DNA from: Cliona cf. orientalis
Lineage: Eukaryota; Porifera; Demospongiae; Clionaida; Clionaidae
DNA length: 64,000 bases
Assembly: GCA_963930775.1 (NCBI GenBank)
Contig: OZ005697.1
Coordinates: 1,054,001 to 1,118,000, forward strand
Direction: 5' to 3'
Position 1 is the stretch's first letter; each line of letters opens with the position of its first letter. Below the pieces are notes generated by a model that ran no database searches, was not told where the DNA came from, and worked only from the letters and a program-made list of their open reading frames with translations. The position numbers and the translations under genes are program-made. This document shows, piece after piece, positions 1 to 64,000 of this stretch.

Positions 1-302
1 GTTTACTAAACATGGGACACACGATCCTGAAAGTGATGTGGACGTGTTTTCTATAACAGCAGAGTATTTTTGAAAATCTGTGAGCTTTAAAGGGACCCAA
101 GACGGAAATAGCCTAACAAAACAGTGATACTTTTGCTGCCACGGCAGGCGCACAGAACGTGACAATAACTGACAAACAGATGCACGAGTCATGTGCCTGC
201 GTGTGCCAGAAGGAGAGAGAGAGACCAAAAATGTTCGTTTACAGAAGGGAAATCAGAGAGAGAGAGAGAGCTAGATAGAGATAGAGAGAGAGAATCATCT
301 AC
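1..302. other. Intron of the left-edge kinase gene
   Basis: Non-coding on both strands as far as I can see. It holds a GA-rich simple repeat (about 211-292) that, on the coding (-) strand, is a CT tract. The next kinase exon must be left of the window. Confidence 0.6.
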
Positions 303-796
303 CTGTGTTTCTCCATTTTCAAGGACCGTTGCTTCACTCTGGAGTAGCATCTTCTTCAGATTGCCAGCTAGCTGTTTCTCCAACGACTTGACTCGATCCT
401 TGAGGGTATCTATCACCTTATCCTTATCCTCCAGGGTGAGGCTAATTGTTTGCAGCTGTTGCTTGTTCGCTGCCAACTGGACACCCTTGGCCTCGAGCTG
501 GTTACGATTACTCTCTAGTACCTATACATACGCACATACACACGTGTATGGATGAATTTGTACGTGTGTGAGTATGAGTGTTAATTGAGGAAGAGAGAAG
601 TGTATGTACACGTGTGATCAGCGATAAATTCAATAAAGGTAATGGAGGTCACATACAAGACAAGTCCCCTTTTGAATTTTAATATTCCGGAGGGGGAGGG
701 GTATACAAACTCCACCCCCTCACTCTGTCTAGCATATCTCTGAATTTGACTTAAACACTCCACTCCCCCCCCTTACTCTCCCCCACCCCCTCTCTG

Positions 797-845
<49 letters not shown>

Positions 846-1123
846 AACCAAAGTTTAGTCTAGCAGCTGTGTAGCTTATACCATAGCCAACAAATTGGAA
901 GCTAAGTTTTACATGGGAACAAGGACCTAATTTGGACATCAAAAGCAAATCTTGACGACAAATTGATCGGCAGAGCTGTGTACTTGCCCACGTGCTACAC
1001 AGGCAGGTGGCCAAATGGTCACACAGCAACAACAGGCTGATACTTTATTTGCTGCTATCTTTGAGTCTCCATGCATATTTGTTTGTGCACTTTGAAGGGT
1101 AAGTTTAAACTACTAGTGAGCTG

Positions 1124-1159
<36 letters not shown>

Positions 1160-3451
1160 GATGATGATGATTTTGGATGGGTAAAAACACTTGCCACTAA
1201 TTGGCTTGAGTGAGTAAGAGAGTATTCAAGGGTTCTCAATAATTTCGTATAATAATATTACTATTACTATAGCCACTTCTCAAACATAATATTGCCGACT
1301 ATTGTGCTGAGTAGATAACATTATGCACAGCGAGTGAGTACAGCATTGTTATTGTACGTGTGTCAAAGAGTACACATGACACTGTGCATAACAAAATTAT
1401 TGTGTGTCATTTATTCCAATCATCTTTGATTTTTCGTTTCACTGTCAACAGTATACCAGACCCCACCAGTAGCAGAGCAGAGCAGAGCAGAGCGGGTTCG
1501 ATAGCTCTCTATGTATGCATACTGATAACAGTGGAATGCCACGGTATACAACTGAGAGATGACGGCAAGATCACAAGCTTTTCAAGAAATAACATTATCC
1601 CATTGAAGCTTCCATTACAAGTCCATATACGCAATGGATGTGCACAGCCTAATATAATTATTTGAATGCTATCTTGTACAAAAATCTGTCATAATAATAA
1701 TAATACTGTTATGCATGGTGCATGTGAAAGACACAAGGTGCTTTTGTGCTAAGGAAGGTGCCATCCATCTCCCCGCCCCTCTTTTATGCCTCTAATGGGA
1801 CGGGCCTGCCAAAACGTGTTTCACCCACAAATCGCTAATTACGCTCCCTCACAGCTGCTTCGTGATTGATAAAAAAGAAGTTCGTCCCTTCAACTTTTTT
1901 TGACTGTTTGCGATACTATACACACACGAATGCATAGAGACAGACAGACAGACGGACGGACGCACACTCCAACTCAAATCAAATCTAGATTTCCCTCACA
2001 ACAAAGTATGAACTTGCATCTCTTTGCGCACACACACACAGACACTTATTAGGGGTGTATGTGGAGACTGGAATATTCCGACACAAATAATAATAATTAT
2101 TACCTTCCTAAAATCTTCCCCCACCTACTAACTAGATGGCTAAACCTTTGAAAACATACACACACACTCTCTCTCTCTCTCAGTTCAGCCGACAGAGGTC
2201 CGTGAAATGTCCTGTTCTCACATTTAATAATTAATTTTGCTCTCAGAAGCTGAATAACTATCAAGCACGCACATGTACACGTACACACACATGCGCATAC
2301 ACACATCAGCCACGCATTCTCACCTGTAAAAGGTCTAGATAGGAGGTAGAAGGGAGAGGAAACTTGCTCTGCAGAGCTTCGAGCGTCACGACAATCTGTG
2401 ACGTCTCGGGCCTTTGACCGGTGTCGTTCTGTAGACACTCTGTCGTCAGCTTATAGAGGCAGTGGTCCGTGCCCATCAAGTCGACCTGCTGACGACGTCG
2501 CTCGGCTTCGGAAACGGGCGTGAGTTTCCCGCCAGCCGATACCTTGACGGCCTCCGTGGGGATGGGCCACATCTGCGATACGAGGTGAAGGATCAGCACA
2601 CCAAACGAGAAACTGTCCATCTTCGTATTGTAGGTGGGATTTTGAGCGAGGGCCTCGGGAGGCATGTAGGCCGCCGTCCCCGGCGCCTGGGTGAGCTGCA
2701 TTGCACGTTTCGGGGTGAGATCGAGGATCCTAGCGACGCCGAGGTCGGCGATTTTTGCGACCATATTGGAGGTGAGGAGGACGTTGTTTGCGGTGAGGTC
2801 ACGGTGGATGATGGGAGGGGAGTGGCCGTGAAGGTAGGCAAGACCCAGGGCGATGTTGTGGAGCATGGAGATTTGCAGGTAGCGAGGGATGTTGGGCTTC
2901 GTCTGGACGCAGGCCGCCAAACTCGTGGGCAAGTACTCCATAACTATCACGGGTGCGCCAGAAGCCTTTTCTATGTAGACGCCCAAAAACTGCACAATGT
3001 ACGGGTGCCGCAAGTTGCTCAATAGGTGACACTCTTTCTCGAACTTTGCCATCATGTTTCCGCTCATAACTGCGCTGCTGCTAGCGCTCTGAGTCGACGA
3101 ACTACCCTGGGCACCAGACGCCAAAGCGCTGGCGCTCTGTTGCGACGAAATCCTTCTCCCGCCGCCGCTACTGGAGAGCTGGCCCTTCGAACTCTGTTCT
3201 GGAATAGTGGGCGGTGAGGATATCTGCTGCTGTTGCTTGCTCGAGCCTTTCTGGCCGACCTGCAGCGGGAACTCGTGGAGCTTCTTGGCTGCGCAGATGG
3301 TGCCCCATCTCCGTACCTTGTAGACTGTGCCGTAGGCACCTTTCCCGATGATTTCACCCGTCTCCATAGTTGCCGAGAGGAGGTAAGGTTGTAACGCTCG
3401 GCTAAGGCTCTCAACACTGACAAATTTGTTGTTTAAAGTCTCTGAAGCCAT
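303..3451 (-). CDS. Protein kinase (TKL/tyrosine-like) with coiled-coil tail, partial at left edge
   Basis: Two exons are visible: 2324-3451 (start ATG at 3451) and 303-521, both phase 0, and the gene continues left of the window. The first exon encodes a full kinase domain: glycine loop GKGAYGTV at residues 36-43, catalytic lysine pair near 56-57, HRDLTANN at 216-223, DLG (in place of DFG) at 236-238, PPE at 264-266, and a C-lobe to about 362. A Ser/Gln-rich insert of about 70 residues (roughly 65-135) sits between the beta-3 lysine and helix C. The second exon is a heptad-like coiled coil rich in L, K, Q and E. HRDL plus the activation-segment pattern place it near tyrosine-kinase-like kinases; substrate unknown. 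Donor CAG|GTGAG at 2323 and acceptor at 522 are clean. The 1.8-kb intron holds only simple repeats. Confidence 0.8.
787..842. repeat. (TC)n microsatellite
   Basis: A nearly pure run of TC dinucleotides inside the kinase intron. Confidence 0.95.
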
Positions 3452-3946
3452 ATCGAGGGGCCGAGCCAGTGGAGTCGCGCGAAATTTTTTTTGTGTTGTC
3501 GTGACGTTCCAACTTTTGGCAAACTAACACGCAATTGTTTATGGTTTTACCTTCACTGTACGTGCTCCCAATATATAGTTAGATGTTGGCTTTATCGGCT
3601 CAAATCGAAAGCCGTCCTCCCCCTGGCTTTGTCAAACTTGGCCTTTTTTGTTTCTCTTCCGCCTGATTGATTGCACAGCACTTTTTTTATCCGCGCGCGA
3701 TGACCCCGCGGCGCGCGCAAGAGCTAGCTTGTAGTAATTAGACCGCAAAAGGGGTGGGGCTCGTTCGATTCATTCCAAATTTCATAGAAATTATTATAAA
3801 CCATCACGAGAAAGTACTAAAAATACACACAACACACATGCAGTCCAAGTGAAGAGCGCAGAAATAAAAAGCATAAAAATTAATTTCTACTGAAGTTTAT
3901 TATGCAAGCTGCTCTGCAACTGGTGGGAGCCGATACAACCTGCAAT

Positions 3947-3996
<50 letters not shown>

Positions 3997-4217
3997 CATA
4001 CAAAGAGAGAGAAACACAGGTGCATAATAACAATGGGATGTACCCTAACAATTATTATTAATGATTATTTAATAATGCCCAGTCATATTGGAGCCAGAAA
4101 AGCCGACTGGTGGACAGCCATTTTTGGCAGTTTGGGTCCTTTAGCGAGGAATAATGAATTTGGCACTATCAACCTAATCCACCAAACTGCCAAATTGAAA
4201 CTTTCCTGCCCTTCTAC
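3452..4217. other. Intergenic region between kinase start and P-Rex 3' end
   Basis: It holds the kinase promoter side (GC-rich CCGCGCGCGATGACCCCGCG stretch near 3690), an (AG)n run at 3948-3994, and an imperfect palindrome at 4113-4200 whose arms read TTTTTGGCAGTTTGG and CCAAACTGCCAAA. No gene is seen. Confidence 0.6.
3948..3994. repeat. (AG)n microsatellite
   Basis: About 45 bp of AG dinucleotides between two genes. Confidence 0.95.
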
Positions 4218-6520
4218 TTACTTTGGAGTCTGTTTTGGTAGCGATTTGCTTTGATCAGCGTTATTCTTCTTTGCTAAATAAATCAGTCCTCCGTGCCTCC
4301 GAAGCGCGTTCAGCGTCGATCGAAAGTTTCGGAACGGTAGCCCATGGCAACGGCCGAGTACCATCACCTGTTCAAGGCTGGTCGCCAACGACGACCGAAA
4401 CACTCCGGAGTCACAAATGTTAACCCTTAGAGCACCCATTCTCGTGGCGACCTCTGCACCGATCGTCAAGAGACCCACCCCAGGTCTCGTCGGCTCCTTC
4501 ACAGCCACCTCAATCTGCCGCATCAGCAGATCCATGGCATTCAACGGACGAGAGATCATGTGAATGGCCAAACATTTCTCGTCGCCGTCCGTGGGGAGGT
4601 TGGATTTGTCCAATCGGAATCGCCTCAGCGATTGGTAGTAGCTCTTGAGCTTCTGAAAAGATGCCATGTTGAGGTCTTTCTCTTTCGTGTACACGTCAAG
4701 ACCTTCCTGGAAGTCTTGCAAACCTATAATAGTATATTATACAATAGGCATTACAGTTTAACTATGGAGGGTCAAGGAATGCGAAAAAAATTCATAAATT
4801 TTTATCTTCTACTACCAATCCCCAAATCCCATTCATTGCCTGCTCAGGCCAATTCCCTAGCCTTGAGAACCAGGGGTCAACCACGTGATTACAAAAAAAT
4901 GATTTAACCACTAGTAGCATAACTAGAATTTTTTTCAAGTGTTGTATAGTAAATTTTTGAGGCACCAGTAGTAAATTTTTGAGACTCTAACTGCGGACAA
5001 AAATACACGGAATTTTTGTGGTACAATAGTTGATCAATGGCATTCAGCACAGCTAGCCTGGTCAGCAAATGCTAATTTAACCACGAAGACCTATGCAACC
5101 AAACCCACGCCAGGTGACTCAGACCACTGTACATGTAAACACTCCACAGACTATGTACATAGCATGAGCACAGACTGCACTGGAGGCCAGTTGGTTGCAT
5201 GCTGGGTATAAAAAGGGTGGCCATGACACTGTGGTTTGGCCCCACATGTTAAGTAAGTGCTAATGAGATTAGCACAGAGCCATTATGCCATTGAAAGCTG
5301 CAAATCAGAGCTACTGTAATACACACGGCCTAGGGTGTGATCATACACAAGCATAGTGGACCCCTCTCTTCAAGCTTTCAATATCTAGATAGGAGAGAGA
5401 GAGAGGGAGGGACTGGGGATGAGGCTGTGCTGTAATACGAGCTTAATTCCTAGATCCTTCACAGGTATTTCAGTGTGTGGTGAAAAAACTGCATTTACAT
5501 ATTTGCAACGTCAGATTATTGCATGCTATATTATACCTCTGTTGAATAGAACTGGGATGACCTTGATGCCTTGGTTGACTACAATGCCCTCAGGCAGCTG
5601 CTTGAATAGGGAACGGGGAATGAAGAATGTGACATGGACCTCGTTTCTATCTCCTTCCAACTTCACAGGGGGTAGTTCAGCTGTATGAAGAGAGAGAGGA
5701 GAGGAGACAGAGAGAGAGATAGCAAGAGAGAGAGAAAAAGAGAGAGAGACAGAGAAAGAGACAGACAGACAGACAGAAAGTGAAGATGACATGACAAATC
5801 ACTGACTTCCGGTTTTACTCACAGTAGTGTAGGGGTAGTGAGTGAGGTTCTTCTTTGTCCTCTGGCTTCACAAAGAGCTTCACCTTTTCGACTTTCGTGA
5901 GTACATACTTGAAGTCCCTCAGCGCACTAAACTCCCTCTCCTGCAGGACAGTGATCATAAACGGAACCGGGATGATAAACAGCTTTAGGAACAAGAGTGT
6001 CTGAGTGCACAATGCACTCTGCTAGGCGGTAGTGATTCCTCCACCCAAATTGGAGGTAACTACTATAATATATACACACGCAGGTGCCACTAAACTGACA
6101 AACATGTGAAAGTACATGTATATACAACATATATACACATCACAACGGAAATAAAACAGTGTATCTACACGAACAAAAAAAAAACATACTCTCTCTCCCC
6201 TTTCTCCCTTTTCTATATCCCCCCTCCCACCTCCCCTCCCCCCCCCCCCCCCACACACACTCACACACTCACATACGAATACACACACACATACATTTGT
6301 AGGAACGAGAGTTGACTGCATGTGGAGCAGGACACCCTTCTTGGCGATCATCTGCAGCCACTGTTGGCTAGTCTCACGACTGTCCTCCTCGTACTCCACC
6401 CCAGGGTTGAGGTGGCCACGCCCAGCCTTAACGAGCTGGTGACCGAACGCCGTGATAACTGAAGTCAAGCACTGAGCAAAGAGTTTATCGATGTTCTGAA
6501 CCACGGGGGTTTCTGGTAGG

Positions 6521-6551
<31 letters not shown>

Positions 6552-7209
6552 AGGGGGAGGGAGAGAGGGAGAGAGAGAGTAGAGAGAGAGAGAACGGGAG
6601 TGTACAATCATGTATGTGTCATAAATTGAAAGTGAAAGTTGCTTAAACCTACTATCACATAGAGCTATGGAGATCCAAACACGTCTGCTCAGTTCTGTAG
6701 TCAACACATACAACGTAATCAAACACCATATCAAAGCACCGTTTTCATAACCGTCAAAAATAACTACGACATAAAAAATATTCATGAGTATATACCTTGA
6801 ATGGTTTTCTGGACAGTCTCCACAAGTGTTCTTGTCGATCTGTTCAGCGGTTCGCCGAGCGACCGTTTCGCCAGAACTTTGACCTCTTCGGAGAGAGATT
6901 TTAACCTTCCTTTGTACCCCTTCAGCTCATCTGTGTAACAACAAATACACACAAGATCATATAAAATTAATGCGGATAGTTAGGCTAAATGTTGATTTTG
7001 AAAAAGGGCAAGATTTGTAGTTCAAGAAGCTGAGGCACAGTATCCGAACTTTTAGTAAGTATTCCTAAGAAGACCTTCACAGACAATAGCACTAGCTGTT
7101 ATATAATAGCGAAGTATAGTGCTAGAATACAACAGTTTATTATATTACTCGTTATCATAATCACCCATTATTGTATACAATGACTGTGAGTACGTGTGTG
7201 TGTATGTGT

Positions 7210-7240
<31 letters not shown>

Positions 7241-10200
7241 GCTCTAAGACTAACTAAAGAGTGAGGCACTGTAGTGACCTTAATTATTTGTATCAACTCT
7301 TCTCTTAAGCTGTAGACTACCATAACGGGAGCCAGCAGTTAAGCTTAGTGGCCATGCATTGCAAGACAGACATGCCTTCAGGGCAGGGAAAAATAACATT
7401 CACAAATATGGGATCATGGTTAATATGTAATCTCAATGGTATTATTGTTACTATAATAATAATATCAATATTAATATTAGTAACTGAGCAACCTCGTTAA
7501 GTTGATTTTTGTCTGGCTAAAGTTAACAGCAATTGATGCAAGCACTCAAAATATTAAGCGATTACCGCAACATTAATTTTAGTCAATCTGCCACACAGTA
7601 TATATTGTACCGTAACAACTATAACCCCGCCCATGACCACACCCACCTTGAGCTGTTGTCTTGAGAATGCCATCGCACTCTTCCACCACACTGAGTAGCA
7701 GTTTGTCTTCCAAATAGCCGAGAAATGACTCGACCCTTTGCAGTACACCCTGCACCATCAGTTTGATCATCGGCTCGGGGTTGCTAACGGATATGACGCG
7801 TTTTCGGGTGGTGGACGGAGAGTTGGTGGGCGTGTGCACGGGGGTGAGGTCGTCGGCATCGCCACGGTTACCGTTGGGGATCATCTGGTGGCCGGAGGTT
7901 GGATTAAGCTCCTGTATCATCCTGCAAAAAAAATCATAGCAAGCCCAAGAGCATGATTCAAATCATATCTTCAATATCGCAAGTTTTAGAATGTCATCCA
8001 TGTAACTAAATGTAGCAATGAAAGAGAGAGAGAGAGAGAAAGAGAAAAAAGAGAGAGAGAGAGAGGAGAGAAAGAGGGAGGGAGGTGAGAGACGAGACTG
8101 GCTGACTCACCTCTTTACCGCCTCCTGTTCATTGACCATCTCCCGGAGATGATTGCGGAGAGTGTAGAGGAGGTCCCTTCTAATCTCAACATCCTTCAAC
8201 AGATTGCCATTGCTCTGTTGTAAAAATAACATGCACAACAATAATAAATATTATTAAACTGATAGTTTAACAACTCCTGCAAGACTGCCTTGATGATAGC
8301 AGCCAAACTACTACTACCGTAGTTAATCGAATACAACGCATGATCCAATTTAATGCAAGAAATTAGCATTTTACAAATTCTGATAACATTAATATATGGA
8401 GTAATTGACGATCTTTACCAGAAAAACATGCGTTTTTCAAAATTGAAATTATTATTTTTTTCCATGCGTTGTATTAAATTAAGTACAGTATACTCCTACA
8501 GGCATTCATATACTATTAGCCAAACTGTACTAGAACTCGATCACTTCACAAATAAATAAACTACTTACCGTCACTGATTTATCATCAACAGTTGGCACGG
8601 CCATCGTCGATATGCAGTAGCCAGTGTGACTCTTAAGTGTGGCTAGACCGTTTCCGAGGGCGCTGGTGTTAATGCTCTCCTCAAACGGAGACGAGGGAGA
8701 GATGGGTGGCGATGAGGCGGCCCCCGAGGTGATTACGTCCAGGATGCTCGTGTGCAGGTTAGTGGCGCAGGCCTCCAGCGCGACGGGAGGGGGATTCCCG
8801 TAGACCTTGTAGGTTGGCCAGCGAGGACCAGAGAGAGCAACAAAAGTCTGCAAAAAATTATAATAAAAGGGTTATATTATACATAATCATGTCTATGATA
8901 TGCAACCCGCAATAGACTTCAAATTATATCAGCAGTGGTCAGGTTTGTTTCTTAACAAACTGGGACTGACTCTATATTACCCTACATTACTTATATTACC
9001 TTACATTACCCTACAATACCTCACAATACCTACAATACCTAAATTACCCTACAATAGAATAATATAAATACTGTGATCTGATTGGTCACTCAAAGGCCCG
9101 AGGCTGTATATATAATAACAGGCACCCAGTTACATAATCAGCACAGTTGATCATCCGTGCAGAAAATACAAAACTTAAAAATTTCGTAACTTTAACGGGC
9201 CTGATACTAACCTTACTGTAGACTTCACTCATAGACTTGAGTCCTCTTAGGTAGTCAGTGACTCTGGCGTCAGTCACCTCTGCCTGTTCCACTAGCGACA
9301 CAACATCCTTCATCTCCTCCTCATACAACTTAAACAGCTGCAACCAATTACCACAACACAATAATAATATTATTATTATAGCTAATTGATCATTCTTATT
9401 GTACACCAATCTCAGCAATCATATTTTAATGTCTGATACCCAATCGAGAACCTCGCTAAAGAATAATAATAATATTATTAGTACAAGACTTAGTATGTTT
9501 GATATACCAACCATGGGATAATGACATGAGTTATTCACAGTAATGCCCCCCCCCCCCCCCAAGGTAAGGACACTGATTGTCTGAAAACAGTTGATTGTGA
9601 GCAACATTTTGTCAAAAATCTGTTGCAGTTCCGTAACTATTACTGTAATACAAAGATATGCTTTTGCTAATACTATGACATGTAAGCATCTTTGAAGAAA
9701 CTTGGTATGAATATGGCATAGTCTAACATGTTTAGGACCATGGTAGCTGCTTTCATCTGCTCAAGAGCTACATTTTGATTTTTGTTCCAGCTCCATAGCT
9801 CTTTCCGTTGCCGAGATACACTTTGGCGCACGCCGCGGTGTGGAATTAATGATATCATAGATATTATAGACTACGTAAATACTGTGATCCGATTGGTCAC
9901 TCAGAGGCCTGAGGCTGTGGCATCCCAAGCAAAGCAAAATGAAATAGTGGGCCTCCGATTGACCAATCAGATTGCTGACCTACATTACTCTACAATACTT
10001 ACAATACTTACATTACCCTACAATACCTACAATACTTACAATACTTTACATTACTCTACATTACCCTACATAATTATAATTTTGGAGATGCTCACTTATA
10101 TCATAATAATTACATACCTGAGCAGGAACAGAGAAGATGTACGGAGATTCAATCACTCTCTCGTAAACCCCTATCGTCGTGTTGTCATTTGTTTCATACG

Positions 10201-13200
10201 AGTAGCTAGTCATGTTCTCCATGAAGGGGTTGCTAAGCTTCAGCTCGACCTTTGCACCTCCCTTGGAGTCAGCGGAGGTTGTCAATGCCTTCTTTACGGC
10301 AGACACCACCTGATCATGGCTACCAAGGAGCAAGTCCTCATCTCCAACCTTCAGAATACCGCTGCTAGCAACAATACCAGCCTTAGCAGCTATTGAGCCT
10401 GCAAGATTCAGAGATGCATCTAATGCGCATGCGTACGAAAAAAAGACGACCTTTACCAAAAATAATATTAGCGCCGCGCGTGACGACCTTTACCTCACCA
10501 TCTAATATTAAATTTCTCACCTTTATCCGTGCTGCTAATAATGACAGGGGAACTCCCCTTCACGTTGAAGCCGATACTTCCTCCCCGGGGACTTAGAACT
10601 ACGTACTCGGAGCTCCTCCTGACGACGGTGAGGTAGAGAGGGGGAGGGGCTTCACCCACGACTGTCAACGCTCCGAAGTGTTCGGTTGGATTTTGAGTAT
10701 TGATGGGTTGTCCGTTAATAGCTAGAACCTGTTGCCCCACTCGTAGTCCACAAACCTGCATAGTGGTCAAATTAATTTTTAATAATACTGGTAATTAGAA
10801 AGCTGAACAGAAAGCTGGGAGAACCAGCCTTGTCCCCAACTTTAAATTCTTATTAATGCATAAAGCAAAGAGCTATATAAGACAGTGGTGCAGTTTGGAG
10901 GATGTTCTTGCATATGCCATGGCTGTATATAATATTATAGCTTAAATTGGCTTACCTGTGCTCCTTCAGAGGCTTTGTTGATGATGACTGTCCGTTGGTT
11001 GCCAAGCTGTGGCCCCGGTTCCTGGATACCAAGCTCCACCCCATAGCTGTGATCCAGCGGTGAAAACAGCAGCTGTAGGGCAAAACAAAGTTATTAATGA
11101 ATTATTATTCGGTGTTATTCCACTTGCAAGTGAGTCAACTCGTGGTATTTTGCATGACGGTGCAAGAACTACGTACATGCTATTGTTATATCTGCTTGCA
11201 AACATAAGCATCGAAGGGCCAATGGTAACATCCTATCATACAACACACTGCAGTCAGGAGGGAAACATCTGCTCTCTGCATTAGCCAAGTCTTTCTCATA
11301 GCATATTTCACAGAAAAGTATATTATATACATGCATCACTGAGAAAGTTGGCTGCATGAAAAGGGTAGGTACGGTATGCATGTGTCTTTAATAGAACACA
11401 CAATCAAACACTCCAGTCCTTAAGCTTCACCTTGAATTATGACTATAGTCTTACCGTGAAAGTCTTGCACTGTGAGTCGCTTATGGATGCAAAGTTCTTC
11501 CTGGATGGGGTTGGAACAAGCGTCAACTTTCTTCCCTTCTCCCCTCCTCCCTCGTGTCCCTCGTCTGCCGTGAACCGATAAAACTCAGCAGCGTCTTTGA
11601 AGTTCTGAGCTGGATCAGTTGCTACGTACAGGATGGCAAAATTAATAGTTGTGTATGGGTGTGGACAAAGTGCCTATCTATCTATGTGCGTGTATTATGA
11701 ATATCCTAGTGTATAAGCCCCTTTCACTTGGGGGTGCTGATCTATAGCACTACACCCCATCCCCCTGAGGCCATATAGACTACATATTTGATCAAACTGA
11801 TATCTGCATCATCATAATAATTATTATTATTATTTATTATCAATGCTGTGTATGCAATTTCTATAGTTTTCGACAACGGGATATGTCAACAGAAGTGACT
11901 ACTAAACCGATTATTATTGTAGGTGGTGTATACACATGCACATACCATGCTTGAGTATGCCTGTTGCATAGAGCTCCTTCCCGAGAGCCACACCCTCCGC
12001 TCTATTGGAAATGTCCTTCTCCTCGCACCACCAGTCGAGCATTCGCTGAGAGCTGAAAACACAGTAGAGGTTTGTTCGACTGACACCAACACGTTGGTCC
12101 CTGAGGGGGTGTCACGGTTAAGTGTGTGTGTGAGAGAGAGAATACTTGATCATCCATAAGTGTGGACAAGTATGGTGGATGTAGGCATAATGATTGTAAT
12201 TTTAGGGCCTAAAAATGGATACAATTTTCATGATTAGGCCATATTCGTTCCATGAATATCAGTGACTGCACACATTCATAATAATGCCCCTAAAACTATA
12301 TTAAACATTATCTGTCAATAAGTGACATATTATGGTCTGATAATACTACAACTGTAGGCTGCTCACTTGAGAAGGGGATCAAAGAGGCCATGTAGCCGAC
12401 AGTAGACTCTGATACCTCGGCTGATCACCTCTTCACTCTCAAGCTTGCCTTTGTATGTTTTGTCGTCGTAGCGGAAACGGTAGAGCAAATCGCCAGTATT
12501 CTTGAATTGATGTTTGTCGTTCACTGCAAGAAGAAATTAAGTAAGAGTCAGTCTTTTATCTCCCATCTCTATCTCACCCTCCCCCCCCTCTCTCTTTCTC
12601 TCTCTCTCTCCCTTCCTCCCTCCTTCCCTCCCACCCTCGATCTCCCCTTCCCCTCACCGTGGTGCATTAATCCACTATCTACGAGAGCTTGTCCAAGAAT
12701 GATGGCTTCTTCAGGATTCTGTGCTTCCTTCTTCTTGATGAGCCAGTTGACCATGTCCTGTCCGCTGAAACTGTCCGTGTGGGTTCGCAGCTTCGCTCGG
12801 TTGTCCTTGATCACCCTGTCTTGCAGCATCTGAGCGTGGAATCTCTCTCCCTTTGTCAGCATGATTTGATGTGTTGCCTTAGCTATTCCAGCAGCCACAC
12901 CTGGAGCGTGGTATGAGTGTATGTGTGTGTGTGTGTATGTTCATTGGATAAGACAGTACTATTCATTTTGTAGCAGTAAGCTATGGATACAATGTATATA
13001 CTTGGAGTGTTTACATTACTGTCTAGCTTTGGGCCTGAAACAAATCAGGCTCCCCCACAGACTGGAATATCTAGATGTGCCCCCCATCAAGAAATCATAC
13101 TAGTATATACTATAGCTGGAGTTGCTCATGAGTCAGTGTGTGATGTAGAGATGAGGCTTCATTCCACATGCCTATGAACACATTGTAGTAGTAGAGTGCC

Positions 13201-16200
13201 TATGTGCATGTACACTATAGGATGTCATTATAATAAAGTATAGGGCTTTGTTGCAATAATGTATACAGGCTTTGTTATAATAGCAGGGAGTGTTTTTCCT
13301 AGCATTTCAGTGATAATATTTATCATAATCATTCTCAAGAGAACCCATCCTAGTGCCCACTCAGAAGCACCTGCAATCAATGTATCAGTATGCAAAATAT
13401 AGCGAGATACTACAATACATTAGCTATAGTCTTCCATAATAATATGCGGCTTGATAAGCCCTTCTTATTATGATGATGTGAGGGAACGCTATAGAGTAAC
13501 TTTTGATTCATATATGAATCACAACCAGCCACAAGTTTGTAGATACCTTTTCAAGCATGTATTTCTTGGTATCGATATCGTGGCAATGGCTGTTGCCGTG
13601 GATGGGAAAATCATAGCTTATGGCCTGTGTTTACTATAACAAACTCACACAATCAGCACCTGGGCATTGTGAGTAATGAGCACGTACACCCACTCATAAT
13701 TTCTATACCAGCTATGGTTGCATAGTGAGAGCTTATGCCGGCTATGGGCAAGCACAGTATTGATCTGTCCTGTACTACATTGTGAGTGAGTAGCTACAAC
13801 TATATACCCAGCTATGGGCGAGCTACGTTAAATCAAATCCAATCAGGCCGGCCAGGCCTACACATGTGATTTTATCATACCGTGCATTCATGCATGCATG
13901 CATGTGTATAACTATATTAGCCAATGTAGGGGCCCGGGGTTAGGGTGCAGTATGCATGCGGTTAAGTATACTTGGCCACAGGTGTTTTTGAATACCTCAA
14001 ATTACTGCACGTATAAATTTGGCCATTACAGATTAGAGAATCAGCTGCTATCATCACATAGCTACTGTGTGATGAGTAGCTAGCTATAGGCAATTAAATT
14101 ATGGATACGATTGTGCTATATAATATAGCCTTGTCCCTAGGCCATGGCAGTCCTTTAATAGGACGACTCGATGATTCTGGTTTAGCTGATGCCAGGCTTA
14201 CGTTTCTTCTTGTCTTTCTCTCTGCGAATGGCCTCCACCCATTCTTGTTTCTCCTGCGCAGTCTTGGCCAGGAGAACGAACCACTTGTCCTTGGCAAGGT
14301 TGTGAACCTTCCAGCCATTGACAACTGTCAGACCATTACTGTGGAAATCAGCTGCATCAGATAGAGAAGAAACACCAAATCACAAGAGAGAGAGGGGGGA
14401 GGTGAGAGACCATACCTGTTCCATCCTGTATATCTTCAATGTCCAGTCCTTCCACAGACACTCTCCCGCGAAACACTGCTCCATTCTTCCCCTTCTTCTT
14501 GCAGTAGACAAGGAGATTATCGAACAAATAAAACTGCCTCTCCTGAGTGTTTCCGGCCGATATCTTGATCAGAGAACCTTCCTTGATCCGCTGGTTGCAG
14601 GTATCCACGACGTTAGGCCCCTCCCACTGCTCGACGGTGGCCTGCCAGTCGGCAATCTGCTCGAGATGCTCTACTCGTCTCTTTGCTTCGTTGATGGTGG
14701 AGCATGTCTCTCTCATCATTGCCAGCGTGTTCTGAGTGGCGTGGTAGTCAGGGTGACTGGATGGAGTGTACTTCTCCAGCTCCTGCGTGGGGAGGGGAGG
14801 GGGTAAGGAAGAGGAGGAGGAGAGAAGGAAGGAGTGAAGGAGGGAGAGAGAGAGAGGAAGAGAGAGAGAGATGTTTTAGTTTGTGCGTAGTTAAACCTTG
14901 TAGTCCAATGTACAGCCCCATTCTCAGGCCCTATTAAAAAAACAGAGAACCTAGCTGAGGGGGGCAAGGCTAGCTATGACTGCTAGCTTGCTTATGGTAC
15001 ATAAGTAAAGAGGGCCTCGCCTTGTGAATCAGAATGTACAGTTTGCATACACCACCAGAAATGTGGACAGAGGGGACACATAATACTATCATAGCACAAT
15101 ACCGACATTAAACTGCATCATCACCACTGATATTGTGCATGTGCATATTATGACTTGCTGCCAAGAGGTGTACCGGGACAGTGGGTACATACTATTAGCA
15201 GACATGGCTTCCCACAAGAGTTGGGAATGCACCAAGGCATTCAAAGGTTCGTTAAACTTTGCAGATTGAGCAGCTACCAGTTTCAACGTCTCCCATTGTC
15301 AGCAACTTTTCAGTTGGACTCGAAATATGCCCAGTAGACAACATTACTTGGCTTTCTTTCTGCTCAACTGCAGACTATACTATAATATAGTAGTAGTGTT
15401 TTACCTTAGCAGCTTACAACTATCTATGAGCTAGTTTGGTGGCAACCAGACCACACATTACTCTAGGTCTCTTTGAAGTTGTGCCAGACGCTATCATGCT
15501 GCTGCATGTTGGACAATGCATACGATCTGTCTTTTGTACGATTCAGATGATAGTGGTTCTGGATTGTCATTTGTATTAGTTGTACATATGATAATGTGTG
15601 ACCTGCTCTGAGAAAAGGGACCACTTGGGATTAATTTTTACAATAATAGCTAAAATGTGGGGAAAATAAATATTTATCATTCATTTTTTCTGTATTTTAG
15701 TCTACCAGAAAAATTAATGTAGAATTTTAGTTTCATATTGATATGCTATGTTTATGTAGTTGCTGTAAACTATCGTAATGCTTGGGTGCAAACAATTGCT
15801 CGGACACATACAACTTAATACAAAATTTGATTAAATAATAATGTGCATTTTCCGAAAAACGAATATATCTACCTGCGTGTATAAAAATGGTCATAATTCC
15901 ACTTGTGATCGATATTTTTTCATGAAACTTGCACCATTGGATTCAGCACACATAAAGCTATCAATCCATGCTAAAAATTCAATTTTTATGAAATATCCCG
16001 AGTGGTCCCTTTGCTCAGAGCAGGTCACATATTATTATGAGCACATAATATTATCACGTGAGTCAACTCACTCTGAAGAGTAGAGGATACTTGCACACTC
16101 TCTGGATTGGCTTGAAGAAGTAGGCGCTGATTTCTTCCTCTCCCTTACCGCCAAGCAACATGCAACCCTGCAGGGAAATGAAAGAACAATACGAATCACT

Positions 16201-19200
16201 TCACTAACACGTACACACACACATACACACACACAGCAAGTCACGTCACTAGAACAGAAACCCAAGAGAGGTGGTGCTACCATGCTTAAAGTTAAACACC
16301 GAAGAATGTTTTTCACTGTTTATAACTTGTGAGTATCACTGTACTGTGCCACTCAGACTACAGCTTTAGTGACTTATGATAGTATATAGCTGTGTCAACA
16401 GTCATGAATCACCTTTCAACTAAATCAATACTATCACAGCTCTTCAGTTTATTAAAGTGAATGTTCTGTACACACACACACACACTGAAAATGAGGTTGA
16501 ACTAATTGCATAGCTGCAGCAATCACTAAAATTTTAATGTTGCACGAAAGCAAACTGTCACAAATGCCGAAGAGGAACTACAAACCAAAGGAGAGCAACT
16601 TGTTGTAAACAAGGAAGTGTTGGACCCGTACACAAATTAAAGCTTCTACAGATCTCTCTACTTCAGAATACACCTCTTAAGTCCTTGGCTATAATGCATG
16701 GTGTACTGGTCTTATAAAAGCATAGCAGTATCATTTGCTGACTAATGTAGAGAGATGCATAACATTATACTATAAATATTGGGGGCTTCTGGAACTAAAA
16801 TGCTATTTCTGTCGAGTTAACTAAACGATTATTTAATAACGTTGTGGCTGCAAGCCTTTGCAGATGTGCCATTACCCAATTCGAAAGTTAAGTAAGGAAA
16901 GGATCGTGCATTCAATGAGTGATCATGTTTCATATTATATGTGGCAAATACCTATATATATTATGAGCCTGGGGATGGGTCTAGCTACTCTCTCTCTCTC
17001 TCTCTCTCTCTCATCCAACCTTCCCAAACTCTCTGCTACCCCCTCCCCCCCCTCCCCCCCCCCCCCCCCCCCACACACATTATATTAGCTCTCCACCTTA
17101 AAAATAAATATTCAGCTTCTAATTCCCATGGCATGCAGCTATATATTCCAATTATGTGCAACCTTACAAGAGAGTCTATATGGTATGTCTGAGATTTTGC
17201 ACCAATTGTCACAAACTGCATTAATAGTAATGACTTCATAAGGTGGACTGACATCCATGGGGCCACCACTAGCTCTTACTGAGTCTACCGACTGACTCTA
17301 GGATAAGTTAACACTTACATAGAAGAATGCTTCGAAAGAAGGCTGCTTCTGTAGTTCGTAAAAGAGCTTCTGTGCTTGCTCATTGTTTTCTCCATACTTC
17401 TTGTAGCTCAGAAACCCTTCTTTCTGCAACATAAGTATAATATACAGTACAGTGGCAAACAATGCTAATTAGGCACTGTCCATGTATGTGCATGTTATGA
17501 TTTGGTACTATGGAAGAGTACAATGTATGTGGTATATAAGGACATGTGTGTGGTAACAGAGCGTGTGTAGGAGAGACTCAGAGAGGGTAACAATCAAAAC
17601 ACTTGGTCCTCCCAAGCAATTATTAGCTAGCTCTCTCTCTCTCCTGTCTCTCTTTCTCTCTCCCTCTCTCTCTCTCTCTCTCTCCCTCTCTCTCTGTCTC
17701 TCTCCCTCTCTCTCTGTCTCTCTCTCTCTCTCCCTCTCTCTCTCTGTCTCTCTCCCTCTCTCTCTCTTTCTCTCTCTCCTTTGCATGCAAACAAAGGAAG
17801 ATATTCTTGACAGAAGCACAGTGTACACCACCTACCACCAACAATAAAGTGTACCAATAACAGAGGATGTACTTGGTATGCAAACACAGGGCATATGTCT
17901 CAAGATATACATGCTCGTAGGCGTGTTGCTGATGATTGATACGAATGCACAAGACAAGGCCAATTGAACTTCAAATCTTTGTGGTCATGTCGCACAGATG
18001 CTTAAATTGCTAGCACGAAATCTACACCGCATGATTTGTAGCAGAGCTTCTGGTGGATTAATGGGTTTCAGGGGAGGAAGTTTATCTGATAACAACTTTA
18101 TCAAGGAACGATGATTCGTGAATCCCTCATCATAAGTTTTACGATGGACCTTGTTTGACCCATAATAATAATATTATTATTGCTGGCCGTTGATTCACTG
18201 AACCAATACTATCTAAGTCTGTGCTACCATTATACTGGGGATGAGGCTTATACCTAAAGATAAAGAACTAGCCAGGGACCTGCTATCACCATCTCTAACT
18301 CCCACATTAATTTTACACATTGGCCAGTTTAACTATAATATATTCCCCTGATCCTATCTGGCACCCTTGCTACCTTCAGTCAGGTAGCAGCTTCACCAAG
18401 TCAGGATGTCACACCACCACGACCTCCTGCTAGGTACACTGAAGGTAAAAAGGTTGTGACCTCAAGTGGGCTGGCTATAATAATATATTATTAAAAAGGA
18501 TCCTCCAATGAATAAATCATTAACCACGAAGTGGCCAACTATTTCTTGACCTAAGGGGCCAATTGCAAGCAATTAAATATGGAAGAGGGGGAGAGGAGGA
18601 GGGGCACTGACTTCAGAGGCTGTCACTGTGACACACACTCAGGTATGACTTTCATACAATACCTTATATGTGATAATTAGACCCCAAGCACCATACAATC
18701 ATGCTACGCATAGCCTAGCTCATTAATTTAATGCTTATTTTGGCTATCTCTCTAGACCATGTAGACTCACATGTTTAAGATAGCAGGAGGCCACTTCTGT
18801 CTCGTAGACGGGACCTCTTGACCCGACTATAGCCTCGAGATCTTTCACCAGACTCTGGTGGACGGTCAGAATCTCTTCAATGTTGCAGAAGAGCGTTTGA
18901 ATGTTCTTTGCAGTGAACGTGCTCTCGTGTGGATTTCTCTCCTTCTCTCTGGCTTTCTCGAGAATATGCTGTATATATAACAACAGTGAATCATACGGTG
19001 CAGTATGCTATGTTCAACAGTGGATCACCGATAATAAAATATTATTTGAACTTTAGATTAATTTGTAATACATGCATGTATAGCTCTGAGAATCTCTAAG
19101 AGAGTCATAAGTTAAGTACAAACGTTTCTCGATGGCTTAATTGGGATATTCATGCCGGTTCTGTGTGTTCCATGATTTTCCACAGAAGCAGGAAATTCAA

Positions 19201-20331
19201 ATGCATTGCCAAGTGAACTACACACACTGCTACACCTACCACGCTGTACAATTGTACAGCAAACCATAATAACAATTGATGTGTAACATCAAATTTTTTT
19301 GGACACACCGTATATTATAATAATCTTCTTCACATCTGTTTATGGCTGTAGCTTGAGCGTCTATGGTGTGCATAACTCTGCCCAGTGTGTTGATAACCTA
19401 CCAAGCCGGGACTCAGGAGGCATGCAATATTTTGGTTGCAATACATTTAGGTTTTAATAGCAGCTGGTACTGGTCCGAATGACCATTCAGCCCATGATGG
19501 TACTACAGTTTGTGCTCGTGTATTTAGTTAATACTAGAGGCGTAGGTTATTATAGCTATGCAGCATACAAATATGGATTAAAATCCATACTAACAAAGCC
19601 GTGTGATACATCGATGTGTATATATAGCAACATGAGAGAACAGGCCATGGGACACGCTCTCAGTAAAGCGTAGGGAGTAGCTAAGCTTATGTCACTAGTA
19701 CTCCTGTCTCCTTTTGTCTGCCGGGTGACATCAGCAGGACATCAACCTTCCTGCAAGCTAGACTTTGGGCCAGGGGATGGCAGCTAGATGTAGGTCTTCC
19801 CTTCAAAAAGAAACCTTATTGGGTAAATCTCAGCTACTCTCCTCCTTGGAGCCTAGTTGTCAGCTGTACTTTGGCTTCACCTAATTCACTAACTCTAGTT
19901 TGCTGAACGAATTTTGAGCTAACGGTGGCCTAACCATAGATAGATAAAGGGGCTAACTTATGGTAAATTGGTCCGCGGGCTTGAACATGTTTTCAAGTGG
20001 CGTGCGGTGACGTTCATAATTCACCACCATTCAAGTCAAGTGGTTGGGTCTGGCGTGTACAAGCCAACCTCTTTGTGCCAATTAGACGAGACCACTGCAT
20101 GCACGATGGACGCCGGCTCAGGTAACGTAGCTAGCTAGCTAGCTACGTACGTAGTATATAGATGCGCCCTCAAATTTTAGCCTAGATGCGCGCTCCAATG
20201 GTCACCGCTAATCAGCTGTAGCTATTGTTTCTCACCGTGACTGTAAACTCGAGGCTTCTTGTATACTCTCTCTCGGTGTCAAATATCTCCTTGACGACGT
20301 GCACACGAAATCTCTTCTGCTTCTCGGTCAT
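4218..20331 (-). CDS. PREX: P-Rex homologue: PIP3-dependent Rac guanine nucleotide exchange factor
   Basis: The 22-exon model is 20236-20331, 18771-18968, 17319-17423, 16072-16167, 14416-14782, 14202-14351, 12658-12900, 12367-12523, 11946-12052, 11455-11621, 10956-11072, 10521-10755, 10118-10398, 9212-9337, 8569-8847, 8111-8214, 7647-7921, 6796-6930, 6295-6512, 5823-6000, 5537-5680 and 4218-4723. It totals 4284 nt (1427 aa) and every junction is phase-consistent. Domains in order: DH (about 5-200), PH (215-330; [11 protein letters not shown] and [14 protein letters not shown]), DEP1 (340-440; DKHQFKN then YRFRYDD), DEP2 (460-545), two PDZ (562-740), and the long P-Rex C-terminal domain, whose end (GALRVNIC...[10 protein letters not shown]) matches the vertebrate P-Rex C terminus. 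The family activates Rac downstream of PIP3 and G-beta-gamma. DEP2 looks short at its N terminus, so a small exon may be missed in 12053-12366. A coding-like stretch at 9690-9815 in the intron could be another exon. Confidence 0.93.
7193..7240. repeat. (TG)n plus poly-G run
   Basis: TG dinucleotides followed by about 18 G in a P-Rex intron. Confidence 0.9.
8971..9106. mobile_element. Repeat copy A: TACCCTACAATACC-type array plus ATACTGTGATCTGATTGG core
   Basis: An irregular array built from TTACATTACCCTACAATACC-like units (8971-9057) is followed by a core (9067-9106). A second array and core lie at 9889-10071 with the order of array and core reversed. Both sit in introns flanking P-Rex exon 9212-9337. 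They are probably two copies of one short non-autonomous element. Confidence 0.6.
9889..10071. mobile_element. Repeat copy B: core with inverted GATTGGTCA ends plus tandem array
   Basis: The core ATACTGTGATCCGATTGGTC (9889-9908) is followed about 50 bp later by CCGATTGACCAATCAGATT in inverted orientation, then by the tandem array at 9980-10071. The inverted ends suggest a MITE. Confidence 0.55.
15596..16031. mobile_element. MITE-like element with about 37-bp terminal inverted repeats
   Basis: The left end GTGACCTGCTCTGAG...GGGACCACTTGGGAT (15598-15631) and the right end ATCCCGAGTGGTCCC...CTCAGAGCAGGTCAC (15994-16028) are inverted copies with few mismatches, around an AT-rich, non-coding 360-bp interior. 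It lies in the P-Rex intron between exons 16072 and 14782. I see no transposase. Confidence 0.8.
17636..17778. repeat. CT-rich simple repeat
   Basis: Imperfect CTCTCT/CCCTCT/GTCTCT array in a P-Rex intron. It yields spurious open frames on both strands. Confidence 0.9.
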
Positions 20332-20940
20332 GATCGGCGCGGCACTGGCAGCTGCCTGGGCGATTGTTCAAAGATCCAGATCCGCGAAATAGGGTCGCTG
20401 TCCGATACACCGGTAGTTTAGTAGCAGCTACACAGAAAATTTCTTGCTTCTCTGTCCGCGATGGTTTTGTAAACTGTAGTAGCTCGGCCCCCATGCATGC
20501 AAAAATGCAAGCGCACGCCCATCACATAATTGGTACCAAACGCTGAGTCAGCTATAATTAACGTAATTATCGCGTGGTATGTGCCCTCGCGCTGCTATTT
20601 ATAGTCCTAGCATTGTTTGCATGCATGCAAAATGTGGTAAACAGCGCCAAATTAACGCCTGAAATTTGATATGCATGCTCATGAAGGAGTAAATATGGAC
20701 GTCAATTGTATTAAAGTATTCTACATCTCACACTGAGCATAAAAATATCAGTATGCTATCAATCAATTTTGCCAAAAAGAGATGAAAAAAAGAATGAGAT
20801 GCAGTGTCTCATGTGATCAAAGCTACAACAATAAATACACAATAATATAACCCAAATAGCTTGACATTAACAACAGCAACGTTAACAATAATTATCATAA
20901 TAATAATAATAACTGAGAGAGTGCAGTGTTGATAAAATAA
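20332..20940. other. Promoter side of P-Rex and 3' flank of the PDZ-SAM gene
   Basis: No gene is seen. It contains repeated ATGCATGC-type palindromes (20617-20632) and AT-rich sequence. Confidence 0.5.
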
Positions 20941-20946
20941 TTTATT
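20941..20946 (-). terminator. Polyadenylation signal AATAAA of the PDZ-SAM gene
   Basis: AATAAA on the - strand, about 110 bp after the SAM stop codon at 21056. Confidence 0.6.
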
Positions 20947-21055
20947 GCTACGCTATTATCAAGATGTAATGGTTTGTGTTTGCACAATACACACAGACTC
21001 TGGTATTTGCCAAAATGTTTGTGTGTGTTTGTATCTGTTGAAAGTTTCCTTGCTT

Positions 21056-29241
<8,186 letters not shown>

Positions 29242-29781
29242 GGCCGGCGTGTTGATCTGCTTCTTGCCCGCGGTTGGTCGGTCGGTCCAGCTGCCCTTGG
29301 CTTGCGTTGGCTGTGTGGTGAGTGGCAAAGTTGATTTGCATGCACTTTCTAACGAGTTTGGAATGTTTGTGTGGGCGTGGCACATCCCCCAGGCTTCAAT
29401 ATAGTGCATGGTATACGGAATGATAATCGGCAAATATCCGGAAACTACCACCCAATTAGCCTCTTAAATCATCAGGCTTTTCTTGCAACTGGTTATCAAA
29501 CCTTACGGTTCTTGTACTGAAGTCATATATAGATCCAAAAATATAATAATGTGCAAAAATCAATAATCGATGTTGCTGCTTCCCAGCTTTAAATGTAATC
29601 AAAAGTATGGCTGATCAAAATGCAAAAACTTTCAAAATAGACACTAACAATTATTAAGTATTAGGATGCCATGGACCAGAAAGTATAAACGGTATACAAT
29701 TAAGAAAATCAAACAGAAAAAAACAGTGAACCCCCTAAATAATAATTGATTATTAATTTTGCCTAGCTAGTTTATAATCAA

Positions 29782-30963
29782 CTACTGAGTTTTCTTTGAC
29801 TCCAGTGTGTGGTCGCCATCATCGGCAGCTGCACTGGTCTCTTCCTCTCCTCCTCCCTCCTCTCCCTCTCCCTCTCCCTCTCTTTTCTCTTCTCCCTCTC
29901 CCTCTTCTTTCTTTTCTTCTTCCTTTTCCTCCTTCTCCTTACCCGCTCCTTCCTTTACCTTGCTTTCAGGGTAGTCCTTATACCTGCAAAAATAACAGAG
30001 TGAATATAATACTTTTACACAAAATTGAAACTGGTATACAAAATTAAAATGCTCCGCAAGAAGGCGAATTCCCCATTGCTCCCTACCCCTCTGATCAATC
30101 TCAGTATGGGAACGAGTGCCGGGGTATGAGCATAAGCACAGGATAGGAATAGGCGCTACCTAAACATATTATTCTGTTTGCTTGGCTTGAGAATATCTTT
30201 ACCGTGTTGCCCAAAATACATGACATTGTACATGTATGTAGAGATCGAGCTATTTGTACTTCTCTTGGCTGCCAAAGCGATAAACAAAATACCGAACACT
30301 CTACTAAGACAACCATGAAAGCTGTTGCCATTATCAACCATGTATTTCTACAAGCGCACAGTACGTGGTGGGGGGGGGGGGTGCTCAGCTAATTAGCCCA
30401 TAATAATACCATATAATATTATAAGTACACACAGTACGTATTGCTTGCTTGAGCTGGTCTTCAAAAAACACACACAACAGCTGCTTAGCAAAACAACTAG
30501 CTGTGCACTGTGTCAACAAAACCCACATACCATACACACACCTGAACAATGCGGGTAGGTCCCCTAGAATTAGTGCCACCAGGAAGGGCAGACCGAGACA
30601 GCTGGGCACTAAATAGAGTAGGGCCGGCTGGGCGGCCTTGAAGAAGTGCATCACGCCAACTGTGGTACCCAGGCCGATCATGTACGACAAAAAACCCGTG
30701 TAGAAGTAGATCCTAGTCTTGCCTGGTCGATGCCTGAGGATGGTAGAGAGATTATATTATTACGTAACTTACGATGAAATGATAGGGTTAGGGGGAAATC
30801 ATACTCGTTGTCGAATCGGCAGAGAAGAGCGATGTAGATGCCAGGTACGACAATGTCTCCGAGTCCCAGCATGCCAAAATTCTTGGCCAGCAGACCTTTC
30901 TCCAGTAAATCCATTGGAAACACCACTGCAAGAAGGAACATTTTACAAGTGCTATCTTGTTCC

Positions 30964-31031
<68 letters not shown>

Positions 31032-32722
31032 CCTCTCTCGTCCTCCCTCTCTTTCTCACCCATCCCTTATTTTCTCTCCTCTTACATTTTATGGGGACCT
31101 CCAGTCCCTTGGCAACGGTGACCATCACATCAGTTCCAAACACCCAGAAAATGTCGTAGAGGAACAGGCCTCCGAGAAGAAGGCAGCCAACACTCACAGT
31201 GTCCAGAGAGATGAGCTCAATGGCGTTCATGCAGAAAGCCAAGCCAATTATGTTGTTCAGAATCCATTGCTGAAACGAAGAAAATGAATCACAAATCACA
31301 TCACTAAAATGTTTGTGATGAGCTACTAGTGAAATAAAAGGGTTTTTTTTGGGGGGGGGGGGGGGGGGGGAGGGGGGTGGAGAAAAGAGATCAGAACTGG
31401 GGGACAAGCCTCACTTTTGTGAAGAAGTAGACCACCCCAACACCTCCTGACATTATGGCCAGTACGATATCAACTGTAGAAAAGTCCATCTTCGTTTCCT
31501 CTGTGTGTGTGTGTATTGGGGGGGGGGAGGGGGGAGGTATCAATTTTAGTGACAAAGAACTACATGTAGAAGCATGTAGATGAGCGTTCCCCCAGAAGTT
31601 ACTTTGAGCAGGTAAAATCATTTTGTTGCGAGGTATAATTGTCACAGACTGACAAAGGTCTAGTGTACCTACATAGATACCATACTTCCTCAACTATCAA
31701 TCATACACTTCCCACTACAAGTTGACTAGAGACAGAGGAACTCAACCTCTTACAAAAGCACAACACACTATAATTATAGCCAAAATAACAATAATTTTTA
31801 TTATACTCGTACCTTTGTGTATACATAAATTATTGATAATCATGTGCATATACTTGTACCTTTCTTTTTATCAGGAGTCTCTGCCACCAGAAGGAGCTTG
31901 TACTTGGTTACGTAACCAGTGATGAACGCGGGAACATACGGTTCCAACAGAGCACTGTAATGTACATGTACATGCATGTATAATTTACGAGTATGGTGGT
32001 GTTAGTGAGACAGGTAAGAGAGAGGGAGAGAAGAGAGAAAGAGAGAGGAAGATGTATACCTGCATGCTCTTGCCAGTGCACTGACTCCCAGGGCAAGAAA
32101 GAAGATACTTAGCAGAAGGTTGACATACTCCTTTGGTATAAACTGTATGTGTGTGTGTGTGAGGGGGGAGAAAATTAGAATAGATAGAGCACAAAGCCAC
32201 TAGTTTTTGGCTTGGGGGCGGGGGCTTGAGTATAAGGTATCTAAAAGAGCATCATGGGAGATCGAGCTCAATCACCTTAAAGAAGAGATAGATCCCAAAC
32301 AGTCCCCCACTGGCATACACTGGAAACATGGCAGCATCCTTCATGCCAATCTTATCCTGAGCCTCTTCACCTAGTTTCTGCAAAATCATTCAAAATGACG
32401 ATAATGACGATATATATATGCATGCATATTGAATAAAATTTATAATTTCAGAAACATCTACATTCACACACTACAATACATACAAATACAGTACACTCCA
32501 TACTATTATTACAATACGAGCAAAGGATACCTTCAGGGAGAGGTGGTGCTTCACGGAGCGCAGGGATCCCACTAAGATTGGCCCCAGAGCCATCAGAAAC
32601 AGACTGAAGTACGTGACTGCTATTCCCTCGGGCGTGGCGGCCTCGCGACCTGTGAGATTGGACGCGTTGGAGACATTGTCTACGATGGTCAGATTTTGAC
32701 CCTCCACTTCTAACTCAGCCAT
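29782..32722 (-). CDS. HM13: Signal peptide peptidase (intramembrane aspartyl protease)
   Basis: Nine exons: 32531-32722, 32276-32377, 32060-32142, 31860-31954, 31415-31500, 31086-31269, 30805-30925, 30542-30733 and 29782-29983, totalling 1257 nt (418 aa). It cleaves leftover signal peptides inside the ER membrane. The family signature is complete: YD (Tyr224-Asp225, within LFLYDIFWVF), GLGD (Asp271, within GMLGLGDIVVPG) and PAL at 324-326 (QPALLYLVP). There are nine predicted membrane segments and an N-terminal lumenal stretch with N-glycosylation sequons (NLT, NAS). The last exon is a Lys/Glu/Gly-rich tail that ends KKTQ, a KKXX-type ER-retrieval motif like the one on the vertebrate protein. 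It starts 224 bp from the divergent xylose isomerase gene. Confidence 0.95.
30966..31040. repeat. (CT)n microsatellite
   Basis: A CT run in the SPP intron between exons 31086 and 30925. On the coding strand it is GA, so it is not a polypyrimidine tract. Confidence 0.95.
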
Positions 32723-32946
32723 CGCTCCGAGTCTTCCAAGCTAGCAGCCTGTGCTGGATTTGTTGTGGTTTCCTCTTGTTCCAAATAACGCACACTTTAC
32801 ACGTGGACTGCTGACGTGGCATTTTGCATGCGCGCTGGTGGGCGTGGCTCGTAGGCTGCGCAATGCGCGATATCGATATCACGCGTGCAACCGCATGCGC
32901 ATGAGAACCTCCCCTTTTTTTCAGAGACAAGAGAAAGAGAGTCAAG
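32723..32946. promoter_or_regulatory. Shared divergent promoter of SPP and xylose isomerase
   Basis: 224 bp separate the two start codons on opposite strands. The middle is GC- and CpG-richer than surrounding introns (GCATGCGCGCTGG, GCGCAATGCGCGATATCG) and has no clear TATA box. Confidence 0.65.
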
Positions 32947-35900
32947 ATGTCTTCCTTTGCTCCTGCAAGCAAGCGCGCCCGAGTCGAGGCCAACTTTGAC
33001 TACCCTCCTGGAAGAGAGTTCTTTCCAGGTATTAAAATTCATCATGCAGTGCGAGACAGCGTACAATCACCAAGCCGATCCAACGCTGGTCTCGTCACTG
33101 TGTGCCCTTGTATGAACTCAGAAAGAGGGTTGGGCATGAGACTATGCATGATTTTGCCCACAAATTATAATTTTAATAATTATATCTCCAACTCCTTATA
33201 ATTATTAGTTTCTTTTCAAGTATTCCTTTTTCGCTGGTTTTCGGATTTATTACACTTGAACTGCATGCAGGTATTGATAAGATCCAGTACCAGCCGGATG
33301 CTCCGTCCAACGAGGTGTTCTGTTTCCGTCACTACAACCCGCAGGAGCTGGTGAGAGGTCGGACAATGGAGGACTGGCTCAGGTTCTCTGTCTGCTTCTG
33401 GCACACCTTCAGAGGCACAGGTGAGTTTATGAAAAATAAAAAAAGCTTGCATGCTGAGCAGTGCTATAATATTATGCTAATTATCTCAGCTCACATACTA
33501 TAGAGATTATGTGACTTTAGTTCCAGAGCTGCTTGACTTAGCCCAAAGCATGCCTTTTTATTTCCAAAAAATGCAACTGCTAATTTTTCAAGCTATTCGG
33601 CGCCTATAGAGAACCAGTCCCTGCAACAGTGTTTGCACCATATTCTGCTACATGTATGTGTTCCGATCTATTTAATGTCATAAATTATTGTCAGGTGCTG
33701 ATCCCTTTGGTTTCCCCACGATGTGTCGTCCGTGGGATGATGGCAGTGACACTCTCGACAATGCAAAGAGAAGGATGAGAGCTGCATTTGAATTCTTTCA
33801 GAAGCTCGGGGTAAGATAAAAATACGATTACTGCATAATATTGCATTGAATGATATTATGTCGTATCTACTTACAGATCAAGTATTGGACTTTCCATGAC
33901 AGGTTGGTATCATAAATAGTCATTCTGCTCTGCTACTTCAGTCTTTCCATGGCACCATCTTAATAATGCTTTCCGGCATTTTATAAGTTGCCACCCACAC
34001 TACTTTTTTCTGCAGGGACATCTCCCCCATGGGCAGTACCCTTGAGGAGACCAACAGGTATCTGGATGAGATGACAGATCTCGCCCTGGAGCTCCAGCAG
34101 CAGACTGGGGTCAAGCTTCTCTGGGCCACGTGCAATCTCTTTGCCCATCCCACCTACGCCTGTGGAGCAAGCACCAATCCTGACGCGCACATCTTTGCCA
34201 TGGCCGCCGCTCAAGTCAAGAAGGGGCTGGAGGTTGCAAAGAAACTGGGAGCTGAAGGATTTGGTAATTGAATAACATTAGGGTTGCTTTCGAGACATGA
34301 TTATTTCATGCTTTTGACCACTATTATAGAGAGGTTTGCAAGGAATAATGATTATACTCTGAAAGCTTCCATTGTTTTGGCCTTGGTTGTGTTATGAGCT
34401 GTGGTTATGTACTCAGTCTGGCTACAGTATAATTGTAATAATATGCTGCACTGTTTGTGCAGTAAAGGTCAGCTATTATTAATAATTATCATTGGGCCAG
34501 GTGTGGGGTAATTGGTTTAATATGAATTTGGTTTATGCTAGGTGTACCTTGCAACGATATGAATTTTACTTATAGTATGACATAATAATATTGTACATTG
34601 GTGCAAGAACATGCACTTAGGGGGATCATGCATACTAAGAATTTGGTATACTTTGCTAATAATAATGCCATGCAGTATATAGTCTAGAGAGATGATAATT
34701 AGATTAATGGTAAATCTGTTCTTTATAGTGTTCTGGGGAGGTCGTGAGGGCTACCAGAGTCTGCTCAACACAGACGTGAGGCGAGAGCTCGATCACATGG
34801 GCCAGTTCTTCAAGATGGCTGCCGACTACAAGAAGAAGATTGGCTTCACCGGACAACTCCTGATTGAGCCAAAGCCAAAGGAACCAATGAAACATCAATA
34901 CGACTACGGTTAGTGGATTAGTATAATATTCTTAATCACATACTTTGAAGTTCAGAATACAATTAGGGCAGTAATCAGTACTCTTACTTGTACGAGTATG
35001 GTCAGTAATAGCAATTAGCTTCATACAGAGCTATTATACTTCATGTGCAATAGCATGTATCATGTTAAATTTTTAATTATACCAATTTCCGCACTGACAG
35101 ATGCTCAGACTGTCATCAGTTTCTTGAAGACCTACGGACTGGACAAAGACTTCAAGGTAACTTAGGAACCATCTTTACTTTTCTTTTCACTGAGAGCAAG
35201 AGATGAAATACTCCTATGATTGCAGCTGAACATTGAGCCTAACCACACCACCCTGGCCGGCCACGGTCACGAGCACGACGTCGTCATGGCATCCAAACTG
35301 GGCATGCTCGGTTCAATTGACTCCAACACCGGGTCACCTGACCTCGGCTGGGACACCGACCAGTTCCCCATGGACGTCAAGAATGCTGCATTGATCATGA
35401 AGGTAATGCAGATTTAAGGTAAAGGGTCGATAATCAGATATGCTTGGATGGGTAATGGTCGTCAATAGTAAAGACTGCTCTGTGTGCCCATAGACACACA
35501 AATACACTCACGCACACACCCACCCCTAGGCTGTGATTGAGCAGGGTGGCCTGGCACCTGGTGGTCTCAACTTTGACTGCAAGCCTCGTCGTGAGTCCAC
35601 TGCCCTCGACGACATGTTCATTTCACACATTGGTACGTATGGCAGTCAATCAACTGCAAAGCACACACACAATAACTAGTGACATGCATGGCCTGTTTGG
35701 GACGAGCCTGAGCTGAGAAAGGAAAGGCTCTGTTGGACTGGACATAGATAGATCTATGGACTTGTTATCATGGTCACTGATTTGCTCCGGTCATTCCGAA
35801 CCTGCACAGGTGCTATGGATACATTTGCCCGTGGTCTGCTTTGTGCTTCCAAGCTCCTTGACGATGGTGTCCTGCCAGCTCTGGTGAAGGAACGATACAG

Positions 35901-36181
35901 CAGCTTTGACAGCGGCATTGGGGCAAAGATTGAGAAGGGGACCACTAACTTTGAAGAACTGGAGGTATGCATACATATATAGTACCAATACTGTCGGTCC
36001 TCCTGTAGCAAATCGCGTAGAGGCCTGGGTACTCTACAATTCCAAGAGTATCCACCACATTCAAAACGTAGTGTAGTAATTGTCCTTCCTAATCTAGGCC
36101 TATATCAAGAAGAATGGGTTCCCCTCAGCCCAGTCTGGACAACAGGAGAAGTACGAGACGCTGCTCAATAACTACGTCTGA
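32947..36181 (+). CDS. xylA: Xylose isomerase
   Basis: Eleven exons: 32947-33028, 33271-33420, 33695-33810, 33877-33902, 34016-34263, 34729-34908, 35101-35156, 35226-35402, 35530-35632, 35810-35964 and 36098-36181, totalling 1377 nt (458 aa, normal length for class II enzymes). It interconverts D-xylose and D-xylulose (also glucose and fructose) using two divalent metals. Visible active-site elements: catalytic His123 in [16 protein letters not shown] at 209-216, Glu254 and Lys256 in EPKPKEP, Glu290 and His293 in [11 protein letters not shown], Asp318, Asp329 and Asp331 in [17 protein letters not shown], and Asp361 in NFDCKPRR. There is no signal peptide; the N terminus has a short basic stretch (SKRARVE). 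Ten introns show it is a resident eukaryotic gene, not bacterial contamination. One exon is only 26 bp. Confidence 0.96.
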
Positions 36182-36973
36182 AGTTTTTGAACAAGTACGA
36201 ACCTTTATTACCTTTTATTACTTATTATAAGTGATGTTGTTGTGTTCTATAATGATCTTATTTTTGTGCCCATAATTGAATGTACATGTGTGCAATGTGA
36301 TACCCTGCTACTGTTCAAGTAGATGTCGACCACTACAAACTATTAAATTTTGGTAGCCACCCAATGAGTTAACTACAAAAAAGTAATCAATGTACAATGT
36401 CATGAGATTTTATGCTTGCATACTGGTAAGGTTAACGTTATGACAGAATTGCCTGTTTTGATAACTGAGCGTTCTATGAAGATATTCTCAGTTTATGTAG
36501 TGGCAAATGCATGTTAGTTTCAATTCTAGCGTAATACCCTCTGCATTGCATTTCTGAAACCTGATATATAGTGCAAATCTGCTTAATAATAATTTCCCAA
36601 AAGGATAAATTTACAAATCACATCTGTAACTGAGCTGTAACCAAACGTTGGCCCACCCACCCCCCTGTCTATCTAAGCCTAGTGCAAGGTACGCTGCCCA
36701 TGGGCCCTCTTTTGTGAGACTACTACTACACTGTACATATAATATTATACTATAGAGTGAAGCCTACCAGTAGCAGGAACTGAACTGCATTTATAGCCTA
36801 ACCACAATGGCATTGATACTATGGTAACCCAATTAACTGCACACATAACAACTGAGTATACAGGAACACATGAATCGGGTGGAGGCAGCAACCATAGAAT
36901 CACAAAAAGTAAAAAAAAAAAATGATCAATGGGCGAACGAAATGAACTAAATAATGCCGATAAAAACCTTGTC
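36182..36973. other. Convergent 3' flanks of xylose isomerase and the membrane protein
   Basis: About 790 bp, AT-rich, with short poly-C and poly-A runs. No gene or clear element is seen. Confidence 0.5.
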
Positions 36974-38234
36974 TTATGTTGAACCTCGATCAGATTTCGG
37001 AACTTTATGTGATGGAGCAGAGCTCGATTTACTCTTAGTTCTGATATCGTGGCACTTCCACACGACCAGTACAATCCCCACTAGGGCCAAAACCACCAGA
37101 TAGATGTAGAGCAGACATAGGTAGACGATCATGTTTCGACAGACTGTATCAGCCGACCGAATGCTGATTGCAAAGTACGTTCCGAGAGCGACCCACCCGA
37201 TATAGATGCTCAAGACTAGGCACACGATGATGAACAGTACTGCACCGATGATTTTGACAGCTTTAGGGAAATCCCCACAGCACAGGGAGAAGACGGAGCA
37301 ACAGCAGAGGCAGGAGGAGAAGAGCATCACAAGGACTATGATGCCGCTAGTCTGTAGGGGTGTGTGTATGGGAGGGGGGGGGAGTGAGAAGGAAGAAGGG
37401 GGAAGGAGGAAAGAGAGGGAGAAAGAGGGGAAAGAGAATAAGGATACGTATGAAGTAGTAGTATGCATGTATGTATGCATCTATGACATCATCACTCCAA
37501 ACTTTATATTCTCAAGCTCACTCTCACTGTAGTACAATCTCCTATATAATATTATAGTTCTTAGCCTCCATAGCTATATACATGCAATGCATAATATTAT
37601 GCTAGATAGCATTTTGAACAAGCCTGGTACAATCTAGTGGGGTTTCAAAGAAGCATTAATCATGGAGCTACACAAGGTCAGCTAAGTCACCAACCAACAT
37701 AATGTAAAGCAAACCTGAGGGACTTAGAACCAATACCAAAATCAGTGGCCCTAATAGATCGATCTAGAGAGGGTGGTGGCTGCATGTGAAAACACACCTA
37801 TATAGTCTTGCCACTTAGTGAAACTTGGAATTAAGTAGCTATAGTGAGGAGGTGGCTCTGCCTATATTATTATAACACAGTGACCACTGTATATACACAC
37901 ACAGATTCCACTGTATGGAGTATAATATAACAGTCATCACCATCACAACAGGACTGTGTGGGAGTGGGAGTAGGTATGGATATTCTATGTAGTATACAGC
38001 AGACTTAGGCCAATTCAACAACATCTACCATTACTGCTTCAATACAGGAAGACAAATTGCGCCGTCCCACATAAACTTGTAGCAATACAGCATCTTTGCG
38101 ACTTACGCTCAGGTACCAGACGTAGGCATCCTTATTCAGCAGTGGGATGTTCAGCTGGACACCACAGACACCTTTACCAGAGTTGTTCTTAGCAGGACCA
38201 ACTAGGAGAAGAGAGAGAGAGAGGGAGAGGGAGG

Positions 38235-38267
<33 letters not shown>

Positions 38268-39037
38268 GGGGTAAGAGCAAATGGGCTGTTAGTTACGAGA
38301 AGTAGGAAGCCATTCAGTATAGACAATATTATTTTGAGCATTGAATAATTATTAGTATGGCTGTCAACAAGCGCAGCAATGGCTTTGTCGATCAATACTC
38401 ACCGAGAAAGGCTCCCCCTAGCCACACCACAACAGTTGAGATGACTAGCGCTATCATAGCTGTGAAGTACATACGAACAGACAGTGAAATAAAACAACGA
38501 AAAGTATTGAAAACTACACTGTACACTGACGCACTATCAAACACCAACGAACAGCTGAAAAGTGCATAAATGTACGACTACTACTGATCGGTATTGTTAT
38601 GACAATAAGCATGCAGACAGGCTCACGTACCCCAACAGATGACTTGTGTCCATGGCGATGTACGACAGACAGCTCCACAGCATCTATTACAACATCCCTC
38701 CACCTTGTCCCCAACTCCATCACCAGCTGCACAGCATTAAAGAGAGAGAGAGGAGTGGAAATTACTTAAAAAAACAACAACTGTGTATAGTGTGTTGTCT
38801 ATTTTGGTCAGCCAATAGCTACAATAATCAAACTCACGTATACAATGTTCGATAAAGTACACCGCTTGTATAATATATGCCGTGTAGGATTAAAATTTAA
38901 CGGCCCTTGATTTCAGTTATACATTTTCATGGATTCTTACTTCTTTTTCGTGGGCCCTTTGGAACGTCTGGCAGAGCTGATTTTAGCTCCTTCTTGACGG
39001 ATTTCTCGACGGCTTTCGCCGCCATCTTCTGCATCAT
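36974..39037 (-). CDS. Small multi-pass membrane protein with Cys-rich N-terminal segment
   Basis: Five exons: 38941-39037, 38631-38726, 38403-38459, 38107-38201 and 36974-37351, totalling 723 nt (240 aa), all phase-consistent. The N terminus is Lys/Arg-rich and cytosolic-looking. Next comes a cysteine cluster (EGCCNRCCGAVC), one hydrophobic segment (MIALVISTVVVWLGGAFL), a hydrophilic loop, then three long hydrophobic segments in the last exon (the first is Cys-rich, SSCLCCCSVFSLCC) and a basic Ser/Lys tail. Four transmembrane segments are likely. The layout vaguely recalls TMEM272-like four-TM proteins, but I cannot assign the family with confidence. It is divergent from the N-acetyltransferase gene (295 bp apart). 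Confidence 0.72.
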
Positions 39038-39332
39038 GGCTGCTGCGGTAGATAAGAGGATCGCCAACTGCCCCAATCAACCGCCTAAACCGTCTCACTT
39101 TCTTGAGTGCTAATCTTGCGTCGTAATTTTCCTAGAAGCAAGAGCGACACCTAACGACATTAACGCCCCAGGAATGCAATATAAGTGCATCCGCCCTACA
39201 TTGCGCATGCGCGCGTGCGGGCAACACTTGCATGGGTTGCCCACCAACATGGTGTGATTGGTTTGTGGTATGTGCATGTGACATGCACACACTGGAGCCT
39301 ACAGGCAGCATTTATTTCTGAGTCAAAATTTT
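39038..39332. promoter_or_regulatory. Divergent promoter of membrane protein and N-acetyltransferase
   Basis: 295 bp between opposed start codons, with a GC-rich palindromic core TGCGCATGCGCGC near 39204. Confidence 0.5.
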
Positions 39333-40235
39333 GTGATGAATTTGAGCAAAGAAGAAGCAATCCAGTTTGTCACCAAATTGAATGTCCTTGGAATACCCAA
39401 TCCAGATAGGAAGCTTCAAGAAGAGGACCGTGTGACATTCTTGAATGAAATCATCAAGGCAATCTTCTGCTCAGTGCCCTTTCAGAACATCACTCTTCTT
39501 GTTCAAGATGTGGCGGACCAGCACATACCCACCATGGAAGAAGTCAAGGCAGATTTAATGGGGAATAGGGGAGGCCTCTGCTATGCCATGGGCGTGTTTG
39601 CGACCCACTTGCTTCAAGCTTTAGGGTACGATGCTTACATGAGTGCCGGCAGTATAACAATTTTTGACTCCGGTAATCATGTCGTATGTATTGTACGAAA
39701 TCTAACCGGCCCAGGAAGCCTGCATATGGTGGACGCTTGGTGTGGATGGCCTACTTTCGAAGCAATTCCTCTAAATTTCAAAGACGAATCTCCAATCTAC
39801 AAGTTTTCATTCTTGGAAGTCAAGTTCATCCGAAAGGGGACACTTATCCAACGGTATCACTGGAAACCGGGAGATTGCTATGGAGAAGAAATTCCTGACG
39901 GTGACCAGTACCTCGATGGATGGAAAAAAATGTGCGAGTTTGACGAGGCAATTCCAAGAGAACTTGCTTTTTTTGAGAAGCCAATGTCAAGGGTTTATAA
40001 ACAGCCTGGAGATCTGTCGCCTTTCTTGACGTCCTTTCGTGCGATTTTGTACAGAGATCTGAGACTCATAGCCATTCGGGATGGCACGCTGTTGCTTGAA
40101 AAGGACGACCGTAAAGTGGAACGTGTGAAATTACAAAGCCGTAAAGAAGTGTGCGAGGCAGTGATGAAGTACTTCCCACAGTTTACAGCTGAAGAGGTGA
40201 TGAAAGCACTTGATAATTTGAACCTATTGGAGTAG
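39333..40235 (+). CDS. NAT: Arylamine N-acetyltransferase, intronless
   Basis: A single exon of 300 aa, slightly longer than most NATs. It transfers acetyl (or another acyl) from CoA to arylamines, hydrazines or related amines. The catalytic triad is visible: Cys83 in NRGGLCYAMG, His116 in GNHVVCIV and Asp134 in MVDAWCGWPTF. The helical N-terminal domain with VPFQNITLL is also typical. I chose the first Met (39333); the second Met is the next codon. No splice sites are needed, in contrast to most multi-exon neighbours. That may mean retroposition, transfer from a microbe, or simply an intron-poor family. An AATAAA lies 94 bp after the stop. Confidence 0.95.
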   Translation: MMNLSKEEAIQFVTKLNVLGIPNPDRKLQEEDRVTFLNEIIKAIFCSVPFQNITLLVQDVADQHIPTMEEVKADLMGNRGGLCYAMGVFATHLLQALGYDAYMSAGSITIFDSGNHVVCIVRNLTGPGSLHMVDAWCGWPTFEAIPLNFKDESPIYKFSFLEVKFIRKGTLIQRYHWKPGDCYGEEIPDGDQYLDGWKKMCEFDEAIPRELAFFEKPMSRVYKQPGDLSPFLTSFRAILYRDLRLIAIRDGTLLLEKDDRKVERVKLQSRKEVCEAVMKYFPQFTAEEVMKALDNLNLLE

Positions 40236-40328
40236 AATCGATTATCTAATACTATACTATACTAGGATACTAGGATACTATTTTTTTAATTACAATTTTT
40301 CTTGCTGACTTTTTTTTCAGTTTTATAG

Positions 40329-40334
40329 AATAAA
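40329..40334 (+). terminator. Polyadenylation signal AATAAA of N-acetyltransferase
   Basis: 94 bp after the stop at 40235. Confidence 0.6.
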
Positions 40335-40361
40335 GGAAATTTTTTACAGCACACATTAAGA

Positions 40362-40367
40362 TTTATT
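40362..40367 (-). terminator. Polyadenylation signal AATAAA of the YHYH gene
   Basis: AATAAA on the - strand, about 50 bp after its stop and only 28 bp from the opposed signal, so the two transcripts overlap or nearly so. Confidence 0.55.
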
Positions 40368-40418
40368 ATTAATCATGCAATAAGATTAATTATTAATAAT
40401 GCAACAATCAGATATCAA

Positions 40419-41267
40419 TTAACATCCATACTTGTCATTATCAACTGTGAATGCAAACTCCCTTGGATTATTGGACACCTCTGGACATCCCTTGAAACAC
40501 CCAATCGTCCAAGGGAATGCATCAGGAAAATGGTAGTGATAGACGCTCACTCCTTCAATCTCGTGTGTATGTCCGTGACATTCATCGAGATCAGTTGGAA
40601 GCTTGCCACCCAGCGAATATCGTCCGTACATCCCATATCCGTCAAAGATCCACCCCAGTAGCTCCGAGTGCTCTCCAGGTTTGTCCTGTGGGAGTTGACA
40701 TGTTTCACGACCGGCACTCGAGTTGAAACCAACGCCAGAGTGGATGTGGTACTGATTGGTGGGAGCCGGGTGTCCTCCGCAGAAATCGACAGTGTGACCT
40801 TCGGACTCGACGGCGTCGACCCATTTCGTAGGCCCACCCTGATCTGGGCATTTTGAGCTGAATCCACATGGTGACCCCACACCGAAAATGTTCACTCCAG
40901 TCTTTAGTACACCTAGAACACCGAGCATGGGTTCAGGATCTTCCTTGAGGTACGTGATTCCTTCGAAGACTTCCTGTTTTTCTCCGACGGGAATTGGAGT
41001 CTTGGCCATTTTGGGATTTATTGGGATCCTGTAGGTTGAATCGAACACACAGGCATGGGCAGGATTTGTCCACGATGGATTCTTGTACGGGGGGCACTGT
41101 GAAGTTTGCATGTAGCGAAACGTACCGTTGGTTGTGATTTTGGCAGTGTTGTAGGGTGCACTTGTTGGGCACTGAGTCTTCCCTATTTGAGCACACGTGG
41201 TGTGGTGTGGCTGAGCCCGCACTGTGCAGCATAGAAGTCCAACAAATGCACACAATCCCAAGAGCAT
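40419..41267 (-). CDS. Secreted YHYH-domain protein
   Basis: A single exon of 282 aa. Residues 1-18 form a signal peptide (LLGLCAFVGLLCC core, cut before QPHH). The body carries the YHYH family signature: CGGHPAPTNQYHIHSG, GWIFDGYGMYGRY, then LDECHGHTHEIEGVSVYHYH followed by FPWTIGCFKG. The His-rich motifs suggest metal binding, but the biochemical role of this family is not known to me. At least ten cysteines suggest a disulfide-rich extracellular protein. It is convergent with the N-acetyltransferase, with 183 bp between stop codons. Like that gene it has no intron in the coding region. Members are common in bacteria and scattered in marine eukaryotes, so ancient transfer is possible. Confidence 0.85.
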   Translation of the reverse strand: MLLGLCAFVGLLCCTVRAQPHHTTCAQIGKTQCPTSAPYNTAKITTNGTFRYMQTSQCPPYKNPSWTNPAHACVFDSTYRIPINPKMAKTPIPVGEKQEVFEGITYLKEDPEPMLGVLGVLKTGVNIFGVGSPCGFSSKCPDQGGPTKWVDAVESEGHTVDFCGGHPAPTNQYHIHSGVGFNSSAGRETCQLPQDKPGEHSELLGWIFDGYGMYGRYSLGGKLPTDLDECHGHTHEIEGVSVYHYHFPDAFPWTIGCFKGCPEVSNNPREFAFTVDNDKYGC

Positions 41268-41652
41268 CTAAAAAAAATCATGATAAAATTAATAAATGTG
41301 GCTATGTATACATGCACAGTAGTATTACCTTGATAAACGAAAGCATGATACCTGAGATATAGATAACTCTAATTATATTATAGACTGCTACGTACACAGC
41401 AAGCCACACCAATTAATGATCGAGGCAAAGTATACAAACCATCATGTGATGTGATATGAATATTATAATAATTGCATAATGTCATGCTATAGCATTAATA
41501 AAGAAATTGCTATTTATGGAAAAGGGGTTAACAATGGTCAGCAAGTCACAAAAATTGCAATAAATAATTAGTGCTTACACAAGGTCATTATTATTACATA
41601 ACAATATTCGATGAGTTAACTTTTGGTAAAATTTAACACTTGAGATTATTCC
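41268..41652. other. Intergenic region upstream of the YHYH gene
   Basis: AT-rich, 385 bp. It contains the YHYH promoter and the FPGS 3' flank; a 5' non-coding exon of the YHYH gene is possible. Nothing else is seen. Confidence 0.5.
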
Positions 41653-44556
41653 TCATAGCTCATCTACAGTACAGCCCAGTGTGTTCATGGCTGCTCCCAC
41701 CAAGTGGAGGCTGCCAGTGATCAGTACTTGGACATGAGCTGCTTCCGAGACCTCCACAAGAGGAAGAACGGCAGATATCTTGGCTTCGGGACTCGGTGGA
41801 GGGAGAGAGGGATCTCGTCCCGCTGAACACCACCGCAAGGCTTGACTTAGACAGTTAAAGGTGGCCATCTTATCTTCTTGCATTGATGAGGTTGTGTGGT
41901 GATGTAAAGGAGCATCCTGATTGGTTGGGCTTGTCATGTGATTATCATGTGACAGTGATTGAAGTTCAAGCCATGCTTGTTTGTTGGACTCAGTTCTGGC
42001 TTGCTGACAGTGCAATGTCACCGTTAAATTGGTCTGATCTAATTATGAGAAACCAGTGTAATTTTAGATAGCTACCAGAAAGGAAGTGTAATGAGGTTGC
42101 TAACCTGCTGAGTTGGACTTGTGAGAGCTGGTGAGATTAGGAGAAAAGGCAACACATTGAAAACCACAAGTCTGAGTACGAAAGAGAAAATAATATCAAT
42201 AATGAGAGTCGATGGTCAACAAGCTAAGATAGCACCACTCACCAGAAGTGGTTCCATAAGTACTTTTGTGTTTCTCTTCCCAGTAGTGTTGAAAAGAAGC
42301 ACACGTACAACAGATCCTCTACAGCATAACATTAATTATTAGTTATCAATGATTATTGCAAATTTTTCACACTAAATATAAATAATTAAATAATTAATCT
42401 AATTCATGAAAAAAAATACTTACTGGATCGACTGAGCCTCTTCAGTAGCTGCCATTTTGAACCAGTTAGCACACGCCTATATACAAGTTAAAATAATTAT
42501 TAAGAAAATGCTTACAATTAACATAATTAACGTTTCTAATTACATTACCCCACTCACCCGTAAACTGTCAGGGGTGTGGCCTCCATCCAGAAAGTACGTT
42601 ACATTTCCTCTGCATATCTTCTGGTTTCTACCAGGCCATCGGCACTGACGCAAACCTACAGTCAGAAAAGACACATCATTACAATATTAATTTTAGTCTC
42701 CCCAAGTATCTATACCATGTATATATACCTTCGTAGAATTCAGGGGGGAGATAGAAAGGTTCGGCTACTGGTGCTCCGTGTAAAGTTTTGGTAGTATGCT
42801 GTTCATCAACACCTTTGGCAGAAAATCAATCATACAGTCAATAAATAATACCGTATAGCCAGAAATATTGGCAGGAATTAAATTTGGCGGTTGAGCCCAA
42901 AATCGCTATTGCAAGAATATTGGCGGATTTAAATTTGGCGGTTCGGTATGGGATTGCCATACGTATATATGCGAGTAGGAAATTTTGGCGGATTTTAATG
43001 TGGCGGTTGTAATATAGACCACCAAACCGCCAAATTTAATTCCCCGCCAAATTCTCCGGCTATACGGTAATTATTACAGAGAAAGATAGGCACACCATTG
43101 ATAATGCTCCACCTTCCTTTAGCCTGAAGCCAAGCTCTGCAGAGCTGGGAGGACAGAGACGCATTCTTCAGCTGGTGCTCTCCAGTGAGTCCAAGAACTA
43201 GCACATAAAAATGGGAAGAATACTCTTATAATAACTATCACAAACACACCTGTAATCGTATCATAGAGTTGGTAGACTATAAGTAGGGATGGCCAGGATA
43301 TGCCATATAATATAATACGTTAATTACTCATAATTATATAATAGCTGGTTAATTACTCATAATTATATAGTACCTGGTTAATTACTCATAATTATATAGT
43401 AGTACCTGGTCTTTCTCCGGGATAGAGTTCCAAATCTGGTGAAACCATCATTGATGTTGCCTGAAACATAGTTGACTTATCCCCAGCCCCCATTCCCAAT
43501 CACTAAAAACTACACTGAATGGGGTCTGGGAATGGAGCTAAAATTACACCACAAGATACAGTTATACAAGTGGATGAAGCAACATCTTCTGTATGATGAA
43601 GCAGTAGATTTTTAATAACCTTCAGTTCCTTGGCCCTCTCCACCAGTGTCTGCAGTGGGCCTGGGTTCTGGGGTACAGTGAACGCCGGATGGCCCGGCTT
43701 GCAGATGCCTCCCTTCTGCCAGGCAATCTGCTCCAGAGTGTCACCAAGGATGTCCGTGTGGTCGTATCCTAGCGACGTAATGCCACAAACCACAGGATTG
43801 CTGTTATATACCGTATTAATAAAAGGAGGGAATAGTAATTATATAATAATTATGTGGAAAGAGAGAATAGTGTGTGAAGTGGAAAATAATTGTATTATTG
43901 TGGAGGCTTACGGTATTATATTGGTCGAGTCGTAGGTGCCACCAATTCCCACTTCAATCACAGCAACATCAACCTGTACCCAATATTCAGAATATCTCTT
44001 GTGGACTAGTACATGTAGCTATACATACGTGAGATTCTTATACATATACCCATATTATATGATACGACGTACCTTCTCTTTTAGGAAGACATGGAAGGCC
44101 ATAACAGTGAGGAATCTGAAGTAGGATGGCATTTTGCCCTCATACTGGTCCTATTTGATATGGAGTACAAGAACATAAATTTAGTATTGAAAATCAGTAA
44201 TGTTATGAAATTTTAGATTTTACGCTGACTTTTGTGCCATCCAGCAAGTTGTAGCACTCCCAGAAGTAGGACACAAACTGTGACTTAGTGAGAGGTCTTC
44301 CATTTAGACGTATTCTTTCTCTTACTTCCAGTAGATGGGGCGACCTGCCAAGAATAACAGACACAACCACCAGTAAGTTTACAACATATATAGCATATCA
44401 TTAAGGTTCTTGATATCTAATTATATAATTATCCCAAACAAGTCCGTTAGAGCTGATGATAATGTGTACACACTACTAACGAGTAAAATCCTGTCTTTAG
44501 TCCATGAGCCCTCAAGATACTCTCACACATGGCACACACAGAGCCCTATAATGCAT

Positions 44557-44640
<84 letters not shown>

Positions 44641-45511
44641 ACTGACAATGGGTCAAACACTATTACATAATTTTACTGAAGTCACAGCTGTTCCAGTATT
44701 GACCTAAATATCACACTGATTCAAGGTGAAGCTGGCCATGGCATGCATGGCAGATGCTTGCCATAATGAGGCCACATTATAGAACATCACTGTGATAATA
44801 TCAAACAATAATCGCACACACACAGTTCAAGCATTATCAGTAGGTGTTGTTGCCAATTTTGCCACCTGCTCTCATCGGTGAGATTTTTTGGATAAATAAT
44901 TTTTATCCAGCAAAAATTTTCAGCTAGACAGTATTACCATAATTATTATAATAGATCAAGCCGCACTGGCTCACCTTTCCCTTTGTTCCTGTTATATGAA
45001 TAGCATTGAGACGATCCAAATCTTCTACCTATTATTAAGTAAATTTGTTTCCTAAATATGCGCCAGGGAGGTGCAAGTTGTATATAACTTCTCCAGGCCA
45101 TGCTCTCTCACTTTCAAGTTAGTCCGATGAAGGAAGTGGTACATTTGTGCCATCTCCTTTGGTCGGCGAACACCACTTTGTCTGATCTGCTCCAGGACAG
45201 CTGCGTTGGTCTGCAGGCCGTTCAGCGCCGTCACTGCGCGCTGTACATGCATGTAGGGGGTGTGCACAGATTGCCCAAATATAGGGTGCCGGGAGGGAGG
45301 GAGAGAGACGGGGGTACATACTAAAATTGCGTATTTTTGGGGCATCCTGTGGATGACCCCTGTGACTGACCTCGTATGCGGCTGTTTCATCTTCTTGGAG
45401 AGAGGCCGACATCGCGATTCGCCTTATTTTACCCCTCAAGACTCGAAGGTAGCTCCAGATGTCTTTGTCTACCTTGAGCAGCTGTCTAATCGGCAAGATA
45501 CTGGTATTCAT
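41653..45511 (-). CDS. FPGS: Folylpolyglutamate synthase, mitochondrial/cytosolic
   Basis: Sixteen exons: 45371-45511, 45112-45240, 44975-45028, 44481-44545, 44224-44344, 44073-44150, 43912-43973, 43620-43800, 43406-43460, 43096-43197, 42729-42812, 42558-42655, 42424-42476, 42243-42318, 42105-42171 and 41653-42038, totalling 1752 nt (583 aa). The enzyme adds glutamates to folates, retaining them in cytosol and mitochondria. Signatures: ALNGLQTNAAVLEQIR near the N terminus, P-loop TGTKGKGS split by an intron, SPHLLEVRERIRLNG, IEVGIGGTYDSTN, GITSLGYDHTDILG, TGEHQLKNA, YFLDGGHT and VQVLITGSLHLVGAA at the end. The Met at 45511 gives a basic leader; the internal Met at 45412 (MSASLQEDE) gives a cytosolic form, as in vertebrates. 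Exon 1 uses a GTCAGT donor, chosen because it keeps phase with exon 2. Confidence 0.95.
42849..43069. mobile_element. Palindromic MITE with TACCGTATAGCC ends
   Basis: It begins TACCGTATAGCCAGAAA and ends GGCTATACGGTA, with internal repeats of ATTTGGCGG and its complement CCGCCAAAT. It lies in the FPGS intron between exons 42729-42812 and 43096-43197. No coding capacity. Confidence 0.85.
44563..44638. repeat. (GA)n microsatellite
   Basis: About 75 bp of pure GA, just upstream (on the coding - strand) of FPGS exon 44481-44545, where it reads as CT. Confidence 0.95.
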
Positions 45512-45614
45512 AAGGCGATACATGCACATGTACTGAAAAGGCGTTACTGGTATAGTGCGCATGCGTGTTACTTGCCCTCTGAACCTCCAACTACACCCCC
45601 ACACTATTATTATT
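45512..45614. promoter_or_regulatory. Ancestral FPGS/RING bidirectional promoter, copy 1
   Basis: About 100 bp between the FPGS start and the M-A-K-A start remnant at 45615. It contains GTGCGCATGCG, also present at 48877-48887 in copy 2. Confidence 0.55.
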
Positions 45615-45660
45615 ATGGCGAAAGCGCATATACTCGACTCTCTAGCAGTGCCTCCAAGTA
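45615..45660 (+). pseudogene. Detached 5' end of RING1
   Basis: ATGGCGAAAGCG at the position corresponding to the RING2 start ATGGCAAAAGCT. The frame soon stops and the rest of RING1 resumes near 47006, after 1.39 kb of repeats. Confidence 0.55.
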
Positions 45661-45865
45661 TACGGATTTGTCAGTATTTGTACTGAATTCCGACCATAAA
45701 TACTGATAAAATCTTAAAAATACTGAAAATTGGGGGAATTTAGTGCATACATCATATATGGAACTCTTTGTAAAAATACTGAAAAATACTGAAAATGCAT
45801 GCAAAATACTGAAAAATGGGAAGATTTATACTGAAACACAGGAGAGCAGCTTGGAGGCACTGCTC

Positions 45866-45930
45866 TAGTCTCGTCCCCAGCCCCTTCCCCTTCTTTCCGG
45901 GTGCGTGAAAGGGGGCTGGGGACAAGACTA
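45866..45930. mobile_element. Short palindromic element (AGTCTCGTCCCCAG type)
   Basis: Inverted ends TAGTCTCGTCCCCAGCCCC and GGGGGCTGGGGACAAGACTA enclose a few tens of bases. Confidence 0.75.
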
Positions 45931-45977
45931 ATGTACTCTCTTGAGCATGGCCATGGATTCTTGAGAACGGGCCACGC

Positions 45978-46018
45978 TAGCCTCGTGCCCAGGCCATTTG
46001 CTTTGGGTACGAGGCTAT
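45978..46018. mobile_element. Short palindromic element (AGCCTCGTGCCC type)
   Basis: Ends TAGCCTCGTGCCCAGG and GGGTACGAGGCTA; related to the elements at 45866, 46307, 46953 and 48154. Confidence 0.7.
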
Positions 46019-46027
46019 AGGGGTTGG

Positions 46028-46134
46028 TGCAAAACCTGGACTCTGGACTCTGGACTGGACTCATGGACTGGACTGTGGACTGAGATTTGGACTCGATTTT
46101 GGACTGATGCGCTGGGCGATGACGACCATTTCCA
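46028..46134 (+). repeat. Left arm of 107-bp inverted repeat
   Basis: It starts TGCAAAACCTGGACTCTGG and contains GGACT-unit tandem sequence. Its reverse complement is at 46814-46920 with only a few mismatches; about 680 bp lie between. Confidence 0.9.
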
Positions 46135-46306
46135 ACAACAAACTCTGTTGCGTACGCGTTGGAGGCCGATAGAATGTGCTATAAGGAGCTGCTTGTATTT
46201 ATAAAGCATGTAGAGGTAGAGCTGATTATTTCCCTTGGAAAATTGGTGAAGGGTGCATCTCCTCAGGGCATTGGGCATCAAGTTGAGACTCGGATGCAGT
46301 GAAAGA

Positions 46307-46355
46307 TAGTCTCATTCCCAGCCCCCTTTCAAGCATACGGAGCTGGGGACGAGGG
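46307..46355. mobile_element. Short palindromic element
   Basis: Ends TAGTCTCATTCCCAGCCCCC and AGCTGGGGACGAGGGA inverted. Confidence 0.65.
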
Positions 46356-46813
46356 ACTTGATAATGACCATAGCTCTACAACTGAGAGATTAGGCCAAAG
46401 AAGCCTTGAACGCCGGCTGATTTTCAAGGAGCCTGAATTCGAGACTAAGTTTGAGCATAAGGTAGATACTTTCTATATCCAGGTATTATAGTGTTTTTAT
46501 AAATCTACTCCGACTTATCCCGAGTCTCCACATAATTTGAGCGTGAGGGTATGGGGCTATTATTTAATAGTCTCATTGTCCCCTTAGCCTTCGTAGGCGT
46601 CTCGGTGATATTGAAGTCCATTCCTGTGAGGAGATGCCATCCCAGCCGGGCTCACTGATTTTGCAACTTCTACATGCTTACAAGTAGCCTCCAGGCTAGC
46701 TCCTTGTGATTTAACCTCGTACCCTGAAGGGCCTGGGAACGTACGTACAAGACTGCTTGTGACTACTAGCCTAGCTTGCAGTTGTAGCACCGTGCCTTCT
46801 TTCCATAGTCTCT

Positions 46814-46920
46814 TGGAAATGGTCGTCATTGCCCTGCGCATCAGTCCAAAATCGAGTCCAAATCTCAGTCCACAGTCCAGTCCATGAGTCCAGTCCAGAG
46901 TCCAGAGTCCAGGTTTTGCA
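46814..46920 (-). repeat. Right arm of 107-bp inverted repeat
   Basis: Inverted copy of 46028-46134. It is translated in frame with RING1 and explains the spurious N-terminal extension. Confidence 0.9.
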
Positions 46921-46952
46921 CTTACCCAGGCTGGGTATAGGGCCACGCAAAG

Positions 46953-46997
46953 TAGTCTCGTGCCCAGCCCCCTTTCACGCACTGGGCACGAGACTAG
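46953..46997. mobile_element. Short palindromic element at the RING1 start
   Basis: TAGTCTCGTGCCCAGCCCCC ... GGGCACGAGACTA, ending only 9 bp before the RING1 ATG. Confidence 0.8.
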
Positions 46998-47005
46998 TGA
47001 CTACG

Positions 47006-47659
47006 ATGGAGAGACTTGTTATCGATTTGATCAAGGCTCGGATCGCCGAAGCTGTGGCTACCTATCCAGCAACTGTCATACTGGTTTCCTTATCCCTGTT
47101 GACATTTATCACCGTGGCGGCCAACTTCATCATCCAGATGCTCTCCTGGGTCATGTACTTTCTAAACATTGCTGCCAGGCACGTTTTCAGCATACTCTAT
47201 CCTGCAGCACTGGTGGCACTCATTGTAGTATGGTGCATCAATGTGCTTCGAATCAGAAATTTGGATCGTTTGAAAATTCCTAAAAACTATCCCACTATTG
47301 CTCTGTTTTTACGATTGATTTTGTGTATCATTGCTGGACAGCTCACCCTCCTCTCTCTGCCACCGATTATCAACTTCTTTGCAATGCCATTTGCTTCTGC
47401 ACCCACCCTCCTCTTTACGATAGTTTTCTCCATTGGAACGGCAGTTTACGGTATATATTTGATTCTTAAGGCTGACAGACAACCAAGAAGTGAAGGTGGG
47501 GATAATAATACTTGTATCGTATGTTTGGTGAACCCCAAGACTCATCTTATCAAGCCCTGTAATCATTTCTGTGTTTGCGGAGACTGCATTCATCAGCTGA
47601 ATGAGTGCCCGCTCTGTAAACGGCCAATTAACATGCACGAGAGGATATATTCATCATGA
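47006..47659 (+). CDS. RING1: multi-pass membrane RING-finger E3 ligase (cluster copy 1)
   Basis: 217 aa from the Met at 47006. Four or five hydrophobic segments fill residues 20-145 and a C-terminal RING follows. The RING is C3HC4 with spacing C-x2-C-x11-C-x-H-x3-C-x2-C-x6-C-x2-C and the tail reads MHERIYSS-stop. It is closely similar to the gene at 48930 along nearly the whole length, but lacks about 20 residues between the membrane part and the RING. The open frame continues upstream to 46829, but that stretch is repeat-derived (inverted-repeat arm and palindromic element), so I reject it as coding. A remnant of the ancestral start (ATG GCG AAA GCG, M-A-K-A as in RING2) lies at 45615, 1.39 kb upstream. 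Either the start moved to 47006 or the insertion is spliced out. Confidence 0.8.
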   Translation: MERLVIDLIKARIAEAVATYPATVILVSLSLLTFITVAANFIIQMLSWVMYFLNIAARHVFSILYPAALVALIVVWCINVLRIRNLDRLKIPKNYPTIALFLRLILCIIAGQLTLLSLPPIINFFAMPFASAPTLLFTIVFSIGTAVYGIYLILKADRQPRSEGGDNNTCIVCLVNPKTHLIKPCNHFCVCGDCIHQLNECPLCKRPINMHERIYSS

Positions 47660-47689
47660 AAACCTCTTTGTTGTAAGCATATTAAATCA

Positions 47690-47940
47690 TCAGGAAATTG
47701 CAAACAACTGAACCTTCATTGTTTCCATATAGCTATTCAACTCATTGTAATATCTGTCCTATCCTCACACTCCATCATAGTAAATTATTGCCATACTTAC
47801 CTCATAACCACAGAAAACTAAATTTCTATTGGGCATGTAATTTCCGTTATCCTCCCATGTAAATTTAGTACTGATCCTGCTCCCCCCACCCCCCCCCCCC
47901 CCCCCCCCCCCATACCTCTTTTCATCTCATTCATCCTCAA
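47690..47940 (+). other. RING3-like 3' flank downstream of RING1
   Basis: The stretch from GCAAACAACTGAACCTTCATTG to CTCATTCATCCTCAAGG parallels 50850-50995 downstream of RING3 (CAAACGATTGAACC, TTCATTGTTTCAACTCATTG, ATCTCATCCATCCTCAA). It marks the RING3 slot of the duplicated block, with the RING3 gene itself missing. A poly-C run at 47889-47910 is an extra. Confidence 0.65.
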
Positions 47941-48153
47941 GGTTAATAATTATCATTTTTATACCTGGGTTTGGTCACAAAATAGGTTATATTATATGAT
48001 CTATGGTCACAACCTGCTATTATGAGGCTCTAATTAGACTTGACTTGAGCTATGTGGGCGTTAATGTGCCACACCCTTATTTCTTTTTTGCTGACTCATG
48101 AATTGTACGTGTCCAATTTGTGTATTGACAGCTGCCAGCAGCAAAGCAGAGAA

Positions 48154-48188
48154 GTAGCCTCGTCCCCAGCTCTCTGGGAACGAGGCTA
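48154..48188. mobile_element. Short palindromic element with paralogous empty site
   Basis: TAGCCTCGTCCCCAG ... CTGGGAACGAGGCTA inserted inside the duplicated RING4 5' flank. The same flank without the insert is at 51762-51783. Confidence 0.85.
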
Positions 48189-48198
48189 AGCAGAGAAC

Positions 48199-48245
48199 AT
48201 GAGCCTACTGACTGAATTGCTGGTGCTGCCGTTTGGACTGGCAGT
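48199..48245 (+). pseudogene. Broken copy of the RING4 5' end
   Basis: The first 16 codons (MSLLTELLVLPFGLA...) repeat the start of the gene at 51782 almost exactly, then similarity stops at about 48245 and the frame ends shortly after. The match extends upstream about 170 bp into the 5' flank (48040-48198 against 51655-51781), including the shared GTGGGCGTTAATGTGCCAC stretch and a TTTGCTGACTCATGAA stretch. A palindromic element has inserted at 48154-48188. This is a truncated duplicate, not a working gene. Confidence 0.85.
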
Positions 48246-48689
48246 ATATACTTCACAATTTGAACTTCCTTCAACAGCTGAAACTTCATCTCATAATAAT
48301 CATTAATTTTGATACTTGTGTAAATATAATAATGTGTGTATTAAATAATAATAAAAATTGCAAAGAGGGTTCAAAATTGTACATATGCATGGTGGAGTAT
48401 GGTTTCCAGTGTGATACCAGCCAATCTCCATTGCTGCTTTGCTCACTCCGAAACGGCAATGTTGTGCTATGGACCAGAAGAGTAATTTTCAGTCACTGAT
48501 ATCATTCACAAAATACCTGAGAGATACAAAAGAGGAAATTAGTATCAGTAATCACATCCCACAAGGATTAATTCCTAAGGCCCTAAGCCTGTTTACTGTG
48601 GGTTGTTATAGACCAAGGATCAAGACTGCATTTATATTACTAAAATTACGTATTTTTGGGGCATCCTGTGGATGACCCCTGTGACTGAC

Positions 48690-48830
48690 CTCGTATGCGG
48701 CTGTTTCGTCTTCTTGGAGAGAGGCCGACATCGCGATTCGCCTTATTTTACCCCTCAAGACTCGAAGGTAGCTCCAGATGTCTTTGTCTACCTTGAGCAG
48801 CTGTCTGATCGGCAAGATACTGGTATTCAT
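48690..48830 (-). pseudogene. Duplicate of FPGS first coding exon (dead copy or alternative first exon)
   Basis: The 47-codon reading frame from the Met at 48830 is identical in protein to FPGS exon 1 (MNTSILPIRQLLKVDKD... to ...ETAAYE), with only silent base changes, and the GTCAGT donor is kept. The nucleotide match spans about 48640-48925 against 45321-45600, so it includes the head of intron 1 and the promoter side. No other FPGS exon follows it here. It could be a decayed by-product of the duplication that made the RING genes, or a second first exon splicing about 3.4 kb downstream to FPGS exon 2. Perfect protein conservation argues for youth, gene conversion or use. Confidence 0.8.
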
Positions 48831-48929
48831 ATGGCGAAACATGCACACATGCCACATGCATGGCGTTGCTGACATAGTGCGCATGCGTATATCTTCACCT
48901 CTGAACCTTCGAACAAACCACACCCACCA

Positions 48930-49718
48930 ATGGCAAAAGCTGACTCGGCATTTTTAATGCGATCATACGGCACAATGTCGCCTGAAGAAGCTATGGAAGC
49001 AATAAAGAGGATTTTTGTGGAACTTTCGAACGAATGGACCAGGGCTCGAGTCGCTGCAGTCGTGTCTACCTATCCAGCAACTATCATACTAGTTTTCTTG
49101 TCCGTGTTGACCTTTGTCACCGTGGCGGCCAACTTTCTCATCCAGATGCTCTCTGGGGTTATGTACATTCTAAACATTGCTGCCAGGCTCGTTTTCAACA
49201 AATTCTATCCTGCAGCACTGGTGGCACTCACTGCAGTATGGTGCATCAATGTGCTTCGAATTCGCAATTTGGATCGCTTGGAAATCCCACGAAACTATCC
49301 CATCATTGCTCTGGTTTTACGACTGACTTTGTGCGTTATTGCTGGACAGCTCACCCTCCTCTCTCTGCCACCGATTATCAACTTCTTTGCAATGCCGTTC
49401 GCTTCTGCTCCCACCCTCCTCTTTACGATAGTTTTCTCCGTTGGAACGGCAGTTTATGGTATATATTTGATGCTTCTTAAGACTCTCCCTCGAGCAATCG
49501 ACAGGCAACAACCGAGAATTATCATGGAAAATTTAACCAGAGATGGTTTGGACACTGAGGATAACAACATCTGTATCGTATGCTTGGTGAACCCCAAGAC
49601 TCATCTCATCAAGCCCTGTAATCATTTCTGTGTCTGTGGGGACTGCATCCGTCAGCTGAATGAGTGTCCACTCTGTAAACGGCCAATCAACATGCACGAG
49701 AGGATTTATTCAACGTGA
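48930..49718 (+). CDS. RING2: multi-pass membrane RING-finger E3 ligase (cluster copy 2)
   Basis: Single exon, 262 aa. A short hydrophilic N terminus (MAKADSAFLMRSYG) precedes four or five membrane segments (about 45-195), a linker of about 25 residues, and a C-terminal RING with the same C-x2-C-x11-C-x-H-x3-C-x2-C-x6-C-x2-C spacing. The end reads MHERIYST. It is the intact sister of RING1. It starts about 100 bp from the duplicated FPGS first exon on the other strand, so it probably uses a promoter that was originally bidirectional with FPGS. By analogy to RINGs of this type it should act with an E2 enzyme at an internal or plasma membrane; the substrate is unknown. Confidence 0.88.
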   Translation: MAKADSAFLMRSYGTMSPEEAMEAIKRIFVELSNEWTRARVAAVVSTYPATIILVFLSVLTFVTVAANFLIQMLSGVMYILNIAARLVFNKFYPAALVALTAVWCINVLRIRNLDRLEIPRNYPIIALVLRLTLCVIAGQLTLLSLPPIINFFAMPFASAPTLLFTIVFSVGTAVYGIYLMLLKTLPRAIDRQQPRIIMENLTRDGLDTEDNNICIVCLVNPKTHLIKPCNHFCVCGDCIRQLNECPLCKRPINMHERIYST

Positions 49719-49992
49719 AAACCTCTTTAAACATTACTGGAAATTGATCAGACGGGAGGGACAACCACAGTCATTCTGATTCATTCACTTCAGTTTTTTT
49801 TTCAGAAATAATATATTTTTATACAAGTTGGCTACAGAATGCCTTGGATGTTAATCTCATGTCATAATTATGTTCCTATGTAACAATAATGGTCCAGGTG
49901 ACAATTATTGCAAAAGACCACACCTGCTGATATCCACATTGCTGACTGTGCAGTTTTTAGTGACTCAATGTACCACTGACTTGAGAGAAAAA

Positions 49993-50805
49993 ATGGAGCT
50001 CTGGTTTGTTGATAAATTTGGAACTCTAATACTTGTTATTCTTGGTTTCTGTGTGGGACACATCATATTTCAACTACATGAAGCAGTGAAGTCACTGCGG
50101 CATCGGATCAATCCAGGGCTGACTCCTGATTATGTGCCAGTTGGAATATCAAATGCAAAGACTCCTAGTGCTCTCTCAGCTGAATACTACTACATTACGA
50201 TGACTGTGTTGTCATATCTTGCAGCCTTAGTCCTAGTTGTGGCATCTATATCTGTTTGTGCACTGATTATAGTGTGGTGTACAAGTGATGAGTATAATAT
50301 GATGATAAAGAGGACACGTGATATCACAAGAACGATGAATTCCTCGGTAAAGACATGGAATCGTCAAGTTGGAATACAGATGTCATCATTATTGGCGCGT
50401 ATGAATCATGGAGTTAGGACACATTGTGCACGTAAACTTAGAAAAACAGTATCCTCATTACGGGCTGGATTACTCTACATGAAACATAAAATTCAACGTA
50501 TGTGGAATGCCATTTCAACACTGATATTCTTATTGATGGCAAGTCTCCGCAAGGTTTCTAATAAGAAGGCCGCTCTCGGGTCTGATACTGAACTTGTGCT
50601 GAGAAGGCAATTGATTGAAGCAAATGAACAGCTTTCCCAGGAAAGGGACAAATCTTTGTGCATCATTTGTCTGGACACACCACGAGAGGTGCTGCTCAAG
50701 CCATGCAAGCATTACTGCTCGTGTTCCAGTTGTACCAGTAGTATCAGAGAATGCCCCATTTGCAAGCAGCAGATTCGGGAGACTGAGGTGATATACAATG
50801 CTTAG
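49993..50805 (+). CDS. RING3: membrane-anchored RING-finger E3 ligase
   Basis: Single exon, 270 aa from the Met at 49993 (MELWFVDKFG). The frame is open back to 49870, but that extension has no recognisable character. There is one hydrophobic segment at the N terminus (LILVILGFCVGHIIF), a second strong one (about 75-105, YLAALVLVVASISVCALIIVW), a basic, helix-rich middle, then a segment LRRQLIEANEQLSQERDKSL that is nearly repeated in RING4, and a C-terminal RING (CIICLD...PCKHYCSCSSC...CPIC) with tail ETEVIYNA. The linker shared with RING4 shows direct kinship between these two genes. Confidence 0.85.
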   Translation: MELWFVDKFGTLILVILGFCVGHIIFQLHEAVKSLRHRINPGLTPDYVPVGISNAKTPSALSAEYYYITMTVLSYLAALVLVVASISVCALIIVWCTSDEYNMMIKRTRDITRTMNSSVKTWNRQVGIQMSSLLARMNHGVRTHCARKLRKTVSSLRAGLLYMKHKIQRMWNAISTLIFLLMASLRKVSNKKAALGSDTELVLRRQLIEANEQLSQERDKSLCIICLDTPREVLLKPCKHYCSCSSCTSSIRECPICKQQIRETEVIYNA

Positions 50806-51781
50806 TAATAGTTGTTACTATATATGCAAGCATAATGCCCAAGCATCAGCAAGTTTCAAACGATTGAACCTTTCTTCATTGTTTCAACTCATTGTACTTA
50901 GCTTATAGCTATCCACACTCTCTGCCGGATATCCTACTGACCCTGTTTTACCATTTCGTACCCACCTTTTTCCCATCTCATCCATCCTCAATTACTCTCG
51001 AGCTCCTTAATACCGAACTTCAATAAAAGTCAGTTGTTTTAGCCAGTCCTGTGCAAGCCATATACATGTATGTCAACAATAGCAGGACCATCTTTGGAAA
51101 CAATTCAATGGCAGGCATGCAGCTACTGAAGGTATTAGAACTAACCCCCAGCACCAGAGTCCAAGATAGGCACTAAAGCCTATATTTAATCATACTTGAG
51201 TGGGTTCAGAGCTCACAGGGGTCTCTCCCCTAGGGCGTACATGTACTTCTACCCTCGTCTCCCCAGGTGCCCCAGGTGCCCCAGGTGTCCCGATGTTTCG
51301 ATTATCACTGTGGATGATCATTGCAAGCAGCATTGAGCGAGGTAATCCCTACAATCAGTAACAATGGAAACAGCATCTGGGTAGGTCTACTAAGGCTACA
51401 TTGAGAGGAGGAACAAGCATGGCTTCAAATGGGTAGGGTAAAATAATGCTATCATTATAATTGTAAATGAACAGATCTCGACATCTAAGTGTCTTAGCAA
51501 AGGGATAGCTAGTGCAATCACAATATCAAAAAATATAATGGTAAAAAACAGACAAAGAATTTTTTGGCTTCAAAGTGGTTGATAAAGTTCACAAACGCTA
51601 CAATGATTAATTAACCACACCGAGACATCACATACAGTTTCTTATCACAACCTGAGGCGCTAATTAGACTTGAATCATTAGGTGGGCGTTAATGTGCCAC
51701 GCCCTCATTAATTTTCTTTCTTTGCTGACTCATGAATACATACGTGTACAATAGTTCGTGTGGTAAAGCAGAGCAGAGAAC
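50806..51781. other. RING3-RING4 intergenic region
   Basis: RING3 3'UTR (50806-51030), then sequence with a small CAGGTGCCC triplicate (51265-51290), then the RING4 promoter (51655-51781). The outer parts are duplicated at 47690-48198. No further gene is seen. Confidence 0.55.
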
Positions 51782-52792
51782 ATGAGTCTACTGACTGAAT
51801 TGCTGGTGCTGCCGTTTGGACTGGCGCTAGATACCATCAACATGGTGCTGTGGATCGTCTTCTCCGTCTGCGAGGCTACATTCGCTCTGATCTGGGACCT
51901 GACCTGTTTCTCAATGTCAACTCTCGAGCTCATCCTGGAGTACGCCTTAGCTATCATGGGGCAAGCGCTGTTTGACTGGCTACCGAAGCTCGTAAGCTTC
52001 TTCTACAGGGTTGTCCTTTATACGGCCCCGATAGTGTGGCAATGCGCGGTAGCCATTTCCCGGATAATAGCCAGTGCGTGGATGTTTGTATATAGCCTCC
52101 CCTGGAAAGCAACTTTTGTGAGTGTAATTTCAACATCGTGGGACTATACGTCTTTCGCCGCTTCTCTCTTTCATCGGCAAGGGAGCTACGCAGTGAGAGA
52201 AGTGTCAAATGCAAACTACAGTGCCGTCTGGAAGGTTATCACGGAGACTTACGTAGTCCTTCTAACTGTTGCTTTTGTTGGTATCGTCACTTGCGTGCTC
52301 ATTTGGCAGAGTCAGCAGAAAAATAGAAGCAGAAGAGATAGTCCAGAGGCTGAGACCAGAGAAAGAGGACTTCAGTCACGAAGAAGGAGTGAGCTAGCCG
52401 CTATAGTGAGACGACGTCGTTCGCATTCAATATCTCAATCAACGTCTCAAGAAAATGGCCAAAATGGCCACCTATCCGACACAACACGTGGTGGTAGCTC
52501 ATCTTCGTCAGATGTGGACGATACTGTACAAGAGTCTACAGATTCCCTAAAATCTAACACTGAGCTGGCCCACAATACTGAATATTTGCGAAGGCGATTG
52601 CATCGAGCCAACGAAGAACTGTCGCAGGAAAGGGATAAATTTCTGTGTGTCGTATGCCAGGACCTGAAACGAGAGGTGATTCTTAGACCGTGCAACCATT
52701 ACTGCTTGTGCCTCGAGTGTTCAAAAGCGTTGAGGGAGTGCCCAATATGCAAGAGCAGAGTCCGAAATACCGAGAAAATTTACCATGCTTAA
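51782..52792 (+). CDS. RING4: membrane-anchored RING-finger E3 ligase with basic Ser-rich linker
   Basis: Single exon, 336 aa. Hydrophobic segments lie at about 5-55, 58-105 and 160-180 (VLLTVAFVGIVTCVLIW). They are followed by a basic, Arg/Ser-rich cytosolic region (about 185-270, including RRRRSHSISQSTSQ), a short helix with ANEELSQERDKF, and the C-terminal RING (CVVCQD...PCNHYCLCLEC...CPIC) ending NTEKIYHA. A truncated copy of its 5' end and flank lies at 48040-48245. Confidence 0.88.
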   Translation: MSLLTELLVLPFGLALDTINMVLWIVFSVCEATFALIWDLTCFSMSTLELILEYALAIMGQALFDWLPKLVSFFYRVVLYTAPIVWQCAVAISRIIASAWMFVYSLPWKATFVSVISTSWDYTSFAASLFHRQGSYAVREVSNANYSAVWKVITETYVVLLTVAFVGIVTCVLIWQSQQKNRSRRDSPEAETRERGLQSRRRSELAAIVRRRRSHSISQSTSQENGQNGHLSDTTRGGSSSSSDVDDTVQESTDSLKSNTELAHNTEYLRRRLHRANEELSQERDKFLCVVCQDLKREVILRPCNHYCLCLECSKALRECPICKSRVRNTEKIYHA

Positions 52793-53290
52793 TATCACTC
52801 TTTCCAGTTTCTTTAACTAGTGCTTATTAGGTATTAATAGTTGTTATTTCATTATTTAAGCCTCGTTGATTTTTAGTATGTAACCCAGTCGATCACTTCG
52901 ATATATAGCTTGTCACTGTTTTGCGTTTCATTATTCAAATCTAGTTTGTGATCAGTCAATCATGCTAATTGTCATGTTCTGTCTATATGTATGTTTCATC
53001 ATAGCTTTTATAATAATGTTATTATTATACCCCTATTTTAATGCGTGATTTTTTGTAACAAACCGTACGATGACATTGTGATATTATTATTATACTTACA
53101 GTTAGCAAAATTGATAGATTTAACATTAGCCTCATCCCTATAGACTCCCTCGATCATAATTTTTTCAATGTTCTACGTACATGTATGCAGCTAACAGTGA
53201 AACTCTGTGGTAGCCGTGGATGGCAGTCAGTCATAATAATCACTATGGGGATGAGGCTACAGTATCACATGATATAGCTGTGCCCACTAG
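52793..53290. other. Convergent 3' flanks of RING4 and RING5
   Basis: AT-rich; holds the palindromic element at 53127-53259 and nothing else recognisable. Confidence 0.5.
53127..53259. mobile_element. MITE-like element with TAGCCTCATCCC ends
   Basis: TAGCCTCATCCCTATAG at the left and CTATGGGGATGAGGCTA at the right, 133 bp in all. The ends are related to the short palindromic elements at 45-48 kb, so it may be a longer member of the same family. Confidence 0.75.
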
Positions 53291-54517
53291 CTAGCTGATG
53301 TAGATCTTCTCATAGTTTCGTATCAACTTCCGGCAGAGGGGACACTTGTTCTGTAGCGTCGACTTGCACGTGTTACAGACACAGTAATGATTACAGGGTC
53401 TCAGCAGGTATTGGCGCTTTCTCTCCATGCAAATCACACACATTATCTCGTCACCAGTAACCTGCTGTTTTACGACTTTCAAGACTGGAGGACGCTTCTC
53501 CATTTCGGTCACTTTCCTCTGCTGTTCTTGAATCTTTCTCTCCAAGATGGCATTGTCTCTCCTCTCCTCCTCCAGCTCTCTAGCGAGGTCCACACATCTG
53601 CTTTCAAGAGTCACTGACCGCTTTTTCTCCACCTGGAGCTTCTTTTCGACTTCTCTGTTCTTCCTATCGAAATTGTTTGCCAATCTTCTTTCCGAGTTGA
53701 CCCACTGGTTTACCTCCATAATATTGTTTTCTAGTTGCCTGATTTTCTGTTCTAACCGCTTCACCTCTTTCTCCTTGTCCAAGCACTCAATGGTGGCTTT
53801 TATTATTGTCTTCATGTATTGCTCCTCTGCCCACTCCAGCTGGATAATTCTCTGGAGGTGATTACCACAAGGGCTTTTCGACCATCTTTCGTGCGTTTTG
53901 ATAAGCCACTGGATCAGTTTTAGTACAGGTTCGTCGGAGTTGTAGTAGTGAAAGCCTGCCAGCATCAGCGGGATTGAGAGTAAAATGGCGGAAATAAATA
54001 ACATTTTTGTTAGACGAAGCGGAACTACGGCTATGTGCAGCTCGTAGTCACGATAAATCCAGAACGGTAAAAACCATGTGGGCATGATGTCTGACAGCAT
54101 CACACCACTGAGATCCTCGTCCTCCAGCAAAATCAGTTCCTCCCCCGGACACTGGACCTGTGTACTGTCGTTCATGACAATATCCCACACTCTCCACAGC
54201 ACTGCCAAGCCGAAGACCACCAACGGGGAGGAGGCAAGTACCGCGCGACTCATGTAGTTCAGCTCCTCATATCTCTTCATGATGTTTCTGATGGACTCGT
54301 CTTCTTTCACCACCGGCTCGGCAAAGTGTTTATAGATGAACACCAGAACGATCGCTGTGAATGTGAGGATCGAACTGGAGACCAAGAAACAGACGATCAC
54401 GTCGATATACCACCAGAGACAGCCCGCCAATGCCGCCAACAGGGTCGCCATGTTGATGATCGCGAGAATGTCCCCACACATGTGGGCTAGTACTTGGCCA
54501 CGCCCACAACCCCCCAC
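53291..54517 (-). CDS. RING5: membrane protein with long coiled coil and C-terminal RING
   Basis: Single exon, up to 408 aa. The first Met is at 54517, but Met13 (54481, MCGDILAIINMATLL) is as likely because the first dozen codons lie in a short GC-rich inverted repeat. Hydrophobic segments occur near 24-62, 92-112 and 175-195. Residues about 230-365 form a heptad coiled coil (KEVKRLEQKIRQLENNIMEV and similar). The RING (CVICME...PCNHYCVCNTC...CPLC, with seven instead of six residues before the last pair) ends NYEKIYIS, almost the IAP tail. It is the most divergent member, on the opposite strand, and divergent from the ERICH6-like gene, only 46-83 bp away. Confidence 0.85.
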   Translation of the reverse strand: MGGCGRGQVLAHMCGDILAIINMATLLAALAGCLWWYIDVIVCFLVSSSILTFTAIVLVFIYKHFAEPVVKEDESIRNIMKRYEELNYMSRAVLASSPLVVFGLAVLWRVWDIVMNDSTQVQCPGEELILLEDEDLSGVMLSDIMPTWFLPFWIYRDYELHIAVVPLRLTKMLFISAILLSIPLMLAGFHYYNSDEPVLKLIQWLIKTHERWSKSPCGNHLQRIIQLEWAEEQYMKTIIKATIECLDKEKEVKRLEQKIRQLENNIMEVNQWVNSERRLANNFDRKNREVEKKLQVEKKRSVTLESRCVDLARELEEERRDNAILERKIQEQQRKVTEMEKRPPVLKVVKQQVTGDEIMCVICMERKRQYLLRPCNHYCVCNTCKSTLQNKCPLCRKLIRNYEKIYIS

Positions 54518-54563
54518 TCTTTGGTGGGCGTGGCTCGACCTAGCTGTTCAGAAGCTGAGGATA
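54518..54563. promoter_or_regulatory. Very short divergent promoter of RING5 and ERICH6-like gene
   Basis: 46 bp between start codons (83 bp if RING5 starts at 54481). The inverted repeat GCCACGCCCACAA / TTGGTGGGCGTGGC spans 54500-54534, overlapping the first RING5 codons. Confidence 0.55.
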
Positions 54564-57500
54564 ATGTCTCACCAGTCTGTGGCTACGCAGACTCATTGGA
54601 GCTGGCTGAAAGACCTGGAAGAGATAGCCAGGCTAAAAAGAGAGCATGGAGGTGAAGTCAATCTGGAGATGGACTCAATTCAGCAAATGCTGGATGAGGA
54701 ACAGAGTGACAGACATCCAGGTGCATCAGCTACAATAACATGTACCTGTAGCTACACATATTCACTTGCAGTAGTTACTTTTATGTACATATTCATTGCC
54801 AATAGATCTAGCTACAGAAGGTAGAGATCTGAGTCTTGGGAGGGACTTGCAAATGAACCACAAAAGAGGTAAAGAGGAGGTGATAATGAGTGAAAACGAG
54901 AAAGCTGCACTGGCAAATGAGAAAAAACTCACCCTTCCATCCATTGTCAATGAAAGTGAAGATAGACCAAAGAAGCCACAACGTGCTGAAGAGCTGATTC
55001 TGCCATCAATCATATCATCAGCCGCAAGCCAGGTAGTTGAAATGGACAGCGAAGAAGAAGATGAAGCAATACCAGAATCTGTCAAACCCCTGAGCGTCTC
55101 GTCCATAGAGCAACTCGAGCAGTTGACATTTCCTTTCTTCGAAGATAAACCAGCAGAAGACAGCGATGGAGACTCAGATGCAGAAGAAGGAAGCGATAAA
55201 GCTGAAGATGAAGAAAGGGACAGTTCACAAGGCAGCAGTCCGGATCCCATTCCACCTGCTCCTCGTCTAAAGGTTGATAATCTATCATGGCCCTCCATTC
55301 TACAGTACATGCGTGAATCAGAGTCACTAACGAGCAATTATTTCAGTCTGAGCAACAAAGAAGCTATTGAGTCTCGGCTAGCACACAATAGGAGACTGCA
55401 ACAGACAGTAACATCAGCAGAAGCACAAAGGATGAAAAGTCACCACATTGTGTCTGGCGGCGATGAAGAGAGAGACTCGGAATCTGAATCGACGGCTGCA
55501 AGAAGCCAGATTTGTGATTTCTGTGGCCAAAGTACTACTCCAATCAGTTTATTACAACTTGCAGAGGATCAGGTATACATACTTTGTATGACAATAATTT
55601 TAGCCTCAACCCCCCCCCCCCCCCCCCCCCCCGGGCTCCCAGATCTTTATGTTCACTACAAGTGTGAAAAACAATAGGGGCCTATGGATGAGGCTACATA
55701 ACGTTTAGCAAGATGCATACAAGTATGAGATTAGTCTCGTTCCCAGATTCTACCCTTGAATAGGAATGAAATTTTAACATTCACTTGTAGGAGTCACAAA
55801 TGATGTTGTGTTGTGAGGAAAAGAAAGGGTTGTGTGTTCTCATGGCTGTCTGCATGAGGCAGATGATCACCAGGCTGAAGCAAGATAGACCAAAGAAGAT
55901 CTCGGTTGAGCTAACCAAGATGGCAGTGAAGAAAACTGCTGAAGAGAAAGCATTAGAAATGTAAGATAATTATCTCTTCAACTTGAAATTTTATGATTCA
56001 TGCATTGGCAGGATGAGAAGACAGAGGAAGTGGGAGGAGCTTAGGAGAAAAAAAGAAGAAATCCAGCAACAAGCAAAATGTACGACAAGAATGTCATAAC
56101 GGACTTGATTAATGGGCTGTAGTACAAAATGACAATAGTGCTCAATCGCTGGCAGTAATAGCAAGCTTGAGGACCAGGACTATGTGCTCCATGCCTCACA
56201 TTGTGCTTTTGTCCTTGCAGTACCAAAACATGTTCAACTCATTCAGTTCTCTCTCCTCTCTGCTCCGGAGGGAGAGTGGATGGTGAGACCAGAGTCGGCC
56301 ATGAAGCACCAGACACCAAAGCAGAAGCAAGAAGCTCTGAGGAGGGAGAAGGCTTTGAAGAAAAAAGAACAAGAACATCTTCGAAAAGGCATACTGCTGC
56401 CAAAAACCATTGAAAGATTGAAACAGGTACGAGCTGACTCTATTCTGATGATACAATAATTATTGTGATGTGCTGTAGTTACACTGTGAACAAACACCTT
56501 CTGAGCTCAAAGTACTGAATTATGGAGACGGGAAAAAGTTAGCCATTTTGCTTCCTGATGGCACAGGACAGGTCTAGTATCCTTAAATCCCAATACCGAT
56601 GTTACCATGGCACTATTATAAAATCTTAGCATTTTATTTGCTCTTGAGTTATTTACCTTTTTGTAATGTATTACATAATAATAATGGCATATCCGGGCCA
56701 TCCCTACTCTATAATATGCTAATATTCCTTGATTCAAAGGTTTTAGCTACCCCTCAGGAAATCTATCAATCATCATCTTCTCACCGTACATTGGAGTATT
56801 GGCCTATCTTGTATTCGAAGTAAGTCACATGTCATATCCACTACTATAGCTACATTGAAAATATTCATCCAATATATACATGCAGGATTCAAATCAGCCA
56901 TGTCTCCTAGCCTACATGGATGAACTAGGCAGAATTATATGCTACAACTCACAGGCAAAAATTAGGTTACTACTGAGGCAGTTTGAGGGATTTCTTTACG
57001 ACGGTGAAGATTGTCAAAGCTGCAGAAAGCACTGGAGGTGGGGCAGTGGGGAGACTTTGGTGTTTCAGCCGTTTACCCTCTCACTGAACAAACAACTGAC
57101 TGTCAAGCTGAATAGCCATGTACGTTGATCATCAAAATTCTAATCATCTAATAATTCTTTATTCTTATAGGATAAATTTTTATTAACATTCTGTGGAAGC
57201 AAGCTGAATCATATCAGATTTGACGTTGAATCGAAGCTCAAAGATGTATGTATACATATATCTTATTAGTCTATAGCAAGGAACTAATACCTATAATAGT
57301 TCAGTAACCAGTATGTATACAATGTCATGCTGCAGGACAAAATGCTCAGTCGAGAAATTGAGAGTGTTCAACTTGCTCAAAGTTACTTAGGAATGATCAA
57401 AAATAGAATAAGGTATGTGCACACATAAAAACACCTAAAAACGCCTGATGCTGGATACATATTACTGTGCTAATACTTGTAGCCAACTTCTGCAACTCTT

Positions 57501-57717
57501 GAAACAAAACAGCCGGTCTAGCATGCCCAGAAAGCACAGCGTGACCGAAGGTACACTCACGAGATCGGATTGGCGTAGCATATACAGCACCAAGACACTT
57601 GTACAAGGTCAAGCCAGGTCAGGCACCAATGGGATGGCTAGACAACGGAGACGAACTAAGAGTACAGGCGGACTGACCCTACAAAAATCTCCAATCAAGA
57701 TAAAACCACTTGTATGA
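54564..57717 (+). CDS. ERICH6/FAM194-like protein
   Basis: Eleven exons: 54564-54720, 54818-55572, 55791-55960, 56012-56079, 56221-56426, 56479-56576, 56747-56819, 56886-57119, 57171-57245, 57336-57412 and 57483-57717, totalling 2148 nt (715 aa), all phases consistent. The N-terminal third is Glu/Asp/Ser-rich. A Cys pair segment (ICDFCGQ) and a Lys/Glu-rich helix follow. The FAM194 C-terminal domain is clear: YGDGKKLAILLPDGTGQVYY then PSGNLSIIIFSP, later KHWRWGSG and FCGSKLNHIRF. The last exon is a basic tail. The family is poorly characterised; in vertebrates it is found in ciliated or testis tissue, which is only a hint of function here. An attractive false acceptor at 56740 breaks the frame; the right one is TTTTAG at 56746. 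Confidence 0.82.
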
Positions 57718-57732
57718 TAAGCTATAAGATGA

Positions 57733-57738
57733 ATTAAA
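57733..57738 (+). terminator. ATTAAA polyadenylation signal of ERICH6-like gene
   Basis: Sixteen bases after the stop, on the + strand. Confidence 0.45.
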
Positions 57739-57740
57739 AT

Positions 57741-57746
57741 TTTATT
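57741..57746 (-). terminator. AATAAA polyadenylation signal of C11orf98-like gene
   Basis: On the - strand, 42 bp after its stop and three bases from the opposed signal. Confidence 0.55.
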
Positions 57747-57787
57747 GGCAGAAAAATTAGAGGAATTAAAGTCATACATTATGTAGC

Positions 57788-58483
57788 TTATGATGTGTCC
57801 ATTCTCAGTGCACCACCTTCTTTGTCTTGTGTTAGTTCTGCATTTGCGTCTATTCCAGTAGTTCCAGGTGTCACTATTTCAACAATATTAACAAATAATA
57901 TTCGTTAGAAAGTCAATTTGTATATTTTCTTTTCATCCACTCACCATCCATTTGTTTCTTTTCACTCATCAGTCGCTTTGCCTCCTTTAGCAATAACTTC
58001 TTCTTCTTTCCCGAGAGCTTCACATTTGCCTTCGGATTTGTTCTGTAAAGGGTAACAACATAATTTTAGCCTTTTATTGCAGATGTAACAAATAATATAA
58101 GGTATTGTAGCTATAAGCTTACACACCTGCACTGTCTCAAAACATCCTCAGTGGTGCTGCTCAGTGTCTCCTCACTTCTCATGTGTGAGTTTTTCTTTGA
58201 TTTCAACTGACTCCTCTTCACTTTTCGAGAGTTGGTTCTGCACCTCTATCAAGCAGTAAATTTTAATAGTATACAGAGAGATGTACAATGTAACAACATA
58301 ATAAATCGACAAGCGTAAACATGCGTACACGCCTAACAGACAGACCCCACCATATTATGCAGAGTAGCTACTAGAATGTACCAGCCCCTTATAGTTTCAT
58401 TCCTGCTATCTATATCTATGATTCCAGGTCACTCAAAAGCTTACAGCAGATCGAGGTTTGTTGATTTTCCCTGCTCCAGCCAT
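57788..58483 (-). CDS. C11orf98-like small basic protein
   Basis: Four exons: 58445-58483, 58127-58245, 57945-58042 and 57788-57873, totalling 342 nt (113 aa), phase-consistent. The N terminus MAGAGKINKPRS and the central block NVKLSGKKKKLLLKEAKRLM match the human C11orf98 pattern (GGKINRPR and NITLSGKKRRKLL). The protein is very Lys/Arg-rich, consistent with nuclear or nucleolar location, but its activity is unknown. It converges on the ERICH6-like gene (70 bp between stops) and is divergent from the GPCPD1-like gene. Confidence 0.78.
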
Positions 58484-58644
58484 GATTGGTTTAATACACG
58501 TGGTTGAGAAAGGTCGCGCCTTCGCCACGCCCACTAGTACTATTCCGTTCCGCATTATTTCGTTTCGTACAAATCCCATTCTGCGATCCAATGTCAACAC
58601 TCACTAAACACTAGTTCAACCTGTTCCAAACCGGTTGTGGTGGT
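58484..58644. promoter_or_regulatory. Divergent promoter of C11orf98-like and GPCPD1-like genes
   Basis: 161 bp between opposed start codons, with a CACGTG E-box-like site at 58497-58502. Confidence 0.5.
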
Positions 58645-63280
<4,636 letters not shown>

Positions 63281-63328
63281 GTAAGCATAATAATATAGCA
63301 TTAGTACTGTCACTGCTTGTGCATCACT

Positions 63329-63369
<41 letters not shown>

Positions 63370-64000
63370 ATGACCAAAGGGTGGGTGTGTAGAGGTGTGT
63401 TGCAGGTGTGTGATAATAATGTTAATTCTCGCCTTATGAATTCACCAGAAATCATGTCGTTATGGATAATCATTTTTTCCTGGTAGATCTTATTACTCAA
63501 CAACCCTTGTGGAATATTAAAATCATACGAGTGTTCAGTAAATTGAATCATGAAGCCTCATTAGTTTTGAACCATATACATGTACACTGTAGGTAGGAGC
63601 CTTAAGAACAGGTTGAAAAGCTCTTTTGTTTCATGGAAACTCTCCATACCCACCTAAGTGGCTTATGTACAATATCATGCCAACAAAGAATCACTACCTC
63701 TCTCTCTCTCTCTCTCTCTGTCGTTAAGTTTAAACACATTTGTACTTCAGAATCCACAGAGTTTAGTGTCTATTCCTACAAATAACCATTGAGCTTCAAG
63801 TATGTGTGGGGGCATGTGTATGTTTATGTTGTATGTGTTTCCAAGCACGATAAACAAATGCACATGCTCACATGTACATGCATACTTACCGGGTACTCTC
63901 TGGCTTTGACGCACATCTCAGATCAGAAATATCCACTTTATACTGAACCTATAACATGTAACTTACCATAATGAGTGGAGTACAGAGGGTTAGTTTTGTA
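63281..64000. other. Intron of the GPCPD1-like gene at the right edge
   Basis: After the donor ACAT|GTAAGC at 63281 I see a (TG)n run (63331-63368), a short CT run (63700-63720) and no further exon that keeps phase. Confidence 0.55.

Follow-up and report, generated by a model that had tools for sequence, protein, structure and literature searches.

Five linked genes in the 64,000-nt window (the whole stretch of DNA analysed) quite probably encode multipass membrane, dimeric RING ubiquitin ligases in which the tail of the partner protomer holds the donor ubiquitin. The sequences show how the five proteins are built, where their tails fall in alignments, that the catalytic positions are preserved, that the RINGs of two of the genes (g1 and g2) are under selection and that all five RINGs group in one clade; insertion into a membrane with the RING towards the cytosol, dimerisation and activity, as well as the organelle and the substrates, are what we infer. 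The five seem to make up a small local family within a known enzyme kind, not a new kind.

Five single-frame genes with a C-terminal RING

Each of the five ORFs begins at an ATG and ends at a stop of its own; together they span 47006-54481, four on the plus strand and one on the minus strand, in agreement with the initial annotation, which had described five intronless genes here; judging from the open frames, all five appear to be intronless. Their features, in positions of the window, are as follows.

47006..47659, + strand: g1, 217 aa; hydrophobic aa 25-43, 60-78, 98-116 and 135-153; C-terminal RING; tail ERIYSS
47513..47617, + strand: g1 RING core, aa 170-204 (Pfam and pattern)
47618..47656, + strand: g1 13-residue tail, Tyr at +11
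48930..49718, + strand: g2, 262 aa; recent paralogue of g1; tail ERIYST
49572..49676, + strand: g2 RING core, aa 215-249 (Pfam and pattern)
49677..49715, + strand: g2 tail, Tyr at +11
49870..50805, + strand: g3, 311 aa; two strong hydrophobic segments; tail EVIYNA
50659..50763, + strand: g3 RING core, aa 264-298
50764..50802, + strand: g3 tail, Tyr at +11
51782..52792, + strand: g4, 336 aa; three to five hydrophobic segments; tail EKIYHA
52646..52750, + strand: g4 RING core, aa 289-323; structure modelled
52751..52789, + strand: g4 tail, Tyr at +11 (model residue 73)
53291..54481, - strand: g5, 396 aa; four hydrophobic segments; heptad-patterned stretch at aa 211-345; C-terminal RING; tail EKIYIS
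53333..53440, - strand: g5 RING core, aa 348-383 (Pfam and pattern)
53294..53332, - strand: g5 tail, Tyr at +11

The next in-frame ATG of g3, at 49993, is an alternative start. Pfam zf-C3HC4_3 (PF13920) was matched in all five proteins (43.2-48.7 bits, with a cut-off of 27), no NCBIfam family exceeded its cut-off for them, and Rfam at gathering scores found nothing over 44800-55400. The membrane tethering that had been proposed is borne out at the level of hydropathy, with predicted segments in 5/5: 19-residue segments with a mean of at least 1.6 number 4, 3, 2, 3 and 4 in g1 to g5, and those with a mean of at least 1.2 number 4, 5, 3, 5 and 5. The anchors fall into four types (g1/g2, g3, g4 and g5) with no detectable kinship among them. 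A full-length model of g2 was set aside (pLDDT 49.5).

A common tail in the register of the IAPs

The C-termini read KRPINMHERIYSS (g1), KRPINMHERIYST (g2), KQQIRETEVIYNA (g3), KSRVRNTEKIYHA (g4) and RKLIRNYEKIYIS (g5), and all of them carry the RING spacing and near-terminal Ile-Tyr that the initial annotation had pointed out. In each, the tail is 13 residues long, its Tyr lies at +11 from the last zinc Cys and two residues separate it from the stop; zinc ligands, basic linchpin and tail Tyr are intact in all five. In cIAP1, Phe616 crosses the RING dimer and holds the donor ubiquitin. A profile of the five RINGs (4-56 of 56) aligned with the XIAP chain (12-64 of 64) gap-free to the last residue, placing Tyr on Phe, and by profile or structural alignments the tail Tyr falls on XIAP Phe495, cIAP1 Phe616 and MDM2 Tyr489. 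The g4 model agrees: its residues 17..73 align structurally with 441..495 of XIAP (8w59), with Tyr73 on 495, while residue 75 lies on the final residue of cIAP1 (618), XIAP (497), cIAP2 (604) and MDM2 (491). The gap-free profile alignment with XIAP and the structural alignments of the g4 model thus uphold the view that the tail is the counterpart of the IAP dimer tail, and all five proteins share the aromatic tail register of the IAP/MDM2/RNF4 type.

Kinship and duplication at the locus

In a RING tree of 52 columns the five cluster RINGs form one clade (support 86/97). Where they can be aligned, g1 and g2 are 83% identical, and their RING and tail give dN 0.032 and dS 0.673 (dN/dS about 0.05); because the RINGs form one clade and dN is far below dS for the g1/g2 RING, the likeness within the cluster is not chance. 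The last 76 aa of g4 share 59% identity with g3, and dS is about 1.8 for g3/g4; of the remaining eight pairs, seven are saturated and g2/g5 stands at 2.78. The local expansion that had been claimed therefore holds as regards a single RING clade, but recent copies are confined to g1/g2.

Traces of duplication surround these genes:

45319..45528, + strand: second copy, upstream of g1, of the block upstream of g2; homology with the region upstream of g2 continues to 45602
48189..48251, + strand: copy of the g4 5' end including the start codon, 63 nt, 94% identity
48638..48847, + strand: block upstream of g2, 98% identical to 45319-45528

Two copies of the upstream block were found in the genome, and Pfam, searched to an E of 0.1, matches none of the ORFs across the repeated blocks. 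Homology between the upstream regions of g1 and g2 ends at 45602 and restarts only at 47023, with a 115-nt inverted repeat lying between these positions, and the 5' end of g1, as read from the sequence, is uncertain. The copy at 48189..48251, which sits between g1 and g2, appears to be a relic of duplication.

Distribution of the family and of the tail in the genome

When the genome was searched by tblastn with g2, g3, g4 and g5, the five genes and one fragment were recovered, the rest being other RING genes; the fragment, g3-like and bearing stops, lies at C14:6702341 and was found with the g3 query only. A large genome-wide family is not seen within the reach of these four queries, and with them the count of family members raised in the initial annotation comes to no copies beyond the five and the C14 fragment. 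There were 462 RING candidates, of which 150 were scored and 70 of these places entered a pattern scan, the other 80 including many near-identical frames of about 760 aa. The pattern matched 61 of the 70 loci (nine gave none) and yielded 60 distinct RING strings, some of them internal exons in which the letters that follow are not a real C-terminus. Phe or Tyr stands at +11 in 14 of the 60, namely the five cluster genes and nine others (9/55 non-cluster RINGs), four of these nine being near-copies in an array on C8; all 14 also belong to the 35 strings in which a stop follows within 16 residues. With these nine RINGs elsewhere, the aromatic tail is not what marks out the cluster: a near-terminal aromatic is widespread among RINGs of this class and is by itself no sign of IAP kinship.

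Searches with the MUL1 GIDE domain and STING gave no genome match; introns can hide both and the STING control gave no signal anywhere, so these results are no evidence of absence. Another locus, L062, was considered as the RNF26 orthologue (44.7 bits with a provisional RNF26 sequence) and set aside, its RING lying in two pieces with stops between; we take this RING to be MGRN1-like. As far as the abstract openings go, nothing on the five-gene family appeared among the matches listed for sponge RING expansions, for RNF26 in invertebrates or as an intronless gene, or for sponges and cnidarians together with RNF26 or XIAP.

Relationship to known RING ligases

Human RNF26 is an ER multipass RING E3 whose C-terminal C3HC4 RING has been likened to those of IAPs and MDM2, according to PMC7332293; that paper and PMC10505911 describe a Tyr next to its C-terminus as functionally essential, and the latter prints the tail as RGILQTLNVYL. 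Like the cluster proteins, in which the segments are predicted from hydropathy, RNF26 thus joins several N-terminal membrane segments to a C-terminal RING and a near-terminal Tyr. With this protein already published (PMC7332293) and nine aromatic RINGs outside the cluster, the idea that the combination of membrane anchor and IAP tail is special finds no support. The differences are that (i) one residue follows the tail Tyr in RNF26 and two in g1-g5; (ii) the loop before the last CxxC is longer in the provisional RNF26 sequence and shorter in g1-g5; and (iii) g1-g5 are five linked genes, unlike RNF26. That the cluster consists of locally duplicated co-orthologues of vertebrate RNF26, with the same ER role, is possible though doubtful. 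Beyond the shared plan and the Tyr at a matching place in the printed tail, g3 and g4 match the provisional human RNF26 sequence at 55.5 bits over 62 aa, and RNF26 groups with the cluster in a wider tree with support 87/89, a weak grouping from 52 columns. However, the genome's own three-BIR IAP matches provisional RNF26 almost equally (54.3 bits), the loops differ, the RNF26 letters other than the printed tail are provisional, and the N-terminal parts of g1-g5 show no excess over block shuffles (293, 282, 248, 75 and 40 of 300 reach the score). Because the anchors have no detectable kinship to each other or to provisional RNF26, we have not filed the set under that name.

The IAPs (cIAP1, cIAP2, XIAP and BIRC7) share with the cluster the RING spacing and the tail register to the last residue, and four of the five genes have, as IAPs do, a basic residue two before the tail aromatic; the stretch before the RING can be aligned with IAPs in g3 and g4, in g3 with XIAP and cIAP2. 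The cluster differs in having Tyr for Phe, predicted membrane segments and no BIR. It is nevertheless conceivable, if unlikely, that the five derive from an IAP which lost its BIRs and had its RING and tail fused to membrane segments before local copying. Indeed, the RING of the IAP at C17, which has three BIR stretches, is the top non-cluster genome match of g2, g3, g4 and g5 by tblastn, outranking even cluster members for the g4 query (42.2 bits, as against 38.1 for g2 and 37.4 for g1), and the EKIY/ERIY tails are nearer to QKIF of XIAP than to LNVY of RNF26. On the other hand, no BIR was found in g1-g5 at E up to 1 with the Pfam library that finds all three in the genome's IAP, the weak wider tree group takes in CGRRF1 as well as RNF26 with human cIAP2 and XIAP on the other side, and its 52 columns are too few to settle an IAP origin. 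The best structural matches of the g4 model are RINGs of IAPs and IDOL, with MUL1 and MEX-3C tied (Z within 1). MUL1/MAPL is a mitochondrial outer-membrane E3 with a C-terminal RING, on which the model superposes (24..75 on 298..352, rmsd 1.5 over 52 residues); its GIDE domain (PF12483) is unlisted for g1-g5 at E up to 1 in Pfam. IDOL/MYLIP differs from the cluster proteins in being a FERM-domain protein that is not known to span the membrane.

Proposed function

Sequence and model are best read as pointing to dimeric RING E3 enzymes tethered to a membrane. The C-terminal RING would face the cytosol and form homodimers or heterodimers in the fashion of IAP, MDM2 and RNF4; each protomer would use the customary RING face and the basic linchpin to bind E2~ubiquitin, and the Ile-Tyr-x-x of its partner would pack across the dimer, keeping the donor ubiquitin in the closed position from which it is transferred. 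The anchor may set both the site, with the ER likeliest and mitochondria second, as guessed by analogy with RNF26 and MUL1, and the choice of membrane proteins to be ubiquitinated. That the five are instead non-catalytic, such as scaffolds or decaying copies, is very improbable: an insert seems to have displaced the 5' end of g1, and there are both the g4 fragment that separates g1 from g2 and the C14 piece, g3-like and interrupted by stops, but the zinc ligands, linchpin and tail are intact throughout and in g1/g2, the newest pair, the RING is under strong purifying selection.

If the ligase reading is true, another animal has a cluster of several genes that follow the plan of RNF26, in which a multipass anchor is joined to an IAP-type RING with an essential aromatic at its end, and, with the anchor varying and the catalytic end fixed, the locus offers a natural comparison of anchor and tail contributions. 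More speculatively, and with rather little probability, the locus would place a constant dimerising RING-tail module on four unrelated anchors; given how similar the tails and RINGs are, mixed dimers could form across anchors, as they do between MDM2 and MDMX, and would make a combinatorial membrane E3 set of several sensors with one catalytic end.

Structure of the five genes and their precedent

The five neighbouring single-frame genes g1-g5 most likely encode putative dimeric RING E3s at a membrane with a tail acting in trans, a design that is not new in kind and falls within a known type. As in the initial annotation, all five lie within 7.5 kb, each an ORF with its own ATG and stop:

47006-47659, + strand, g1, ORF, own ATG and stop
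48930-49718, + strand, g2, ORF, own ATG and stop
49870-50805, + strand, g3, ORF, own ATG and stop
51782-52792, + strand, g4, ORF, own ATG and stop
53291-54481, - strand, g5, ORF, own ATG and stop

The C-terminal RING proposed there was recovered by a Pfam domain search (zf-C3HC4_3 at the C-terminus, 5/5), and the tail motif it described does end all five proteins. Hydropathy gives strong hydrophobic segments N-terminal to the RING (four in g1, three in g2, two in g3, three in g4 and four in g5), and g5 also carries a clearly heptad-patterned stretch (core 64% hydrophobic versus 20%). The residue directly after the last RING Cys, the linchpin place, is Lys in g1-g4 and Arg in g5, and the residue two before the tail Tyr is basic in four of the five and Val in g3.

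In cIAP1 the C-terminal tail is reported to work in trans, the partner's Arg614 and Phe616 touching the donor ubiquitin; F616H is defective, and a corresponding Phe or Tyr is described in BIRC7, RNF4 and MDM2-MDMX (PMC6349121). E2~Ub is stabilised by a cationic linchpin, at whose place XIAP is reported to have Tyr485 (PMC12326332); lying ten positions ahead of 495, it is the residue that directly follows the last Cys. The published description of human RNF26 places this E3 in the ER membrane, predicts six membrane segments and compares its C-terminal RING to RNF4, IAPs and MDM2; auto-ubiquitination was abolished when the penultimate Tyr432 was mutated, and endogenous RNF26 came down with the tagged Y432A protein (PMC7332293). 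Because RNF26 thus has membrane segments, an IAP-like RING and an essential Tyr, a membrane anchor plus IAP-like tail is an already described design. Its final eleven residues (RGILQTLNVYL) are also reported to bind vimentin while the ligase is inactive (PMC10505911). A second job for such a tail is possible.

Kinship of the RING module

The human RNF26 query is a provisional sequence whose length, Ile382, Tyr432 and tail agree with the published papers. Against it, g3 and g4 score 55.5 bits over 62 residues, g5 48.9, g2 44.7 and g1 43.5; among other RINGs of the genome, that of its own IAP (three BIR stretches plus RING), a gene in keeping with an animal source, reaches 54.3 bits and a RING gene on C13 47.0. 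Since own IAP scores about as well as g3 and g4, the RING does not decide kinship, and the N-terminal parts of g1-g5 gave nothing against RNF26 exceeding block shuffles. In a RING tree of 17 rows, with firm support at only 1 of 14 inner branches and a program warning of meeting long branches, g1-g5 form one clade (86/97), which joins own IAP, CGRRF1 and RNF26 weakly (87/89), human cIAP2, XIAP and MUL1 being placed opposite this group. Counting against a tight clade, tblastn with g4 ranks own IAP (42.2 bits) above g2 (38.1) and g1 (37.4). Given the undecided RING scores, the N-terminal null, the weak tree and this ranking, we assign the cluster to neither RNF26 nor IAP.

Of the cluster genes, g1 and g2 share 83% identity across the aligned part; their catalytic end is held and their anchor is looser, because RING plus tail shows dN 0.032 and dS 0.673 versus dN 0.131 and dS 0.278 in the anchor. 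Between g3 and g4, the last 76 residues are 59% identical. This region apart, the anchors of g1/g2, g3, g4 and g5 showed no significant similarity by BLASTP (best E 0.10), and single-sequence hhalign gave a probability of 3% at most. With no significant similarity between the anchors, four anchor types carry one RING module.

Relatives and similar tails in the genome

In the assembly (216.8 Mb, 149 contigs), tblastn with g2, g3, g4 and g5 found only the five as close relatives, besides a 44-residue stop-bearing piece on C14. This fragment (G000:C14:6702341-6702472; 61% identity to g3 aa 234-277) may be the remnant of a cluster member at another site. The next matches were own IAP and the C13 gene, presumably MYLIP-like, in which Pfam shows only the RING, and for g4 two further RING genes. 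Reading 70 of the 150 scored genome places gave 60 distinct RING strings; 14 of them have Phe or Tyr at +11, 11 residues past the last zinc Cys, where g1-g5 have Tyr, and five of the 14 are the cluster.

Among the scored places, dozens of RING open frames lie at G000:C4 10.87-11.12 Mb and on C3, C7 and C13; many are ~760 aa, with near-equal RING scores (34-35 bits), and would represent either a large family or a repeat. Small RING exons form an array at G000:C8 7.26-7.41 Mb (L007, L013, L014, L015, L022, L028, L029), where several tails end RIRLFQ or similar.

History of the locus

Between g1 and g2 lies a 63-nt stretch that duplicates the start of g4. Upstream of g2, a 210-nt block (48638-48847) is 98% identical to 45319-45528 upstream of g1, and a genome search found these two copies only; set against a coding dS of 0.28-0.67 in g1/g2, this identity would be explained by constraint or recent gene conversion. 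Homology with the sequence upstream of g2 extends to 45602 (the counterpart of 48927, just ahead of the g2 start at 48930) and picks up again at 47023, inside g1; a short ATGGCGAAAGC at 45615 aligns with the g2 start ATGGCAAAAGC, over eleven bases only. The ~1.4 kb (45603-47022) that separates this g2-like upstream region from the g1 body contains a 115-nt inverted repeat (46021-46135/46813-46927, arms 97% complementary) and may be either an insertion truncating g1 or a new intron.

Two adjoining ORFs elsewhere in the window are possibly of bacterial origin:

39282-40235, + strand, arylamine N-acetyltransferase ORF (PF00797), single frame, by Pfam
40419-41267, - strand, YHYH-domain ORF (PF14240), single frame, by Pfam
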